A stretch of DNA of 64,000 nt from NCBI GenBank assembly GCA_029559035.1, contig JAKQCT010000001.1, positions 62,001-126,000 of the forward strand, given 5' to 3'. The notes under the pieces are model-generated. The model did no database searches. It saw only the letters and a list, made by a program, of their open reading frames with translations, and was not told where the DNA came from. Below are positions 1-64,000 of the stretch, piece by piece. Numbering within the stretch: the first letter of the stretch is position 1; every line of letters begins with the position of its first letter. This DNA is from Acidobacteriota bacterium. Lineage in GTDB: Bacteria; Acidobacteriota; UBA4820. A program made the translations under genes and the position numbers.

Positions 1-384
1 ACAAAAGAAACGCTGGTACATACGAGCCCGCAAATGTGGGGAACATGGTCGATCGGAGTATACGGATACAACGCAGGTTCCTATACCGTCACGGCAACTT
101 ATTCGACGGGAACAAATCCTCCGACCAATGCAATCCAGGGAACGGTTGCAGACTCGCAGGACATTGGAGTCTCCGGCATCAAGATGAAAACCGGTAATGT
201 GACAACCACGACAGACGAAACGGGAGGTTTTATTTTTGCAGGTCTTGAAGAGGGCGACTACACTCTTGAGCCTGGCGAGGATGCTGCGGTGATTTACACT
301 TTCGACCCTGCCAGCCGCAAGATAAAAATCAAGAAGAACGATGATCCGCATACCGGACAGGATTTTAAAGCTGCACCAAGGTGA
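1..384 (+). CDS. Secreted protein, C-terminal fragment (PPC-like plus carboxypeptidase-regulatory-like domain)
   Basis: The reading frame is open from base 1, so the gene begins outside the window; the track's ATG at 34 is internal. The first 40 or so residues (TWSIGVYGYNAGSYTVTATY) look like the end of a bacterial pre-peptidase C-terminal beta-sandwich. Residues about 45-125 form a carboxypeptidase-regulatory-like fold (GTVADSQDIGVSGIKM, then TDETGGFIFAGLEEGDYTLEP). Such modules sit at the C-termini of secreted peptidases and surface proteins, so this is probably the tail of an exported enzyme. It ends AAPR and lacks the F-T-R ending of the next proteins. A hairpin follows directly. The catalytic part is not visible. 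Confidence 0.7.
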   Translation, partial: TKETLVHTSPQMWGTWSIGVYGYNAGSYTVTATYSTGTNPPTNAIQGTVADSQDIGVSGIKMKTGNVTTTTDETGGFIFAGLEEGDYTLEPGEDAAVIYTFDPASRKIKIKKNDDPHTGQDFKAAPR

Positions 385-404
385 TGCCTATGAGCAATTC
401 ACAA

Positions 405-434
405 GCCTCCGCCGGTCTTCCCGGCGGAGGCTTT
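405..434 (+). terminator. GC-rich hairpin after the first gene
   Basis: An 11-bp perfect stem (GCCTCCGCCGG / CCGGCGGAGGC) with a TCTTC loop is followed by only TTTA. It lies between the stop of the partial gene and the ribosome binding site of the next. The short T run makes it a weak terminator, or a mRNA-processing or stabilising hairpin. Confidence 0.6.
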
Positions 435-447
435 AATGGAGGTTGAA

Positions 448-2094
448 ATGAAGCTTTCCATTAGGCTTTTTCTCCTGATAACCGTGTTTTGCATCATCCC
501 CACCGCCGCTATTACCATGGAATCTCTTCCCGGACAAGTTCTCGGCATTTACGGGGGATCGGGCGATGATATGGGCTACAAGATTGCCAACGCGCCGGAT
601 GGAGGGTTCCTTCTTTGCGGGACGACAGAAAGCTTCGGCAACTCAAGGTATGATATTCCCGACATTCTCGCGATAAGGGTGGATTCCCAAGGTCGAATTG
701 TATGGCAGAAGGATTTCGGAGGGACGGGAAGCGAGTACCCATTCGGTCTGATAAGGACAAGGGATGGGGGCTATATAATTACGGGTGCCTCCTACAGTTT
801 TTTCGATTTCATTGCCGCGTGGGTAATAAAGATTACCGACGGCGGCGATGTTGTCTGGCAAAAAGCAATAGGTCCATATGCCTATGCAGCAGATATGACG
901 GAAGAGATGGCTGACGGAAGCGTGATTTTATCCGGCGCCTGGTATGACGAGCATTCTTATGATCACCCATGGATAGCAAAAATAGACCAAAACGGGAATA
1001 TTGTCTGGCAGAAGGCTATTATGACACCCTATGGCGATAACTGCCAAAACATTCTTGGGCTTGACGACATGGGTGTGGTCATCGGGACATTCTGCGGGAT
1101 TTATCGTTTTGACAGGGACGGGAACATGGCATGGGGCAAGATCCTAAGGGACTTTTCAAATGAGGAGGAAGGTTTCTACATCTCGGACATCGCGAAGGCG
1201 CAAACCGGGGGCTTTTTGCTGGCGAACGGCCGCCAATGGAAGGATGATAAGTACTTTAGGGCGGAACTGATGCGCGTATCGGAAGAAGGGGAGGTGATGT
1301 GGACAAAAAGCCATGATAATGACAATAGTGATACCGATGCTGGAACATGGCTGTATCAGATACTGTCTGTGGGCAACGGGAAGTATTACGCATGCGGCAA
1401 AGGTAATTATAACAACAATATTGGCGTGACTATGTTTTCGTTCGACGAGACTAGCGGCACAAATGAAGATTTTAAGATTTATTCTTCGTCCCTATTTATT
1501 CAAATTAACACATGGTTCAGTAAATTCGCGACAGTTGCCGCTGACGGCAATATTGCTTTTGCAGCTGATAGTTGGATAGGGGATTGGCAGGACAAGCGAT
1601 GGCAAATTGTTCTTGTCAAAACCGGGCTCGAAAATAGAATATCGGGTGGTTGCGCCGATACTTTAGAAGCCCCCATATCCTGGGAAGATATCTCAATTGC
1701 AGCACAGTCTGTCACTTATGATTTAAACGATGTAAATCCTGGGTGCATTGACACTGCGCCCTATAATTACTTAAATGAATCGCAGGCCAGTGGGATCAAC
1801 ACATTCTGTCCGGTGATCTACTCGGTCAGAAAGCTACAAAATCCATTGCGGCTGGAAATTATTGGCGATAATTTTACACTAAAAGGGGGCTATCAACAGT
1901 TTGATATAACTGTAGATGGCGTCGCCGTCCCGAATACGACCTGGAAAAGCGCATACAGGTTAATAGCTAAAAAAGGGGAGTCTCTTAAAGCCATGCTTCC
2001 AAAGGGCGTCCCCGTCTGCATAAAAATAAAAGGTAAGGCGCTGGACGATCCTTTGGGCCTTTATGAATCCGACTGTTTCACTTTTACTCGATGA
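448..2094 (+). CDS. Secreted beta-propeller-like repeat protein with C-terminal IPT/TIG-like FTR domain
   Basis: I start at ATG 448, which has GGAGG five bases upstream; the track's 436 ATG overlaps that site. The product is 548 aa. Residues 1-25 are a signal peptide (KLSIRLFLLITVFCIIPTAA). The body holds repeated blocks of the form GGFLLCGTTESFG...ILAIRVDSQGRIVWQKDFGG and GGYIITGAS...WVIKITDGGDVVWQKAIG, a secreted bladed-propeller pattern. The last 100 residues (VRKLQNPLRLEIIGDNF ... LPKGVPVCIKI ... FTFTR) match the C-terminus of the genes ending at 4067 and 32737, and more weakly 5485. Its stop overlaps the next start (ATGA). No enzyme motif is visible; a surface or adhesin role is inference. 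Confidence 0.75.
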   Translation: MKLSIRLFLLITVFCIIPTAAITMESLPGQVLGIYGGSGDDMGYKIANAPDGGFLLCGTTESFGNSRYDIPDILAIRVDSQGRIVWQKDFGGTGSEYPFGLIRTRDGGYIITGASYSFFDFIAAWVIKITDGGDVVWQKAIGPYAYAADMTEEMADGSVILSGAWYDEHSYDHPWIAKIDQNGNIVWQKAIMTPYGDNCQNILGLDDMGVVIGTFCGIYRFDRDGNMAWGKILRDFSNEEEGFYISDIAKAQTGGFLLANGRQWKDDKYFRAELMRVSEEGEVMWTKSHDNDNSDTDAGTWLYQILSVGNGKYYACGKGNYNNNIGVTMFSFDETSGTNEDFKIYSSSLFIQINTWFSKFATVAADGNIAFAADSWIGDWQDKRWQIVLVKTGLENRISGGCADTLEAPISWEDISIAAQSVTYDLNDVNPGCIDTAPYNYLNESQASGINTFCPVIYSVRKLQNPLRLEIIGDNFTLKGGYQQFDITVDGVAVPNTTWKSAYRLIAKKGESLKAMLPKGVPVCIKIKGKALDDPLGLYESDCFTFTR

Positions 2095-2167
2095 CTTGTT
2101 CAAAGATACCGTTGCTGTTTTTGATTATTTCGTTGTCAATCTTGCCGTCAAGACTTTATGCCGCGAC
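2068..2167 (+). repeat. 100-bp direct repeat, copy 1
   Basis: This segment covers the last codons (SDCFTFTR) of the upstream gene, the ATGA stop/start overlap and the signal-peptide region of the next gene. It matches 4041-4140 at 98 of 100 positions by eye. Confidence 0.9.
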
Positions 2168-2411
2168 AGCATCACCGACTTCAAGTGCCCACGCACCCTT
2201 GACAGTAACTTTTAGTTGTAGCGCAAGCGGTGGAACAGCACCATATAGCTACTTGTGGGATTTTGGTGACGGCGCTTCTTCAACAGAGGCAAATACAACA
2301 CATATATACAATTCTGTTGGTACGTTCACTGCAAAAGTAATCGTGGCCGATTTTAACGGGAACACTGCGCAAAAAACGTTTTTTATAAAGATCGGTGCAA
2401 TACATTTATAG
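2091..2411 (+). CDS. Small secreted single-PKD-domain protein
   Basis: 106 aa. Its ATG overlaps the upstream stop by 4 nt, so translation is probably coupled. Residues 1-24 (MTCSKIPLLFLIISLSILPS...) are a signal peptide that differs from that of the 4064 gene only by I to V. Residues about 27-104 form one PKD domain with the hallmark YLWDFGDG and a Y-x-x-x-G-x-(F)-x-A-x-(V)-x-V tail. PKD domains are extracellular beta-sandwiches. There is no C-terminal FTR domain, and the rest of a typical PKD protein is missing, so this may be the stub of a larger gene shortened by recombination at the flanking 100-bp repeat. Confidence 0.7.
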   Translation: MTCSKIPLLFLIISLSILPSRLYAATASPTSSAHAPLTVTFSCSASGGTAPYSYLWDFGDGASSTEANTTHIYNSVGTFTAKVIVADFNGNTAQKTFFIKIGAIHL

Positions 2412-2423
2412 CGACATCGGGTC

Positions 2424-2446
2424 GGGGGGCGGCGATGCCGCCCCCC
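2424..2446 (+). other. GC-rich intergenic hairpin
   Basis: A 10-bp perfect stem (GGGGGGCGGC / GCCGCCCCCC) with a GAT loop precedes the ribosome binding site of the 2466 gene. No T run follows, so it is more likely an mRNA structure or processing element than a strong terminator. Confidence 0.6.
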
Positions 2447-2465
2447 TGAAAAAATGGAGGAAAAC

Positions 2466-4067
2466 ATGAGCTTTAAAAAAAAATTTAAGCTCTTTTTAAT
2501 AACAATATTTCTTCTCCCTCTTTTAACGTACGCGGAAGAGCAATGGGTTCATATATACTCACCGTTGGACAACAAGCCGGGGTTTATCATTGATAAATTG
2601 ATTCCTTTTTCCGGCGGGGGTTATATTGGGACAGGCCATTGTTGCAAGGACGAATCATGTGATGGAGTCCTATTATATTTGGGAAGGACCGACAGCCACG
2701 GCAATTTCTTATGGGCGAAACAATTTGCGCAAGCAACAAATTGCTTGGGGCCGCCGCTGAATGTTCTTGACAATGGCGATGGGACGATCACCGTGACTAA
2801 AGTAAATTTCTCTTCGATAATCAAATTTGATGAAGACGGAAGCATCATCTTTGAAAAAGGATACCAAGACGGTTTGCTCATTGATATCATACATTCTGGC
2901 ACTATCAAAGCAAATAACGGAGACTTGTATTCGCTGATAGCAGACTCATTTAATAAGATGACATTACTGCGCATCAATAATTCGGATGGCAAAGCAGTGT
3001 TTGCTAAATATTTCCATTGGGGAGGGTTTTATTTTGAAGGAAAAGTTATTGCAGTTACCGCGGACAATAATATCGTCATGTTCGGCATAGGCGCGGATTG
3101 GTCCGGCGCTGTTATTGTAAAGGTTGATGAAAGCGGCGACGTTATTTGGGCGCGCCGCTGTGATGCGATTTATGAAAAATCTGACACACGGGCAGAGTAC
3201 CGTATGTCTGCCACGGGGGATGGCGGGTTTCTTTTGCTTGTCGCGCCGGAAGGGGGGAGCCTGCCCACAATTGTTATAAAGATGGACAAAGACGGTACTG
3301 TGGCTTGGCAGGAAAAGATAATCGTTTCTTACAATTCCCGCACGGAACCTGCTTATCTGCTGGGCGCGGCGGAAAACGAAGATGGTTCGATAATGATTGC
3401 GGGAATGACAAAGTCGGAAGATCCGGTAACGATCAAACTAAATGAAAAAGGAGAAGCGGTTTCAGGGACATTAATTTATGTTCCTTACTACAGTTTGGTC
3501 TGCCCTTCGGATATTGTGGCGACAAGCGAAGGATATGTGTTTATCAGCCATGGCCCATTCGGATTTAGTTGTTACGACTGGATGGGGGTGGGTGGAGCAA
3601 TCGGGACATTGGATCAAAACGGGAAACCGCCTGCCGAATGTTATGAATCAATAAATATTGATTCTGTTGCGGAAAGCACGTCATTGGTATTTTCGGCAAT
3701 TTTGCAACCCACAAGTGGGGACAGCGACCCCATAGTTGCTTATCCGATTTCCATATCCCTGATAGATGTACCCAATTATGTGGTTGGTTGCGGCGACTCG
3801 TGGCCGGCTATCCTCACCGCCCAAAAAGCATCAAACCCTTTCAGGCTGAAACTCACGGGCTGGAATTTCCAGCAGGGCAGCGAAGTGTATGTAAACGGAG
3901 TCAAAGCGGGAAAAGTTACGATCAAGGGCACGGACAGCTACAACAGGACTAAGATTGTTGTGAAGGGTTCTGATTTCAAAGCATTGCTTCCAAAAGGGCA
4001 ACCCGTCTGCATAACCGTCAAAAATCCAGACGGTCATGAGTCCGACTGTTTCACTTTTACTCGATGA
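2466..4067 (+). CDS. Secreted beta-propeller-like repeat protein with C-terminal IPT/TIG-like FTR domain
   Basis: I take ATG 2466, with GGAGG at 2456-2460 five bases upstream, not the track's 2454; 533 aa. The N-terminus (SFKKKFKLFLITIFLLPLLTYA) is a signal peptide. The body repeats the blocks GGGYIGTGHCC...GRTDSHGNFLWAKQFA, GAVIVKVDESGDVIWARR and GGFLLLVAP...IKMDKDGTVAWQEKI, as in the 448 gene, so the two are paralogues. The last 85 residues (QKASNPFRLKLTGWNF...KALLPKGQPVCITVKNPDG...FTFTR) look like an IPT/TIG immunoglobulin-like fold. The stop overlaps the next ATG by 4 nt. Function is unknown beyond probable surface location. Confidence 0.75.
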   Translation: MSFKKKFKLFLITIFLLPLLTYAEEQWVHIYSPLDNKPGFIIDKLIPFSGGGYIGTGHCCKDESCDGVLLYLGRTDSHGNFLWAKQFAQATNCLGPPLNVLDNGDGTITVTKVNFSSIIKFDEDGSIIFEKGYQDGLLIDIIHSGTIKANNGDLYSLIADSFNKMTLLRINNSDGKAVFAKYFHWGGFYFEGKVIAVTADNNIVMFGIGADWSGAVIVKVDESGDVIWARRCDAIYEKSDTRAEYRMSATGDGGFLLLVAPEGGSLPTIVIKMDKDGTVAWQEKIIVSYNSRTEPAYLLGAAENEDGSIMIAGMTKSEDPVTIKLNEKGEAVSGTLIYVPYYSLVCPSDIVATSEGYVFISHGPFGFSCYDWMGVGGAIGTLDQNGKPPAECYESINIDSVAESTSLVFSAILQPTSGDSDPIVAYPISISLIDVPNYVVGCGDSWPAILTAQKASNPFRLKLTGWNFQQGSEVYVNGVKAGKVTIKGTDSYNRTKIVVKGSDFKALLPKGQPVCITVKNPDGHESDCFTFTR

Positions 4068-4140
4068 CTTGTTCAAAGATACCGTTGCTGTTTTTGATTG
4101 TTTCGTTGTCAATATTGCCGTCAAGACTTTATGCCGCGAC
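4041..4140 (+). repeat. 100-bp direct repeat, copy 2
   Basis: Second copy of 2068-2167, again covering the C-terminal codons, the ATGA overlap and the next signal peptide. I see two mismatches, in the signal-peptide coding part. Confidence 0.9.
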
Positions 4141-5485
4141 TGCCGACCATCTGTGGCTTCACGGCAATTGTTTGCCCGGAAATCCTCAATATGATGTTTC
4201 AGATGTCCCGTTGGTTGCTCTCGATTCGTTTGTTGATGATTGGATTAAGATCATTGCTGGTTGTTCGGGAAGCACCTTTCTCCGTTCCGATAAAAAACTG
4301 TTTCAATTCTGTCCTGATAACCAGGATGAACTTTGCTTTCTTATGGATAACGTCGATGCAGTAGCATCGGATGGAGCATATCGGCTTGTTTTAAAGCCTG
4401 ATGGGACAGTATGGGGGTGGGGAAGCAACAGGGAGGGGCAGCTTGGCGATGGAACTTATAACAATATCAGGCAAGAACCAGTTCAAGCGCTTGGAGTAAC
4501 AAACGTAAAACAAATTGCCATTGGAGTTGGAGCATCATACGCTCTTAAAGACGACGGCACAGTTTGGGCATGGGGGCGCGGAGAGAGCGGTCAACTTGGC
4601 GATGGACAATGGGGGTGTACTGTATTTCCGCCAGTAGACCCTGCCGATTGTTACATTTCAGTTTTGCCCAAACAAGTGACGAATTTGACAGATGTAAAGG
4701 CACTGTTCGACGGACCTTATGTAATTAAGAATGATGGTACTGTATGGGCATGGGGCCCGATCCCATGCATTCCTCCCTATCCCTCCGACCAATGCTGTAT
4801 GGCAACCATCCCGGTTCAAATAGAGGGCCTTGAGGATATCGTTTCGGTAGGCGACCACGTGGCACTCAAGGCTGATGGCACGGTATGGACCTGGGGGGAT
4901 AACGCTTATGGCAGGCTAGGAATCGGAACGATAGATCCCGATGAGGATCATTGCTATGCCGCCGTCATGGTACCCACTCTTTCAAACGTTACCTGGGTGG
5001 GAAGGCAGTTCGCCATAAAGGCTGATGGGACTTTGTGGGGATGGGGTTCTCACTATGGCCTGGGTATTCCACCCAACGGGGCTTATGCCTTCCCTACGCC
5101 CGTTCAGGTCAAGCCCTTGGGAAATGTCAAACTGGCATCCATATTCTCGGAAGGGTTCACCGATTACGCGATGGTCCTGGCGGGTGATTACGATCCTGTG
5201 ACTATAACCAATGTCGTGCCATTGAGCAGCCCTTTTAGAATCAAACTGAAGGGAACGGGCTTTTTATCAGGATTGGAGGTCTATCCAAACACGCCACCAG
5301 TTCTGTATGTTGACAGAACTGCAGTTGATAGGCTTGAAGTCAAGCTCAACAGGAAGGGAATGCTTTTATTCAAAAGCACACCGGCATCCATCCTGAAAAA
5401 TTATTTTCCAAAAGGGGTCACAAAGACGATCCAGATCAAGAACCCCGACGGCAGGATTTCCAACGAATTTCAATTCACGAGGTGA
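4064..5485 (+). CDS. Secreted RCC1-repeat protein with C-terminal FTR-type domain
   Basis: 473 aa, with the same signal peptide as the 2091 gene. Residues about 95-375 contain RCC1-type beta-propeller repeats such as LVLKPDGTVWGWGSNREGQLGDG, ALKDDGTVWAWGRGESGQLGDG, ALKADGTVWTWGDNAYGRLGIG and AIKADGTLWGWGSHYGLG. The last 90 residues (VVPLSSPFRIKLKGTGF...FPKGVTKTIQIKNPDGRISNEFQFTR) are a divergent copy of the shared C-terminal domain. Bacterial RCC1 proteins are usually extracytoplasmic and poorly characterised. It is the last gene of the coupled string, and a hairpin follows. Confidence 0.8.
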   Translation: MTCSKIPLLFLIVSLSILPSRLYAATADHLWLHGNCLPGNPQYDVSDVPLVALDSFVDDWIKIIAGCSGSTFLRSDKKLFQFCPDNQDELCFLMDNVDAVASDGAYRLVLKPDGTVWGWGSNREGQLGDGTYNNIRQEPVQALGVTNVKQIAIGVGASYALKDDGTVWAWGRGESGQLGDGQWGCTVFPPVDPADCYISVLPKQVTNLTDVKALFDGPYVIKNDGTVWAWGPIPCIPPYPSDQCCMATIPVQIEGLEDIVSVGDHVALKADGTVWTWGDNAYGRLGIGTIDPDEDHCYAAVMVPTLSNVTWVGRQFAIKADGTLWGWGSHYGLGIPPNGAYAFPTPVQVKPLGNVKLASIFSEGFTDYAMVLAGDYDPVTITNVVPLSSPFRIKLKGTGFLSGLEVYPNTPPVLYVDRTAVDRLEVKLNRKGMLLFKSTPASILKNYFPKGVTKTIQIKNPDGRISNEFQFTR

Positions 5486-5512
5486 TGGAGCATAATGGAT
5501 TCTCAACATGAA

Positions 5513-5538
5513 AATCCCCCTCCTTTCGGAGTGGGATT
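5513..5538 (-). terminator. AATCCCCCTCC-type hairpin terminator, copy 1
   Basis: An 11-bp stem with one mismatch and a TTTC loop lies between convergent ends (5485 plus, 5566 minus). Near-identical hairpins are at 6321-6346 and 9815-9840, each downstream of a minus-strand transcription unit. It may serve both strands. Confidence 0.7.
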
Positions 5539-5565
5539 AATTTGTAGCAGCGCTCTTATTTAAGA

Positions 5566-6207
5566 TCAGCAGGGGGGAGGAGGGCATTTGATAATACCGC
5601 AATTGGGAGGGAATTCGCATGAGCAACAGCACGTTCCTTCGAAGGTGGGGTAACTTCTGGAACAATCACAGCATCCGCAGTAAATTCTGAATCCATCTCC
5701 TCCCTGCATGGGAGTAACTGAAAAATCAATTGACGATGTATTGTCAACACCCATCACTGCCGCAGGAACTGTAGATAGCATGCCATCCTTTTCCACAAGG
5801 TACTCGATTCGAATGAGATCATCCTGTCCGATTTCCGGCGGGTAGTCAAGGGATATTTGGGGGGAAAGCTCCTCCATTGATATTGCAGATGTTTCTATAG
5901 ATGATAGGGGTTTTTTGGATGCCAGGAAGCCGCTTTTAACTTTGGCTGCATCTTTCTCGCAGAATACAACTAAAGGGATGGTCCCGCTTGGCTCGAAAGT
6001 TACCTTGACGGCCTTAATAAGATAAGGTTGAGTCGGCTCCTTTTTGAAATGAAGAGAAATGATAAAGCGATCGTCTATCTTTTCGGCCTTGAGGGCTACA
6101 CCTGCAGGTTCGATCAAGCCGGCCTGGCCTTTTTGAACTTCAGATTGCGCTTTGATTGCGGGGTTAAGTAAAAACAATGCTACAAAGACAAGCAAGGCCT
6201 TTTTCAT
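5566..6207 (-). CDS. Secreted protein with Cys-rich C-terminal tail
   Basis: 213 aa. The start has AAGGAGG eight bases upstream. Residues 1-20 (KKALLVFVALFLLNPAIKAQ) are a signal peptide. The middle (about 25-165) is a beta-rich domain with no recognised motif. The last 38 residues hold 11 cysteines, including CGCCDC and GTCCCSC, and end CPPPPC, suggesting a metal-binding or disulfide-knotted tail. It is a single-gene unit with its own TTGACA-17-TACAAT promoter and the same operator as the TIR operon, so it probably belongs to that regulon. I do not recognise the family. Confidence 0.7.
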   Translation of the reverse strand: MKKALLVFVALFLLNPAIKAQSEVQKGQAGLIEPAGVALKAEKIDDRFIISLHFKKEPTQPYLIKAVKVTFEPSGTIPLVVFCEKDAAKVKSGFLASKKPLSSIETSAISMEELSPQISLDYPPEIGQDDLIRIEYLVEKDGMLSTVPAAVMGVDNTSSIDFSVTPMQGGDGFRIYCGCCDCSRSYPTFEGTCCCSCEFPPNCGIIKCPPPPC

Positions 6208-6259
6208 GGGTTCTTCCTCCTTTCATTCGGATAATGAAGCACTTTATCGTCACAAAGAG

Positions 6260-6312
6260 AATGAACGTACATTCTCTTAAAACATTGTAAATAGCAAAAT
6301 GCCTCTTGTCAA
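6260..6312 (-). promoter_or_regulatory. Promoter plus operator for the Cys-rich secreted protein
   Basis: On the minus strand TTGACA (6312-6307), a 17-bp spacer and TACAAT (6289-6284) are followed 10 bases later by AATGTACGTTCATT (6273-6260), extended to an AGAGAATG / CATTCTCT palindrome at 6256-6277. The operator lies just past the expected transcription start, where a bound repressor would block initiation. The same arrangement recurs at 9747-9800 and 11627-11678. Confidence 0.8.
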
Positions 6313-6320
6313 GCATCAAA

Positions 6321-6346
6321 AATCCCCCTCCTTTCGGAGGGGGATT
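6321..6346 (-). terminator. AATCCCCCTCC-type hairpin terminator, copy 2
   Basis: A perfect 11-bp stem with a TTTC loop lies downstream of the TIR gene at the end of the minus-strand operon, 50 bases past its stop. On the minus strand it is followed by TTTTTGATG. It is nearly identical to the hairpins at 5513 and 9815. Confidence 0.75.
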
Positions 6347-6395
6347 ATGCCGGACAAAGGGAGGCTTAATCCGGCAATATATGAGGCGCCCCGTT

Positions 6396-6968
6396 TCAAG
6401 GCATATCTTTAAAGGAAATGTCGTATAAGCTTCTTGTCTTGGGCACATATTCAGAAAGAAGTATCTTGTCCCCCTCGCTGAAAGATATCTCTTCTAAAAC
6501 CATTCCTTTTCGTACCATCTGCCCAAGTGGTTTCAACCAACGCTCCAGATCGGGAATGCTTATTAATAGGGGAGATATCCTTACATAGGAGGGCAGTTGC
6601 GTGACACTGCCCTGCACCAGATGTGCACAGCTCCGCTTCCTCCCGCTCGCACCCCCTATTTCATAGGGTACCCACCAAGAATCGAATGTCTTGTGTGTGA
6701 TGACGCCGAGAAGATGAGTGCAGGTCTCCAACCCCCGCTCGATGCATTCTACGATCTTTTTATGATCATCGGCAGCCGAGGCATTTTGCAGGTCATGATC
6801 ATACTCATCGAAGTAAACATCTATTCCCATCTGCCTGATTGACCGACTGACGGCCCTTGCCATTGCCTTGTCATCGCTCCGATGCGATATGAAGACGCAA
6901 TAATGGTCGTAAGACCTTGCAAGGCGGCGGATATCCTTGTAATTTTCAAATAGATTCTTTCCTTCCAT
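6396..6968 (-). CDS. TIR-domain protein (candidate NAD-processing effector or sensor)
   Basis: 190 aa. Two ATGs are adjacent; AGGAGG lies five bases before 6968, which I use. Residues about 22-150 form a TIR fold: beta-A YCVFISHRSDD, BB-loop region GIDVYFDEYD, then THLLGVITHKTFDSWWVPYEIG, where E103 is in the position of the TIR catalytic glutamate. The rest is short, so there is no separate sensor domain. Bacterial TIRs of this kind cleave NAD+ or make cyclic-ADP-ribose signals in phage defence. It is the last gene of a five-gene minus-strand operon, 6 bases from the previous stop. NADase activity is inference. Confidence 0.75.
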   Translation of the reverse strand: MEGKNLFENYKDIRRLARSYDHYCVFISHRSDDKAMARAVSRSIRQMGIDVYFDEYDHDLQNASAADDHKKIVECIERGLETCTHLLGVITHKTFDSWWVPYEIGGASGRKRSCAHLVQGSVTQLPSYVRISPLLISIPDLERWLKPLGQMVRKGMVLEEISFSEGDKILLSEYVPKTRSLYDISFKDMP

Positions 6969-6977
6969 CATTTCCTC

Positions 6978-7454
6978 CTATTCCTGCCGTTCCAGAGCAG
7001 TAAGATCCTCAACGTCGGCCATTTGAGCCAGCATCGACGAGTAAGTTCTCAGCTTGTCTTGTAATTCCTGCAATTCCTTCCGAAACAACTCGCACTGCTT
7101 CTTTTTCTTGAATGCCCCATCCAGATCCAGCTTGTGCCACTTGGCAGTGAAAGGCCGGACAATTTGATTAAGAACTACAATCGCTATCTTTGTGAATTCT
7201 TCGCAGTCACGGCCGTGGTCCTTGATTATCCCGCGAGTAAGCCCGAATATCGAATTTATGCTTTCCAGGGCGGTATTTTCGTCGCCGTGCTTTTCAGGCA
7301 GCGGCTGAGTCGTGATCCGTGTCAGCAATTCGATGTAAAGTTCCCAGGCCGCAGCCTTATCCTCTTCTTTGGGCTTCCACACCATTTCAAGGAAAGGAGT
7401 ATTGATCTTCAAGGAGGTCATGTCCCAGTTTTCAAGCCATTTTTTCCATTTCAT
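6978..7454 (-). CDS. Helical hypothetical protein of the TIR operon
   Basis: 158 aa, starting MKWKKWLENWDMTSL with GGAG upstream. It is predicted all alpha-helical: a Trp-rich N-terminus, a central stretch (CEEFTKIAIVVLNQIVRPFTAKWHKL) and a charged C-terminal coiled-coil-like helix (KKKKQCELFRKELQELQDKLRTYSSMLAQM). No signal peptide or membrane segment and no catalytic motif. It lies 6 bases upstream of the TIR gene, so the two are probably made together, possibly as partners. I do not recognise the family. Confidence 0.65.
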   Translation of the reverse strand: MKWKKWLENWDMTSLKINTPFLEMVWKPKEEDKAAAWELYIELLTRITTQPLPEKHGDENTALESINSIFGLTRGIIKDHGRDCEEFTKIAIVVLNQIVRPFTAKWHKLDLDGAFKKKKQCELFRKELQELQDKLRTYSSMLAQMADVEDLTALERQE

Positions 7455-7496
7455 GCATATCTCCTGAATAGTGGTGGCGGGAAACAGGCAACTTGT

Positions 7497-7778
7497 CTAG
7501 AATATGAATACAAATACCCCATTGCTTGATCCAGAGGATCTGAAATCAGCGTCTTTCATTCCAAGATAATCAACGAAATAATGGCGTATTGCCTCTGCGT
7601 CGTGAAGAGAATCCGCCGGCCATTGCCCCCACTTTTCGAGATTATTCCCTTCGGCGGCAAGCTGCTCAAGTCTTTTATCAGGTGAATCGGTCATGCCGAT
7701 TGTCCAAATATGGTAGTCGAGCACTTTTGAAGACTCCACCCGTCTGATTATCTGCTTTACTATTTCCATCTTGTTCAT
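7497..7778 (-). CDS. Small GIY-YIG-like protein of the TIR operon
   Basis: 93 aa. The segment YHIWTIGMTDSPDKRLEQL resembles the core of GIY-YIG proteins (Y-x-G-x-T-x-x-P-x-x-R), and PADSLHDAEAIRHYFVDYLGMK resembles the following helix. It ends VFVFIF. It lacks the full nuclease length and I do not see a clear metal-binding Glu, so it may be a non-catalytic or single-domain nucleic-acid binder. It sits between the ThsB-like gene and the helical 158-aa gene. The similarity is by eye and weak. Confidence 0.6.
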   Translation of the reverse strand: MNKMEIVKQIIRRVESSKVLDYHIWTIGMTDSPDKRLEQLAAEGNNLEKWGQWPADSLHDAEAIRHYFVDYLGMKDADFRSSGSSNGVFVFIF

Positions 7779-7831
7779 AACCGTTTCTCCTATGGAATGA
7801 CAATTTAATCACATCGTAAATCGTGGTGAGT

Positions 7832-8380
7832 TCAGTAGCGCCATTGGTCCCCGGATTTGTTATATGAAAACGAAGGGAAAGAAATATCCGGTTCAACCGC
7901 GTTCCTTTTGTCGAAGGCATCCTGTATCCATTCACGGATGTCGTCGGGGTTATTTGTCCAGTTGTGCAGTTTGGCGTAACCGCATTTGACGTTGTCATAT
8001 AATCGCGGCGGGATCGTATAAGGATTGTAGTTTGTCATTGAGGCCCTGGGATAAGTCGGCAACAGGATCCCCAGTAATCCGGAACGTGGATTTAGGCGGG
8101 TATCCCTGATACTTGAGGATATCTCCCAATCGATATGTTTTCTCCTCCATGTATCGCTTCCCACGAGGACAACCGTTACCGTCGTATCCCTAAGGTATTC
8201 ATCCCTGATTTTTTGCCTTATCGTATCCGAAGGAAGATTCGGGTCAATATCGCCTTCTTCCACGGCCATGGAGATGAATACTTCATAGTAATCCGCGAAC
8301 ATCTTCCTGAAAAGGGTTTTGTAATCCTCATCGTTCTCGTGATGGTAACTTATAAACGTTTTATGCTTTTCGAAAATCAT
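7832..8380 (-). CDS. ThsB-like TIR-fold protein (DUF1863 / Thoeris ThsB-TIR type)
   Basis: 182 aa. HKTFISYHHENDEDY begins the fold. GDIDPNLPSDTIRQKIRDEYLRDTTVTVVLVG, TWRRKHIDWEISSSIRDTRLNPRSGLLGILLPTY and YTIPPRLYDNVKCGYAKLHNW are typical of the ThsB-like TIR family. E86 in HIDWEISSS is the candidate catalytic glutamate. In Thoeris, ThsB senses infection and makes a cyclic ADP-ribose signal for ThsA; no ThsA (SLOG/Sir2/Macro) gene is in this window. RBS AAGGAA lies upstream. It is the second annotated gene of a minus-strand operon with another TIR protein, which could be the responder. Confidence 0.85.
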   Translation of the reverse strand: MIFEKHKTFISYHHENDEDYKTLFRKMFADYYEVFISMAVEEGDIDPNLPSDTIRQKIRDEYLRDTTVTVVLVGSDTWRRKHIDWEISSSIRDTRLNPRSGLLGILLPTYPRASMTNYNPYTIPPRLYDNVKCGYAKLHNWTNNPDDIREWIQDAFDKRNAVEPDISFPSFSYNKSGDQWRY

Positions 8381-8435
8381 GGCAATTCCTTTCCATCAAG
8401 GCGCACATGAGCGTAAATCCATTTGAATCGTCGAC

Positions 8436-8538
8436 ACCCTCCGCCTTGAGATGGGGACCAAGGCGGAGGGTTGGCGGGCGGGCATCGGTTTCGAGGGTCC
8501 TGCCCGCCTTTATTGCTCTCCATGAGGGTGATGGAGAG
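8436..8538 (-). ncRNA. Three consecutive hairpins inside the TIR operon
   Basis: Between the stop of the 224-aa gene (8562) and the ThsB-like start (8380) lie three stem-loops: a perfect 12-bp stem (ACCCTCCGCCTT 8436-8447 with 8460-8471), a 7-bp GGCGGGC / GCCCGCC stem (8473-8479 with 8502-8508) and an 8-bp CTCTCCAT / ATGGAGAG stem (8516-8523 with 8531-8538). No A/T run on the minus strand makes any of them a clear terminator. Possible roles are mRNA processing, differential expression or a structured RNA component. The 65-aa ORF across it looks spurious. Confidence 0.55.
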
Positions 8539-8561
8539 TTCAAGGGGCTTTCCTTCATTTT

Positions 8562-9236
8562 TTATGCCTTCGGCGGTTCGGGCGGGGTATCGTCATCGTC
8601 TTTTTTGGGCTTGGAGACTTTCTTGAAGAATGTGTCGGCGCTTCGTTTATCCCCGTCCAGGACGGAAAGCACATCGCCGTAGCTCTTGCTGTAGGCGACA
8701 AGCCAGTTGATCTTTTCGGCCTCCACAAGCTCCCACGCGTTGCTCGCGGCGGTGATGGCCGCCTTGAGGCCCGCGATTGACTTCTGGTATGTCTCAAGCA
8801 ATGCCTTCAGGTTCGGCAGAATTCTTGCCACAACCGGGTCATCCGGGGTTTCGGAAAGAACCCCGATCAAAGCGGTGACTTTGCCCGCTTCTTCATCGAA
8901 ACTGCACCTGATCAAGGCCGTCAGCCCGTCCGGGAACCACCTGAGGACGGCGGGGTCTTTCTTGTTGTTCCCGCACGCCCCGAGCTTTGAAAAGTAAAGG
9001 TCGCGCACGGTGTTGTCCAAATCATAGTCCGCCTTGACCATCTGCGCTTCAAGCGCCGAAATCGTCCTTTGGGCCTGGTTGAACGCGTTGCCTTTTCTTT
9101 CAAGCTCTTCCTGCCTTTTTTTGAAACTTTCCGCCAAATCCTTCATTTTCGGATCCGCTTCAAGGCGTGAATGCGTAAATACTCCAAACTCGTTTACCAT
9201 TGTCAGCCAACCGATACTGCCTTTTACCATCTCCAT
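8562..9236 (-). CDS. Helical hypothetical protein, first main gene of the TIR operon
   Basis: 224 aa, start preceded by AAGGAGG. The sequence is almost all helix: a heptad-rich segment (MKDLAESFKKRQEELERKGNAFNQAQRTISALEAQM) at about 30-70, a middle region with RWFPDGLTALIRCSFDEEAGKVTALIGVL, a second long helical pair (LPNLKALLETYQKSIAGLKAAITAASNAWELVEAEK) and an acidic, proline-rich tail (KPKKDDDDTPPEPPKA). There is no signal peptide. A coiled-coil scaffold or sensor is a reasonable guess, nothing more. I do not recognise the family. Confidence 0.65.
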   Translation of the reverse strand: MEMVKGSIGWLTMVNEFGVFTHSRLEADPKMKDLAESFKKRQEELERKGNAFNQAQRTISALEAQMVKADYDLDNTVRDLYFSKLGACGNNKKDPAVLRWFPDGLTALIRCSFDEEAGKVTALIGVLSETPDDPVVARILPNLKALLETYQKSIAGLKAAITAASNAWELVEAEKINWLVAYSKSYGDVLSVLDGDKRSADTFFKKVSKPKKDDDDTPPEPPKA

Positions 9237-9265
9237 TTGAATCCTCCTTCAAAAAAGTGCCCGCT

Positions 9266-9616
9266 TCAGAAATAAATTGGTTTATGAGTCAAGTCGGGAC
9301 GCCCCGACATGGCAAAAAAGGCCTCTTTTATGGAAGTATTTCCTCCGACCCCACTACAACATCCATTTTCTATCGCGTCGGAAATCAGAAACGGCAGAAA
9401 AAGAACTGTTGAAGGATCTAGGGAAAATTCGGAATGAGAGAAATACTCGTTTGTCGCCGTTGTCGGCGGGCAGACTTGAAAAAAAACAGGTTCTCCTACC
9501 GTTCCGGCAGGAGTTCTTCTGAAAAACACCTGAGAAATGGAGGGTTCTGGCGACTTTTTACTCTTTTTAAATGGTTCATTGGTTTTTTCTTGTTTCCCAA
9601 GAAGGATCAAACCCAC
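9266..9616 (-). CDS. Uncertain ORF in the long leader of the TIR operon
   Basis: GTG 9616 has AGGAGG five bases upstream, an ideal site, and would give 116 aa ending just before the 9236 gene. The protein (MGLILLGKQEKTNEPFKK..., ...NGCCSGVGGNTSIKEAFF) has no recognisable domain, and its DNA contains a hairpin with eight Ts on the minus strand (9479-9513), unusual inside a real gene. It could be a small accessory protein or chance reading through a structured leader. Confidence 0.3.
   Translation of the reverse strand: MGLILLGKQEKTNEPFKKSKKSPEPSISQVFFRRTPAGTVGEPVFFQVCPPTTATNEYFSHSEFSLDPSTVLFLPFLISDAIENGCCSGVGGNTSIKEAFFAMSGRPDLTHKPIYF
9479..9513 (-). terminator. Possible attenuator hairpin in the TIR operon leader
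   Basis: On the minus strand a 9-bp stem (CTCCTGCCG / CGGTAGGAG, one G-T pair) is followed by AACCTG and eight Ts. It lies about 250 nt after the operon's predicted start and 240 nt before the first firm gene, so it could stop transcription early unless overridden. Confidence 0.45.
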
Positions 9617-9704
9617 TGCCACCTCCTGTTGATATTACGCTGAACAAGTTGCTTTGAATGTTTTCATACCAATTCATTTCAGACATCCGCTTGAAAAAGC
9701 TCAT
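9576..9704 (-). CDS. Possible 42-aa leader peptide of the TIR operon
   Basis: ATG 9704 with GAGG about five bases upstream opens a 42-aa ORF (MSFFKRMSEMNWYENIQSNL..., ending SGFDPSWETRKNQ). It is the first ORF after the promoter at 9747-9800. Its protein looks more natural than the overlapping 116-aa ORF, but is too short to assign. It may be a small real gene or the 5' remnant of a frameshifted one, since the overlapping frame continues downstream. Confidence 0.35.
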   Translation of the reverse strand: MSFFKRMSEMNWYENIQSNLFSVISTGGGSGFDPSWETRKNQ

Positions 9705-9746
9705 TGCCGCCTCATGAGAAAAACGCAATTCTATTCCCTAATAATG

Positions 9747-9800
9747 AATGAACGTTCATTTCAAGAGGTGAGCTTATAATATTTATTAGGCTGTTGTCAA
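9747..9800 (-). promoter_or_regulatory. Promoter plus operator for the TIR operon
   Basis: On the minus strand TTGACA (9800-9795), a 16-bp spacer and TATAAG (9778-9773) are followed 12 bases later by the perfect palindrome AATGAACGTTCATT (9760-9747). Position and sequence match the operators at 6260 and 11627. Confidence 0.8.
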
Positions 9801-9814
9801 GAGCCGAATAAAAA

Positions 9815-9840
9815 AATCCCCCCTCTTTCGAAGGGGGATT
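9815..9840 (-). terminator. AATCCCCC-type hairpin terminator, copy 3
   Basis: AATCCCCC / GGGGGATT arms around a CTCTTTCGAA-like loop, with a run of Ts (TTTTTTATTCGG) on the minus-strand side, lie 57 bases downstream of the 9897 gene. It ends the 11.6-9.9 kb unit and is the third copy of the same hairpin in the island. Confidence 0.75.
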
Positions 9841-9896
9841 ACCCGGCAGAAGAGGCGCCGACTGCCGGGATGTATCAGGAGGATGGTACGAGTTGC

Positions 9897-10619
9897 CTAG
9901 GAAGATAGAGAGGATATGCATTCTAAAGCCAATTTTGTCGATTCCTTTTTTGGCGTTTTTTTGAAAAGAAGTCCAAGGTCAAATTTTACCGCTATCGACG
10001 GATCATTTTCGAATACTCTCTTAGCCGTTCGTTCAAGGCGTTTTAATGTAAGGAATGTATGTCCTTTGAGGATGAGGAAGTCACGGGTGTTATCGGAAAG
10101 TGCTGCTATAGCCTTTTCCAGAGTAGTGCGACCGAGAAAAAGTCCTTCCATGATTTCCCTTCCCTCACGAATATCATTTTGCGAAAACCCCCATATCTCC
10201 AGCGGTTCGCGGAATTTCTGGGCAACAACAATAAGGGATTTGATCCGGTTCTCTACCTTTAGTATGTCGCATCCGGTTTTGCCACGAAGATGAAACTCAT
10301 CCCTGATTTCTGGCTCTTCTTGAAATGCATTATCAGCGGTTAGTGTAAGGTTTCTTATCCACTTCATCGCAGATTGAAAGAAAACCTCGACGAAGTCGCA
10401 TGCCGCCATTGAAGATTCCAGATCGGGTCGTTCCTCCTGATTCATCAATAGCGTTAATAGCAGTTGTTCAAGACCCTCAACCTCCTCATCCGGATACTTC
10501 CCTATCAGATCTACGGCATATCCTTTGGCCAACGCCAGACATATCTGGCTCTGTTCGATCAGCCTAATGGCCGAAAATTTGGTTCCGATCATCGCAAGCA
10601 TATTATCGTCCAGAGGCAT
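9897..10619 (-). CDS. Helical hypothetical protein
   Basis: 240 aa, start preceded by AAGGAG. Composition and spacing suggest a cytosolic alpha-helical protein: LIEQSQICLALAKGYAVDLIGKY, LEQLLLTLLMNQEERPD, FVEVFFQSAMKWIRNL and a C-terminal helix (FLTLKRLERTAKRVFEND). No signal peptide, membrane segment or known motif. It is 41 bases downstream of the membrane-anchored 301-aa gene in the same unit. I do not recognise it. Confidence 0.6.
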   Translation of the reverse strand: MPLDDNMLAMIGTKFSAIRLIEQSQICLALAKGYAVDLIGKYPDEEVEGLEQLLLTLLMNQEERPDLESSMAACDFVEVFFQSAMKWIRNLTLTADNAFQEEPEIRDEFHLRGKTGCDILKVENRIKSLIVVAQKFREPLEIWGFSQNDIREGREIMEGLFLGRTTLEKAIAALSDNTRDFLILKGHTFLTLKRLERTAKRVFENDPSIAVKFDLGLLFKKTPKKESTKLALECISSLSS

Positions 10620-10660
10620 GAATTTCTCCTTATGTATTTTCTTCCATATCGGGAAGATAT

Positions 10661-11566
10661 TTATCCATCATGTCGTGGTAGTGGCATATTCTTTCGTTCC
10701 TGCAAATCCGCAACTATTAAAAAATCGTCTGAATGCGTTTTAATTTGATCCATACCAATCCCATCTACTGATAATGCGAGAAGGTTGTCGCCGTCCTTAA
10801 GATTGATGGTGACTATGTCCCATCCTCCCGGGTTCCTTCGAAAAAGATTGGAAATGATCATATCGTTAAATCTGGCTTTAAAAGTCTCCGGAATTATCGC
10901 AAGATCATAGAATATGATCAAGGAGAATGCACTTGTTCCGGCAGGCAGTATTATGGTCGGTGCGATAAGATTTGCATACGTCAAGAAGGTCGGATTATTC
11001 TTGTTATCTGTTGCGTATCCGCCTTTGATAAAACTCCCCCTCATATTGTCACTGTTATAGTAAAGGAAATACTTATGAGGTATTCCTGGAAAATATGGAA
11101 TATTCTCGTAGCATTTCGTCAGCCTTTCATAGTTGTAGTTCCGTGCATGGATTTCCATCGTGTAAGCTGGTATATTTCCCTGGGCATCGTTAACGGTGAT
11201 GCCGTAATATCCGCTTTCAGCATGATTTACATAAAACTCTTTACAATCAGATTCTGCTCCCTGGCCGATCTTACAGGAATATGAAGAGGGAATTATATTG
11301 GGAGACACATTGCCGTAAGAGTCAATTTCCATTGTTTGGCCAAAGGGATCTTTAACGGAAAGGCCGACTTGTCCATATATTTTGATACTTACGCTATTTA
11401 AAGTGGTTGCATCGATTTTCGATGAACTTCGTATCGGATTGCGAAAACCTGATGCTTCTCTTTCTTCTTTTGATTTGATTACTCTTGTTGTTATACCCGC
11501 GATCACCAGAGCAGTTATCAATAAGAAAGCTAAAATCACTCCGGAGATTATAATCGCCATTTTCAT
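10661..11566 (-). CDS. Membrane-anchored protein with extracytoplasmic beta domain
   Basis: The track starts at a GTG (11623) only 4 bases past the operator; I prefer ATG 11566, with GGAG upstream, giving 301 aa (ATG 11560 is also possible). Residues 3-30 (AIIISGVILAFLLITALVIAGI) are one membrane segment followed by a basic stretch. The rest is a beta-rich domain starting SVSIKIYGQVGLSVKDPFGQ, reminiscent of extracytoplasmic sandwich modules, with pairs of Cys (SYSCKIGQGAESDCKEF). It leads a two-gene unit under the shared operator. It could be a membrane effector or anchor for the TIR regulon; this is inference from position. Confidence 0.6.
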   Translation of the reverse strand: MKMAIIISGVILAFLLITALVIAGITTRVIKSKEEREASGFRNPIRSSSKIDATTLNSVSIKIYGQVGLSVKDPFGQTMEIDSYGNVSPNIIPSSYSCKIGQGAESDCKEFYVNHAESGYYGITVNDAQGNIPAYTMEIHARNYNYERLTKCYENIPYFPGIPHKYFLYYNSDNMRGSFIKGGYATDNKNNPTFLTYANLIAPTIILPAGTSAFSLIIFYDLAIIPETFKARFNDMIISNLFRRNPGGWDIVTINLKDGDNLLALSVDGIGMDQIKTHSDDFLIVADLQERKNMPLPRHDG

Positions 11567-11626
11567 AATTGGTTCATTCTCCGCATGCCGTTCCTTTACC
11601 GTTAACTCAAGATGAACGCCCACTTA

Positions 11627-11678
11627 ATTGAACGTTCATTCAGAAAGCGATGGTACTCCCGCGCGGGATGTTTGTCAA
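11627..11678 (-). promoter_or_regulatory. Promoter plus operator for the membrane-protein unit
   Basis: On the minus strand TTGACA (11678-11673), a 17-bp spacer containing a CCCGCGCGGG palindrome, and a weak TACCAT (11655-11650) are followed 9 bases later by AATGAACGTTCAAT (11640-11627), one base off the island consensus. Confidence 0.75.
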
Positions 11679-11724
11679 GCCCCGTTTCCGCGTTCAGGAA
11701 AAAGCGCAATATTCCGGCTCCCGC

Positions 11725-11737
11725 GGGGGGGGGGGGG
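11725..11737 (+). repeat. 13-G homopolymer next to an efflux promoter
   Basis: Thirteen Gs end one base before the TTGACA of the tetR-tolC-emrAB promoter. Tracts of this length are prone to slipped-strand changes. Confidence 0.85.
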
Positions 11738-11738
11738 C

Positions 11739-11767
11739 TTGACAAATCAGAATTATGATTCTAATAT
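11739..11767 (+). promoter_or_regulatory. Promoter and TetR operator of the efflux operon
   Basis: TTGACA (11739-11744), a 17-bp spacer and TAATAT (11762-11767) make a near-ideal sigma-70 promoter. The inverted repeat AGAATTATGATTCT (11749-11762) fills the spacer and is the likely binding site of the TetR protein encoded next, so autorepression is expected. Confidence 0.85.
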
Positions 11768-11795
11768 TTGAATCCTTGTTTTGGGGAGGTTGAAA

Positions 11796-12410
11796 ATGAC
11801 GCCTTCAAGGAAAGAGAGAGAAAGGGAACTCAGGGTAAGGCTGGTACTCGAGGCCGCCGAAAAAGTGTTCGGCAAGAAATCCTACGAGGACGCTTCGATG
11901 CTCGAGATCGCCAAGGAAGCGCAGCTCGGGATGCAGAGTCTCTACAACACCTTTCAGAGCAAGCGGGACCTCTACGAGAGCCTGGTCACCTACCGGATAA
12001 GCAAGTTCAGGGCGGCGATGGACGAAGTCTTCAAGAAGAACGAAGACCCTCTGGAAGCGCTGCGCGAATGGACTACGGAACATTTCAAGACTTTCGCCGA
12101 CCTTTCGGCCTTCTACCCCGTGTTCCTCAAGGAGAGGTTCAACTACGTCTGGGGGTTCAAGTCGCGCTCCCTTCCCGCGCTTACCGTCGCTTTTCAGAAG
12201 GAGGAGAAGAGGCTGGTCGGCCTGCTGGAGAAGGCTCAAAGGGCGGGCTACCTTAAACCCGTACCGATAGAACAGGTCAAGACCGTTTTCGTCGGGCTTC
12301 TTCAGTCCAGGCTCGAATACCATTTCCTTAACAAGAAGCCGATAGAGGTGAACCAATGCGTGGAAGAAACCTTGAGCATTTTCCTCGATGGATTAAAGCC
12401 GCAGTCCTGA
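11796..12410 (+). CDS. TetR/AcrR-family repressor of the efflux operon
   Basis: 204 aa from ATG 11796, with GGGGAGG six bases upstream; the track's 11781 is a TTG within that region. Residues about 10-60 are a TetR HTH: LVLEAAEKVFGKKSYEDASMLEIAKEAQLGMQSLYNTFQSKRDLYESL. The remainder is the helical ligand domain. It leads a tetR-tolC-emrA-emrB operon, so it probably senses an exported compound and represses the promoter at 11739. Its 3' end overlaps tolC by 55 nt, unusually long for this genome. Confidence 0.9.
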   Translation: MTPSRKERERELRVRLVLEAAEKVFGKKSYEDASMLEIAKEAQLGMQSLYNTFQSKRDLYESLVTYRISKFRAAMDEVFKKNEDPLEALREWTTEHFKTFADLSAFYPVFLKERFNYVWGFKSRSLPALTVAFQKEEKRLVGLLEKAQRAGYLKPVPIEQVKTVFVGLLQSRLEYHFLNKKPIEVNQCVEETLSIFLDGLKPQS

Positions 12411-13705
12411 CGACGGCGCTGCCCGCTTTCGGCGCGGCAGTTTCCGCTCAGGAGGTCCTGACCCTGGACCAGGCCCTCGAGATGGCGGCGGCGGGATCGT
12501 ATGCCGCCCAGGCCGGAGCTCTTGACGAAAAGATCGCGGAGCAGAAGGTGAAGGAGAGCCTTTCGCTCTACTACCCGAAGATCGATGTCTCGGTCGGGCA
12601 TGTACATCTCGACAACGACCCCGCGTTCAAGTTCGGACCCGCGATCTTTCCGGCCGGAGAACAGCTCTACTGGAAATGGGACCTCACGGTCCAACAGACC
12701 CTGTGGGATTTCGGAAGGAGGCGGGACATCCTGAACGCTTCCGAGACCGCTAGGGTCGCCGTCGGGAAAAGGGTGTCGAACGAGATAAGGATGAAGCAGG
12801 CCGAGGTGACCGCCATCTACATGCAGGCGGTGACCCTTGCGGACCAGATATCGGTCGTCGGGTCGAGGAAGAAGAGCCTCGAGGACCATCTCAAGGTAGC
12901 AAAGAACCTCTACGAACAGGGAGTCGTCACCAGGAACGACCTGCTCAGGACGGAGGTGGCCCTCAGGTCGCTGGACGACGCCGCGCGGGAGCTCGAAACA
13001 GCGCGGAGGACGGCCGTCGACAAGCTGCTGGTCGCCGCGGGGATGGACATCTCCGATGACGTCGTCCTCGAAGACCCGGCCGGGAAGGTCGCGCCGCTCT
13101 CGCTGACCCGCGGATGGAGCGAGGCAGAGCTGAGGGACAGGGCCGTTTCGGGCAACGAAGGATTGAAGGCGCTCGACGGTAAGATCTCCGCCCTGGAGGA
13201 CGCCCACAGCTTCGCCAGAAAGGAATCGTATCCCTATCTTGTCGGAGCGGCCGGCCACAGCTACGAGCAGAACAGGTATTTCGCCTATCCTCATGTCAAC
13301 AGGCTCTTCCTCGGGGTGTCGGTGAACCTGTTCGACGGAGGCGCCAGGAAAGCCAGAGAAGTGGAAGCAAGGGCGGAGGTCGAAAAGGCGAGAAGAGAGC
13401 GCCTCGAAGCCGAGAGGGAAGTGGTCTCCGCGATAATGAAAGCCTACAGGGATTACAGGGACGCCGTGGAGGAGCATGACACGGCCAAGCTCAACGCCGC
13501 GTCGTCAGCCGAGAACCTGAGGATAATCGAGGACCAGTACAGGGAAGGACTCCTGAAGACCACGGACTACCTGGAGGCGGAATCGCTCCTCGCGGACAGC
13601 CGTTTCCGTGAGACCGAAAGTCTTCACAAAGTTATATCCTGCGAGGCGGCGATCGCCGCGCTGATGGGCGAAGACCTCAGGCAGTTCTTCGCCGGAAAGA
13701 ACTGA
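12356..13705 (+). CDS. TolC-family outer-membrane efflux protein
   Basis: 449 aa. After a signal peptide (RWIKAAVLTTALPAFGAAVSAQ) come two outer-membrane efflux protein repeats: LTLDQALEMAAAGSYAAQAGALDEKIAEQKVKES, WDLTVQQTLWDFGRRRDIL and the second-half EVEARAEVEKARRERLEAEREVVSAIMKAYRDYRDAVEE plus IIEDQYREGLLKTTDYLEAESLL. It forms the outer-membrane channel for the downstream HlyD and MFS partners. ATG 12356 lies within tetR, so translation may be coupled to tetR reading. Confidence 0.9.
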   Translation: MRGRNLEHFPRWIKAAVLTTALPAFGAAVSAQEVLTLDQALEMAAAGSYAAQAGALDEKIAEQKVKESLSLYYPKIDVSVGHVHLDNDPAFKFGPAIFPAGEQLYWKWDLTVQQTLWDFGRRRDILNASETARVAVGKRVSNEIRMKQAEVTAIYMQAVTLADQISVVGSRKKSLEDHLKVAKNLYEQGVVTRNDLLRTEVALRSLDDAARELETARRTAVDKLLVAAGMDISDDVVLEDPAGKVAPLSLTRGWSEAELRDRAVSGNEGLKALDGKISALEDAHSFARKESYPYLVGAAGHSYEQNRYFAYPHVNRLFLGVSVNLFDGGARKAREVEARAEVEKARRERLEAEREVVSAIMKAYRDYRDAVEEHDTAKLNAASSAENLRIIEDQYREGLLKTTDYLEAESLLADSRFRETESLHKVISCEAAIAALMGEDLRQFFAGKN

Positions 13706-13715
13706 GGAGGTTCAG

Positions 13716-14717
13716 ATGGCGGTTCAAAAAAGGTTCGCGGCGCTGTTCATCCTGGTGGGACTCCTTGCGGTCGGGTCCGTCGCGGGCTACTTCCGCTGGC
13801 AGCATTCGAAGATATTCGTGAAAACGGAGAACGCCTATGTCATGGGCGACATATACACGGTCTCCTTCAAGACCCCGGGGAAGATCTCGAGGATGGAGGT
13901 CGAGGAGAACAGGCTGGTCAAAAAGGGCGACATGATCGCCGTCCTGGAACCGGAGGATCACGATACCGCTATAAGGAACGCGGAGGGGAAAGCCGACGAG
14001 GCTCTCGCGGGCGTCGATACCACCCGGGCGCAGATCAGCCAGGCACGCTCCGCGGTGAAGGTGATCGAAAGCCAGCTCGAACTCGCCGTGATAGAAAGGA
14101 AAAGGGCGGAGAACCTCTACTCGAAGGAATCGGTTCCCAAGCAGAAATACGACCATGCCTTGACGAACGAGAAGGTCCTTCTGGCACAGCTCGATGCCGC
14201 GAAGAAAGCCCTTCTGACCGCAGAGGCCGGCCTGAAAGTTTCCGAGGAGAAGGTGAAGACCGCCCGGGCCTCGCTCGATTCCGCGAAGCTGACCAGGTCC
14301 TACTGCGAGCTCTACGCCCCCGAAACCGGATATGTCACGAAAAAAAGCGCCGAGCCGGGGCAGGTGGTGCAGGCCGGACAGCCGCTATGCGCGATCGTCC
14401 CGCTGAGCGGCGGGTCGGTCTGGGTCGAAGCCAACTACAAGGAGACCCAGCTCAAAAGGATGAAGCCGGGACAGAAGGCCAGGTTCTGGAGCGATGTGGA
14501 CAAGTCGGTCGTTTTCGAGGGAGAAGTAGAAAGCATCGCGCCCGGGACAGGAGTGGTATTTTCCCTTTTCCCGCCGGAGAACGCGACGGGCAACTGGGTC
14601 AAGGTGGTCCAGCGCGTCCCGGTCAGGATTAAGATCGCTCCGGGACAGCAGAAGGCAGACATGCTCCGCCTCGGCCTTTCGGTCACATGCGTCGTGGAGA
14701 CAAAGGAAGACAAGTAG
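13716..14717 (+). CDS. HlyD/EmrA-family periplasmic adaptor
   Basis: 333 aa, start preceded by GAGGAGG. One N-terminal membrane segment (FAALFILVGLLAVGSVAGYF), then a barrel-sandwich (lipoyl) half IYTVSFKTPGKISRMEVEENRLVKKGD, a long alpha-hairpin (about 85-205), the second half ELYAPETGYVTKKSAEPGQVVQAGQPL and a beta-barrel WVEANYKETQLKRMKPGQ. It links the TolC-like channel to the EmrB-like pump as in EmrAB-TolC. Confidence 0.9.
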   Translation: MAVQKRFAALFILVGLLAVGSVAGYFRWQHSKIFVKTENAYVMGDIYTVSFKTPGKISRMEVEENRLVKKGDMIAVLEPEDHDTAIRNAEGKADEALAGVDTTRAQISQARSAVKVIESQLELAVIERKRAENLYSKESVPKQKYDHALTNEKVLLAQLDAAKKALLTAEAGLKVSEEKVKTARASLDSAKLTRSYCELYAPETGYVTKKSAEPGQVVQAGQPLCAIVPLSGGSVWVEANYKETQLKRMKPGQKARFWSDVDKSVVFEGEVESIAPGTGVVFSLFPPENATGNWVKVVQRVPVRIKIAPGQQKADMLRLGLSVTCVVETKEDK

Positions 14718-14727
14718 GAAGTTGGGA

Positions 14728-14815
14728 TGCCGGGAAGCCGGCAAGCCAGGAAGGAAAGATCAATAAGGAAATGAATTCCTTCATTTTTCATTTTTCAATT
14801 TTCAATTCGCCGCAG
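14728..14815 (-). repeat. Dispersed intergenic repeat (inverted copy)
   Basis: The gap between emrA and emrB contains ATCAATAAGGAAATGAATTCC followed by heptad-like TTTTTCA/TTTTCAA units, the reverse complement of the element found three times at 60965-61207. It ends CGCCGCAGGCGTTTTT, a short hairpin with a T run. Confidence 0.6.
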
Positions 14816-14826
14816 GCGTTTTTCCC

Positions 14827-16374
14827 ATGATGAACTCCGGCAACAAATACCTCATCGCCTTCACGACGATGCTGGGCACCTTCATGGAGATCGTCGACAC
14901 TTCCGTCGCGAACGTCGCCCTTCCTCACATGGCGGGAACATACGGCGCGGGAACGGACGAGATAACCTGGGTGATAACTTCCTACCTGGTCGCCAACGCC
15001 GTCATCCTCCCGCTTACCGGCTGGATAGGCAATTTCTTCGGTAGGAAGAGGGCGTACCTTGCCTGCCTTGTCATCTTCACTCTCGCCTCGCTCGGTTCTG
15101 GCGCCGCGCCGACTCTGCCGATCCTGATCCTGATGCGGGTCGTACAGGGGCTGGCGGGAGGCGCGATGGTGCCGATGTCGCAGGCGATCATGCTCGAGAC
15201 CTTCCCGAAGGAGGAGCACGGCAAGGCGATGGCGCTCTTCGGGGTCGGCGTCATCTTCGGCCCCATAATCGGCCCCACTCTCGGCGGCTGGATCACCGAC
15301 AACTGGAACTGGCCATGGATCTTTTATGTCAACATACCCGTCGGGATCGTCGCGATCGTCCTGGGATACATGCTGATCGAAGACCCTCACTACATAAAAA
15401 AGCCCGAAGGCAGGGTCGATTACTGGTCGTTCGCCTTCGTCGCACTGGGGCTCGGAAGCCTCGAGGTCCTGCTGAACAGGGGAGAGAGGTACGACTGGTT
15501 CGAGAGCGGGTTCATCAGGTTCTGGGCCGTCGCGGCCGCCGTAGGCATCTTCCTTTTCATCTGGAGGTCCTTCACCGCCGAGAACCCCCTCGTCAACCTT
15601 TCCATAATGAAGAACAAGGAGTACGCCGCGGGAACGAGCCTGATGTTCCTCACCGGGTTCGGCCTCTACGGCTCCTTCGTTATGCTTCCCATCTTCTGCC
15701 AGCACCTCCTGGGCTACACCCCCACTCTCGCCGGGCTGGTGATATCCCCGGGAGGCTTCGCCTCGCTGATCGCGATGGTCTTCGTGGGGACGCTGGTCGG
15801 AAGGATTGACACGAGGATCCTCGTCTTCACAGGCATCATCTTCAACATCGTCTCGCTGTGGCTGCTGACCTTCTCGAGCCTCTCGTCCGACTTCGCCTTC
15901 CTCATGGCGTCGAGGCTGTTCCAGGGGTTCGGCCTCGGCTTCCTTTTCGTCCCGATCACGGTCTCGGCCTTCACTCGGATACCTCCGCATCTCACCGGGC
16001 AGGCGACCGGCCTCTTCAATCTCCTCAGGAACGAGGGCGCTTCCGTCGGGATCGCCCTTTCCGCGACGGTCCTCTCGCAGAGGTCGCAGTTCCACCATAA
16101 CAATCTCGTCTCGAACCTTACGCCCTTCTCCGGGGAGCTTTCGGAGGCTCTCGGGGCGGCGGGACACTACTTCTTCGGGGCGGGCGGACTCGATCCAGCG
16201 TCGTCGAAACTGGCGGGAATGGGCCTTGTTTACAGGGAGCTCGTCAGGCAGTCATACCTGATGGCGTTCGTGGATGTGTTTCACTTCCTCATGATCGTCT
16301 TCTTCCTTCTGATACCGTTCGTTTTCCTGCTGAAGGGAAGGGCGGGAAAGGCCGCGGCTCAGACCCCTCAATAG
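14827..16374 (+). CDS. EmrB/QacA-type (DHA2) MFS drug exporter
   Basis: 515 aa with about 14 membrane segments. Typical motifs: MLGTFMEIVDTSVANVALPHMA at the N-terminus, WVITSYLVANAVILPLTGWIGNFFGRKR (motif A region) and the motif C region GVGVIFGPIIGPTLGGWITD. It would expel hydrophobic compounds through the adaptor and TolC-like channel encoded upstream. No good ribosome binding site precedes ATG 14827 because a dispersed repeat fills the gap. Its 3' end overlaps that of the convergent anti-sigma gene by 7 bases. Confidence 0.92.
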   Translation: MMNSGNKYLIAFTTMLGTFMEIVDTSVANVALPHMAGTYGAGTDEITWVITSYLVANAVILPLTGWIGNFFGRKRAYLACLVIFTLASLGSGAAPTLPILILMRVVQGLAGGAMVPMSQAIMLETFPKEEHGKAMALFGVGVIFGPIIGPTLGGWITDNWNWPWIFYVNIPVGIVAIVLGYMLIEDPHYIKKPEGRVDYWSFAFVALGLGSLEVLLNRGERYDWFESGFIRFWAVAAAVGIFLFIWRSFTAENPLVNLSIMKNKEYAAGTSLMFLTGFGLYGSFVMLPIFCQHLLGYTPTLAGLVISPGGFASLIAMVFVGTLVGRIDTRILVFTGIIFNIVSLWLLTFSSLSSDFAFLMASRLFQGFGLGFLFVPITVSAFTRIPPHLTGQATGLFNLLRNEGASVGIALSATVLSQRSQFHHNNLVSNLTPFSGELSEALGAAGHYFFGAGGLDPASSKLAGMGLVYRELVRQSYLMAFVDVFHFLMIVFFLLIPFVFLLKGRAGKAAAQTPQ

Positions 16375-16892
16375 CGGTAGCGCGAGAAGGAGTGCTTCGG
16401 GAAGGCGGTCTTGTAATAGACCTCGAACGAAAGCGTCGCCGCGAATACCATGAAAGCGAAAAGATAGACTCCTCCCGGGACCTGGAACAGCGAGAGCGCC
16501 TTCTCGAACAGAGGCCCGAGCGTGTTGATCACGGGGCCGATGTACGGCTTCAGCTTCTCGAAATAACCGGCCGCGAACACCTTGGGGAAAGCGGCGGCAC
16601 CTCCGCCGAGAAGCACAGAAAATACAAGCGCCTGTATGGCGGAATCCTCGATTATCGTCCTGAAGGAAGAGCGCCTCTCCCGCTCCCTCTTGGACAGCGA
16701 TACCAGGTAGTTCCTCATCTGCGGAGGAAAGAAAAGCTTCTCACGGCTGGCGGGCGCTTCGAGAAGGACGGCCTCGATCTTCCACAGCTCCGAGCATTTC
16801 GGGCAATCCTTCAGGTGCTCTTCCGCTCCCCCGGGGAGGGTCTTCTCTTTCGGGTTCTCGAAAAGCCATTTTTCAAAAGCGGCGCAGTCCAT
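16368..16892 (-). CDS. Zinc-finger anti-sigma factor, membrane-bound
   Basis: 174 aa. The N-terminus has the zinc-binding anti-sigma motif (HLKDCPKC at residues 26-33). A basic linker (SKRERERRSSFR) precedes hydrophobic segments (IQALVFSVLLGGGAAAFPKVFAAG and GVYLFAFMVFAATLSFEV). It lies 3 bases downstream of the ECF sigma gene and probably holds that sigma at the membrane until a signal releases it. The signal is not apparent. Confidence 0.8.
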   Translation of the reverse strand: MDCAAFEKWLFENPKEKTLPGGAEEHLKDCPKCSELWKIEAVLLEAPASREKLFFPPQMRNYLVSLSKRERERRSSFRTIIEDSAIQALVFSVLLGGGAAAFPKVFAAGYFEKLKPYIGPVINTLGPLFEKALSLFQVPGGVYLFAFMVFAATLSFEVYYKTAFPKHSFSRYRY

Positions 16893-16895
16893 CTT

Positions 16896-17453
16896 CTACT
16901 CCTGCTGCAAAGAGGGGACCATGATCTCCCTCAGCTTCTCCCTTCCCCTGAAGAGAAGGGTCTTCACTTTTCCTTCGGAGGCCTTCAACACCCTGGATAT
17001 CTCTTTAAGGTCCGCCTCCTCGAAATAAAAAAGGTATATGGCCGCCGCCTGCTCCTTAGGCAGCTTCGAGATCGACTTCATCATGAGCCTGTTCAGCTCC
17101 TTTTTCTCGATCTCCTTCTCGGCGGGGGGAGAGCCGCTCCCGATCGCCATAACCCGTTCGTCGATCTCCTCCTGCCTCGGCTCCGCCGCCCTCGCCTTGT
17201 CTATGAAGATGTTGTAGGAGACGCGGTAGAGCCAGGTGCCGAGCGACGATTCGCCCTTCAGGTCGCGCGCGGCCTTTATCAGCCTTATGAACACTTCCTG
17301 GCTCAGCTCCTCGGCGGTCTCCTTGTTCCCGGAGAGCCTGTAGAGGAAGTTGAGAACGTATGAACCGTAGTGGTCGAGGATCATTTCGAAAGCCCTTTCG
17401 TCGCCGTCCAGCCAGTTCTTCAGCAGTTTCTTCTCGTCGTTGAGTCTGTCCAT
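16896..17453 (-). CDS. ECF sigma-70 factor (RpoE-like)
   Basis: 185 aa from ATG 17453, with AAAGG seven bases upstream; the track's 17471 TTG is an alternative. Sigma region 2 is at FEMILDHYGSYVLNFLYRLSGNKETAEELSQEVFIRL and region 4 at ISKLPKEQAAAIYLFYFEEADLKEISRVLKASEGKVKTLLFRGREKL. Together with its anti-sigma it forms a two-gene unit. Its target promoter motif cannot be told from this window. Confidence 0.93.
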   Translation of the reverse strand: MDRLNDEKKLLKNWLDGDERAFEMILDHYGSYVLNFLYRLSGNKETAEELSQEVFIRLIKAARDLKGESSLGTWLYRVSYNIFIDKARAAEPRQEEIDERVMAIGSGSPPAEKEIEKKELNRLMMKSISKLPKEQAAAIYLFYFEEADLKEISRVLKASEGKVKTLLFRGREKLREIMVPSLQQE

Positions 17454-17502
17454 TCGGGCCCTTTCAGACAACTTAGACGGAAGCGGCGGAAAAAGGTTTC
17501 GG

Positions 17503-18798
17503 CTACTCCCTCTTCCTTGTCATCCTGTCGAAAACCAGCATCATCGCGAGCGCCGCCATCGCCAGCGCCGAGTAGTAGTACCAGATGTAATGGGCGTGGG
17601 TGTAAAGCGCGGCGAGCTTGTCGGCGGCGAGGTCGGGGAACTTGGCCGGGTCGGGGCAGTATTTGTCGAGGAGATAGCCGGAGGAGACGAAAGCCAAAAT
17701 CGACGCCACAGTCGTGTTCAGGTGGGCGTACCCCATGTAGAGGCCCTCTTCCCCCGGAGGCGCCTCTTTGCTGGCGTATTCGAGGTAGCGCGGGCTGAGG
17801 AAGCATTCCGCGAAGCCCTGTATCGCTATGCCGATGACCATCATGAGCGTGATGGGGTGGGTGGTCCATCCGAGGAAGTTAACGCTGCCGCTGAAGAGCG
17901 ACGACATCGACATCGTGAAGGAGGAGACGATCAGGAGGGCGAAGGAGATCGCGATGGAACTGATCGGCTTGATCGATTTAGCGAGCGCGGTCACCGGGAC
18001 GACGAAGGCTACGACCACGAGCGGGTTCACGTTGGCGTACCACTCGGGGCTCGCGTCCTTTCCGACCAGCCTGATCACATACTTCGGAAGCGTGGCGTAA
18101 AGCTGGTGCTGGATGGCCCAGAACGCTCCGGTGATTATTATGAGCGCGGTGAACCTGTAGTTCTTCAGGGCGACCCCCATCCCCCTCAGGACGTCCCCGA
18201 TCTTCCTCGCCGCCTGGCTTCCCGCCTCGGTCCTGGGGAAATAGAAGAGGATCACCAGGACCAGCGCGATTACCGCGAGCAGGCTGGAATAGTATGGAAT
18301 GTACTCGATGCCGAGGTTGGTCCTCAGAGGCTTGGCGATGCTCTTTCCGGTGAACGAGCCGATGTTCACCGTCATGTAGAACAGGCTGTAAGCCCTCGCC
18401 CTCATGTCGCCCGAAGAGCTCTTGGCGACCGTCCCCGTTATGACAGGCTTGACGAACGAGCCTCCCAGGGCTATCAGCATCAGGAATAGAACGACCGACA
18501 CCTTCGTGGGGAAGAACCCCAGGCCGAAATAACCTGCGGTGAGGCAGGCGAAGGCTATTATGAGAGCGGCCCTGAAGCCGATCTTGTCGGAGACCGCCCC
18601 CGTGAACAGGGGAAGGAAATAGATCAGGGCCGTGAATACCCCTCCGACCCAGCCCGCTTCTATGTCCGTGTAGCCGACGATGTTCGTAAGGAAAAGGACC
18701 AGCGCGATGAAGGTGCCGTAGTAGGCCGCCCTCTCGAAGAGCTCCACGCCGTTCGCGATCCAGAAGGTCTTCCCGAAATTCCAGCTTTTGGCGGTCAT
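17503..18798 (-). CDS. POT/PTR-type MFS transporter (oligopeptide:H+ symporter-like)
   Basis: 431 aa, about 12 membrane segments. The N-terminal FELFERAAYYG-like block (GVELFERAAYYGTFIALVLFL) and GGVFTALIYFLPLFTGAVSDKIGFR are POT-family hallmarks. An ExxERFxYY proton-binding motif is replaced here by ELFERAAYY. The start (18798) has GGAGG upstream. It probably imports peptides, which fits a secreted-protease lifestyle, but substrate is unproven. It is monocistronic and divergent from the response-regulator operon. Confidence 0.8.
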   Translation of the reverse strand: MTAKSWNFGKTFWIANGVELFERAAYYGTFIALVLFLTNIVGYTDIEAGWVGGVFTALIYFLPLFTGAVSDKIGFRAALIIAFACLTAGYFGLGFFPTKVSVVLFLMLIALGGSFVKPVITGTVAKSSSGDMRARAYSLFYMTVNIGSFTGKSIAKPLRTNLGIEYIPYYSSLLAVIALVLVILFYFPRTEAGSQAARKIGDVLRGMGVALKNYRFTALIIITGAFWAIQHQLYATLPKYVIRLVGKDASPEWYANVNPLVVVAFVVPVTALAKSIKPISSIAISFALLIVSSFTMSMSSLFSGSVNFLGWTTHPITLMMVIGIAIQGFAECFLSPRYLEYASKEAPPGEEGLYMGYAHLNTTVASILAFVSSGYLLDKYCPDPAKFPDLAADKLAALYTHAHYIWYYYSALAMAALAMMLVFDRMTRKRE

Positions 18799-18916
18799 CC
18801 ATCCTCCGTAAAAAAGACATTATACCCGAATTCCCCGGGATCGCTCCCTTCCCCGTCAACTCGCCCATGAGGCCGCTTTGTGCTAGAATCGACTCTTACG
18901 GGGAGGAAGCGCTCAA

Positions 18917-19294
18917 ATGGCAAGAGTTGTGATAATCGACGACCACGAACCTTTCGCTATAATGTGGACCGATTTCCTTGAATGGCAGTATCCGGGGAAA
19001 GCCCAGGTGGAGTTCTACACCGACCCGGTAAAGGCTCTCACGAAGATCGGCCCGGACATCGGCCTTCTCCTCCTGGATTACGAAATGCCGCAGATAGACG
19101 GGCTCAAGATGCTCAATTTCGCGGTCCACAACGGCGTGGACAAGAACAGGATCATCATCTCGAGCGCGAGGGACATCGGCCAGCTCCACGAGATATTCCC
19201 GCAGGGCAGCTGCCTGGCCGTGATAAACAAGGACGACCCCAAGCAGAACGAAGTGTTCCTCCAGATCCTCGATTCAGTGATGAAAAAACTTTGA
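18917..19294 (+). CDS. Single-domain response regulator (CheY-like)
   Basis: 125 aa, all receiver domain: acidic pocket IIDDHE near residues 6-11, phosphorylated Asp in LLLLDYEMPQIDG (about residue 54), switch Ser in IIISSARD and conserved Lys in AVINKDDP. There is no output domain and no kinase nearby. The stop overlaps the TTG start of the methyltransferase gene (TTGA), so the two are translated together, an unusual pairing. Confidence 0.88.
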   Translation: MARVVIIDDHEPFAIMWTDFLEWQYPGKAQVEFYTDPVKALTKIGPDIGLLLLDYEMPQIDGLKMLNFAVHNGVDKNRIIISSARDIGQLHEIFPQGSCLAVINKDDPKQNEVFLQILDSVMKKL

Positions 19295-20472
19295 ACGCCT
19301 CCCCGCTTCCAAGGATCAGGCTGAAAAGCGGCGGCGGCAGGAGGTTCAGGGAGGGTCATCCGTGGGTCTTCTCAAACGAGCTCGCGGGAATACCCAAGCT
19401 CGCCCCGGGAACGACGGTCGCCCTCGATGACGCGGGCGGAGGTTTCCTCGCGATCGGCTGCTTCAATCCCAAAAGCCTCATCTCCTTCAGGACCCTGACG
19501 AGGAAAGAAGAACTGTCGCCGTCATTCATCAAGGAGAGGATCGGCCGCGCCTCGGAGCAGAGGAAGACAATCATCCCCGAGGGAGAAGCGCGCAGGGTGG
19601 TCTTCGGGGAATCCGACAGGCTTCCCGGCCTCGTGATCGACGATTACGGAAAAGCCGTCTCCGTCCAGCTCCTCACCGCGGGGATGGAGAATTTCAAAGA
19701 GGAGATCGCCTCTGCCGTTGATGAACTTTTCAGCCCGGATGTGATCTTTTTCAAGAACGATTCCTCCATGAGGGAACTCGAGGGCCTGCCGAAGGAGAGC
19801 TTTCTTCACAAGGGCGCCTCTTCCGTCACGAGCACGAAGTTTCGCGGCCTCTCCTTCGAGTTCGACCTCGCGCTCGCGCAGAAGACAGGGCTTTTCCTGG
19901 ACCAGCGGGAGAACCTGGAACTTGTCTCTTCGTTCGACCTCAAGGGAAAAAGGGCGCTCGACCTTTTCTGCTACTACGGATGCTGGGGCATGACGGCCCT
20001 CCATTCCGGAGCAAGGGAGGCGCTCTTCGTCGATTCGTCGAGGCGCGCCCTGGAAGCCGCCGAAAAAGCCCTGGAACTCTCGGGCCTGAAAGGCGCCGAC
20101 CTCATGGAGTCGGATGTGTTCGATTACCTTCCGAAGCTCAAAGCGGACGGCGAGAAGTTCGACATCGTCTTTTCCGACCCCCCCGCCTTCGCCAAATCGG
20201 CGAAGCATGTGAGGGAAGCCTACAAGGCATACCGGAAGCTCAACGAGGGATGCATGAAGCTACTCTCGAAGGGAGGCATCCTCGTCGCGTCGAGCTGTTC
20301 ATACAACATGCCGAGGGAGCTTTTCCTCGAATCGCTTCAAGAAGCTGCGGCGAGATCGCGAAGGGATGTCCGTTTCCTCTTCTGGGGCAGGCAGTCCTTC
20401 GACCACCCCGTCTCGCTCTCCTTCCCCGAGAGCGCCTACCTCAAGACCGCCTTCCTGAAGATAATCGAATAA
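19291..20472 (+). CDS. rlmI: RlmI-like class I SAM rRNA cytosine methyltransferase
   Basis: The frame opens far upstream, but the protein begins at TTG 19291, in a TTGA overlap with the response-regulator stop, giving 393 aa. An N-terminal PUA domain (GGGRRFREGHPWVFSNELAG) and an EEHD-like middle precede the SAM fold (ALDLFCYYGCWGMTAL, ALFVDSSRRALEAAEKAL). Catalytic motifs are FSDPPAFAKS and ASSCSYNM, whose Cys would be the m5C nucleophile. RlmI makes m5C1962 in 23S rRNA; a close RlmK-like target is possible. Confidence 0.85.
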   Translation: MNASPLPRIRLKSGGGRRFREGHPWVFSNELAGIPKLAPGTTVALDDAGGGFLAIGCFNPKSLISFRTLTRKEELSPSFIKERIGRASEQRKTIIPEGEARRVVFGESDRLPGLVIDDYGKAVSVQLLTAGMENFKEEIASAVDELFSPDVIFFKNDSSMRELEGLPKESFLHKGASSVTSTKFRGLSFEFDLALAQKTGLFLDQRENLELVSSFDLKGKRALDLFCYYGCWGMTALHSGAREALFVDSSRRALEAAEKALELSGLKGADLMESDVFDYLPKLKADGEKFDIVFSDPPAFAKSAKHVREAYKAYRKLNEGCMKLLSKGGILVASSCSYNMPRELFLESLQEAAARSRRDVRFLFWGRQSFDHPVSLSFPESAYLKTAFLKIIE

Positions 20473-21030
20473 AGCAGGCGCCTGCCGTTCAGGGAGGGGC
20501 TGACGCTAGGACTGAAGCGCAGAAGAGCTGAAGAGCGGAAGTTCGATAGGGACCAGAATATCTTAATTATGAACATGAAAAAGTGATAAGCTGCCGGCGA
20601 TGGCTGCCGCAAGACAATGGAAGTTCGAGCCTCCAATAGACGATAAGGGCAACAAAATATCGGTTTATTTTATAAGGACTGTAAACTTTAAAGCAAAATG
20701 ATCACTGTCATTCTGAGATCAGGAAGATAGTATTTCGAGTTCAGCGCTTGAATCACGAAATAATCAAGTTGCGACTCGCTGCGTTGACTTTCGGATACTT
20801 TCCTCTGCGGCGATCTACATTATCCATGATTGAAGAAAACGGAAAGCACAAACCCGAGAGTGATGAAAGGGAAAAAGCGTCATCACGAGAAAGACTTCGC
20901 GGCGTTCCAGACGAAGCGATCCGCCTTATTCCGCAAACGCATAATGCATGACCTGATCCTGTGGGTTCCTCGTTTGTGGTGATGAGATTCATCGCATCTG
21001 GAACGCGCGATAAATCCCGCTAAAAAGAAC
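20473..21030. other. Gene-free stretch with dispersed repeats
   Basis: About 560 bases between convergent genes. 20509-20557 is an inverted copy of the TTCAGCTCTTC intergenic family (reverse complement begins TCCCTATCGAACTTCCGC). 20700-20950 has low-complexity segments such as TGTCATTCTGAG; the 67-aa ORF there (20748) has no protein-like features. I see no gene. Confidence 0.6.
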
Positions 21031-21060
21031 AATAAAAAAGGGGCCCGGAGGCCCCTTTCT
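21031..21060 (-). terminator. Rho-independent terminator of the tricorn gene
   Basis: On the minus strand GGGGCC, TCCG, GGCCCC and a T6 run followed by ATT form a strong terminator 21 bases downstream of the tricorn stop. The plus-strand T tail (TTTCTTATT) could also serve the convergent side. Confidence 0.9.
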
Positions 21061-21080
21061 TATTGTTGCTGCAGCTGTGC

Positions 21081-24000
21081 TCAGTGGAAGCTGATGTCCG
21101 ATCCTCGGGGCCTTGCCTTGTTGGGATAGGGAGGCGTCGGCGGGATCTCCTTCGGGTCCCTGGCGATCTCGTCCATCAGGTGCTTGATGACGGTGTCGAG
21201 CTGGACATCCTTGCCGTCCAAAACATCCTTGGGCATGTTCTGCACCTCGACGTCCGGGTCGGTGCCCCTGCCTTCGATGAGCCACTTCCTGTCGAGGCTG
21301 TAGAGGCCGAACTGCGGGGGGGTGACGGTGCCGCCGTCGATCGTGTCCTGGTGGGGTTCGATGCCTTCCGCTCCGCCCCAGGTCCTCATGCCGAAGACCT
21401 TTCCGAACTTGCGGAACTTGAACGCCTCGGCGAAGAACTCGCCGCACGAGCCGGTGTCCTCGTTGATCATCAGCGCCACGTGAGAATAAAGGCCCATCTC
21501 GGGGTTGGTGCAGGGCTTGCCTTCCCTGGGCTGGGTGACCGCCCAGGTCTTCCTTCCGAGCCTGGAGATGAGCATGTCTCCCGTGAAGCCGCCGCCGTTG
21601 TAGCGGTCGTCTATGATGATGCCTGGCTTGTCGAGCTGGGAGTAGTAGGTCCTCGCGAACTCGGTGAGGCCAGATTCGCCCATGTCCGGGATGTGGATGT
21701 AGCCGATCTTTCCGCCGGAGGCCCTCGCCACCTTTTCCCTGTTCTCGTCGACCCAGACCCTGTATCTCAGGCCGCCTTCGCCCCTGATCGGCTTCACGAA
21801 GAACTTCTTCGCGCCTTCGGCCTGGGGCTTGTCGTTGACTGCTATCTCGGTCCAGTTGGTCTTGTTCTCGAAGAGGGAGTAGAAGTTCCTGCCCTTTCCG
21901 GCGTCGACCTTGTCAACGGAGATGATGTAATCGCCGTCCTTCGCGGGGGTGAGGGCGAGGGCGCTCTTCAGCGCCGGGTCGGCTTCGGAGGGCCTGAGGA
22001 TCTTCCTGATCTTCGGGTAGCTTCCGCTGAAGTCGAGGTCGCAGCCAAGGAGGGTGACGGGCATCTTCTTGGCCTCGTCCTTGATGTCTCCGCCCCAGAC
22101 GTATGTGTGGCCGATGTTGAGTTCGCCGATCATCTCGCCGATGAGGTAGTTGAGGTCGTTCCTGTTGCCGCATTCCTTGACATATGGAAGGTAGTGGTCC
22201 CTGACCGCAGGCCAATCGACGCCGTGCATGTTCGCGTCGTAGAACCAGTCGCGCTCGATCCGCCACGCTTCGTTGAAGATCTGGGGGAACTCTTCGAGGA
22301 AGTCGATCTTGAACTTCGCCTGCGCCAGGTCCACCGAGCCGTCGCCCACGCCGCCCTTGCCGGGGGCGTCAATGATGCCGAACTTGCCGCCCGCCTTGTA
22401 AACGAGCTTTTTGCCGTCCGCGGAGAGGTGGTAGTTGTTGATCCCCTTGATGCCGTCGGTGGTCTTCTTGTCCTTGAACGACCAGATCTTGAGGTCGTAG
22501 CTCCCTCCGGTCGTGTCGGTTACTACCGTATAGCAGTTCTCGAAGACGGGCTTGTCCTGGGAGAGGAAGACGCAGCCGTCCTCGGCCGCTTCGAGGCGGA
22601 AATACGAACCCGCTTCGACGCCTTCAAGGGGAATGGTCCTCTGCATGATGCCCGCGATGTCTATCTTCGTTCCTGTTGCCGCCGGAGCAGGCGCGTCCTT
22701 GCCCTTCGCGGCGGGCTCGGCCTTCTTCTCGACCTTCTCGACGGGCGTGAACGGGTCGGGCTCGTTCGCTGACAGAATGATCATGTAAGGCCGCGTCGTG
22801 TTCAGGAAAATGTGCTCCTGGTCGACTACGCCCATGGTCGGCGAGAAATCCCTGTTGGATAGGAAATAGAGATATTTCCCCTTGGGGTCGAATGAGGGGC
22901 TGAAGTTCTGGTAGAGGTCGGTCGTGACGGCGTAGGATTTCTTTTCCGCCATGTTGTAGAGGTAGATAACTTCGTAGGTGTTGGCCATCTTCTTGGTGTA
23001 GGCGATCCATTTCGAATCCGGGGAGAATGTGTAGTCCTGGATGCCCCATCTTTCCCAGCCGTCGTCGTAGTCGCCCTTGTCGATGACATCGCCCCTTCCC
23101 GCCGCGACATCGACGAGGTTCAGCCTCATGTGCTTGTCGTGGAAAAGGACGCATTTCGAGTCGGGGGACCAGCGCAGGTTCATCTTGAATCCCCTGCCGT
23201 TGGTCGTGAACTGGCGGGCGGGCTTCTCGCCCTTGGAGTCGATCACATATATCTCTTCTTCGCCCGTCTTGTCGGATATGTAGGCGATCCACTTTCCGTC
23301 TGGCGAGATGGCGGGGTCCTTCTCCCTGACGCCGCTGGTGTTCGTCAGGTTGCGGGCGAACCCCTTGTCCTCCTTGTCGGCTGGGATCATGAGGATCTCG
23401 CCCCTGCTCTCGAGAAGCAGCCACTTGCCGCAGGGCGAGACGGCGAAGGTCCTGGTGACGTCGCCCGGATCTACATAGTCGGTCCTCGTGTGGACCCTGT
23501 CGGATGAGAGCCTGATGTCGAGGGGTGTGACCTTTTCGGTCGAGAGTTCGAGGATGTGGAGCTTCTCGTGGTAGTTGTAGATTATCTTCCCGTCGCCGAG
23601 CGAGGGGTACTTTACGTCGTAATCGCTGTAATTGGTAAGTCTCTTCACTTCGCCGGTCTTGGTGTCGAACTTGCAGATGTTGAGCGTTCCGTCGTAGCGG
23701 TCGGAGGTGAAATAGATGTGTACGCCGTGCCACATCGGATAATTGTCCATTCCGCGCCACGGCGCCATTATCTTGTAGTCGTGTGTCTCGAGGCTTCCCC
23801 ACCAGATGTCCTGGGCGTCTCCGCCTTCGTGCCTCTTCCACGTGGCGTTCTCGCCGCTTATCCTGTTGTAGGCTATGCTCTTGCCGTCGGGGGAGATGCA
23901 GGCGAGGCCGCCCCTGTCGACGGGAAGCTTCCTCTCTGTGCCGCCATCAGCTCTGATCGCGTAGATCTGCTCGCCCCTCATGGGATATTCCCTTCTCGAA

Positions 24001-24365
24001 CGGAATAGGATCTCCTTGCCGTCGGGTGTCCAGCCGAGGACCAGGTCGGGAGCGGGGTGCCAGGTCAGGCGCGTGGGAGGGCCTCCCCAGGCCGGCATCA
24101 GATAGACGTCCATCCCGCCGTCGTATTCGCCGGTGAAGGCGATCCATTTCCCGTCGGGGCTGAACTTGCCGAAGCGCTCTTCGCCGTTGTCGTTGGTCAG
24201 GCGCGAAGCTCCTCCTCCCGAGGTCGTGGCGGACCAAAGGTCGCCCTCGTAAGTGAAAAGCACATTGTCGCCCCTGACGTCGCCGAAGCGCAGAAGGTGT
24301 TCCTGCGACACGGCGGGAATGACGAACCAAATCGCCAGAATCGAAACAAGAATAAGTTTTTTCAT
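21081..24365 (-). CDS. Bacterial tricorn protease homologue (secreted)
   Basis: 1094 aa from ATG 24365 (GGAGG upstream); the track adds 14 residues. A signal peptide (KKLILVSILAIWFVIPAVSQ) implies export. Residues about 25-330 and 330-640 form WD40/PD40-like beta-propellers (FSPDGKWIAFTG, ISPDGKWIAYISD, FSPDSKWIAYTKK). After a tricorn C1/PDZ region comes the S41-type core: MHGVDW carries the His and TGSCGE the catalytic Ser, with GGAEG for the Glu. Tricorn trims peptides from other proteases; here it probably digests them in the periplasm, feeding the POT transporter. A proline/alanine-rich linker (AAKGKDAPAPAA) lies mid-protein. Confidence 0.92.
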   Translation of the reverse strand: MKKLILVSILAIWFVIPAVSQEHLLRFGDVRGDNVLFTYEGDLWSATTSGGGASRLTNDNGEERFGKFSPDGKWIAFTGEYDGGMDVYLMPAWGGPPTRLTWHPAPDLVLGWTPDGKEILFRSRREYPMRGEQIYAIRADGGTERKLPVDRGGLACISPDGKSIAYNRISGENATWKRHEGGDAQDIWWGSLETHDYKIMAPWRGMDNYPMWHGVHIYFTSDRYDGTLNICKFDTKTGEVKRLTNYSDYDVKYPSLGDGKIIYNYHEKLHILELSTEKVTPLDIRLSSDRVHTRTDYVDPGDVTRTFAVSPCGKWLLLESRGEILMIPADKEDKGFARNLTNTSGVREKDPAISPDGKWIAYISDKTGEEEIYVIDSKGEKPARQFTTNGRGFKMNLRWSPDSKCVLFHDKHMRLNLVDVAAGRGDVIDKGDYDDGWERWGIQDYTFSPDSKWIAYTKKMANTYEVIYLYNMAEKKSYAVTTDLYQNFSPSFDPKGKYLYFLSNRDFSPTMGVVDQEHIFLNTTRPYMIILSANEPDPFTPVEKVEKKAEPAAKGKDAPAPAATGTKIDIAGIMQRTIPLEGVEAGSYFRLEAAEDGCVFLSQDKPVFENCYTVVTDTTGGSYDLKIWSFKDKKTTDGIKGINNYHLSADGKKLVYKAGGKFGIIDAPGKGGVGDGSVDLAQAKFKIDFLEEFPQIFNEAWRIERDWFYDANMHGVDWPAVRDHYLPYVKECGNRNDLNYLIGEMIGELNIGHTYVWGGDIKDEAKKMPVTLLGCDLDFSGSYPKIRKILRPSEADPALKSALALTPAKDGDYIISVDKVDAGKGRNFYSLFENKTNWTEIAVNDKPQAEGAKKFFVKPIRGEGGLRYRVWVDENREKVARASGGKIGYIHIPDMGESGLTEFARTYYSQLDKPGIIIDDRYNGGGFTGDMLISRLGRKTWAVTQPREGKPCTNPEMGLYSHVALMINEDTGSCGEFFAEAFKFRKFGKVFGMRTWGGAEGIEPHQDTIDGGTVTPPQFGLYSLDRKWLIEGRGTDPDVEVQNMPKDVLDGKDVQLDTVIKHLMDEIARDPKEIPPTPPYPNKARPRGSDISFH

Positions 24366-24411
24366 GACATCCTCCCTGAACTTTTTTATACGAAAAGGGC
24401 TTTTCAAAGTT

Positions 24412-24825
24412 CTATTCGATGGGCGGGGGGCGTTTCGGGTCGTCCGGCTCCCTTTTCTTCATGTATTTCGAGGGAAAGAGAAAGACGATGCCCAGAAGGC
24501 AGATGCCGACAGCCTTCAGCGAAAGCTCCCTGCAGCCGAAAAGAATGTACATCACGAGGGCGAAGATGGCGCCGGTCTCGGCTATGGCGAGCTTGACGAT
24601 GTAAAAGCCGAGCGATAAGTTCTTCCTGAGCTGATAGATGCTGCCTATCAGGTGGGGTAGGGCGGCGAAGCCCGCCGCGACGGTCAGGAAGGATATCTCG
24701 TCGATGGGAACGGGCTTTTCAGGCATCCCGAGGATGAAGATGACAAGGCCGTAAACGAGGACGCACCAGAGGAAGGCGAACCAGAGGATGAGGAAGATCC
24801 TGCCCTGGGGCAAGCCCCCGTTCAT
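24412..24825 (-). CDS. Small four-helix membrane protein
   Basis: 137 aa with four predicted membrane helices (LILWFAFLWCVLVYGLVIFIL, ISFLTVAAGFAALPHLIG, FYIVKLAIAETGAIFALVMYILFG, LKAVGICLLGIVFLF) and a charged, proline-rich C-terminus. Its start overlaps the rmuC stop by 4 nt, so it is coupled to rmuC. No family recognised. Confidence 0.7.
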   Translation of the reverse strand: MNGGLPQGRIFLILWFAFLWCVLVYGLVIFILGMPEKPVPIDEISFLTVAAGFAALPHLIGSIYQLRKNLSLGFYIVKLAIAETGAIFALVMYILFGCRELSLKAVGICLLGIVFLFPSKYMKKREPDDPKRPPPIE

Positions 24826-26177
24826 TTGTCCTCCCCCTTCCAGTCGGGCGCCGTAAGCGACCTCGGGATCTCGTCGACCTGCCCGAGCTCGGGAAGCTCC
24901 TTCGTGCTGAGGGATGCGATCTGCCTCCCCTGAGAGAGCACCCTCGACTCGAGGCTCCCGACCATCCTGTTGTACGACTCGACCGTCTTGTGGAGGTTCT
25001 TCTCCATTTCCTTCAGGTGTTCGGTGGCTGTGCAGAGCCTTTCGTAGAGCTCTTTTGACAGGCCTATGAACTTGGCCGCGTTGCGCTCGGCCATCTCCTG
25101 CCTCCAGCCGTAGGCGATCGCCTTAAGGAGGGCGATGAGGGTCAGCGGCGAGGCGGGGATGACCCGTGCCTTCACGGCGTCGTCGAGGAACTGCATGTCC
25201 TGTTCGAGGACGGAGGCGAAATAGGATTCTCCCGGAAGGAACATCACGACGAACTCTGGCGAGTCACCCAGCTTTTCCCAGTATTCCTTTTTCGATAGTT
25301 CTTTGAGCCTGTTCCTTACGTTGGCGCCATGCTCGGATAGGCGGGCCTTTTTCTCTTCCTCGCTTTCCGCTTCGAGCGCCCTGAGGAAAGCGTCCATCGA
25401 GGCCTTCGCGTCCACGACGATCTTCCTTCCGCCGGGCAGCTTGATGATCATGTCGGGCGTGTCCCTGTCGGCGGTGATCTGAACCTGCTCCTCGAAATCG
25501 ACGTAGGGGAGCATGTCCGCCATCTCGACGACCCGCCTGAGCTGCAGCTCGCCCCAGTTGCCCCGTGCCTTCGGGGACTTGAGCGCCTTCAAAAGGTCGG
25601 TCGTAGTGGTGTCCAGCTTCGCCTGTCCGCCCTTCACGTTGCCTATCTCGTTCATGAGGTCCGAGTAGGCGCGGATCCTCTCCTTCTCTATCTCCTTTAT
25701 GCCGTCGCTGATCTTTTCGAGGGATTCCTTGAGAGGCTTAACGAGGCCGCCGATGGCCTCCTCCTTCTTGTCGAGGACGCCTTTCGTGCTCTCCTGCAGT
25801 GTCTGGAGGTTGGCGATGGCTTCTTCGAGGAATTTCCTGCTGTTCTGGTGCAGGGCGTCGGCCGCGAGGGCGGTGAAGGTCTGGGCGAAGGTCTCTTTCG
25901 CCCGGTCGAGGAGCGCCTCCTTTTCCGCGTGGCCCTGCCTCTCCTTCTCAAGGGTGGCTTCGAGACGGCTCTTCTCCGAAAGGAGCGTCTTGACCGCCTC
26001 CTCGTCCCTTTCCCTCAGGGCCAGGGCGTCGTTCTTCTCACGGAGCAGCGCCGCCTCCCTGAGATCGCGCTCCTTTATCCTTTCGTTGAAAAGGCTTTTC
26101 TCCCTCCTGAGGAAGACGAACATGAGGACCAGCCCCAGGGCGAGGCCGGCGGCGAACAATGCGAGGTCAACGACCAT
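24822..26177 (-). CDS. rmuC: DNA recombination protein RmuC
   Basis: 451 aa. An N-terminal membrane segment (VDLALFAAGLALGLVLMFVFL), a long coiled coil (about 30-180), then the RmuC domain with KSPKARGNWGELQLRRVVEMADM, GGRKIVVDAKASMDAFLRAL and VVMFLPGESYFASVLEQD. RmuC is a PD-(D/E)xK-fold predicted nuclease that limits DNA inversions at short inverted repeats. It is the first gene of a coupled pair. Confidence 0.92.
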   Translation of the reverse strand: MVVDLALFAAGLALGLVLMFVFLRREKSLFNERIKERDLREAALLREKNDALALRERDEEAVKTLLSEKSRLEATLEKERQGHAEKEALLDRAKETFAQTFTALAADALHQNSRKFLEEAIANLQTLQESTKGVLDKKEEAIGGLVKPLKESLEKISDGIKEIEKERIRAYSDLMNEIGNVKGGQAKLDTTTTDLLKALKSPKARGNWGELQLRRVVEMADMLPYVDFEEQVQITADRDTPDMIIKLPGGRKIVVDAKASMDAFLRALEAESEEEKKARLSEHGANVRNRLKELSKKEYWEKLGDSPEFVVMFLPGESYFASVLEQDMQFLDDAVKARVIPASPLTLIALLKAIAYGWRQEMAERNAAKFIGLSKELYERLCTATEHLKEMEKNLHKTVESYNRMVGSLESRVLSQGRQIASLSTKELPELGQVDEIPRSLTAPDWKGEDK

Positions 26178-26249
26178 GAAACCCCTCCCGCCATAAAAGG
26201 CAGATAATAGGATACAGGAGAATTAGTTAAAAGTGAAAATGAGGATTGC

Positions 26250-26308
26250 GGTAGCCGCGCCCTTCACGGGCGCGCTCGCGGGCATAAAGCCCCCGCCTAC
26301 CCGTAGCC
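26250..26308 (+). repeat. 59-bp GC-rich foldback repeat, copy upstream of fic
   Basis: GGTAGCC, two hairpins (GCGCCC / GGGCGC, and a GCGGGC / GCCCCC-like pair around ATAAA) and CTACC. Paired with the copy at 27556-27614 in the same orientation; both are preceded by AAAGTGAA-type sequence. Confidence 0.85.
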
Positions 26309-26356
26309 GTGCGCCTTCAACGCTCTTATTCATTCTGCCGGTATAACCGATACAAT

Positions 26357-26379
26357 TAGGTAATGGAATAGGTAATATG
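26357..26379 (+). repeat. 23-bp direct repeat upstream of fic
   Basis: TAGGTAATGGAATAGG... (23 bases) is repeated exactly at 27480-27502 after the gene. It contains two GGTAAT half-motifs and is itself flanked by GATACAATT on both sides, so it may be an operator as well as a recombination footprint. Confidence 0.85.
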
Positions 26380-26411
26380 ATACAATTGCGTCGGGGAAAG
26401 AAGGTGACGCG

Positions 26412-27464
26412 ATGATGACCCTGAAGATGCTTGATACCAAACTGGATTCGATCCCGGTTTCCACCGCATGGAATCTCTCGTGGCTTGCAGAAGCCAAGGG
26501 CAGACAGGAGCTTTATTCGAACCGGTCTCCCCAAAAGCTGAAAACTCTGAAGGAGCACGCGCTCATTCAGAGCGCCGTTTCATCGAACAGGATAGAAGGA
26601 GTGGAAGTAAAAAAGGCGAGAGTCGGAACGGTCATATTCGGCAGAAAGCTTCTGAACGATCGCGACGAGGAGGAAGTCAGAGGATATCGGGACGCGCTCG
26701 GCCTCATCCATGAAAAGGGCTGTAAATTGGGAGTCACCGAAAAAACCATCCTGGTTCTTCACAAGCTCGCGAGGGGGAAGGTGTGGGATGCGGGCAGCTA
26801 TAAAAAGGAAGAGAGCGACATCATAGAGAAGTACAAGGACGGCAGGAGCAGAGTACGGTTTCGGACGGTTCAGGCGGCTCAAACCCCTTTATTCATGAAA
26901 AAACTTGTTGCGGATTACCAAAAAGTTTTGAATGAACAGAGAATCCCGCCTCTGATCCTCGCCATCGCCTTCAATCTTGATTTCTTATGCATCCACCCCT
27001 TTCGCGACGGGAATGGAAGAGTATCCCGGCTTCTTCTCCTCCTTGAAATCTACCGCTGCGGGTTGGAGGTCGGGAGATATGTGAGCATCGAGCGTCTGAT
27101 AGAGCAGAACAAGGAGCGCTATTACGAAACCCTTGAAGAAAGCTCGAAAGGATGGCACGAGGGGAGGCACGATCCGTGGCCTTACATCAATTATGTCCTG
27201 TTCATACTAAAAGAAGCCTACAGGGATTTCGAGCGGAAGCTTCAGAGCACCGCCGTCCAAAAGGGGGAAAAGAGCTCCCTGATCTTCAATGCCGTTCAGA
27301 ACATGAATGAACCTTTCAAGATCTCGATGATAAAAGAGGAAGTGCCCGGAGCAAGCCTTGAGCTTATAAGAAAGGTCCTGAAAAACCTGCAAGCCGAGGG
27401 ACGGGTGAAATGCCTCGGGCGCGGCCCCAACGCCCAGTGGAAGAGACTCAAGCCCGTCAAATAG
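26412..27464 (+). CDS. Fic/DOC-family protein (AMP-transferase) with built-in inhibitory helix
   Basis: 350 aa (ATG ATG start). The Fic motif HPFRDGNGRVSR is near residues 196-207. S58NRIE62G63 in the N-terminal helix fits the class II inhibitory motif (S/T)xxxE(G/N), which blocks ATP until released. A C-terminal winged-helix (about 285-345: ISMIKEEVPGASLELIRKVLKNLQAEGRVK) would bind DNA. Such proteins modify partner proteins with AMP and often control their own promoter. It stands alone, between matching direct repeats, suggesting it came in as a cassette. Confidence 0.9.
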   Translation: MMTLKMLDTKLDSIPVSTAWNLSWLAEAKGRQELYSNRSPQKLKTLKEHALIQSAVSSNRIEGVEVKKARVGTVIFGRKLLNDRDEEEVRGYRDALGLIHEKGCKLGVTEKTILVLHKLARGKVWDAGSYKKEESDIIEKYKDGRSRVRFRTVQAAQTPLFMKKLVADYQKVLNEQRIPPLILAIAFNLDFLCIHPFRDGNGRVSRLLLLLEIYRCGLEVGRYVSIERLIEQNKERYYETLEESSKGWHEGRHDPWPYINYVLFILKEAYRDFERKLQSTAVQKGEKSSLIFNAVQNMNEPFKISMIKEEVPGASLELIRKVLKNLQAEGRVKCLGRGPNAQWKRLKPVK

Positions 27465-27479
27465 ATAATACCCATTATA

Positions 27480-27502
27480 TAGGTAATGGAATAGGTAATA
27501 TG
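27480..27502 (+). repeat. 23-bp direct repeat downstream of fic
   Basis: Exact copy of 26357-26379, 15 bases past the fic stop. Confidence 0.85.
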
Positions 27503-27555
27503 GCAAGCCTCGGCAGGTTTCGTTTAAATCGAAAATTGAAAAGTGAAGGTTGGAT

Positions 27556-27614
27556 GGTAGCCGCGCCCTTCACGGGCGCGCCCGCGGGCATAAAGCCCGC
27601 GCCTACCCGTAGCC
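27556..27614 (+). repeat. 59-bp GC-rich foldback repeat, copy downstream of fic
   Basis: Direct-orientation copy of 26250-26308 with about four differences. GGTAG and CTACC ends pair around two hairpins (GCGCCC / GGGCGC and GCGGGC / GCCCGC). Confidence 0.85.
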
Positions 27615-27730
27615 TTCCGCTTTCAGCCTGTCTGGTGGGTCGGTCTTTGCGAAGAGCTCATCGAAGCGTTATCCCTTCTGCGGCAATCTACCCTATCCCG
27701 GTAATTCAAGAGTAAAACCGGAGCACGGCA

Positions 27731-27759
27731 CAATATGCAAATATGCAAGCCTGACCCCG
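27731..27759 (+). repeat. 29-bp inverted repeat, left end
   Basis: CAATATGCAAATATGCAAGC... (29 bases) is the exact reverse complement of 32774-32802. The two ends bound about 5 kb of AT-rich DNA with two genes. Confidence 0.9.
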
Positions 27760-28126
27760 GTCATGGTCACTTTGAAGAAGAATAGGTTATGAACCTTAAT
27801 AAGATCATCTCAATTTGATTGTCTGTGAAGGAGAATTCAATTCAACAGTTCATCTCTATTGACATGTAAAACAATTTCAAATAAAATCTTAGTCTATAAG
27901 AGTAAGTATATGTGAAAGCTCTTAGAATGGTGGATAAAATTAATGAGATGCTTACTTGTTTCAGTTTTTTAAGCGGACTTTTTAGATGGAATCCGCACTA
28001 AATGATGATTCTGATTCATTTATCTGGTATTTTAAAAGAAAACCATGAAAGATGTGGATCTGGCTGCCAATATTTTCCGTTGGTTGAACAATCTGATAAA
28101 GGATTAATCAAAAAGGAGGGTGTGAA

Positions 28127-30472
28127 ATGAGGGCAAAATCATTGTTTTTCATTTTTATTGTGTTGGTCTGTATGTTGCTGACCACAGTCCTGTTTGCTCA
28201 GTCAACTCCCGAAGAGATGCAAGTGATAATTGACAACCAAGGATTAAGCTGGAAAGCTGAATGGACACCCTACTCCAATTTATCAGCCGAGGAATTGCAG
28301 GGGCTTTTAGGAACCTCTGATACACCAAGTAACTTTGTTCACGAACCTACAATAATACCTCCGCCAATAACGCCACTTCCAAGTAGTTTTGATTGGAGGA
28401 ATAAAGTGGGGCATAATTATGTCACGGGAATAAGGAATCAAAAAAAGGATTATAACGGAAATTTAGTAAACTGCGGATCCTGTTATGCACATGCAACAAC
28501 CGCAGCCCTTGAATCCCATATGTTAATCCAGATGGAAAAACCAGATGCAAACCTTGATCTGTCAGAACAAATGATGGTAGGAAATTGTTCAAACCAACAT
28601 CCCGGTGATTGTGCAAATGGTGGCTACATTTCCGCGGCTACTGCATTTCTCGCAAACCCGGGAATTTCTGAAGAATGGTGCGATCCATATAGGGGAACGA
28701 GTGAAGGTTGCGCGAATGCTTGTCCTGATTGGACTTCTCATAGATATTATCTTACTGGTTCAAGCATGGTAGCCTTTAGTAAAGATCAGATAAAAAACGC
28801 CATATATACCTATGGACCTGTTGTGGCAGATATGAGTGTTACAAATGATTTTGCACAGTATTATGGTTTATACAGCGGAGTTTATGAATCTCCCAGTTGC
28901 TGTATTTACGGCAGTTGTACCTCATGTTTGGGAGACCTTCCGATTTGCTCTCAGGATGGTTGTGGTTCTGTAACGAGAAGTTGCGTGGCATACCATTCTA
29001 TTTTGATCGTCGGTTGGCAGGATGATCCCAGTATTGCGTCGTGGGGAGGTGGCTATTTTATTGGAAAAAACAGCTGGGGAGAGAGCTGGGGTGTAAATGG
29101 TTTTTTCAAGATAGCTTATTCTCAAATGAACAATTGTATAAAGTTCGGAAGGAATGCCTTTGTATACACCTCTTCTTCAACATCACAGCCGGTTTATTCC
29201 ATCGAAGGTCAAGTCAATGGTTATTATGGACCGAATTGTTGCATTAATGCCTCAATCACAGTATTTAATCAGGAAAATGCCGTGGTCCAACAAACCGCCT
29301 GCAGCAGGAAGCCGGGTACCTCTTCTTATTACCGCATGTTATTGCCAGGTGGATCTTACACTTTGACAGCAACAGAGCCGAGTCCTTCAGAGGGTTATAC
29401 ATTTAACCAGCCGACGACAACTGTTAATCTCGCGGGATCTAACCTAACGGGAATCAATTTTATTGCTTACGGCAAATATTCCATATCTGGCAATACTACT
29501 TTCAATAGTACCCCGTTGGCTAATGTTACAATAAAAATTACAGGAACCGCGCTACCAACAAATGGATACACTACAACAAGCAATTACAATGGACTTTATA
29601 GCATGCCATTTCTTTTACCTGGAACATACACTATAACACCGACATTAAACGGATATGTATTTTCTGCTGCAACTGTTAATATTTCGAACGCGAGTCAAAC
29701 AATGGATTTTTCTGCCACTCAAGAAACTTATAGCGTATCTGGCACGATAACAAAATGTGGAAATCCAGATCCTTCTGTTCAAGTTAAATCTATTGATGCA
29801 AATGGAGGAATGACATATGCATACACCAATATTTCAGGTAATTATACGATCAGTGGTCTTATCAATGGCACTTATACGATAAAAGCAAACAAGTCCTTAA
29901 TGACAAAATTCTCGCCAACATCCCAGAGCGCAACTATTAACGGCCACAATATTACAGGAATTAACTTCCAAGAGGTGGCGCTATGTAGAATATGTTCACA
30001 AAGCTATTTTGATGGCTTAAAAACATGCGACCTAAGAGATGAGGATGACACCTGTTTCCGTTCCAATCTTGATAGCTACACGGCATGTATCATCAATCAA
30101 ACTATTAATAGTAGTTCTCCTCTTTATGGACAGCTTCTTCTGGCAACAACCGCTAGTAGAGCTAAGGGGCAACCTGTTAATGAGGAGCATACATTTCATG
30201 TTGCTTCTGAAGGGGACTATTATGTCAATATTGTAAACGGCGACGGTGAAAATTCAAACACCCTTGTTTCGTCAGCAACTATTGACATTTCAGATATTGG
30301 TCAAATTATTCGCCCCAATGAGTTTAACAAAAATGTTGCTTTAATATCAAAGCCAGTTCATTTAATGGAGGGCGAATATGTGCTTACCTCTAATGTTAGA
30401 AGCCAACCTGGTTCTTACATTACAATTATCCTTTCAAGTTTCGATCTGTCATCGGGCGGGGAATTGCCATAA
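28127..30472 (+). CDS. Secreted papain-like (C1) cysteine protease with carboxypeptidase-regulatory-like domains
   Basis: 781 aa, GGAGG upstream. Signal peptide at 1-25 (KSLFFIFIVLVCMLLTTVLFAQ). The C1 domain spans about 85-345: SFDWRNKVGHNYVTGIRNQ, catalytic C119 in NCGSCYAHATTAALES, His in AYHSILIVGW and NSWGESWGVNGFFKIAY. An atypical Tyr follows the Cys where papain has Trp. Three beta-sandwich repeats follow (YSIEGQVNG, YSISGNTTFNSTPLANVTIKI, YSVSGTITKCG...), then a C-terminal domain of about 150 residues. Codon use is AT-rich compared with the chromosome around it. It probably degrades external protein. Confidence 0.88.
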   Translation: MRAKSLFFIFIVLVCMLLTTVLFAQSTPEEMQVIIDNQGLSWKAEWTPYSNLSAEELQGLLGTSDTPSNFVHEPTIIPPPITPLPSSFDWRNKVGHNYVTGIRNQKKDYNGNLVNCGSCYAHATTAALESHMLIQMEKPDANLDLSEQMMVGNCSNQHPGDCANGGYISAATAFLANPGISEEWCDPYRGTSEGCANACPDWTSHRYYLTGSSMVAFSKDQIKNAIYTYGPVVADMSVTNDFAQYYGLYSGVYESPSCCIYGSCTSCLGDLPICSQDGCGSVTRSCVAYHSILIVGWQDDPSIASWGGGYFIGKNSWGESWGVNGFFKIAYSQMNNCIKFGRNAFVYTSSSTSQPVYSIEGQVNGYYGPNCCINASITVFNQENAVVQQTACSRKPGTSSYYRMLLPGGSYTLTATEPSPSEGYTFNQPTTTVNLAGSNLTGINFIAYGKYSISGNTTFNSTPLANVTIKITGTALPTNGYTTTSNYNGLYSMPFLLPGTYTITPTLNGYVFSAATVNISNASQTMDFSATQETYSVSGTITKCGNPDPSVQVKSIDANGGMTYAYTNISGNYTISGLINGTYTIKANKSLMTKFSPTSQSATINGHNITGINFQEVALCRICSQSYFDGLKTCDLRDEDDTCFRSNLDSYTACIINQTINSSSPLYGQLLLATTASRAKGQPVNEEHTFHVASEGDYYVNIVNGDGENSNTLVSSATIDISDIGQIIRPNEFNKNVALISKPVHLMEGEYVLTSNVRSQPGSYITIILSSFDLSSGGELP

Positions 30473-30496
30473 AAGTGATAGTATAGAAATGCCAAA

Positions 30497-30523
30497 GGCG
30501 GGAAGCACAAAAAGCTTCCCGCC
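30497..30523 (+). other. Intergenic hairpin between the two island genes
   Basis: A perfect 10-bp stem (GGCGGGAAGC / GCTTCCCGCC) with loop ACAAAAA and no T run. Like the hairpins at 405 and 2424, it sits just before the next ribosome binding site. Confidence 0.65.
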
Positions 30524-30544
30524 ACTGTGGTAAAGGAACATGGC

Positions 30545-32737
30545 ATGAATAAAGTTAAGGATCTACAGAAACTTGTTCACCGTCATATAGTGTTATTAAT
30601 GTTAGTAAATATAATATCTCTTGGAATTTATTCAGGAGATAATAGGTGGACCCTCATCGGTCCGAACGGAGGTGATATTTCCCAAATTGTGGTAAATGGT
30701 TCTTCGCCAGAAATTATCTATGCTCTGGCAAGGCAAAATTATTTTGTGCCAGACAGCAGAATATATAAGAGTGTCGATTCCGGAAATAGCTACCAGGATA
30801 TAACCTTTCAATTAATTCCCCTTTTCAACGATCAAGATGTCTATATTTTTCAGATTGACAATTCTGCAACAAATCCGAATATTCTATATGTCGCAACGAG
30901 TATCGGGATTTTTAAAACGGAGGATGGTGGTGACAGCTATATTTCTTGTGACCTTCGCGATATGTGCATTACATGTCTGACAATAGATCCGCAAAATATT
31001 AATGTAATATTTGCAGGGACGAAAGAAAATGGTTTGTTCAAGAGCAGTGACGGAGGAAATATCTGGACCTCAGTTAATCATGGAATCAATTCAACCCAGA
31101 TTAACTGTATAACAGTTGATCCGATCAATAATAAAAAAATATATGCTTGTACAGCTCCAGCAACAATATATGAAAGTATCGATGGTGGCATGACATGGAT
31201 CGAATTATCTAGCATTATAAACCCTTCCAGGCTAGTTATCAATCCAATAGAAACTAATATCCTATATATACTTGCGGGGGAATATGGACTTTCTCCATAT
31301 AAAAGCATAGATGGCGGCTTGACATGGTCTTATATAGAAGTAGGTTGGCCTTTCGTATCGACCTTAATTGTGAGTTCGGATGCCCCTGCACGAATATATG
31401 CCGGTACACCAAATGGAATCTGTACAAGTATTGATAGTGGTAATCATTGGGAATGTAAGGGTGATATGTTCCCAAACAATAGAGATGTTGCTTCTTTCGC
31501 GCTTGACCCACATAACACATCCGTTTTGTATGCGGGAACATCTGGTGGCGGCATTTTCAAAAGCGCGGATGGGGGGGACAGTTGGGTTAAATCCGATAAA
31601 GGGTTAGAAGCTTCATTTACGTGGAAGGTTGCGCTTGATCCGAGCAATGACCACATAATATATGCCGGAACAAACGGGGGCGGCTTATATAAAAGTGAAA
31701 ACAACGGGCTAGATTGGCAAATGAAGAATCAAGCAGATGCAGGGGTGGCTGTCTGGAATATATTCGATATGGCCTTTGATCCCACCAATCCTTCTACAAT
31801 GTATATCGGATCGGGATGCTGCAAAGGTATGTTTAAAACTGAGGATTCCGGCAATACTTGGCAAGAATTGGGCACTTTCTCATTTGTAGAGACTCTCGCG
31901 ATTGATCCATTAAACTCTTCCACCTTATATGCGAATGGAAGTAAGAGCCTGGATGGCGGAAACACATGGTTTTCCTCATGCCCCGAAACAATTGGAAAAA
32001 TCAATAAAATAGCAATAGATCCGACCCGGCCATCAAATATATACTTAATAACATCAAATTCTGAGATATTTAGAAGCAATGACGGAGGTCTTAGCTGGGC
32101 AAGGAAGGATATTCCTATTCCTAATTCGGCAAAAGATAACTATCACTGCACAGTGGCTCTAGATTCACAAACGCCGGATACAATATACGCGGGACTTAAA
32201 GGGATCTACCAGAGTGAAGACGGCGGGAATACATGGGTATGCAAAGGGCTTGAGGAGGATTGCATCTTGGAAATTCTGGTAGATCCGGGAAATCCTGATG
32301 TCGTATTTGCAGGATCATTGCGCAATGGAGTTTATAGAAGTAACAATAGAGGCGATACATGGGAAAGCTTTTCCGATGGGATGAATTCATCCACTGTCCT
32401 CTCTCTCGCAATTATCCAGCAACCTACTTGGACTATCTATGCAGGAACAACTATAGGGATATTCTCTTATGCCGAAAACCATCCCGTAATCAATTCAATC
32501 CGGAAGCTTTCCAATCCTTTTCGTTTGAAGATTATCGGCGGCAATATTAATCCCGATGTCAAGGTATATATCGGCACATCTCAAATACAGTGGACGAATA
32601 TTAAGTACAAAAGCCCCAATGAAATAGTGCTCAAAGGTGGAGTAACGCTAAAGAATCTTATCCCCAAAGGTGTTCCCGTCGAAATTAAGGTCGTCAATGG
32701 AGACGGTGGAAGTGCAACATATATCTATACAAGATAA
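30545..32737 (+). CDS. Secreted Asp-box (BNR/sortilin-like) propeller with C-terminal FTR-type domain
   Basis: I start at ATG 30545, with AAAGGA upstream, not GTG 30527; 730 aa. The N-terminus is hydrophobic (VLLMLVNIISLGIYSG). About 13 Asp-box motifs (IYKSVDSGNSY, LFKSSDGGNIW, IYESIDGGMTW, MFKTEDSGNTW, IYQSEDGGNTW, VYRSNNRGDTW) predict one or two beta-propellers as in sortilin, sialidases and Ycf48. The C-terminal 85 residues (IRKLSNPFRLKIIGGNI...LIPKGVPVEIKVVNGDGG...YIYTR) match the domain on the 448, 2466 and 4064 proteins. It is AT-rich and lies in the inverted-repeat-bounded segment. Confidence 0.85.
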   Translation: MNKVKDLQKLVHRHIVLLMLVNIISLGIYSGDNRWTLIGPNGGDISQIVVNGSSPEIIYALARQNYFVPDSRIYKSVDSGNSYQDITFQLIPLFNDQDVYIFQIDNSATNPNILYVATSIGIFKTEDGGDSYISCDLRDMCITCLTIDPQNINVIFAGTKENGLFKSSDGGNIWTSVNHGINSTQINCITVDPINNKKIYACTAPATIYESIDGGMTWIELSSIINPSRLVINPIETNILYILAGEYGLSPYKSIDGGLTWSYIEVGWPFVSTLIVSSDAPARIYAGTPNGICTSIDSGNHWECKGDMFPNNRDVASFALDPHNTSVLYAGTSGGGIFKSADGGDSWVKSDKGLEASFTWKVALDPSNDHIIYAGTNGGGLYKSENNGLDWQMKNQADAGVAVWNIFDMAFDPTNPSTMYIGSGCCKGMFKTEDSGNTWQELGTFSFVETLAIDPLNSSTLYANGSKSLDGGNTWFSSCPETIGKINKIAIDPTRPSNIYLITSNSEIFRSNDGGLSWARKDIPIPNSAKDNYHCTVALDSQTPDTIYAGLKGIYQSEDGGNTWVCKGLEEDCILEILVDPGNPDVVFAGSLRNGVYRSNNRGDTWESFSDGMNSSTVLSLAIIQQPTWTIYAGTTIGIFSYAENHPVINSIRKLSNPFRLKIIGGNINPDVKVYIGTSQIQWTNIKYKSPNEIVLKGGVTLKNLIPKGVPVEIKVVNGDGGSATYIYTR

Positions 32738-32773
32738 AAAATAGATTCCAAGGGCTCCATCCCCAATTATGCG

Positions 32774-32802
32774 CGGGGTCAGGCTTGCATATTTGCATAT
32801 TG
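32774..32802 (-). repeat. 29-bp inverted repeat, right end
   Basis: Exact reverse complement of 27731-27759. The next 150 bases before the AbiEii gene hold no gene. Confidence 0.9.
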
Positions 32803-32954
32803 AACGGTGCTCTTACTTTAATCTTGAATTCCCGGGATATTGTAGATTACTTCGCTTGTCTCGGCTCCGAGGACGCTCTCGTAATGACCGGCTTTTATTG
32901 GCTCGGAGGAGGGACGCTTCAAAGGCCGGTTCGCGATGATGACCCTTCGCGGCT

Positions 32955-33824
32955 TCATTTTATCTTGAGCTTGTCTTTTGTCACGGAGGCGAAGAAATCT
33001 TCGGACCACAGCTCGACGGCGCGATGATCCTTGATGAACGGAAGAATATCCCTTTTCGCCCTGGAGAAATCGGTCGCCTCGAACCGCTCGTTCAACATTT
33101 GTCGGATCTCCTTTTCGGTGAGCTTGCCCTTCTTGCCGATGTCACCGGTCTGGGCCAGGCGTGCGGCGAGGTGGGCGCTGTTGAGCGGTTCGCCCTTTGA
33201 AAGATACCAGATGAAATCATAGTAATCACGGCCCTTGACGCGGCCCTGCCATCCCCTGCAGAGGAGGGCGTGGACTTTGCCCGCGAAGAGCGAGGGGAGA
33301 TCGAACACTCTGACGCTGAAAGGTATCGGGACGAGGTGATACTTGATGTCGTACTCCGCCCCCGGGGGAGGATCGGTATCAACTTCGAGCTTTATCTTGA
33401 TAAGCTCTCCCGGATGAACACCGCTTACCGGGGGCTTGAGGGAGGTTATCTTCAGAAGGTGGACCTGCGTGCCTCCCTTGATAAATGCCGATTTGATGGC
33501 GGAATCGCTCCTTTTTGTCTTTTCCTCAACGCTCATCTCGAGGCCGAATGAGCCCAGCTCGGACCGGACAGCTTCGGTGAAGGGAGAGATGTCGAACCTG
33601 GAGTCCTTCGTGATGAGGCTGAAGTCGAGGTCTTCCGAGAAGCGGTCCAGGCGGTGAAAGATCCGAAGCGCCGTTCCGCCGTAGAAAGCCGCGATCTTGA
33701 AGAATCCCTCGCGGTAAAGCCCCAGCAGGGCGATCTCCTGGATGATCTCCTTGAGGGCGCTTATATGATCGTCGGCTGTCCTGGGAGAATATTCGGCCAG
33801 CATGCTTTCGATCGCGCTATGCAC
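32955..33824 (-). CDS. AbiEii-type nucleotidyltransferase toxin
   Basis: 289 aa from GTG 33824, with GGAGG five bases upstream. The nucleotidyltransferase motif is FYGGTALRIFHRLDRFSEDLDFSLI (G-G-T-A plus D-x-D). LAGKVHALLCRGWQGRVKGRDYYDFIWYLSKG is the family's second conserved block. It overlaps the antitoxin gene by 8 nt. AbiEii enzymes stop growth by adding nucleotides to tRNA ends or similar targets, and defend against phage. Annotated as a type IV toxin-antitoxin pair with the next gene. Confidence 0.88.
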   Translation of the reverse strand: MHSAIESMLAEYSPRTADDHISALKEIIQEIALLGLYREGFFKIAAFYGGTALRIFHRLDRFSEDLDFSLITKDSRFDISPFTEAVRSELGSFGLEMSVEEKTKRSDSAIKSAFIKGGTQVHLLKITSLKPPVSGVHPGELIKIKLEVDTDPPPGAEYDIKYHLVPIPFSVRVFDLPSLFAGKVHALLCRGWQGRVKGRDYYDFIWYLSKGEPLNSAHLAARLAQTGDIGKKGKLTEKEIRQMLNERFEATDFSRAKRDILPFIKDHRAVELWSEDFFASVTKDKLKIK

Positions 33825-34422
33825 GGGAAGCCTCCTTTTTCATCCACTCTGCGAAAAGGAGAATTGGCCTTCTTCTATACAGCGGGGCAAGGATGGAAAC
33901 AGCCCTTCTGTTCAGGGCGGCAACCGCCTTTTCATCCATACGCCACTCATTGAACAACAGAGATTTTACGGAATCGATCGAATCGACTCCCCTGGCCTTG
34001 TAAAGCGAATCGCAGAGAGCCTTTTCAGGGGTCGCGATCAGGTATCCCTGGCCGTTGTCGTCATTTCGGGCGATCCCGTAGGGGAAAACAGCCCTGGGCA
34101 AATAGTAATAATAGAAATCGCCGATCGGCGTGTGAAATCTCTTGTTCTTGTTCTTGTCGTAGATCGCGGAAGTGACCGCGCCGGCCCTTTCGGGGATCAG
34201 GCCGTAGAACGAGAGGGCGTACTCGAAGGAGATGTAGGAAGGGCCGTAGATGGCTGAAGCGAGGCTCCTAAGCGAGTATCCCGCTTCGCTTCCTTCGATG
34301 AACAAACCGCGGCGGATCTGGATGACTTCTCCCGAGCGGATCATGCGCGTGATCTTCGCCCGGGGTGAGGCGTAATCCTTGAGTTTGTCGGCCAAAGTCA
34401 TGTGATCCATGAGCATGTTCAT
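33817..34422 (-). CDS. AbiEi-type antitoxin/regulator
   Basis: About 201 aa. The track's TTG 34434 sits at the predicted transcription start; ATG 34422 or 34416 after GGGAG is better. A winged-helix N-terminus (MTLADKLKDYASPRAKITRMIRSGEVIQIRRGLFIE) precedes the AbiEi C-terminal domain (SYISFEYALSFYGLIPERAGAVTSAIYDKNKNKRFHT, YLIATPEKALCDSLYKARG). AbiEi represses its own promoter and neutralises the toxin. Confidence 0.85.
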   Translation of the reverse strand: MNMLMDHMTLADKLKDYASPRAKITRMIRSGEVIQIRRGLFIEGSEAGYSLRSLASAIYGPSYISFEYALSFYGLIPERAGAVTSAIYDKNKNKRFHTPIGDFYYYYLPRAVFPYGIARNDDNGQGYLIATPEKALCDSLYKARGVDSIDSVKSLLFNEWRMDEKAVAALNRRAVSILAPLYRRRPILLFAEWMKKEASRA

Positions 34423-34439
34423 TATCTCCCGCAAGTATT

Positions 34440-34468
34440 AATTTATGATACATACAGGAGAAAGTCAA
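34440..34468 (-). promoter_or_regulatory. Promoter of the abiE operon
   Basis: TTGACT (34468-34463), a 17-bp spacer and TAAATT (34445-34440) on the minus strand, about 20 bases before the antitoxin start. Confidence 0.7.
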
Positions 34469-34505
34469 GAGCCGGGCAAACTCCTTTGCGCCGAAGTTAT
34501 ATCAT

Positions 34506-34534
34506 TTGACTTAATCAAACGAATGAATTATATT
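34506..34534 (+). promoter_or_regulatory. Promoter of the cecR-ybhGFSR-like operon
   Basis: TTGACT (34506-34511), a 17-bp spacer and TATATT (34529-34534). An inverted repeat TTTGA-N5-TCAAA (34505-34519) overlaps the -35 box and may be the operator for the TetR protein encoded next. Confidence 0.75.
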
Positions 34535-34560
34535 ATCGGCTTGAAGGGAGTTAACCTGAG

Positions 34561-35253
34561 ATGACGCCAGGAACCGCAGCGAAAAGAAGGGGAGAAACGA
34601 CGAGGACCAGGATGCTGGAGGCAGGAGTCGAGCCTTTCGCCCGTTTCGGTCCGGACGGCATATCGACCCGGGAGCTCGCGAAGATGGCCGGCGTCAACAG
34701 CGCGGCGATCGCGTACCATTTCGGCGGGAAGGAGAATTACTACTGCGAGGTCGTCAGATACATCATTGAGACCCGCACCCGCCCCATCTTCGATATCGTG
34801 AAAAAGACGATGGACGAGCTGAAGCGCGTCGGCGGCGACAGGAAAGCCGCGGGCAGACTGCTTGTCGGACTGGTGAGTTCCCTCATCGAGACTGTCACGC
34901 TGAATCCGCGGACCAGGGTCATGCCGGGCATCTTCGCCAGGGAACAGCTGCATCCCACGAAGGCGTTCGACATAATCCACAAGGAGGCGATACTCAAAAT
35001 GGAGACGGCGCTCTCCGAGCTTATAGCCGCCGCGACAGGTTCGAAGCCGGGAGCTCCGGAGGTGATAGTAAAGGCCCACGCCCTGATAGGCCAGGTGATG
35101 GTCTTCAACGTGGGGGCGGATGTACTCAGGATCAGGCTGGGCCATTCCGTCATGGGAAAGAAGGAGTCCGCCTTCGTGGCCGGAGTGGCCGCGGAGATGA
35201 CGGCGCGCTTCGTCGGGATCGAAACAGGAACGAGAAAAAAGGGAACACTTTAA
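34561..35253 (+). CDS. TetR-family regulator, CecR-like
   Basis: 230 aa. HTH TRTRMLEAGVEPFARFGPDGISTRELAKMAGVNSAAIAYHFGGKENYYCEVVRYI, with the large C-terminal domain seen in CecR/YbiH regulators (ending LGHSVMGKKESAFVAG). It leads an operon with HlyD, two ABC ATPases and two permeases in the same order as cecR-ybhGFSR of Escherichia coli, so it probably represses this exporter. Confidence 0.85.
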   Translation: MTPGTAAKRRGETTRTRMLEAGVEPFARFGPDGISTRELAKMAGVNSAAIAYHFGGKENYYCEVVRYIIETRTRPIFDIVKKTMDELKRVGGDRKAAGRLLVGLVSSLIETVTLNPRTRVMPGIFAREQLHPTKAFDIIHKEAILKMETALSELIAAATGSKPGAPEVIVKAHALIGQVMVFNVGADVLRIRLGHSVMGKKESAFVAGVAAEMTARFVGIETGTRKKGTL

Positions 35254-35263
35254 GGAGTCTGAC

Positions 35264-36232
35264 ATGAGACGGTCGATGGTTGTCATGATGGCGGTTGTGA
35301 TCTTGGGGCTCTCCTGCGGCCGGGGCGACGGGAACGGAAGGCTGAAACTTTCCGGAACGGTCGAGGCCACCACGGCCGACCTCTCGTTCAAGGTCCCGGG
35401 AAGGCTCCTGGAGCGCTTTGTGGACGAAGGGGCAGCCGTTTCTGAAGGCGCCCGGGTGGCGAAGCTTGAAGAGACCGAATATGTGAAGGCCGCTGAAAAA
35501 TTCAGGGCGGGGGCCGGCGCGGCGAAGGCCGTTCTCGATGAGCTTCATGCCGGCTTCCGCGGCGAAGATGTAAAACAGGCGGCCGCCGCGGAGTCTGGAG
35601 CCAGGGCCGATTACGAGAAGGCGCGGGCCGATTACTCGAGGATCGAGGCCCTTTACAAGGACGGTGTCGCCTCCAAAAGGGATTACGATTTCGCGCTGAG
35701 CGCGAGGGACTCGGCGAAGGCGAAGCTCGACCAGGCCGTACAGCAGCACCTGCTGATGAAGCGTGGCGCGAGGAAGGAGCAGGTCGAGGCGGCCCAGGCG
35801 CAGTACGACCAGGCTTCAGCCGCGTCGGCAGAGGCGGAGATCAGGCTCGGCGACACTCTTCTTATCGCGCCATTCGCGGGGATCGTCCTTTCGAAGCACG
35901 CCGAAGAAGGAGAGTTCCTTTCGGCAGGCGCGCCGGTAGTAACGCTCGGCGACATAGCTCATCCGTGGATCAGGGCATACCTCGAAGAGTCGGACCTCGG
36001 AAGAGTGAAGATCGGGGCGGGAGCGAAAGTGACGACAGATACTTTCTCCGGAAAGTCCTATCCCGGAAAAGTGACCTTCATCGCCTCGCAGGCCGAGTTC
36101 ACCCCCAAGACCATCGAAACGAAGAAGGAGAGAGTCAAGCTTGTCTACAGGATCAAGGTGGAGGTGGACAACCCCGCGATGGAACTGAAGCCGGGGATGC
36201 CCGCCGATGTAGAGATAGAGACGGGAAGATAG
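35264..36232 (+). CDS. HlyD/YbhG-family adaptor lipoprotein
   Basis: 322 aa, AGGAG upstream. The N-terminus ends in a lipobox (ILGLSCGRG), so it is lipid-anchored. A lipoyl half (LSFKVPGRLLERFVDEGAAVSEGARVAKLEE), alpha-hairpin (about 75-190) and second half (TLLIAPFAGIVLSKHAEEGEFLSAGAPVVTLGD) follow. It would couple the inner-membrane ABC transporter to an outer-membrane channel; no tolC gene lies in this operon. Confidence 0.88.
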   Translation: MRRSMVVMMAVVILGLSCGRGDGNGRLKLSGTVEATTADLSFKVPGRLLERFVDEGAAVSEGARVAKLEETEYVKAAEKFRAGAGAAKAVLDELHAGFRGEDVKQAAAAESGARADYEKARADYSRIEALYKDGVASKRDYDFALSARDSAKAKLDQAVQQHLLMKRGARKEQVEAAQAQYDQASAASAEAEIRLGDTLLIAPFAGIVLSKHAEEGEFLSAGAPVVTLGDIAHPWIRAYLEESDLGRVKIGAGAKVTTDTFSGKSYPGKVTFIASQAEFTPKTIETKKERVKLVYRIKVEVDNPAMELKPGMPADVEIETGR

Positions 36233-36241
36233 GAGACAGAC

Positions 36242-37195
36242 TTGACCGGGCCAGGCGCCTCGGGCGCCATCGTATGCCGCTCAGTTTCACGCGTTTTCGG
36301 GAAACTGGAAGCCCTGAAGGACATCTCCTTCGAGGTTGAAAAGGGAGAGCTGTTCGGACTCGTCGGACCGGACGGGGCGGGCAAGACAACCATGATGCGC
36401 ATCCTCGCCTCGATCCTGAAGCCCACCTCCGGCGAGGCTTTCGTGGCGGGCTGCCACACGGTAAAAGAGGCAGCGCTAGTGCAGGACAGGACCGGCTACA
36501 TGAGCCAGCGGTTCGGGCTCTACCCGGACCTGACCGTCGAGGAGAACCTCGGTTTCTACGCCGACATATACAGCGTCTCGAAGCCGGACAGGGAAGCGAG
36601 ACAGAAAAGGTTCCTCGAATTCTCCGGCCTCGCCCCTTTCCTGAAAAGAAGGGCCGGCAACCTTTCGGGCGGGATGAAGCAGAAGCTGGGCCTCTGCTGC
36701 GCGCTGATACACACACCCGAGGTGCTCCTGCTCGACGAACCGACCAACGGCGTCGATCCTGTTTCGAGAAGGGATTTCTGGAAGATCCTCTATGGCCTTC
36801 TGGGCGAGGGGGTGGCGATCTTCGTTTCAACCTCATACCTCGACGAGGCCGAAAGGTGCGGAAAGCTGGCGCTGCTGAACAAGGGCTCCATCCTGGCTCT
36901 CGGGACCCCCGATGAAGTGAAGAAGCTTCTGGGCCACGACATCCTGGAGGTGATCGCCGAGCCCGACCGGGAAGCCGCGGCGGCGCTAAAAGCCTCCGCC
37001 GAATCTTCCGGCTTCAGCTCTGTCATCCTCTTCGGCGACCGGATACATGTAGCCTCGGACGACATGGCGGCAAGCCGCGCGGAAGTAAAAAAGATACTTG
37101 AAAGAAAGAATATCAGGATCATTTCGACGAGGGTCGTCGGCCCTTCCATTGAAGATGTCTTCGTCGAAGCCGTCCGCGGGGAGAAAGGGCAATGA
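36242..37195 (+). CDS. ABC exporter ATPase, YbhF N-terminal half equivalent
   Basis: 317 aa from TTG 36242 with AGGAG upstream. Walker A LVGPDGAGKTTMM (Asp where Asn is usual, as in YbhF first halves), signature LSGGMKQKLGL, Walker B EVLLLDEPTNGVDP. It overlaps the next ATPase gene by 4 nt. In E. coli both ATPases are one YbhF protein; here they are separate genes. Confidence 0.9.
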   Translation: MTGPGASGAIVCRSVSRVFGKLEALKDISFEVEKGELFGLVGPDGAGKTTMMRILASILKPTSGEAFVAGCHTVKEAALVQDRTGYMSQRFGLYPDLTVEENLGFYADIYSVSKPDREARQKRFLEFSGLAPFLKRRAGNLSGGMKQKLGLCCALIHTPEVLLLDEPTNGVDPVSRRDFWKILYGLLGEGVAIFVSTSYLDEAERCGKLALLNKGSILALGTPDEVKKLLGHDILEVIAEPDREAAAALKASAESSGFSSVILFGDRIHVASDDMAASRAEVKKILERKNIRIISTRVVGPSIEDVFVEAVRGEKGQ

Positions 37196-38154
37196 CAACG
37201 CCGGCCGTATCGCTCGACAGGCTGGTCAAGCGTTTCGGGGATTTCACCGCGGTGGACGGCATCTCCCTCGATGTCCCAGCGGGCGAGATATTCGGCTTCC
37301 TGGGGCCGAACGGGGCCGGGAAATCGACAACGATAAGAATGCTCTGCGGGCTTCTTCTGCCTTCGGGCGGGAGCGGTACCGTGGCGGGGTTCGACATCAA
37401 CCGCGAATCGGAGAAGATCAAGGAGCACATCGGCTACATGAGCCAGAAGTTCTCACTTTATGATGATCTGACGGTCGAGGAGAACATCGATTTCTTCGGG
37501 GGGATCTACAGGATACCGGGGGCCAGGCTTAAGGAAAGAAAATCCTGGGCGCTCGATATGGCGGAGCTGACCGACCTCCGGAGGGCGGTCACAGGGACTC
37601 TGCCGGGCGGCGTGAAGCAGAGGCTGTCACTCGGCTGCGCCGTTTTGCACGAACCGCCGATACTTTTCCTCGACGAACCGACATCTGGCGTGGACCCGAT
37701 AAGCCGCAGGAAGTTCTGGAACCTCATATACCAGCTCTCGGCGGGAGGCTCCACCGTCTTCGTGACGACACACTACATGGAGGAGGCGGAGTACTGCGAC
37801 CGACTCGGCCTGATCTACAGAGGGGCGCTGATCGCCCTGGGGACGCCTTCACAGCTCAAGCACGGGCTGATTTCAGACAGGATCGTGGAAGTGAAGTGCG
37901 GAGAGCCGCAGTTGGTACTTGATCAGCTCGGCGCCCTGCCGGGGGTTTCGGACGTCGCGCTCTTCGGACAGGGGCTTCACCTGACGACCGCGGAGCCGGA
38001 AGCCCTGATGGCCCGGCTCGAAAGGACATTCGCAGAATTGAAGATCAACGGAGCTTCCTGGGAAGAAGTGGAGCCTTCGCTGGAAGACGTTTTCGTTTCG
38101 CTGATTGAGAGCCACGAGAAGAGCGCCTCGCCGCGCGGGGAGTTCAAGTCGTGA
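37192..38154 (+). CDS. ABC exporter ATPase, YbhF C-terminal half equivalent
   Basis: 320 aa. Walker A FLGPNGAGKSTTIRML, Walker B PILFLDEPTSGVDP. The signature loop reads LPGGVKQRLSL, with Pro for the usual Ser in LSGG, so one of the two composite ATP sites may be degenerate. It is translationally coupled on both sides (ATGA and GTGA overlaps). Confidence 0.9.
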   Translation: MTTPAVSLDRLVKRFGDFTAVDGISLDVPAGEIFGFLGPNGAGKSTTIRMLCGLLLPSGGSGTVAGFDINRESEKIKEHIGYMSQKFSLYDDLTVEENIDFFGGIYRIPGARLKERKSWALDMAELTDLRRAVTGTLPGGVKQRLSLGCAVLHEPPILFLDEPTSGVDPISRRKFWNLIYQLSAGGSTVFVTTHYMEEAEYCDRLGLIYRGALIALGTPSQLKHGLISDRIVEVKCGEPQLVLDQLGALPGVSDVALFGQGLHLTTAEPEALMARLERTFAELKINGASWEEVEPSLEDVFVSLIESHEKSASPRGEFKS

Positions 38155-39287
38155 ACGCCGGAAGGTTCATTGCTGTCGCAAGGAAGGAATGCCTTCATGT
38201 TTGGCGCGACCTGAGGGCGCTCGGCGTCGGCATCGTCCTGCCCATGATTCTGCTGATGCTCTTCGGATACGCCCTGACGCTGGACGTGGACGACGTGCCT
38301 CTCGCGCTCCTCGACCTGAGCGGTACGCCCGAGAGCAGGGAGCTTACGGCGAGGTTCGACGGCTCGCCCTATTTTTCCCTTTCAACAGTTTGCCGCGATT
38401 ACGGAGAAGTCGAAAAGGCGATAGACAGCCGCAAGGCGGTAGTCGCCTTGATAATTCCAGCCGACTTCGCGCTGAACCTCAGAAGCGGCAGGACGGCCGC
38501 TGTTCAGCTCATCGCGGACGGCAGCGACCCGAACACCGCGCAGATCGCCGTCAACTACGCGGAAGCCATCGTGATGGGCCTGGACCGCGAGATAACGATG
38601 AAAAGAGTGCTCCGCTCGGGAGGTTCCGCGGCGCGCCAGCCGCTGGACCTCAGGCAGAGGATCCGTTTCAACGAATCGATGGAATCGCGCATGTTCATAG
38701 TTCCCGGCCTCATAGCGGTCATAATGATGATCATCGCCGCCCTCCTGACCTCTCTCACAATCGCGAGGGAGTGGGAGACGGGAACGATGGAACAGCTCAT
38801 TTCTACCCCGGTCAGGGGGACCGAGCTTGTCCTCGGGAAGCTCGTGCCCTATTTCGCCATAGGGTTTGTGGACATGGGCCTCAGCGTCCTAGCGGGAAGG
38901 TTCCTCTTCGACGTCCCGCTCAGGGGGAGCGTCATCTATCTGCTGATCTTCTCTACGGTCTTCCTCTGCTGCGCCCTCGGGCTCGGCATCCTCATCAGCA
39001 CCCTCGCGAGGAGACAGCTTCTGGCGAGCCAGGTCGCATTCGTCGTCACCTTCCTGCCCGCGTTCCTTCTGTCCGGCTTCATGTTCGACACCGTCAACAT
39101 GCCGCCCGTCCTCCAGGCGATAAGCCACATCGTCCCCGCGAAGTATTTCGTCTCGCTGCTCAGGAACCTCTACCTTAAGGGCGCGGGCCCGTCCGTGCTT
39201 GCGTGGGACGCGCTGCCACTTCTCCTGTTCACGGCCCTGATATTTTTCGCGGCGATACGCGCTTTCAGGAAAGAGATGCCGGTGTAG
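38151..39287 (+). CDS. ABC-2 type permease, YbhS-like
   Basis: 378 aa. One N-terminal membrane helix (GVGIVLPMILLMLFGYALTLDVDDVPLALLDLSGTPESRELTARF), a large periplasmic loop, then five C-terminal helices with VPGLIAVIMMIIAALLTSLTIAREWETGTMEQLISTPV, the ABC-2 hallmark. Pairs with the next gene to form a heterodimeric channel. Confidence 0.9.
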   Translation: MNAGRFIAVARKECLHVWRDLRALGVGIVLPMILLMLFGYALTLDVDDVPLALLDLSGTPESRELTARFDGSPYFSLSTVCRDYGEVEKAIDSRKAVVALIIPADFALNLRSGRTAAVQLIADGSDPNTAQIAVNYAEAIVMGLDREITMKRVLRSGGSAARQPLDLRQRIRFNESMESRMFIVPGLIAVIMMIIAALLTSLTIAREWETGTMEQLISTPVRGTELVLGKLVPYFAIGFVDMGLSVLAGRFLFDVPLRGSVIYLLIFSTVFLCCALGLGILISTLARRQLLASQVAFVVTFLPAFLLSGFMFDTVNMPPVLQAISHIVPAKYFVSLLRNLYLKGAGPSVLAWDALPLLLFTALIFFAAIRAFRKEMPV

Positions 39288-39290
39288 AAT

Positions 39291-40418
39291 ATGGCGCAGA
39301 GATTGAAGGCTATGCTCGTCAAGGAGTTCATCCAGACCTTCAGGGACCCGAGGATGCGAGCCGTCCTCATGGTCGTTCCTATCGTCCAGGTGCTGATCTT
39401 CGGTTACGCGGTGACTACCGACATCAGGCATGTGGCGACCGCGGTGCTCGACCGGGACAACTCTCCCGAGAGCAGGGAAGCCGCCGCCGCGTTCACAGGA
39501 TCGAACTGCTTCGACATCGCCGCTACGCCGTCCACCCCCGACGAGGCGGAAAAGCTTCTGGACAGGGGAAAGGTGAAGTGCGTCATCAGGATGGACCCCG
39601 GTTTCGGCAACGCCGTCAGGGGGAAGGATACGGGGCAATTGCAGCTCCTCGTCGACGGGAGCGACTCGAACACGGCCTCGATAGTCCTCGGCTACGCCTC
39701 GAGGATATCCGCGTCGCTCAACGCGAAGTGGATGAGCGATCGCGCCGCAAGGATGGGAAGAGGCTCGCCTGTTCAATCGCTCGAGCTGCGCCCGAGGGCG
39801 TGGTTCAACCCCAACATGGACAGCCGGCCGTTCTTCGTCCCGGGCGTGATCGCCCTGCTCCTCATGGTGACGACCCTCCTTCTGTCGAGCATGGCGATAG
39901 TCAGAGAGAAGGAGATGGGGACGATCGAGCAGATCCTCGTAACCCCGATAGGCAGGCTGGAATTCATTCTCGGAAAGGTGACGCCGTTCATCATAATCGG
40001 GTACATGAACGTGTTTCTTGTCGCTTCGGTCGCGGTCTTCTGGTTCGAGATACCGCTGAGGGGGAACATCCTCGCCCTCATCTTCGCGACGGGGCTATAT
40101 CTCGCCTCGATGCTCGGCACCGGCCTTTTCATCTCGACGGTAAGCCAGACCCAGCAGCAGGCGATGATGACCACTTTCTTCTTCACGATGCCGTTCATCC
40201 TGCTTTCAGGGTTCATCTACCCGATCGCCAACATGCCGGGGTGGATACAGCTCATAACCTATCTCAACCCGCTCAGGTATTTCCTCGTGATAATAAGGGG
40301 AATCTTCCTCAAGGGAATCGGCCTCTCAATCCTCTGGCCCGAGTACGTCGGGCTCGTCGTCCTGGGCGCGGCATCCCTCGCCCTCGCCGCCGTCCGTTTC
40401 CGCAAGAGGACCGCCTAG
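39291..40418 (+). CDS. ABC-2 type permease, YbhR-like
   Basis: 375 aa, paralogue of the previous gene: PRMRAVLMVVPIVQVLIFGYAVTTDIRHVATAVLDRDNSPESREAAAAF, then VPGVIALLLMVTTLLLSSMAIVREKEMGTIEQILVTPIG and LSGFIYPIANMPGWIQLITYLNPLRYFLVIIRGIFLKG. Last gene of the exporter operon. Related systems export cationic drugs or cell-envelope substrates. Confidence 0.9.
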   Translation: MAQRLKAMLVKEFIQTFRDPRMRAVLMVVPIVQVLIFGYAVTTDIRHVATAVLDRDNSPESREAAAAFTGSNCFDIAATPSTPDEAEKLLDRGKVKCVIRMDPGFGNAVRGKDTGQLQLLVDGSDSNTASIVLGYASRISASLNAKWMSDRAARMGRGSPVQSLELRPRAWFNPNMDSRPFFVPGVIALLLMVTTLLLSSMAIVREKEMGTIEQILVTPIGRLEFILGKVTPFIIIGYMNVFLVASVAVFWFEIPLRGNILALIFATGLYLASMLGTGLFISTVSQTQQQAMMTTFFFTMPFILLSGFIYPIANMPGWIQLITYLNPLRYFLVIIRGIFLKGIGLSILWPEYVGLVVLGAASLALAAVRFRKRTA

Positions 40419-40428
40419 CCCCTCTTTC

Positions 40429-40457
40429 TTGACAGCGAAAAGAAGCGCGAGTAAAGT
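40429..40457 (+). promoter_or_regulatory. Promoter of the radical SAM operon
   Basis: TTGACA (40429-40434), a 17-bp spacer and TAAAGT (40452-40457), just after the exporter operon stop. Confidence 0.7.
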
Positions 40458-40548
40458 GAAAGTCTAAGCGATCTTTGCAAGAAAGGACTTAAATGGGAAG
40501 GCGGACGGTCTTTTCGATGGGTTTCCCGGAGAGAAAACGGAGGACGCG

Positions 40549-40923
40549 CTGACGGCCAACTTTTACGCGGCGTGGATCGGATTCCTCTGCGGCTGCGTCG
40601 CGGGCGCCGTTCCGGGGCTGTTCTTTCACCGCGAGGATTGGCTGGGCGGTTACGGCTCCTGGCGCAGGAGGATGATACGCCTCGGGCATATCGCCTTTTT
40701 CGGATTGGGATTTCTCAATCTCGGGTTCGCTCTTTCGGCAAGATCGCTCGACATCGACGGCAGCATCTACGCGGTTTCGGCCCTTCTGATAACCGGAGCG
40801 GCCGCCATGCCGGCGGTATGTTATCTTTCCGCGTGGAAACAGCCGTTCAGGCATCTCTTTTTCATTCCCGCCGGTTCGGTGACGATCGCGGTCGCCCTTT
40901 TTCTCTGGAGGATAATGAGATGA
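40549..40923 (+). CDS. Small four-helix membrane protein with probable CTG start
   Basis: The track starts at ATG 40672, but a membrane helix (FYAAWIGFLCGCVAGAVPGLFF) lies upstream in frame. GGAGG at 40539-40543 stands five bases before CTG 40549, the only plausible start, giving 124 aa and four helices. A 19-aa ORF (ATG 40493) stops in the overlapping CTGA. The stop overlaps the radical SAM ATG by 4 nt, so the two are coupled. Function unknown. Confidence 0.6.
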   Translation: MTANFYAAWIGFLCGCVAGAVPGLFFHREDWLGGYGSWRRRMIRLGHIAFFGLGFLNLGFALSARSLDIDGSIYAVSALLITGAAAMPAVCYLSAWKQPFRHLFFIPAGSVTIAVALFLWRIMR

Positions 40924-42245
40924 AGATCGGGATGTTCCCCTTGAGCGGGATAAGGGTCTGCGACACGGAACTGCTTGAAATGGGCCTCACGCTTCCGGGT
41001 TTCGTCGAAAGGAGCAAAACGATAGCGTCGCTTCCCAGCCTCGGCCTTCTGACCCTCGCCGGGATGACGCCGGCCAGGCACGAGATAAGCTATGTCGAGG
41101 TGCCCGACCTGAACGATGTCGAATCCCTGCTTCTGGACATAGACCTTGCAGCCATTTCTTCCTACAGCGCGCAGATGGATGAAGCCTATTATCTCGCAGG
41201 TAGATTCAAAGAATGGGGCATCCCCACCGTTATCGGCGGGCCGCATGTCACGGCCGTTCCGGAAGAGGCGTCGAAGCACTGCGATTCGGTCGCGATCGGA
41301 GAGGGCGAACCCCTCTGGCACAGGATCCTTGCCGACGCGGAGATCGGCTCTCTCAAGAAATTCTACAGGGCCGAAGCGGATTTCGAGATGAAGGACGCCC
41401 CGATGCCCGCGTTCGAGCTTCTCGACATGTCGAAGTACAACCGCCTCACGGTGCAGACCAGCCGAGGTTGTCCCCACAAGTGCGAGTTCTGCGCGAGCTC
41501 GGTGATCCTTACCGGCAGATACAAGCAGAAGCCCGCGGAGAAGGTCGCCGCGGAGATCGAGAAGATCATGGGGATTTGGGAGCACCCGTTCATAGAGTTC
41601 GCCGACGACAACAGCTTCGTCGACCGCGCCTACTGGAAGAAGCTGCTCGGCCTGCTGAAAGGAAAGAAGTTCCGCTGGTTCGCCGAGACCGACATCTCCG
41701 TGGCGGAGGACGCCGAGCTGCTTGAAATGATGAGGGAGTCGGACTGCGAGCAGGTGCTGATAGGCCTTGAAAGCCCCGAAGAGAACAGCCTCCGGGGAGT
41801 GGAGACGAAGAGCGACTGGAAGCTGAGGAAGTTTCCCCGCTACAAGGAGGCGGTGAACAGGATCCAGTCCGCGGGGATCTCCGTCAACGGCTGTTTCGTT
41901 ATCGGCCTCGACGGGCAGGGGCCGGACATCTTCGACAGGGTGTTCGATTTCGCGGAGGACGCGGGGCTGTACGAAGTGCAGATAACGATAATGACTGCCT
42001 TCCCGGGGACTCCTCTCTACTCGAGGCTGGAGAAGGAAGGGCGGCTGATGGAACCTGCCAACTGGAAGAAATGCACGCTCTTCGACATCAACTTCAAGCC
42101 CCTGAAGATGTCCGCGAAAGAGCTTCACGAAGGGTTCAAGTCGCTCGGCGCCAGGCTTTACGGCGATGAGTGCACTCACAAGCGCAGGAACCGTTTCAGG
42201 CAGACGCTCAAGGAGATCCGCCGGAAGAAGGGCGGGGAGGTGTGA
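40920..42245 (+). CDS. B12-binding-type radical SAM protein
   Basis: 441 aa from ATG 40920 (GGAGG eight bases upstream); the track's longer start is a shadow. Residues about 1-140 form a cobalamin-binding-like Rossmann domain (LAAISSYSAQMDEAYYLAGRFKEWGIPTVIGGPHVTAVPEEA...VAIGEGEP). The radical SAM cluster motif is TSRGCPHKCEFC near residue 180, followed by FADDNSF and ETDISV. No DxHxxG is evident in the B12 domain. Enzymes of this architecture methylate or rearrange lipids, cofactors and peptides; the substrate is unknown. Confidence 0.85.
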   Translation: MKIGMFPLSGIRVCDTELLEMGLTLPGFVERSKTIASLPSLGLLTLAGMTPARHEISYVEVPDLNDVESLLLDIDLAAISSYSAQMDEAYYLAGRFKEWGIPTVIGGPHVTAVPEEASKHCDSVAIGEGEPLWHRILADAEIGSLKKFYRAEADFEMKDAPMPAFELLDMSKYNRLTVQTSRGCPHKCEFCASSVILTGRYKQKPAEKVAAEIEKIMGIWEHPFIEFADDNSFVDRAYWKKLLGLLKGKKFRWFAETDISVAEDAELLEMMRESDCEQVLIGLESPEENSLRGVETKSDWKLRKFPRYKEAVNRIQSAGISVNGCFVIGLDGQGPDIFDRVFDFAEDAGLYEVQITIMTAFPGTPLYSRLEKEGRLMEPANWKKCTLFDINFKPLKMSAKELHEGFKSLGARLYGDECTHKRRNRFRQTLKEIRRKKGGEV

Positions 42246-42246
42246 G

Positions 42247-42639
42247 ATGAAAAGGATCGTCTCGTCGATATTCCTGCTTTCGGCCTTGTACGACGGACTG
42301 CTCGGGCTCGCATTCATGTTCTTCGCGCCATCGCTCTTTCAGGCTTACGGCGTCACGCCGCCGAACCATTGGGGGTATGTCCAGTTCCCCGCGGCCATCC
42401 TCATCATTTTCGCGGTGATGTTCACGGCGATCGCTATGGATCCTATCAAGAACCGGAACCTGATGCCGTACGGCGCGATGCTGAAGCTGAGCTACAGCGG
42501 GGTGGTCTTTTATTACTGGTTCACGACGAACATTCCTGACATGTGGAAGCCGTTCGCCGTGGCGGACTTCGTATTCATGATACTTTTCATCTGGGCGTGG
42601 TTCGCGGTCGCGAAGACTGGAAACTCTGAAATCAAGTAG
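42247..42639 (+). CDS. Small membrane protein (four helices)
   Basis: 130 aa from ATG 42247 (GGAGGTG upstream). Helices: SIFLLSALYDGLLGLAFMFFAPSLFQ, WGYVQFPAAILIIFAVMFTAIA, GAMLKLSYSGVVFYYWFTTNI and FAVADFVFMILFIWAWFAV. It follows the radical SAM stop by 1 base, so it is in the same operon. No family recognised. Confidence 0.7.
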   Translation: MKRIVSSIFLLSALYDGLLGLAFMFFAPSLFQAYGVTPPNHWGYVQFPAAILIIFAVMFTAIAMDPIKNRNLMPYGAMLKLSYSGVVFYYWFTTNIPDMWKPFAVADFVFMILFIWAWFAVAKTGNSEIK

Positions 42640-42658
42640 ATGGCATAGGAGGGACGTC

Positions 42659-43258
42659 ATGGCGGCAATAACGAACGCGGGGCAGGCTTTCACACACCGG
42701 AATTATCTTGTCCGCAGGAAGATCCTGAAGCTCTTCGGGGCTTCTTTCCACATCTTCGATCCGCAGGGCAACGTAGTGATGTTTTCCAGCCAGAAGGCTT
42801 TCAAGCTGAAGGAGGACATCAGGATCTACACGGGCGAGGACATGACGACGGAGGTCCTCACGATCCAGGCGAGAAGGATTATCGACATCGCCGCGACCTA
42901 CGACGTTTACGACCCGATGCAGGCGGGGATGAAGGTCGGCGCCCTGAGAAGGAAAGGGCTGCGGTCCATTCTGCGCGACGAATGGATCATAATGGACGAG
43001 AGGGACAACGAGATCGGGCTCATCCAGGAGGACAGCATGATGCTGGCGATGGTCAGGCGCCTCCTGACGAACCTCGTGCCGCAAAGGTTCGCGGGGTTCA
43101 TCAGGGGGACGGAAGTCTGCACTTTCAGGCAGAACTTCAACCCGTTCGTCATGAAGATCGAACTCGATTTCTCGATGGACCGGGGAAACCTTCTGGACAG
43201 GAGGCTGGGGATCGCGGCGGCAGTCCTGCTCTGCGCGATAGAAGGAAGGCAGAACTAG
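42659..43258 (+). CDS. LURP-one-related / scramblase-like fold protein
   Basis: 199 aa. The pattern YLVRRKILKLFGASFHIFDPQGNVVMFSSQKAFKLKEDIRIYTGED, then RRKGLRSILRDEWIIMDERDNEIGLIQED, is that of LURP-one/tubby-like and phospholipid-scramblase-related proteins, a beta-barrel around a hydrophobic helix (the C-terminal NLLDRRLGIAAAVLLCAIEG). It may bind membrane lipids; role unknown. Last gene of this operon. Confidence 0.75.
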   Translation: MAAITNAGQAFTHRNYLVRRKILKLFGASFHIFDPQGNVVMFSSQKAFKLKEDIRIYTGEDMTTEVLTIQARRIIDIAATYDVYDPMQAGMKVGALRRKGLRSILRDEWIIMDERDNEIGLIQEDSMMLAMVRRLLTNLVPQRFAGFIRGTEVCTFRQNFNPFVMKIELDFSMDRGNLLDRRLGIAAAVLLCAIEGRQN

Positions 43259-43403
43259 CGCCTTCGGCACATTGAAAATTGAAAAATGAAGATTGAAAAA
43301 GTAAAACAAGAACTGAACGTGGATTGGAAGCATATTCCGCCATCAGGCGCTTTCCAAATCTCTTACGCGCAAACAATCCATGTAGATTATCACCTACTTG
43401 ACG

Positions 43404-43435
43404 CCACACATACAAATGTGTCAATATATGTGTGG
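43404..43435 (+). promoter_or_regulatory. VapBC operator palindrome
   Basis: CCACACATA (43404-43412) and TATGTGTGG (43427-43435) form 9-bp inverted arms with a 14-base spacer just before the vapB ribosome binding site; TTGACG lies directly upstream. This is a typical place for VapBC autoregulation. The gap before it (43271-43300) carries GAAAATT heptads. Confidence 0.65.
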
Positions 43436-43446
43436 AGGTGATGGCC

Positions 43447-43647
43447 GTGGCCACGAATCTTCAGATCGAAGACAAGCTGATAGACAAGGCGGTTAAACTT
43501 GGCAAGCACAAGACCAAGAAGGCGGCGGTGACTCAGGCTCTCGAGGACTACATAAGGCGCCTGGAGCAGGAAAAGATAACCGCTCTTTTCGGAAGCGTCG
43601 TTTACGAACCGGAGTACGACTACAAGAAGCAGCGGGCCCGAAAGTGA
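43447..43647 (+). CDS. vapB: VapB-type antitoxin
   Basis: 66 aa from GTG 43447, eight bases after GGAGG; GTG 43432 and ATG 43441 are alternatives. The N-terminus TNLQIEDKLIDKAVKLGKHKTKKAAVTQALEDYIRRLEQ is a ribbon-helix-helix fold as in VapB (DUF2191) antitoxins. The C-terminal tail (YEPEYDYKKQRARK) would wrap the toxin. It overlaps vapC by 4 nt. Confidence 0.85.
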   Translation: MATNLQIEDKLIDKAVKLGKHKTKKAAVTQALEDYIRRLEQEKITALFGSVVYEPEYDYKKQRARK

Positions 43648-44045
43648 GGGTCATCGTCGACACAAGCATCTGGTCGCTGGCTCTCAGGCGGGGAGGCGGC
43701 GGGGAAACGCCGGCGGTACGGGAGCTCAGGAGCCTCATATCGGACGACCGCGTACAGATGATCGGAGCCGTCAGGCAGGAGATCCTCTCGGGGGTTCGGG
43801 AAGAGAAACAGTTCCGGGAGCTTGAGGCCAGGCTCGGCGCGTTTCCCGACCTCTGTCTCGAAGCGGAGGATCATGTCGCCGCAGCAAGGTATTTCAACAT
43901 GTGCAGGGCTAAAGGGATACAAGGCTCGAACACCGATTTTTTGATCTGCGCGGCCGCGGCCCGCCGCAAAATGGAGATATTCACGACCGACAAGGACTTC
44001 GATCGTTACTCGGGGATCCTGCCCGTAGCTCTTCACAAGATTTAG
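43644..44045 (+). CDS. vapC: VapC-type PIN-domain RNase toxin
   Basis: 133 aa from GTG 43644 in a GTGA overlap. PIN motifs: VDTSIW (Asp 6), LEAEDHVAAARYF, GSNTDFLICAAAARRKMEIFTTDKDFDRY with the later acidic residues. VapC toxins cut tRNA or rRNA. Neutralised by the VapB just upstream. Confidence 0.9.
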   Translation: MRVIVDTSIWSLALRRGGGGETPAVRELRSLISDDRVQMIGAVRQEILSGVREEKQFRELEARLGAFPDLCLEAEDHVAAARYFNMCRAKGIQGSNTDFLICAAAARRKMEIFTTDKDFDRYSGILPVALHKI

Positions 44046-44073
44046 AAGGAGTATTAAAAATGGGAGAGCTCCC

Positions 44074-44649
44074 ATGCCTGTGAAGATCACGACGAGGGAA
44101 CTGACGCCGGAGATGTGGGGTAAGGTCGAGGAGCTTTTCGGGAAGACCGGCGCTTGCGGCGGCTGCTGGTGCCAGGCGTGGCGTATCGAGAAGGGCGAAA
44201 AGTGGCAGGACATACAGGGGGAATCCGCGAAAAAGAGACTGAAAAAAGGCATCAAGGACGGAACGACGATGGCCATCCTCGCGTTCGACGGAAAATCGCC
44301 CGTGGGATGGTGCACCTTCGGTCCGAGGGTTTCTTTTGCCAGGCTCGACCGCGCTCCGAGTCTGAAGTGCGACGATACGGAGGATGTCTGGTCGATCCCC
44401 TGTTTCTTCGTGATCAGCGGGTACAGGAAAAAGGGTGTGGCGACGGCGATGCTGAACCACGCGCTTCTGGCGATCAAGGAAAAGGGCGGCAGGATCGCCG
44501 AAGGATATCCGTCAAAGCCAAACCGGCGAGGAGAGTACATTCCCGCCTTCTCCTGGACCGGGACCCTTTCCCTTTTCGAAAAGGCCGGTTTTAAGATCGC
44601 AGGCAACAGGGACGGCGGCAAGGTAAGAATGAGGAAGAGGGTTTCATGA
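44074..44649 (+). CDS. GNAT-family acetyltransferase with N-terminal Cys motif
   Basis: 191 aa. Acetyl-CoA motif FFVISGYRKKGVATAMLNHALLAIKEKGG and a C-terminal LFEKAGFKIAG typical of GNAT. An N-terminal GKTGACGGCWCQAWR block with three Cys close together is shared by a GNAT subset. Substrate unknown. The stop overlaps the next start (ATGA). Confidence 0.85.
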   Translation: MPVKITTRELTPEMWGKVEELFGKTGACGGCWCQAWRIEKGEKWQDIQGESAKKRLKKGIKDGTTMAILAFDGKSPVGWCTFGPRVSFARLDRAPSLKCDDTEDVWSIPCFFVISGYRKKGVATAMLNHALLAIKEKGGRIAEGYPSKPNRRGEYIPAFSWTGTLSLFEKAGFKIAGNRDGGKVRMRKRVS

Positions 44650-45116
44650 TGAAAGACGAAAAAAAACGGAAAAGAGAACGTTACGAAAGGATCATAGCCC
44701 AGCTTGAGGGACTCTTGCTTAAATGCGAGGATGAGCAGGCGCGCATGGCGACCGTCGCCGCGCTTCTTCATCACAAGATGGACAACTTTTTCTTAACGGG
44801 GTTTTATGGCCTGAAGCAGGGACGGCTAATCGTGAAATTGTACCAGGGGCCGCTCGCGTGCATGGAACTGAAGAAAGATACCGGCGTCTGCTGGGCCGCG
44901 GTCGACAGCGGAAAGACGGTGATCGTTCCGGACGTGGATCAATTCCCCGGACACATAGCCTGCGACAGCAGAGCAAGGTCCGAGATCTGCGTCCCTTTCA
45001 GGAACAGGGAGGGAGCGATTACCGCGGTCCTCGACATAGATAGCGACAAGCCAGCCAACTTCGACCAGATTGACGGCGAAGAGTTGGAAAAGATTTTGGA
45101 GTTGATCAACAAATAG
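44646..45116 (+). CDS. msrC: GAF-domain free methionine-(R)-sulfoxide reductase
   Basis: 156 aa (ATG ATG start). One GAF domain: FFLTGFYGLKQGRLIVKLYQGPLACMELKKDTGVCWAAVDSGKTVIVPDVDQFPGHIACDSRARSEICVPF. The three Cys in PLACME, GVCWA and HIACDS match the catalytic set of fRMsr. It reduces free Met-R-sulfoxide made by oxidants. Coupled to the GNAT gene. Confidence 0.88.
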   Translation: MMKDEKKRKRERYERIIAQLEGLLLKCEDEQARMATVAALLHHKMDNFFLTGFYGLKQGRLIVKLYQGPLACMELKKDTGVCWAAVDSGKTVIVPDVDQFPGHIACDSRARSEICVPFRNREGAITAVLDIDSDKPANFDQIDGEELEKILELINK

Positions 45117-45218
45117 AAAACAATTTGCGGGATAAGGTTGATCACTTCGCATGACTTTTCCTCGAAGTATGCCTCGTGATGACGCTTCTACCTCCCCCTT
45201 CCTCTTTTGTTTGCTCTT

Positions 45219-45290
45219 TTATGGAATTTATTGGCATTAACTTCAGAACTTCAGCTCTTCGGCCTTCAGCGCTTCTGTATTACAATATCT
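45219..45290 (+). repeat. Dispersed intergenic repeat
   Basis: TGGAATTTATTGGCATTAAC followed by TTCAGAACTTCAGCTCTTCGG and CCTTCAGC, a copy of the family at 60965-61207, lies just before polA. Confidence 0.6.
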
Positions 45291-45305
45291 TCCGGGAGGC
45301 CTGTC

Positions 45306-47783
45306 TTGGAAAAACTTTTCCTCGTCGACGCGACTTCGATCCTCTTCAGGGCGTTCTACGCGGTCAGGGAACTATCCACATCGAAAGGCAAGCCCACGAA
45401 CGCCATATTCGGCGCCTTGAAGATCACTGAAAAGCTGATAAAGACCTACGACCCGAAATATCTCGCCTTCGTCTTCGACCTTGGCGCTCCGACCTTCAGG
45501 CACGAGGCATTCAAGGAATACAAGGCAAACAGGAAGGAGATCCCGAAAGAACTTGTCGAACAGATCGAGCCCGCCAAGGAGATCATCAGGGCCATGGGGA
45601 TCCCTCTTATCGAAAAGGCAGGCTTCGAAGCCGACGACATAATCGCCTTCCTCGCCAAAAAGGGGAAAGGGGAGAATTACGAAGTGATAATCGTCACTTC
45701 GGACAAGGACCTTTACCAGCTGGTCGAAGACGGCGTGTCGATCATCAATCCCAAGAAAGAGGATCTTATCCTGGACGCGGACGGGGTCAAGGAAGTATTC
45801 GGCGTAGAACCCAAATTCGTCGCGGACGTCCTCGCGCTCTGGGGAGACCCGTCAGACAACATTCCCGGCGTTCCGGGCATAGGGGAAAAGGGCGCGAAGG
45901 AGATCGTTCTCAAGTACGGCCACCTTGATGATATCCTGCAGAACATCGAAAAGATCGAGAAGAAGAGCTACAGGGAAGGGCTTGCCGCGAACATCGAGCA
46001 GGCGAAGTTCTCGAAGGAGCTGGCGACCATTCGAAGCGACGTCCCGGTCGAGATCGGGATAGACCAGCTCGGGATCAAGGAAAAGGACACGGAAAAACTG
46101 AACTCCCTCTGCAGGGAATACGAGTTCTTTTCGATAATCGAGGAGACGAAAAAGGAATCTCCGCAGGTCGAAGCGGCAGTCTTCGACCAAGCCGCCCGAG
46201 AAAGGCTGCGGTCCGCCGAACACGTTGGATTCTGTTACGACCGCGACGAGATGTTCCTTTCAGACGGGGACAAGGCCTACATCGTTAAGAATGAGACCAT
46301 GAAAGAGGATGAATTATTTTCCCTGCGTCTCGCCTCGGCGGGCTTCAAGGAAATATTCATGGAGCTTGGCCTCCCCGACGGCTGGATTTCAAAATACTGC
46401 GACCTCGACCTCGCGGCATATCTGATCTCGCCAGAGACGGCTAACCCGCTGGAAACCCTTTCGAGGGAACACCTTTCGGCCAACATTTCCGAGAACCTCC
46501 TGATCAGGTCCTCGCAGTTCGCGAAATTGGCACCGTTCGTCCTTGGCAGATTGAAAGAGCTGGAGATGGACGGGCTCTTCGCGAAGATAGAAATGCCCCT
46601 TTCCATGATCCTGGCGAAGATAGAATCGGAAGGCATCTTCGTGGACGCTCCCTATTTCAAAGAGCTCTCCGAGGAGATGGAAAAAAGAATAGGGGAGATA
46701 GAGGCGGAAGCTCACGGGATCGCGGGAACCACCTTCAACATCGCGAGCCCGAAACAGGTGGGAGAGATACTGTTCGACAAGCTGAACCTCCCCGTGGTGA
46801 AGAAAACCGCCAAGACGAAGAGCTACTCGACCGACAACGAGGTCCTCGAACAGATCGCGCCCCTTCACCCGATCGTCCCGCTGATCCTTGAACACAGGGG
46901 GCTCTCCAAACTGAAGGGGACTTACACCGATGCCATTCCCGCCCAGATCGACGAAAGCACCGGAAGGGTCCACAGCCGTTTCAACCAGATGGTGACGGCC
47001 ACCGGCAGGCTCTCCTCCTCTGAGCCGAACCTCCAGAACATCCCCGTCCGCGGCGAGTGGGGTCCGAGGATCCGTCACGGCTTCATGGCGGAAGAGGGGC
47101 ATCTTCTTGTCGGGGCGGATTACAGCCAGATAGAGCTGAGGATCCTCGCCCACCTTTGCGGCGACGCGGTGCTGGCGGACGTGTTCAGGAGGGGGGAGGA
47201 CATCCACACGAGGACGGCCTCTCAGGTGTTCGACGTTTCGCCGATGTTCGTCACGCAGGAGATGAGGCGGCAGTCGAAGGCGATCAACTTCGGATTGATC
47301 TACGGCAAGGGCCCGTTCGGCTTGTCACAGGAGCTGGGGATAACTCAGAAAGAGGCGAAGGAGTTCATCGAAAGGTATTTCGGCTCCTTCCCGAAGGTCA
47401 AGGGGTACCTCGACGCGACCCGGCAGGAGGCTCTCGAAAATGGCGAGACGAAGACGATCCTCGGGAGAAGGCGGTTCTTCCCGAATATCAAGACGGTCCC
47501 AAAGCCCCAGCAGGAGGCGCTCCTGAGGCAGGCGGTGAACGCGGTGATCCAGGGTTCGGCGGCCGACCTCATCAAGAAGGCGATGATCGATGTGGACGCG
47601 GCGCTTCCCGAAGGGGCGAGGCTGGTGCTCCAGGTTCACGACGAGCTGATCGTAGAGGCGAGGGAGGATGTCGCTGAGAAGGCGGGAGCGGTCCTGAAGG
47701 AGAAGATGGAGAACGCGCTCACGCTCTCCGTCCCGCTGACCGTCAGCCTTTCCATCGGCAAGAGATGGGACGAACTCAAATAG
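45306..47783 (+). CDS. polA: DNA polymerase I
   Basis: 825 aa from TTG 45306 with GGGAGG six bases upstream; the track's 45207 start runs through a repeat. The 5'-3' exonuclease (1-290) has LFLVDATSILFRAFYA, FEADDIIAFLAKK, DPSDNIPGVPGIGEKGAKEIV. The next region (about 300-410) is a reduced exonuclease fold without the FDTETD catalytic block. Polymerase motifs: A VGADYSQIELRILAHL, B MRRQSKAINFGLIYG, C LVLQVHDELIVEA. It repairs gaps and removes primers; proofreading is probably absent. Confidence 0.95.
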   Translation: MEKLFLVDATSILFRAFYAVRELSTSKGKPTNAIFGALKITEKLIKTYDPKYLAFVFDLGAPTFRHEAFKEYKANRKEIPKELVEQIEPAKEIIRAMGIPLIEKAGFEADDIIAFLAKKGKGENYEVIIVTSDKDLYQLVEDGVSIINPKKEDLILDADGVKEVFGVEPKFVADVLALWGDPSDNIPGVPGIGEKGAKEIVLKYGHLDDILQNIEKIEKKSYREGLAANIEQAKFSKELATIRSDVPVEIGIDQLGIKEKDTEKLNSLCREYEFFSIIEETKKESPQVEAAVFDQAARERLRSAEHVGFCYDRDEMFLSDGDKAYIVKNETMKEDELFSLRLASAGFKEIFMELGLPDGWISKYCDLDLAAYLISPETANPLETLSREHLSANISENLLIRSSQFAKLAPFVLGRLKELEMDGLFAKIEMPLSMILAKIESEGIFVDAPYFKELSEEMEKRIGEIEAEAHGIAGTTFNIASPKQVGEILFDKLNLPVVKKTAKTKSYSTDNEVLEQIAPLHPIVPLILEHRGLSKLKGTYTDAIPAQIDESTGRVHSRFNQMVTATGRLSSSEPNLQNIPVRGEWGPRIRHGFMAEEGHLLVGADYSQIELRILAHLCGDAVLADVFRRGEDIHTRTASQVFDVSPMFVTQEMRRQSKAINFGLIYGKGPFGLSQELGITQKEAKEFIERYFGSFPKVKGYLDATRQEALENGETKTILGRRRFFPNIKTVPKPQQEALLRQAVNAVIQGSAADLIKKAMIDVDAALPEGARLVLQVHDELIVEAREDVAEKAGAVLKEKMENALTLSVPLTVSLSIGKRWDELK

Positions 47784-48342
47784 AGACAAAGGCGCAGGTC
47801 GGATGCGCTGCATCCTTTATGAGCTTCAAGCCAGCCTCTAATAAATGCAAGCATTTTCCGAGGCTGTCTTTCGCTCCCTGCCGATGTTCCATCGGCTCTC
47901 CTGCGCTTAAATAATAGCTACCCACCTCACACACCCAACGATACGCCGACGGCGACGGACCATATGCGGTGTCAGCCTTCGGGATTTTCAAATCCTAGAT
48001 TTCTATATTATTCCGCTCGGTACGGAGCCCTCGCTAACTTGAAGCCAAGCAGTTGGCTTCAGATGCCTCGGCTTGTCCCTTTCGCTTTCCTTGCCTCTGG
48101 TCCATCGGCGTCGGGACGCGGCAAGCTCCGCTTGCCTTCAGCAGATTTCAAAAATCCTGCAAAAACAATCGTAAGAAATTCTCCTCCCTATGAAATATTA
48201 GCCTTAATCATATGCTTTCCACCGCGGGTATGGGGCATCCTGCATAGCTTTGCCAGAAGAGTTATAATCAATATGGGAAGAAAATGGGAGACCGTGGATT
48301 ATTTCTGGACTAGAAGGCCCTGATGATCAGAAAGAGCGGTGA
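47784..48342. other. Gene-free stretch downstream of polA
   Basis: About 560 bases. ORFs on both strands (47776 minus, 47964 plus) lack ribosome binding sites and protein-like composition. It includes GGCAAGCTCCGCTTGCC-type foldbacks near 48120 and segments ending in TCAGC. I see no gene. Confidence 0.55.
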
Positions 48343-48750
48343 GTGCAGGTGATAAGAAATGAATGTTGTGTCGCAGAAAAAAATAATTTTAAAGATTGGT
48401 CGCAACTGCTTGCAACATTGAACGGCCAATTAGCTTCTTTTCGCAAGCAGCTCTTAATTGATCCCAGATATATTAGAGTTGAATATGATCTTGAATTCAA
48501 GAAATACAACAACACGTTGATTATCTCGATCTTTGTCGATGCTTGCTGCAATGACGATAATTCAATTGTTTGGTGGATGGATATTATGCCGGAGGGATCA
48601 GGTTGGAGGATGGAACGCCGAATAACCAGGAACGGACGAGATATTGTTTTGGAATTCGCTGATATTTTGATAAATGACGATTTTGAATTGATGAATCACT
48701 GGGAACTATTATTGAAAGAATTATTGAAGGATGTTCATACAATAAAGTAG
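48343..48750 (+). CDS. Small hypothetical protein
   Basis: About 135 aa, starting at one of two GTGs (48343 or 48349). It is coherent and globular (LLATLNGQLASFRKQLLIDPRYIRVEYDLEFKKYNNTLIISIFVDACC, VWWMDIMPEGSGWRMERRI, VLEFADILINDDFELMNHWELLLKELLK), AT-rich and unlike its neighbours. No family recognised; it may be a recent arrival. Confidence 0.6.
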   Translation: MQVIRNECCVAEKNNFKDWSQLLATLNGQLASFRKQLLIDPRYIRVEYDLEFKKYNNTLIISIFVDACCNDDNSIVWWMDIMPEGSGWRMERRITRNGRDIVLEFADILINDDFELMNHWELLLKELLKDVHTIK

Positions 48751-49099
48751 CCATAATCTAGTAGGAATTCCAGAATCCCTTCCAGATCCCTCTTGGTTCG
48801 TGAATATTCAGGATATGGTGGATGGTTTCGTCGGCGACGCTTTGAAGTTTCTCTCGCCATGACCGGCTTCTTCTTTCCCTCCCCCTCCTTAAGAAAAAAA
48901 GGCGGCCGGTTGGCCGCCGCCGGCAATTTCCCGACGTCGATTGCCTTATAAAAAATATTGCGCCATGCGTCGAATTTACTTCGCGCTAAGGCGCATTCCT
49001 ATCCGGGGGTGAATCAGCGTGGCGAGCATCAGCGAGCCCGCGTCTAAGGAGGGAGCGGAGCGCCCCCTTCTTCGGAAAGCGCTGAAGCCTTCAGCGCGA
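48751..49099. other. Gene-free stretch with terminator
   Basis: About 350 bases holding the terminator at 48892-48918 and the short palindrome GCGCTGAAG-C-CTTCAGCGC (49079-49097) right after the lolA stop. No gene seen. Confidence 0.6.
48892..48918 (-). terminator. Rho-independent terminator of the icd-purH-lolA run
   Basis: On the minus strand GGCGGCC, AACC, GGCCGCC and TTTTTTTCTT lie about 180 bases past the lolA stop. Confidence 0.8.
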
Positions 49100-49786
49100 T
49101 CACTCCGCCGGGTTCTTCAGGCTGACCTTCTCCCTCTTCACCTTGGTGCCCTTGGGCAGGTCGATGTCGAAGACCTTCTGGTCGAACTTGGCGTTGATGT
49201 CCCAGTTGGAGAACTCGAACTTGACCTTGTCGCCTTCGGGCTCGGCGATCTCCATCGCCCTTATGGTGTTGTCCTTTTCGTTGACCCAGAATTCGAGGGA
49301 AGCGAGGCGCTTCGCCATCGATTTCTTCTGCGGAGTGAAGCTGAGGTGGACGATGTCGCCCTCCTTGTCGACGAACTTCACGTCGAACTTCTTCTCAAGC
49401 TCAGCGAAGGGGGTCGAGACGCCCATGTACTTCATGATCTTGTTCTGGTAGCGGGAGATGTCCTGGACGTTCGCCTCCTTCTTCTTGGGGTTGTAGACCA
49501 TCAGCTCGCCGTCTTTGATGAGGTAGTAGAGTTTTTCCGGAGCCTGGTAGAGATAAAGGGCGGTCGAGGGCTTCTTGATGTAGATCTCGCCCTTGAGCAC
49601 CTCGGGCTTTTTCAGCATCTCGAAGTCGTTTACCTGGACGAAAGAGACCTTGAGCGTCTCGATCTTCTCCTGGAACTTCTGCATGCTGTCGAGAAGCTTC
49701 TTGATGTCGCATTCCTCGTCCTTTCCCTTTCCCATGATGAGAAGGGGGAGAAGAAGGATGAAGACGATACAGGCCCGCTTAACCAT
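49100..49786 (-). CDS. LolA-like outer-membrane lipoprotein carrier
   Basis: 228 aa from ATG 49786 (GGAGG upstream). Signal peptide [16 protein letters not shown]. The domain matches the LolA/LolB barrel: [123 protein letters not shown]. It would carry lipoproteins across the periplasm. Its first 8 bases overlap the end of purH. Confidence 0.85.
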
Positions 49787-51323
49787 GTCTGAAGTGCCTC
49801 CTCCCGGAGAATACCATAGCAACGCCCAGCTTGTCAGCAGTCTCTATGACCTCGTTGTCCCTGATGCTCCCTCCCGGCTGGATGACGGCGGTGATGCCGG
49901 CGGCCGCGAGTTCCTCGACTCCGTCGGGGAACGGGAAGAAGGCGTCCGAGGCTGCGACGCATCCTTTGGTGTCCTTGTAAGCCTTCATCTTGGTGGCGAT
50001 CTTGACGGAATCGACGCGGCTCATCTGGCCCGCGCCCACTCCGACCGTGCCGGTTGAGTCAACCAGGACTATGGCGTTCGACTTGACGTGCTTGCAGATG
50101 ATCCATCCGAGCTCCATCGCGCTCATTTCCGCGCCCGTGGGAGCCCTCTTCGTGACGACCTTCCTCTCGGTGTCCCCCGCGAAAAGGTCGTTCTCCTGGA
50201 CAAGCATCCCTCCCGCCACTCTCTTGTAGTTGTAGCCGTCGAAGGGTTTCGTTTCGGTTATCGAGATGACCCTGAGGTTCTTCTTCTTCGAAAGGATGTC
50301 GAGCGCTTCCTTTTCGAAGCGGGGCCCGACGACGACCTCGAGGAACATGTCCTTCAGCGCTTCGACCGCGGCCGCGTCGACGGGGACGTTGAACGCGACG
50401 ATCCCGCCGAAGGCCGACAGCGGATCGGTCTCCTTCGCCCTCAGGAATGCCTTTTCGGCCGTCTCCCCCAGTCCCACGCCGCAGGGATTGGTGTGCTTGA
50501 TGATGGCGCATGCGGTCTTCGGAAGGTCGCAGACGAGCGCCCACGCGGCGTCGAGGTCGAGGATGTTGTTGTATGAAAGCTCCTTGCCCTGGTGCTGGAT
50601 CAGCCTGCCGAGGTAGCTTTCCTGATCGCGGTAGAAGGCCGCCTTCTGATGGGGGTTCTCCCCGTAACGAAGGTCCTCAACCTTGTTGAAGACGAGCGGA
50701 AGGACCGGCGGAAAATCCGATCCCTCTTTCGACACGACGGAGGAGAGCTTGCCCGCGATCGCGCAGTCGTACCTCGCCGTGAACTCGAACGCCTTGGCGG
50801 CGAGCCTCAGCCTTGTCTCCGCGGTCACGCCTCCCTGCTCTTTGATCTCGCCAATGATGACATCGTAATCCTTCGGGTCGGTGACGACGACCACCCAGTC
50901 GTTGTTCTTCGCGGCGGCCCTCACCATGGACGGCCCTCCGATGTCTATCTTCTCTATAAGCTCCGGCAGAGTCGTCGATTTGACCTTTGCCGCTTCCTCG
51001 AAGGGGTAGAAATTGACGACGATGAGGTCTATCGGCGCTCCGCCGATCTCCTCCAGCGAGTCGAGGTGTTCCCTTGTCCGCTTGGCGAGGATGCCTCCCA
51101 GGACCTTGGGATGGAGCGTCTTGAGCCTTCCCTCCATCACTTCCTTCATGCCCGTGAACTGGCTGACATCCTTTACGGGGATGTCTTCCTGTCTGAGGGC
51201 CTTCGCGGTCCCGCCGGTCGACAGTATCTCGACGCCCTTGTCCGCGAGGAATTTCGAGAACTTGATGAGTCCGTCTTTCTGGGAAACCGAAATCAGCGCC
51301 CTGTGGATCTCGAGTGGTTTCAT
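49779..51323 (-). CDS. purH: Bifunctional AICAR transformylase / IMP cyclohydrolase
   Basis: 514 aa. N-terminal MGS-like IMP cyclohydrolase ([48 protein letters not shown]) and C-terminal AICAR formyltransferase ([47 protein letters not shown]). The last two steps of IMP synthesis. ATGA overlap with the gene upstream; hpt (IMP salvage) lies a few kb away. Confidence 0.96.
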
Positions 51324-52057
51324 TTTTCTTTGCCTTTCTCTTTGCCTTTGTCCTTATCCTTTAGGAACGGCGTGCCGGAAACATCGCCGTCCATTGACTT
51401 CCAGACATGGAGCCACACCTTGGCCGCGTCCGAGACCGATTTCGACAGGACTATCTGTGAAACGCCGAACGCGTTGGACCTGTCGTCGAAGGTCTTGGAT
51501 GATACCCTTTCTCCCGATGGAAAATAGCAGAAGAGGACCGACTCGACATAACGCGGAAAAGCTGCTTTCCTCTTTTCGAAATAACCGCTGACGGGAATCT
51601 CGAACGCGGGGGAGGCGTATCCCTCGAAAGTGAGGATGTGCTTCGCGACCTTTCTCTCCATGTACTCCTTGTAGTCGGAGGATATCTCCTTCACCCTCGA
51701 GTCCTCATTGTTCCTGAAAGGATCGTCGAGAAGGAAGACGAGGGCCGCCACCTTTCCGAAATGGAAGGCGATCTGCTCGAAGGAGCTTTGCTTCGATGCG
51801 AGCTTTGGCAATAGAGCCATCTCCTCCTCGAGCGCGAGGCAGAGATCCACGTCCTGTTTTCCCGATTGGGTGTCCAGGGTTTCCCTGACGCCCGAAAGAG
51901 TGTCCTTCCTGAAGGCCGTCAACAGCCCCTTGAGCGAGGGCGGAGCCAGCCACACCGCGCTGTCCACCATCTTCTCGGTGGTCTTCTCTCCGTAAGCGAA
52001 AGCGCCCGTCGAGAGAAGCACGATGGACAAGACAAGAAACGCCCTCAGGATCTTCAA
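51320..52057 (-). CDS. Secreted helical protein (possible phospholipase C/S1-P1 nuclease-like fold)
   Basis: The true start is TTG 52057, in a TTGA overlap with the icd stop, giving 245 aa with signal peptide [22 protein letters not shown]. Long helices and segments such as [58 protein letters not shown] recall zinc-dependent phospholipase C or S1/P1 nuclease folds. The full zinc-binding set is not evident, so it may be non-catalytic. The C-terminus is a Lys/Glu repeat ([13 protein letters not shown]). Coupled to icd and purH. Confidence 0.6.
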
Positions 52058-53499
52058 TTTTTCATCGCGGTAACCACCGCGTCGCCGAATTCCGAACACT
52101 TTACCTCCTTGACGTTTGCGATACCTTCCGAGATCATCGGCCTCGCGAAATCGTATGTGACGGTTCTCGAGCCGATGGCTCTTTCTATTCCCCTGATGAC
52201 GAGTTCCGCCGCCTCCTCCCAGCCGACGTGGCGGAGCATCATCTCGCCGGAAAGGATCAGCGCCGTCGGGTTGACGATGTCCAGTCCGGCATACTTGGGC
52301 GCCGTGCCGTGGGTCGCTTCGAAGATCGCGTGACCCGTCTCGTAATTGATGTTGGCTCCGGGGGCTATCCCCGTGCCTCCTACCTGCGCCGCGAGCGCGT
52401 CGGCGAGGTAGTCTCCGTTCAGGTTCATCGCGGCGATCACGTCGAATTTCTCCGGCCTGGTGAGGACCTGCTCCATCATGACGTCAACGATGGCGTCCTT
52501 TACGAGGAGTTTTTCGGCCCATTTCCCGCCGCCGTGCGTGGGCATGAGGTCGAGCGCCCTCCTGACTTCGCGGAGCACCTCTTCCTTCCTCTCCGGATCG
52601 AACATTCCGATCCCGGGTTCCAGCATCTTCGCGTTCTCCTCGACCGTGAGCAAAGAGTTTTGGTCCTTGTTCCTGAGGACCCTCAGCTCCCTCTTTGTAA
52701 CCACGTCCTGCCTGAATTCGTTTACGGCGACCTCGTAGCCCCACTCCTTGAAGGCGCCCTCGGTGAATTTCATGATGTTACCCTTGTGGGCGATGTCGAG
52801 ACATCTCCTGCCGTTCTTTAAGGCGTGGCGTATCGCCGCGCGGCAGAGCCTTTTCGAACCCTGTTCCGAAACCGGTTTGACGCCGATACCGGTAGTTTCA
52901 GGGTGCATTATCGCTCCCTCGCCCATTTCAACAGCGATGAAGTCCATGAACCTCTTCGCCGCGGGGCTGCCCGATTTCCATTCGATCCCGGTATAGGTGT
53001 CTTCGGTATTCTCCCTGAAGAGGGCGATGTCGACCTTCTCCGGGTGCTTTACCGGGCTGGGCGCGCCTTCGAAATACCTGACCGGCCTGAGGCAGACGTA
53101 AAGGTCCAGCAGACGGCGGAGTGTAACGTTCAGCGACCTTATCCCGCCGCCGACAGGTGTGGTAAGCGGTCCCTTCATGCCGATCAGGTGTGAGGAGAAG
53201 GCGCTGACGGTCTCATCCGGAAGCCATTCCCCCTGTTCCAGGAAAGCCTTTTCGCCCGCAAGAACCTCCATCCATCGGATACTTCTGCGTTTCCCGTACG
53301 CTCTTTCGACGGCGGCATCAAGCACCCTGCAGGTCGCCCTCCATATGTCGGGGCCAGTCCCGTCCCCCTCGATGAACGGTATCTCGGGGTGATCGGGGAC
53401 AACGAGCTTCCCGTTTTCCATTTTTATCAGGGAACCCTCCGCGCGGGGCTCCGTCGTCGCGGGCAGGACCAAGAAGGTCTCCTTTCCTGAACGAGACAT
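52054..53499 (-). CDS. icd: Isocitrate dehydrogenase (NADP-type)
   Basis: 481 aa. [40 protein letters not shown] (with the Ser bound by the substrate and used by AceK in some species), [27 protein letters not shown] and [27 protein letters not shown]. An extra N-terminus of about 25 residues precedes the core. Makes 2-oxoglutarate and reducing power in the TCA cycle. Confidence 0.95.
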
Positions 53500-53599
53500 T
53501 ATAAGCTTTTTTAAGAAGATGGGTCAATGAAAAACCGCGCCTCGAGGGACGCGCAAGTTCTTGAAAAACAAACGGTATAGCTTCAGCTCAGACTGCCGG

Positions 53600-54442
53600 T
53601 CAGCGACCGTTCTCCATTGTCTCCCACGCGCATTGGAGCGCCTGGCGGTTCTCAGCCACGTCGTGGACCCTGAAGATCCTCGCTCCGCCTTGAAGGGCGC
53701 ATACATTCAGGGCTATCGTGCCGGGAAGACGGTGTTCCGGGTCCGCGCCCGTGACGCCCCCGATCACGCTTTTTCTCGAAACTCCCACCATTACGGGGAA
53801 TCCCAGACCGGCGATGGAAGGTAATCCGGCGATGAGGGCCAGGTTGTCCTCCTTCCTCTTGCCGAAGCCGATCCCAGGATCGACAATGATCCTCTCTTTC
53901 TCCACGCCGGCCAGCATCGCCGCGTCCGAGAAAGACGAAAGCTCGGCCCGGATCTCCGCGGTGGCGTCCGCGTAGGAAGGTGAATCCTGCATGGTCTTCG
54001 GAGTGCCTTTCATGTGCATGAGAACGAGGTCGGCGTTCTTGTCCCTGGCCACCTTGAAGATGCGAGGATCCGTGCGGCCTGAGGATATGTCGTTGATCAT
54101 CACGGCTCCCAGGTCGGCCGCCATTGCGGCGATCTCCGATTTCTGAGTGTCGATCGAGATCGCCAGGTCGAACTTGTCCCTCGAAAGAGCCGTGAGGACG
54201 GGATAGAGGCGGCTCCATTCCTCTTCGGATGATAGGGGAAGGCTCCCCGGGCGCGTCGATTCCGCGCCTATGTCGATGATATCGGCTCCTTCCTCCTTCA
54301 TCCTGTAAACATGTCTTACAGCGGCTTCAGCCGAGCGGTGGCGGCCGCCGTCGTAGAATGAATCCGGGGTGAGGTTCAGTATCCCCATGACGAGGAAGTG
54401 TCTGGTTTTGAGGAGTTCAGTTGCTCTCGGCCGCATTTTCAC
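53600..54442 (-). CDS. folP: Dihydropteroate synthase
   Basis: 280 aa. VMGILNLTPDSFYDGGRH, GADIIDIGAESTRPGS, ISIDTQKSEIAAMAADLGAVMINDISSG, LVLMHMKGTPKTMQ, IVDPGIGFGKRKEDN, MVGVSRKSVIGGV: the full DHPS set. Joins pABA to pterin in folate synthesis. Its start overlaps the ftsH end by 26 bases; ftsH-folP adjacency is common in bacteria. Confidence 0.96.
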   Translation of the reverse strand: MKMRPRATELLKTRHFLVMGILNLTPDSFYDGGRHRSAEAAVRHVYRMKEEGADIIDIGAESTRPGSLPLSSEEEWSRLYPVLTALSRDKFDLAISIDTQKSEIAAMAADLGAVMINDISSGRTDPRIFKVARDKNADLVLMHMKGTPKTMQDSPSYADATAEIRAELSSFSDAAMLAGVEKERIIVDPGIGFGKRKEDNLALIAGLPSIAGLGFPVMVGVSRKSVIGGVTGADPEHRLPGTIALNVCALQGGARIFRVHDVAENRQALQCAWETMENGR

Positions 54443-56276
54443 GCGAGTCGTGGAACGAAGACATGCCCGGAAGCTTCCTGCCGGTGATCTCTTCGAGCTC
54501 GTCCTTGTCGAGGACTTCCTTTTCGAGGAGGGCGGCGACCAGCTTGCCCATGGTCTCCGAATTCTCCGTAAGGATCTTCTCCGCCTTTTCGTGGGCGACG
54601 GAGATCATCTTCTTGATCTCCGCGTCGATCTCCTCGGCGGTCCTTTCAGAGTAAACGCCCTTCGAGCTTCCCTCCCACAGGTTCAGGAACGGGGTCTTGT
54701 CGCCCTTGAGGCTTAAAAGGCCGATCTTCTCGCTCATGCCCCACTGGGTGACCATGTTTCTGGCTATCTCGGTGGCCCTCTCGAGGTCGTTCCCCGCGCC
54801 GGTGGTGATGTTCTTAAGGAATATCTCCTCCGCCGTGCGCCCGCCCAGCAGAACGGCCAACTCCGCGTCGAGATAGGCCTTGCTGTAATTGTAGCGGTCG
54901 TCGATGGGAAGCTGCTGAGTCACGCCCAGCGCCATCCCGCGCGGGACGATGGAGACCTTGTGGACGGGGTCGGCTTCCGGTATGTTCAGGGCCACTATGG
55001 CGTGCCCCGCCTCGTGGTAGGCGACCACCTTCTTGTCGTCCTCCGAAAGGATCATCGACCGGCGTTCCATTCCGAGAAGGACCTTGTCCTTGGCGTAATC
55101 GAAATCCACCATCTCCACGGATTGCTTGTCCTTGCGTGCAGCCCTGAGCGCGGCCTCGTTCGCGAGGTTGGCGAGGTCCGCGCCTGAGAAACCAGGCGTA
55201 CCTCTCGCGATTATTGATACATCCACGTTGTCGGATATCTTGATGTTCCTGAGATGCACCTTGAGGATCGCTTCGCGTCCTCTCAGGTCGGGCCTCGGGA
55301 TCACGATCCTCCTGTCGAAGCGGCCCGGCCTCAAGAGCGCCGGGTCCAGCACGTCGGGACGGTTGGTCGCGGCCATCATTATCACGCCCTGGTTCGATTC
55401 GAAGCCGTCCATCTCGACCAGCAATTGGTTGAGCGTCTGCTCCCTTTCCTCGTGTCCGCCTCCGCTCACGCCCGCGCCCCTGTGCCTGCCTACCGCGTCT
55501 ATCTCGTCGACGAAGACGATGCAAGGGGAGTTCTTCTTCGCCTGGTCGAACATGTCTCTTACCCTGCTCGCGCCCACGCCGACGAAGAGCTCGACGAACT
55601 CGGAGCCGGAGATCGAGAAGAAGGGGACGTTGGCCTCGCCGGCGATAGCCTTGGCGAGGAGCGTCTTGCCTGTTCCGGGAGGCCCCATGAGAAGCACCCC
55701 CTTGGGGATCTTGCCGCCCAGGGCTTCGAACCTCTTAGGGTCCTTGAGGAAATCGATGATCTCCTGGACCTCCTCCTCCACCTCGTCCATTCCCGCGACG
55801 TCGTCGAAAGTGACCCTGTTCTTGCTGGAAGTTATCATCCTCGCCTTCGACTTGCCGAAGGACATCGCCTTGTTCCCGCCGGACTGCATCTGCCTGATGA
55901 AGACGAACCAGAAAACGACCATCAGGATGACAGGCAGAAGGTAGAGGAAATAGACGAGGTACTGGCCCGAAGAACTTTCGGAAGCGTCCACCGCGACACC
56001 CTTCTGCACCAGCGTCGGTGTGAAGTTCTGAAGGTCGGGGGGAAGGGTCACCGAGTAGCGGGTCGCGCCTTCCTTGCCTGGCTTGGCGAGCTCTCCGCTG
56101 ATGGCCGTACCTTTTATGGTTGCGCTCTTTATCTCCCCGGCGTCCACCATCTTGGAGAACTCGGTGAATGAAAGCGCGGTTTCCTTCTCGAACGCCTTCT
56201 TGAAGAGGCCGAAGGAGATGAAAAAAATGACGAAAACAAGGAGTATAAGTGCCACAGATCTGAATTGCTGGTTCAA
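54417..56276 (-). CDS. ftsH: ATP-dependent zinc metalloprotease FtsH
   Basis: 619 aa. Two N-terminal membrane helices ([44 protein letters not shown]) with the periplasmic loop between. Walker [21 protein letters not shown], Walker [13 protein letters not shown], second region of homology [21 protein letters not shown], zinc motif HEAGH. Degrades unneeded or damaged membrane proteins. Confidence 0.97.
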
Positions 56277-56451
56277 AACGCCTCCGTTTCAGCCAAAAAA
56301 TGGGTGAACATTTTTCGGAATTGTAAATTGTAATTTATAAAACGGAAATTGTAAATTTCAGGACACGCCCCCCCGGCACTCACGAGAAGATCCGGACGGC
56401 GCTCCGGGCATCGTTCCGCCGGCGGGGTCGCCTGCAAAGGGTTCCCGCCTT

Positions 56452-56967
56452 CTAGGGCTCGACCCAGGTGAGGTAGGGAAGGTTCCTGTATTTCTCGTTG
56501 TAGTCGAGGCCGTAACCCACGATGAACTGATTGGGGACCGCGAACCCCCTGTAATGGATTGGGACCTCGATCTTCCTCGCCTCCGGTTTGTCCAGGAACG
56601 CCGCCACCCTTATAGACCTTGTGCCCTTCTCGACCTCGAGGTGTTTGATCAAATAATCGAGCGTTATTCCTGTGTCGACTATGTCCTCGACTATCATGAC
56701 ATCCTTGCCCTTGAGGTTCATGGCGGTGGTGAAGACTATCGAGGCGTTCTTCCCGTCGACCATGCTCTTCATCTCAATCAGGGAGATCTCGATGTCGCCG
56801 CCGATCTTTCGCATCAGGTCCGCCAGGAAGGGCAGGCATCCCTTGAGGACCCCGCAGAGCACCAGGGGCCTGCCTTCGTAGTCCTTCTCGATCTGTTTCG
56901 CGATCTCGTTGACCCGCGCCTGGATCTGTTTCTCGGTGAAAAGAATTCCGCTGGCCGGTTTCATCAT
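56452..56967 (-). CDS. hpt: Hypoxanthine phosphoribosyltransferase
   Basis: 171 aa from ATG 56967 (or 56964), overlapping the tilS stop; the track's longer start lies in tilS. ILFTEKQIQARVNEIAKQI, LCGVLKGCLPFLADL, IEISLIEMKSM and the PRPP motif VMIVEDIVDTGITL. Salvages hypoxanthine and guanine. tilS-hpt-ftsH is a familiar order. The 175-base gap before ftsH has AATTGTAAATT repeats. Confidence 0.95.
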   Translation of the reverse strand: MMKPASGILFTEKQIQARVNEIAKQIEKDYEGRPLVLCGVLKGCLPFLADLMRKIGGDIEISLIEMKSMVDGKNASIVFTTAMNLKGKDVMIVEDIVDTGITLDYLIKHLEVEKGTRSIRVAAFLDKPEARKIEVPIHYRGFAVPNQFIVGYGLDYNEKYRNLPYLTWVEP

Positions 56968-57917
56968 CTGAGCGCCTCTCTCTTCCTTCTCTTCAAACGG
57001 ACACCTTTTTCTTCCCTTTCGGCCATCAGTCCGCCCGGGAGCGGGACCCACGCCCCTTTCGGAGCCCGGACAAGAGCCGTGACGGCTTCATAATGCCTTC
57101 GTCCGAACCCTCTCAGCCCGCCGTTCATCGCCCTCAGGCCCAGCCTGAAAGCCGCCAGGGCTTCAGACGATCCGAGCGGAGCGAGGGAGCTCAAAGAATA
57201 ATATAGTGAATTACCATCCGCTTTTGCAATGGCGGGATGGTCGTCCGCCTCCGAACCGGCTATCAGGGAAAGGCTGAGAAGCCCGCCGACGATGCCCGGA
57301 AGGGCTTTCTCGAGTACGGGCATGGCTTCGTTCCTCAGGCGGTTCCTGAGGAATTTCGGGTCCTTGTTTGAGGAGTCCTCCACGTAGGGGATCCCGCATT
57401 CGGCGGCCGCCGCCCTCAGGTCGGATGCCCGGATATCCAGGCAAGGCCTGATGACCCTCGAGGATACCTTCAATATCCCCCTGAGTCCTTCGATCCCCGT
57501 CCCCCGGGCTATCCTCATGAGTAGTGTCTCGGCCTGGTCGTCCATCGAGTGGGCTGTCGCGACGAAGTCCCACTTCCCCCTCTTCCTGGCCCTTTCCAGG
57601 AGTCCGTACCTTTGCTCCCTGGCCCATTCCTCGAGGCTCTTTCCGCGCGGAGGGGCTTCATTCACATTCATTACATATAAAGGAAGGGAAAGCTTCTCCG
57701 CGATGGCGGAGCACGCGGCGACGTCCCTGTCGGATTCGGCTCCTCTCAGGTTATGATCTATGTGGCAGAGCCCTATCGCGATGTCGGGCCTGGGAAGCGC
57801 GGATAGAAAGAGCGCCAGCATTCCCGCCGAATCGCCTCCGCCCGAATACGCGAGCAGCACCTTGTCCCCGTTGCCGACGGGAAGTTCCTTGAGGCCTTTC
57901 CTGAATTTTTTGAGGAT
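56964..57917 (-). CDS. tilS: tRNA(Ile)-lysidine synthase TilS
   Basis: About 317 aa. PP-loop ATP-binding motif LLAYSGGGDSAGMLALFLSA, then LCHIDHNLRGAESDRDVAACSAIAEKLSLPLYVMNV, TAHSMDDQAETLLMRIARGTG, PCLDIRASDLRAAAAECGIPYVEDSSNKDPKFLRNRLRNEAMPVLE. TilS converts C34 of tRNA-Ile2 (CAU) to lysidine. No ATG, GTG or TTG starts the protein at the right place: the frame runs back through the tRNA gene. ATC 57917 is the best guess; GTG 57860 would remove the N-terminal helix. Confidence 0.85.
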   Translation of the reverse strand: MLKKFRKGLKELPVGNGDKVLLAYSGGGDSAGMLALFLSALPRPDIAIGLCHIDHNLRGAESDRDVAACSAIAEKLSLPLYVMNVNEAPPRGKSLEEWAREQRYGLLERARKRGKWDFVATAHSMDDQAETLLMRIARGTGIEGLRGILKVSSRVIRPCLDIRASDLRAAAAECGIPYVEDSSNKDPKFLRNRLRNEAMPVLEKALPGIVGGLLSLSLIAGSEADDHPAIAKADGNSLYYSLSSLAPLGSSEALAAFRLGLRAMNGGLRGFGRRHYEAVTALVRAPKGAWVPLPGGLMAEREEKGVRLKRRKREALR

Positions 57918-57921
57918 AGGA

Positions 57922-57998
57922 TGGTGGCGGTGCAGGGAGTTGAACCCCGGACACAACGGATATGAGCCGTTTGCTCTAACCAACTGAGCTACACCGCC
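57922..57998 (-). tRNA. tRNA-Met (CAT), probably elongator type
   Basis: Minus strand. Acceptor GGCGGTG / CACCGCC, D arm GCTC...GAGC, anticodon stem AACGG / CCGTT with loop CTCATAT (anticodon CAT), T arm CGGGG...CCCTG, discriminator A and encoded CCA. The sequence resembles the elongator tRNA-Met of other bacteria (e.g. ACGG anticodon stem). A lysidine-type tRNA-Ile2 shares the CAT anticodon and cannot be fully excluded, notably because tilS is next. tilS starts within four bases of the CCA end. Confidence 0.93.
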
Positions 57999-58011
57999 TG
58001 ACCAAGCAAGA

Positions 58012-58040
58012 ATGATAAAGATTTCTTCAAAAATTGTCAA
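58012..58040 (-). promoter_or_regulatory. Promoter of tRNA-Met-tilS
   Basis: TTGACA (58040-58035), a 17-bp spacer and TATCAT (58017-58012) on the minus strand, 13 bases before the tRNA 5' end. Confidence 0.85.
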
Positions 58041-58124
58041 ATTCCGCCGCCCCCGGCACCGAAAGGACCTGTACTTGTTGACATTTACGGCCGTTATGGG
58101 GCAGAATAACCAATTGGAAGGCTG

Positions 58125-59270
58125 ATGAATATAAGGAAACTGTGCTTGATGTCCGTTGCATTGCTCTTCGCGGGAACCGCGGCATTCGCGGCGGCCGAGC
58201 CTGTTTCCCGGGACGAACTGATGACGCAGTTCGCCGATAAATGGAAATTTTATTTCGGGGATGCCCGGCAATCCGCCGCGGCCGCGCCTGATGATCAGAA
58301 CAGGTCCCAGGATGCCGTTTTCAGGGAGCTTCTGAACCAGTATTCCCTCTCCCTGGATCCGCAGGACCGTCCCGCCGCCGAGGCCGTGATGCGTTTCAAG
58401 CTGTTCGGCGACAGGAGGGTCTATTCCCAGGCTCTCAGGAACTGTCTTTCGTCGAGGGTCTTTTCTCCGGGGAGGAACGCCGAGATCCTTTATTATCTTT
58501 TTCTCGAAGAAGAGATCGGTGATCCCTCCCTGATGCCCATGGCTCTCCCCCCGGGAGAGAACGGCCAGAAGTTCTACGAGGCTTTCTCGATCCTCGGCGA
58601 GGATGAATCCAGGGTCAGGACGCGGCTCGCTGTTTTCATTTTCAGGAAGCTCATCGAGGAGAAGCTTTTCAAGAGCGTTAAGAACGATCTTCCGCTTGTT
58701 TGGCTCTCGACAAAGGGCCTGTCGCCCTCCGAAGCGGTCTTCGGAAGGATCGTCCTCGGCGAAGGGAACCCCTTCATCAAGGGAGAGTTCAACGAGGACG
58801 CGAAAGGCCTGAAGCTTATCTCGATCCTGACGGATTTTTCAGGAAGGATAATCAGGATGGGGATAGGGAACCCCGGCGACGGCGCCATGTTGATCCCGGC
58901 CGAGGCCGACATCCTCTATGTGATGCTTTTCAACCCCGGCAGGGAAACCTGCGGCGAAGGTTTTTCCGGGATCGTCTGGAAGGACTTTTCCGTGCCCGTT
59001 TCCGTCGAGGGCGTTTCCCTGAAAGGGCAGTTCCTGGAAGTGACCATCCAGGAGAGTTCCGCGATCCTCGGATACAAGATCGTCCCGTCCGACGAGGAGA
59101 CGAACGACGGCGGATTCGCCGCGTTCCCCTTCGCGAGGTCCTCGGGAGAAGGCGTCCATTCCTACCTCTTCAGCGTTCCACCCGGCGCGAAGCTTGCGGG
59201 CAGGCTGTCCCTCAAGGCCTGCACCTACAGCGGATTCACGCTCACGGTACCCCTGCCGACAATTAAATGA
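58125..59270 (+). CDS. Secreted hypothetical protein
   Basis: 381 aa. Signal peptide KLCLMSVALLFAGTAAFAAA. The middle is mixed alpha/beta with no recognised motif (YYLFLEEEIGDPSLMPMALPPGENGQKFYEAFSILGED; LVWLSTKGLSPSEAVFGRIVLGEGNPFIKGEFNEDAKGLKLISILTDFSGRIIRMGIGN). It is coupled to comM by an ATGA overlap. TTGACA (58078) with CAGAAT 18 bases on is a possible promoter. No function can be given. Confidence 0.65.
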   Translation: MNIRKLCLMSVALLFAGTAAFAAAEPVSRDELMTQFADKWKFYFGDARQSAAAAPDDQNRSQDAVFRELLNQYSLSLDPQDRPAAEAVMRFKLFGDRRVYSQALRNCLSSRVFSPGRNAEILYYLFLEEEIGDPSLMPMALPPGENGQKFYEAFSILGEDESRVRTRLAVFIFRKLIEEKLFKSVKNDLPLVWLSTKGLSPSEAVFGRIVLGEGNPFIKGEFNEDAKGLKLISILTDFSGRIIRMGIGNPGDGAMLIPAEADILYVMLFNPGRETCGEGFSGIVWKDFSVPVSVEGVSLKGQFLEVTIQESSAILGYKIVPSDEETNDGGFAAFPFARSSGEGVHSYLFSVPPGAKLAGRLSLKACTYSGFTLTVPLPTIK

Positions 59271-60802
59271 TCGCCAAAGTGTTTTCGGCCGCTCTTCGCG
59301 GGATAGAAGCTTTTCCGGTCGAAGTCGAGGTAGACATCCAGCTCGGGATGCCCGCTTACGTCACCGTTGGCCTTGCCGAGACCGCCGTGAAGGAGAGCCG
59401 TGAGCGGGTCAGGGGGGCCGTGCTGAACTCGGGTTTCATATTCCCCTCGGAACAGGTGACCGTCAACCTCGCGCCTGCGGAGATGCCGAAGGAGGGGACC
59501 CAGCTTGACCTGGCGGTGGCGATAGCCCTTGTCGCGGCTCAGAACGTGCAGAGGGATATATGGCCGCTCGGAGAGTGCCTCGTAGCGGGAGAACTGGCGC
59601 TCGACGGAAAGGTGAGGCCGGTCAGAGGGCTCCTGCCCATGGCGATAATGGCGAGGAACATGGGCAAAAGATTCTTCTTTCCCGAGGCGAACCTGCCCGA
59701 GGCGGAGATCGTCGGAGGGCTCGAAGCGTACCCCGTGAAAAGCCTTGCCGAACTTGTCCACCATCTCCGCGGAGAGAGGTTGCTGGCGAAGATCGCCCAC
59801 AGGAGCTACGAGGAGATTCTGGAAGAGCCTCCGTCGGACGAGGATTTTTCCGATGTCCGCGGCCAGCACTATGCCAAGAGGGCGCTGGAAGTGGCAGGCG
59901 CGGGAGGCCACAACATCCTGCTGATAGGTCCCCCGGGCTCGGGAAAATCGATGCTGGCGAAGAGGTTCCCGACCATACTTCCCGGAATGTCCTTCGATGA
60001 AGCCCTCGAGACTACGCAGATCCACTCGGTGAAAGGAGAAGGCAGGCGCCGCGAAAAGGGGCTCCTGGTGTTGAGGCCTTTCCGTTCGCCTCATCACACC
60101 ATCTCATACGCGGGCATGACCGGGGGAGGAAGCACGGTGATGCCGGGTGAGGTGTCCCTCGCGCACAACGGTGTACTTTTCCTCGACGAATTGACAGAAT
60201 TCAGGAGGGACGTTCTGGAGAGCCTGAGGCAGCCTCTCGAGGACAGGAAGGTCGACATAAGCAGGGCCAAGGAGAGCCTGTCCTTCCCGTCGAGCTTCAC
60301 TCTGCTTGCCGCCAGCAATCCGTGCCCTTGCGGCTTTTACGGTGACCCGGCGAAAAGGTGCAAGTGCACTCCCCTCCAGATATCGAGGTACCTCTCGAAG
60401 ATAAGCGGTCCGCTCATGGACAGGATCGACATCCAGATAGAGGTCCCGGCGGTCCTTCCCGAGGAGTTGAGAGGAAAACGGCCGGGGGAGACTTCCGCGG
60501 AAATAAGGAAGAGGATAACGAAGGCGAGATCGGTCCAGGGCAGAAGGTTCGGAAAAACCAGGATAAAGACGAACGCGGAGATGTCGGAAAAAATGGTGGA
60601 GAAGCACTGTCCGCTGAGCGCCGAACCGGAGAAATTCCTGCTCGAAGCGCTGAGGAGCTTCGGCCTGACGGCGAGGGGGCACCACAGGATACTGAAGGTC
60701 GCGAGGACGATCGCGGACCTTGAAGGCGCGGATGAGATCTCTGCGGCGCATCTCGCGGAAGCGGTGCAGTACAGGACGCTGGACAGGAAGCTGTTCGGGT
60801 AG
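59267..60802 (+). CDS. comM: YifB/ComM-family AAA+ Mg-chelatase-like ATPase
   Basis: 511 aa. N-terminal Lon-S5-like fold (FPVEVEVDIQLGMPAYVTVGLAETAVKESRERVRGAVLNSGF, LDLAVAIALVAAQ), Walker A LIGPPGSGKSMLAKRFP, Walker B VLFLDELTEF, arginine-finger region PLLRP-like RPFRSPHHTISYAGMTGGG, C-terminal ARGHHRILKVARTIADLEG. ComM is a helicase that helps branch migration in natural transformation. Confidence 0.93.
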   Translation: MIAKVFSAALRGIEAFPVEVEVDIQLGMPAYVTVGLAETAVKESRERVRGAVLNSGFIFPSEQVTVNLAPAEMPKEGTQLDLAVAIALVAAQNVQRDIWPLGECLVAGELALDGKVRPVRGLLPMAIMARNMGKRFFFPEANLPEAEIVGGLEAYPVKSLAELVHHLRGERLLAKIAHRSYEEILEEPPSDEDFSDVRGQHYAKRALEVAGAGGHNILLIGPPGSGKSMLAKRFPTILPGMSFDEALETTQIHSVKGEGRRREKGLLVLRPFRSPHHTISYAGMTGGGSTVMPGEVSLAHNGVLFLDELTEFRRDVLESLRQPLEDRKVDISRAKESLSFPSSFTLLAASNPCPCGFYGDPAKRCKCTPLQISRYLSKISGPLMDRIDIQIEVPAVLPEELRGKRPGETSAEIRKRITKARSVQGRRFGKTRIKTNAEMSEKMVEKHCPLSAEPEKFLLEALRSFGLTARGHHRILKVARTIADLEGADEISAAHLAEAVQYRTLDRKLFG

Positions 60803-61225
60803 CGGCGCACTACTTCATTTTAAATTTCAAGTTTTAATGAATTCCTTACTAAAATCCCCGTGCGTGAGCTCGTGGGATGGAGTCCCTCCGCCAAAGGCGG
60901 ACGAGCTTGCTCGCGACAGAGAAAACCCCGGGCGTAAGCCCGTGGGAAGTTTATATTGAAAAATTTCTATTTGTAGAATCCATTTGCTTGTTGACCTTCA
61001 GCCATCAGCCGAGCAAGCGGAGCTTGCACTGAAAATTGAAAATTGAAAATTGAAAACTGAAAAATTGTGGAATCAATTTCCTTATTGAACTTCAGCTCTT
61101 CAGCCTTCAGCCCGTCAGGCTGCGCCTGAATTTAAAATATCAAATTTTAAAGATTAAATTTCAAATTTGTGGAATCAATTTCCCTATTGAACTTCAGCTT
61201 TTCCGCCTTTTTGCCGCGTCACTTG
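60803..61225. repeat. Intergenic repeat cluster
   Basis: No gene. 60840-60955 has two short foldbacks (GTGCGTGAGCTCGTGGG- and CGGGCGTAAGCCCGTGGG-type). Three copies of an approximately 100-bp unit begin near 60973 (diverged), 61065 and 61167; the last two share TTGTGGAATCAATTTCC and ATTGAACTTCAGCT. 61031-61065 is a run of GAAAATT heptads. Confidence 0.75.
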
Positions 61226-63079
61226 TCAGAACTGAAAATCCTCGGAGGTGAATGGCGATGCTCCGCTCTCGTAAACCTCGTCGACCCCGTGTGTCCTCTT
61301 GTATTCCTTTTCTATTTCCTCGATGCGGGAGCGGTCGATCCCCTTCTCGACGATGAACTTCTCCCTAAGTTCGAAGTTCGCCTCCAACATGACCCTCGGG
61401 AAAACGGCCGTCATGTATTCGTTCTCGTCAACGAACTGCTTCAGCGCCGATTCGAAAGCGCCCTCTGGCACTGCTGAGCCCTCCGAGCCTGATTTCCTGA
61501 GCGCCCCGATGACCTCCTTCTTGAGGAGGTTGACGTGGGAAGGCCTGTTGAGGTCGAAGTAGGAGCGGGTGAATATCTCCTTGATCGAACCCAGCACGCG
61601 GTCGTGCGCCTTTTCAGCCTTGGATATGGAATTGATCTGGGAGACGGCGTGGCCTAGGGTGAGCTCGCCGAGCTCGATCTTTGAAAGGGAGGCGATGAGG
61701 GTTTCCACTTTCCTTTTCCCGAAGCGCAGCGTGTAAGGGTTTGCCACCGCCGGGTTCTCGACCAGTTCCTGGAAGAGCTTCGGGTCGAGCGTGTCGAGCT
61801 CCTTCTTGTTCCCGAGAAGCGAACGGATCTTGTCCTCCGTTATCTCGGCCCCTTCGAGAAAAGCAAGGTGGTTGATCACGGCGACCGCGTTGTCAAGCCG
61901 GTCGAAGTAGGTGACGATCTCGGTGAAGAGTTCGAACGCCTCGAAGTCCTCGCTCTCGGCAGTTTTCTCGTCGAGGATCCTGCCGGTATCGAGAAGTATG
62001 TGCTCGAAGCCGTTGTCCCTGTGCACCTGAGCCTCGTGCTTGATCCTGATAAGCCGGGCCGTTTCCTCTTTCCCTATGACGTCCCTCGGCTTCCTGCTCT
62101 CCAGGAAAAGGCCTTCGAATATCGAGCGCATTTCCTTGAGGTAGGGGCTTTCCTTCTCGCGCACTTCCGAAGCCTTGGGTCGCGGGATGAGGTTGTCCAG
62201 CGAGTCGAAGAGCGCGAGTGGGAGGTTGTGGCGCATCGCAAGGTTCCGGAGGGAGTTGAGGCGGGCGATATCGTTGTTGGTCAGCGGCTTCGCGAGAGAG
62301 CCGGCGAGGATGTCCTTGTACTCGTCGACAAGGGGCCGGTTGACCGGGGACTTGTAGAGTATGTCGATGGCTATCCTCTTTCTCTGGTAGGTCTCGACGT
62401 TTATCTCGTCCGCCATCTTGGTGATGAAGAAATCGTCGTCTTCGCTCCACACATCTTTTTTGGCGTAGTAGCGTTCGACGAAATTGTAGAACTGGCTGTT
62501 CTGCTTGTTGCGCAGGCGGATAAGAAGCAGTATCGCGTTGGGGTCGGATATCTCCTTGAGTATCCCTTCCGAGAGGGCGTCGTCGTCCTCCATCCCCGCG
62601 AAGGATGTCCTCTTAAGGAAATGGCCGAGGAGCCTGAGAAGGACTTCCTGCGTCCTCCTCGAAGAATACGGCCAGCTTGTCTTGATAAGGAAGAATGTGT
62701 TGGAGAGTGCGTTGCCTTCAACGAACAGGTCCTTGTAGGAGACTTCTCCCTGGAGGTTGGATGTGAACTCCAGCTTCTCTTCCCCCTGGTAAGTCCCGAA
62801 GAAGAGAAGGCGGTTCAGGATTTCCTTGTGGCTCAGGTCGTTCAGCGGAAGCGGCGAGCCGAACATGTATTCCGATAAGATCCCTCCGTTGCCGGAGAAC
62901 TTCACGAGTTCCGGGGTAAGGGAAACATAATTCCCCGCGAGGAAGAAAGAGATGGTCCTTCCTTTTTCGTTTTCTTCTATCTCATAGAAATGAGAAGCGA
63001 GAGGTTTTTCCCCCGCGAGGTTCGCGAAAAACTCTATCTCATAATTTATCGCGCCGTGAAGACGAATGTCCTTTATCAT
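61226..63079 (-). CDS. Large conserved-looking cytosolic protein, possibly TIGR04442-like
   Basis: 617 aa from ATG 63079; the track's longer start is unsupported. The N-terminal domain (MIKDIRLHGAINYEIEFFANLAGEKPLASHFYEIEENEKGRTISFFLAGNYVSLTPELV) resembles, from memory only, TIGR04442-family proteins of deltaproteobacteria. The rest is long helices rich in Leu and Glu with charged heptads, no membrane segment. It is transcribed alone on the minus strand. Function unknown. Confidence 0.6.
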   Translation of the reverse strand: MIKDIRLHGAINYEIEFFANLAGEKPLASHFYEIEENEKGRTISFFLAGNYVSLTPELVKFSGNGGILSEYMFGSPLPLNDLSHKEILNRLLFFGTYQGEEKLEFTSNLQGEVSYKDLFVEGNALSNTFFLIKTSWPYSSRRTQEVLLRLLGHFLKRTSFAGMEDDDALSEGILKEISDPNAILLLIRLRNKQNSQFYNFVERYYAKKDVWSEDDDFFITKMADEINVETYQRKRIAIDILYKSPVNRPLVDEYKDILAGSLAKPLTNNDIARLNSLRNLAMRHNLPLALFDSLDNLIPRPKASEVREKESPYLKEMRSIFEGLFLESRKPRDVIGKEETARLIRIKHEAQVHRDNGFEHILLDTGRILDEKTAESEDFEAFELFTEIVTYFDRLDNAVAVINHLAFLEGAEITEDKIRSLLGNKKELDTLDPKLFQELVENPAVANPYTLRFGKRKVETLIASLSKIELGELTLGHAVSQINSISKAEKAHDRVLGSIKEIFTRSYFDLNRPSHVNLLKKEVIGALRKSGSEGSAVPEGAFESALKQFVDENEYMTAVFPRVMLEANFELREKFIVEKGIDRSRIEEIEKEYKRTHGVDEVYESGASPFTSEDFQF

Positions 63080-63472
63080 CGCATGCCCAAAAAAAATTCT
63101 ACCAGATGACGCCCGATAAAAAAAACGGAGCGGCAATTCTGTGCCCCTTCCGCGGCTCTTAAAAAAATATTTTTCACCCGAAGATTTTTCTAACTGATGA
63201 CAGGGCAAGAAGAAAACAACGGGCCCAATTCGGCTAAGCCGGAAAAGCTCAAGGACAACATTAGCTTTCGTGAAGGAAAAATCCTAAGGTTGCATTCATA
63301 AAACCTTTATGCATGCTTGATTTCAAGGCAGCGAGTTTTCCACTCCGCCTGTGGGAAACCCTGTTGAAAAATCTGTGGAATATTTTAAAAAGTCAGTGAT
63401 AAAAAAGGAGATTTCGGGTGTTGCCCAATTTTTAAGCGTATGTAAAACTGCTATGTTTTATATGATAGTTTT
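63080..63472. other. Gene-free AT-rich stretch with DnaA-box-like cluster
   Basis: About 390 bases. 63336-63382 contains four 9-mers each differing from TTATCCACA at two positions (TTTTCCACT plus strand; TTTCCCACA, TTTTCAACA and TATTCCACA on the minus). The surrounding DNA is AT-rich. The 65-aa ORF at 63351 looks spurious. No gene seen. Confidence 0.5.
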
Positions 63473-64000
63473 TCATTTGCCCTTAGAAACCCTGGCAAAA
63501 AGCATCGTCCACCACTCCCCGTCGCTCGAAGCTTCGAGGAGCCTGTAGCCCAGTGAAGTATATATCTCCTTTATTTTCAAACCCATGTTGACACTAATTC
63601 CGCTGAGGATGAGATGCCCCGCCCTTTTGTTCAACCTCGTCAGTTCCTGTGACAGTTCGATCAATGTCTGGGCGAGTATGTTGGCGATCACAAGCCCGAA
63701 CTTGCCGCGAACCGCTTCCGGCCCGGAGGCGAAGATCGGTATCCTCATGCGGTTCATGGCGATGGTCTCCGCGGCGACCCTGCAGGCCACGGGGTCGATG
63801 TCGCAAGCGAAGACCTTCCTCGCGCCGAGATGCTTCGCCGCGATGGCGAGGACTCCTGTTCCGGTGCCCACGTCGATCACGGATGAGGGGAATTTCCCGA
63901 TCCTCTCCATCATCGCGATGGATGACGATGTCGTGTAATGTTCCCCCGTTCCGAAGGCTTCCCCGGGAACGAGCTTTATCGCGGTCCGTCCGCCGGCCTT
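63473..64000 (-). CDS. prmA: Ribosomal protein L11 methyltransferase PrmA, C-terminal part
   Basis: The track starts at 63913, but the frame is open to the window end and reads KLVPGEAFGTGEHYTTSSSIAMMER, so the gene's 5' end is outside. SAM motif VIDVGTGTGVLAIAAKHLGARKVFACDIDPVA and the PrmA-type VIANILAQTLIEL. It trimethylates ribosomal protein L11. Confidence 0.93.
   Translation of the reverse strand, partial: KAGGRTAIKLVPGEAFGTGEHYTTSSSIAMMERIGKFPSSVIDVGTGTGVLAIAAKHLGARKVFACDIDPVACRVAAETIAMNRMRIPIFASGPEAVRGKFGLVIANILAQTLIELSQELTRLNKRAGHLILSGISVNMGLKIKEIYTSLGYRLLEASSDGEWWTMLFARVSKGK

Follow-up and report, generated by a model that had tools for sequence, protein, structure and literature searches.

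The window, a stretch of 64,000 nucleotides from an Acidobacteriota genome, harbors two TIR genes in a gene unit on the minus strand (Table 1). TIR-A is followed after 53 bp by the gene of a 93-aa protein, which is separated by 42 bp from the gene of a helical protein (HP), and HP lies only 6 bp from TIR-B and thus directly beside a TIR gene. Clear GGAG-type ribosome sites belong to the 93-aa gene, HP, and TIR-B; the site of TIR-A is weaker (AAGGAA). All reading frames of the unit are intact, and its G+C content is 44–48% compared to 55% in the 17–60 kb part of the window. The other genomes sampled from its family and order contain no match to TIR-A, in keeping with a module that was acquired. 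The stretch from 8380 down to 6396 (TIR-A, the 93-aa gene, HP, and TIR-B) is proposed to be a compact anti-phage operon, and a defensive role of the cluster is very probable. The 93-aa protein has no relatives in plasmids or in 297 genomes of the phylum; its match to MUG113 is weak (E 0.13) and was not counted as evidence.

Table 1. Genes of the TIR-A unit and its upstream neighbors, with positions in the window.
Feature	Position	Strand	Remarks
TIR-A, 182-aa ThsB-type TIR (PF08937)	7832..8380	(-)	ATG start
93-aa protein between TIR-A and HP	7497..7778	(-)	RBS-like GGAG
HP, 158-aa helical protein, undescribed TIR-linked family	6978..7454	(-)	
TIR-B, 191-aa TIR_2 protein	6396..6971	(-)	6 bp after HP
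224-aa paralogous-family protein	8562..9236	(-)	181 bp upstream of TIR-A
240-aa helical protein	9897..10619	(-)	relatives in same-order genomes
320-aa membrane protein	10661..11623	(-)	three paralogs in tandem at another site of the genome

The surroundings of the unit contain further features. The spacer at 9266–9622 holds a 118-aa translation and a strong hairpin (9513–9493) and is possibly a dispersed repeat, not a gene. Three near-identical palindromes (GAATGAACGTnCATTC) are found at 6259–6274, 9746–9761, and 11626–11641, each of them preceded on the minus strand by a TTGACA promoter-like site, and they resemble the operators of TetR-type regulators. A TetR gene is located at 11781–12410, and the TetR gene and the outer-membrane factor, HlyD-like, and MFS genes that follow it (12356–16374) form a probable multidrug efflux operon.

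TIR-A had been described in the earlier note as a ThsB-like TIR without ThsA, and domain models, defense-system models, and the predicted fold agree with the first half of this description. The protein matches Pfam ThsB_TIR (PF08937) with E 2.9e-21 and 76.2 bits (gathering score 21.2), PADLOC ThsB with E 1.8e-10, and, by profile, the solved ThsB chains 6lhy/9b7d with E 4e-8. In a Foldseek search its AlphaFold2 model (pLDDT 79.5) matched BdThsB1 with NAD (9vyl) at a probability of 1.00, and ThsB 9b7d and EcThsB2 were matched as well. The motifs quoted in the earlier note are present at residues 60–74 (DEYLRDTTVTVVLVG) and 82–90 (HIDWEISSS). TIR-B, likewise called a TIR in that note, matches Pfam TIR_2 with E 6.3e-9, and the ThsB_TIR and PADLOC ThsB models match both proteins. 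F9 and E86 are invariant among 14 TIR-A sequences, as are F27 and E104 among eight TIR-B sequences. E86 is aligned with E85 of ThsB, which is required for cADPR synthesis (PMC10022894), and both residue pairs mirror the E81/F6 pair that is required for immunity in staphylococcal ThsB2 (PMC12578639). Judging from these alignments, the catalytic glutamate is kept in both TIR proteins.

The second half of the description, the lack of ThsA, holds for the window and for the genome as assembled. None of the eight neighboring proteins contains a SLOG, Sir2, or Macro domain according to Pfam. The genome (2.86 Mb, 99 contigs) is 95.35% complete, so that about 5% is missing, and encodes only two ThsB_TIR proteins, both of which lie in the window. 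At this completeness no match was obtained for the STALD SLOG or for ThsA_Macro, and the searches with LD_cluster2 and with a TIR-SLOG protein, both run without a positive control, were empty as well; a ThsA elsewhere in the genome, which would have spoken against the earlier note, was thus not found. There is also no ThsA beside the 18 TIR-A loci that were read, where the SLOG proteins present are of the LD_cluster2 type, which is not STALD. A third TIR of the genome, a 451-aa TIR_2 protein on contig C30 (L066, 8065–9420), is not linked to HP and was rejected as a member of the system. Close to it are encoded a 1042-aa protein and a relative of the window's 240-aa protein.

HP was compared with PADLOC 2.0, NCBIfam (June 2026), Pfam, PHROGs, and open-access papers, and its novelty is judged against these sources only. 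No accepted match was found in Pfam, NCBIfam (including its Thoeris type III models), PADLOC, or PHROGs, none was found in annotated phages, and nothing significant was found in the PDB by sequence or by fold. The AlphaFold2 model is a four-helix bundle (pLDDT 76.9), whose fold-search matches in the PDB and BFVD (best E about 0.2–0.3) are mostly generic helical bundles from which no function was read. Thus, nothing marks HP as a nucleotide-binding fold, which counts against reading it as a receptor. S65 is kept in all 16 HP sequences, and E42, R46, R74, K78, N96, R100, P101, and W106 are kept in 12–14 of them; from the helix topology of the model, E42, R46, S65, R100, and W106 should sit toward one end of the bundle.

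Relatives of HP occur in plasmids, in genomes of the same phylum, and on IMG/VR contigs, where a scan with the single TIR-A sequence was empty and profile scans gave matches. The family takes on three forms. The window protein is soluble, whereas a second branch in Aureispira, Klebsiella, E. coli, Listeria, and others carries N-terminal membrane helices (L018, L020, L022, L027, L028, and L030; loci other than the window are given by L numbers). An hhalign comparison unites both branches in a single family (probability 97.5%, E 8.2e-12). The third form comes from two rhizobial plasmids and has HP as the N terminus of an 860–890-aa protein with a patatin phospholipase domain (E 1.2e-8 in L014; E 2e-5 in L017, which is below the Pfam cut-off).

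The link between HP and TIR genes is retained over a wide range of hosts. With near-identical enterobacterial plasmids counted once, 22 HP loci were read, and a TIR gene neighbors HP within about 400 bp in 19 of them (the window, L004, L013, L014, L015, L016, L017, L018, L020, L022, L024, L028, L030, L037, L039, L040, L041, L042, and L045). Only one of the two HP copies in L015 is counted as TIR-linked, and in L016 an opposite-strand 47-aa CDS intervenes. The exceptions are L029, which has no TIR within the stretch, L038, where the contig ends, and the second Calothrix copy. The adjacency extends over Gamma- and Alphaproteobacteria, Chloroflexi, Cyanobacteria, Bacteroidota, Firmicutes, Actinobacteria, the phylum of the window, and IMG/VR contigs. 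On phage contig L045, TIR-A, HP, and TIR-B are contiguous in the same order as in the window and lie beside SPP1-type portal and terminase genes. TIR-A is followed by HP after 11 bp on phage contig L041, which carries holin and muramidase genes, and L042 combines TIR-A, a membrane HP, and a second TIR with a holin alongside. HP additionally pairs with TIR-NACHT (TIR-NACHT-FGE), TIR-TPR, and TIR-WD40 proteins, in which the TIR may itself be the effector.

On plasmids, tblastn finds a TIR-A relative in 149 records and the membrane HP in 138, with matching host lists. In the three larger plasmids that were read (IncF, IncN, and IncC backbones), a trio of HP, TIR-A, and TIR-DUF1883 adjoins a Tn3-family transposase and a resolvase. 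At least 80% of this trio is present in 18 of 5426 complete E. coli genomes, always on plasmids. HP and TIR-A are convergent on the enterobacterial plasmids and do not form one operon, which counts against an operon-coupled reading. On a 4.9-kb Klebsiella plasmid (L020) with six annotated genes, TIR-A and membrane HP account for two, in this convergent arrangement.

The composition of the TIR-A loci indicates which position HP may occupy. Among the 18 loci read, HP is present at 11 (the window, L004, L017, L018, L020/L027, L022, L024, L028, L041, L042, and L045) and an LD_cluster2-type SLOG protein at six (L003, L005, L018, L021, L024, and L044); L018 and L024 carry both. The TIR-SLOG proteins of L018 and L003 match LD_cluster2 with E 1e-54 to 1e-61, and homologs are encoded in L005, L024, and L044. 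L046 stops after the TIR half of a TIR-SLOG-type pair, L019 (Acinetobacter) has a TPR-S protein near TIR-A, and L023, a contig end, shows TIR-A without a recognized partner. In L003 (8826–13139) and L014, TIR relatives occur with Nmad2 (nucleotide modification associated) and MazG-like/HD genes, and the larger assembly at these loci is TIR-SLOG-Nmad2-MazG. SLOG domains have been put forward as sensors of ADPR derivatives (PMC9503650), and cADPR isomers activate ThsA (PMC11204291). HP is most simply read as a further receiver that serves this class of TIR, and it seems to be a modular receiver or transducer standing in for the SLOG arm of Thoeris-like systems. The earlier note had offered the second TIR, the helical proteins, or the membrane protein as stand-ins for ThsA; this list can now be narrowed to the helical HP, strongly supported as a partner by its co-occurrence with TIR across phyla, and to TIR-B, a conserved third member in phage L045.

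The proposed mechanism would start with TIR-A, probably paired with TIR-B as sensor and enzyme in the manner of two-TIR Thoeris, sensing infection. In the staphylococcal two-TIR system the capsid is sensed by ThsB1 and the signal is made by ThsB2 (PMC12578639), and a phage capsid is suggested as the trigger here by analogy only. TIR-A would convert NAD+ through its conserved glutamate into an ADP-ribose-type signal, and HP would receive this signal where ThsA would use its SLOG sensor. In the HP of relatives the killing part would be built in, either as N-terminal membrane helices or as a patatin phospholipase. For the soluble HP of the window, the output would most likely pass to the adjacent TIR-B NADase, leading to NAD+ loss and abortive infection. 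As a whole explanation, an operon with a TIR signal, an HP receiver, and a TIR-B output may be right or wrong with about equal probability. Its parts differ in strength. HP is quite likely a transducer coupled to TIR, the chances are balanced between its binding of a nucleotide and its binding of the TIR, and the role of executioner is assigned to TIR-B only tentatively. Several observations count against the explanation: the HP of the window has no fused effector, minimal pairs such as TIR-A and HP in L041 show no obvious executioner except the TIR, the TIR-NACHT, TIR-TPR, and TIR-WD40 partners of HP may use their TIR as the effector, and no TIR lies beside HP in L038 and L029. A broader proposal, put forward with some reserve, is that HP is an unrecognized, all-helical counterpart of SLOG and Macro, a receptor domain to which an ADP-ribose nucleotide made by TIR would bind. 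It would then define a ThsA-independent class of TIR signaling with swappable outputs (membrane helices, patatin, or TIR NADase) that is spread by phages and transposon-bearing plasmids.

The main rival to the receiver model is direct contact, in which HP acts as a scaffold, inhibitor, or trigger subunit that controls the assembly of the TIR NADase without a diffusible signal, and the fused membrane and patatin parts would serve to position the complex or to couple it. We consider this somewhat doubtful, and the data are compatible with both models. It would account for the very different TIR proteins that HP partners (TIR-NACHT-FGE, TIR-TPR, and TIR-WD40) and for lone pairs of TIR and HP without other effectors (L040 and L041), and all-helical effector-associated domains (EADs) provide a precedent for coupling through contact (PMC7159879). 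The alternation of HP and SLOG partners around the same TIR-A family, however, fits a shared signal better, and the TIR proteins carry no second HP copy, so that HP is not a homotypic EAD.

The remaining alternatives are far less probable. That the TIR genes serve a non-defense role or are decaying passengers is very unlikely: in its favor, TIR-A is without a match in the other genomes of its order that were sampled, but the frames are intact, the catalytic positions are invariant, and homologs are found on phage contigs, beside Tn3-type transposase genes of plasmids, and next to restriction genes (L054). An ordinary Thoeris system, with TIR-A as ThsB and with ThsA lost or encoded in sequence that the assembly lacks, would suit the ThsB_TIR and PADLOC ThsB matches of both TIR proteins and the incomplete, fragmented assembly; it is highly improbable given the empty STALD, ThsA_Macro, and TIR-SLOG searches, the 18 TIR-A loci without ThsA, and the conservation of HP as the partner instead. 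Least probable of all is an effector among the 224-aa, 240-aa helical, and 320-aa membrane proteins, which share the strand and lie upstream of the TIR genes but are probably bystanders outside the system, as each of them has paralogs in this genome at sites outside the TIR-A operon (six matches for the 224-aa protein, with others in same-order genomes, and, for the membrane protein, three on the same contig, arranged in tandem), the relatives have none of them next to TIR-A or HP, the same-order relatives of the 240-aa protein were read without TIR-A or HP beside them, and the 224-aa gene stands 181 bp from TIR-A.

Several known systems share traits with the unit. Thoeris (ThsB and ThsA, including staphylococcal ThsA-B1-B2) has a ThsB-type TIR with the F/E active-site pair, and the staphylococcal operon holds two different TIR proteins (PMC12578639); the predicted fold of TIR-A is BdThsB1/ThsB-like. 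Two ThsB TIR genes are accordingly present here, but no ThsA effector was found in the 95.35% complete genome, and the third conserved gene is HP, of an unrelated helical family. TIR-SLOG (LD_cluster2, PF18163), which has been named among antiviral systems (PMC9503650), stands near the same TIR-A family (L003, L018, L005, L024, and L044), whereas in the window HP holds the partner position and TIR-SLOG was not found in the genome by the search without a positive control. TM-macro Thoeris (type II) combines a TIR enzyme with a membrane-anchored receiver, comparable to the membrane-helix HP of plasmids and phages, with the difference being that the receiver domain is Macro there and HP here. An active-site tyrosine is reported for the type II protein EcThsB2 (PMC11204291), whereas position 9 of TIR-A is a phenylalanine by alignment. 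EADs resemble HP as small, non-enzymatic, all-helical modules that swap effector parts, but they couple homotypically (PMC7159879) and HP is not seen on TIR proteins. The PADLOC candidate PDC-M50 is touched by TIR-A, which matches PDC-M50B (E 4.1e-10); HP matches no PADLOC model, so that only the B partner is represented.

The HP family and the HP-TIR variant of TIR-based defense appear to be new relative to the databases and open-access papers compared. Searches of open-access PMC papers for HP-like partners, TPR-S, or TIR with patatin turned up nothing usable, and an earlier description, for example in a preprint, is possible. If the proposal is true, many ThsB-type TIR genes without ThsA would be parts of a separate TIR-HP system rather than broken Thoeris, and this system would span several phyla, phage genomes, and Tn3-type transposase surroundings on clinical-type plasmids. 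The missing partner would thereby be named, and there would be a receiver domain open to testing, known in two natural fusions to effectors and with homologs compatible with E. coli. The finding would bear on how one TIR signal feeds interchangeable effectors.
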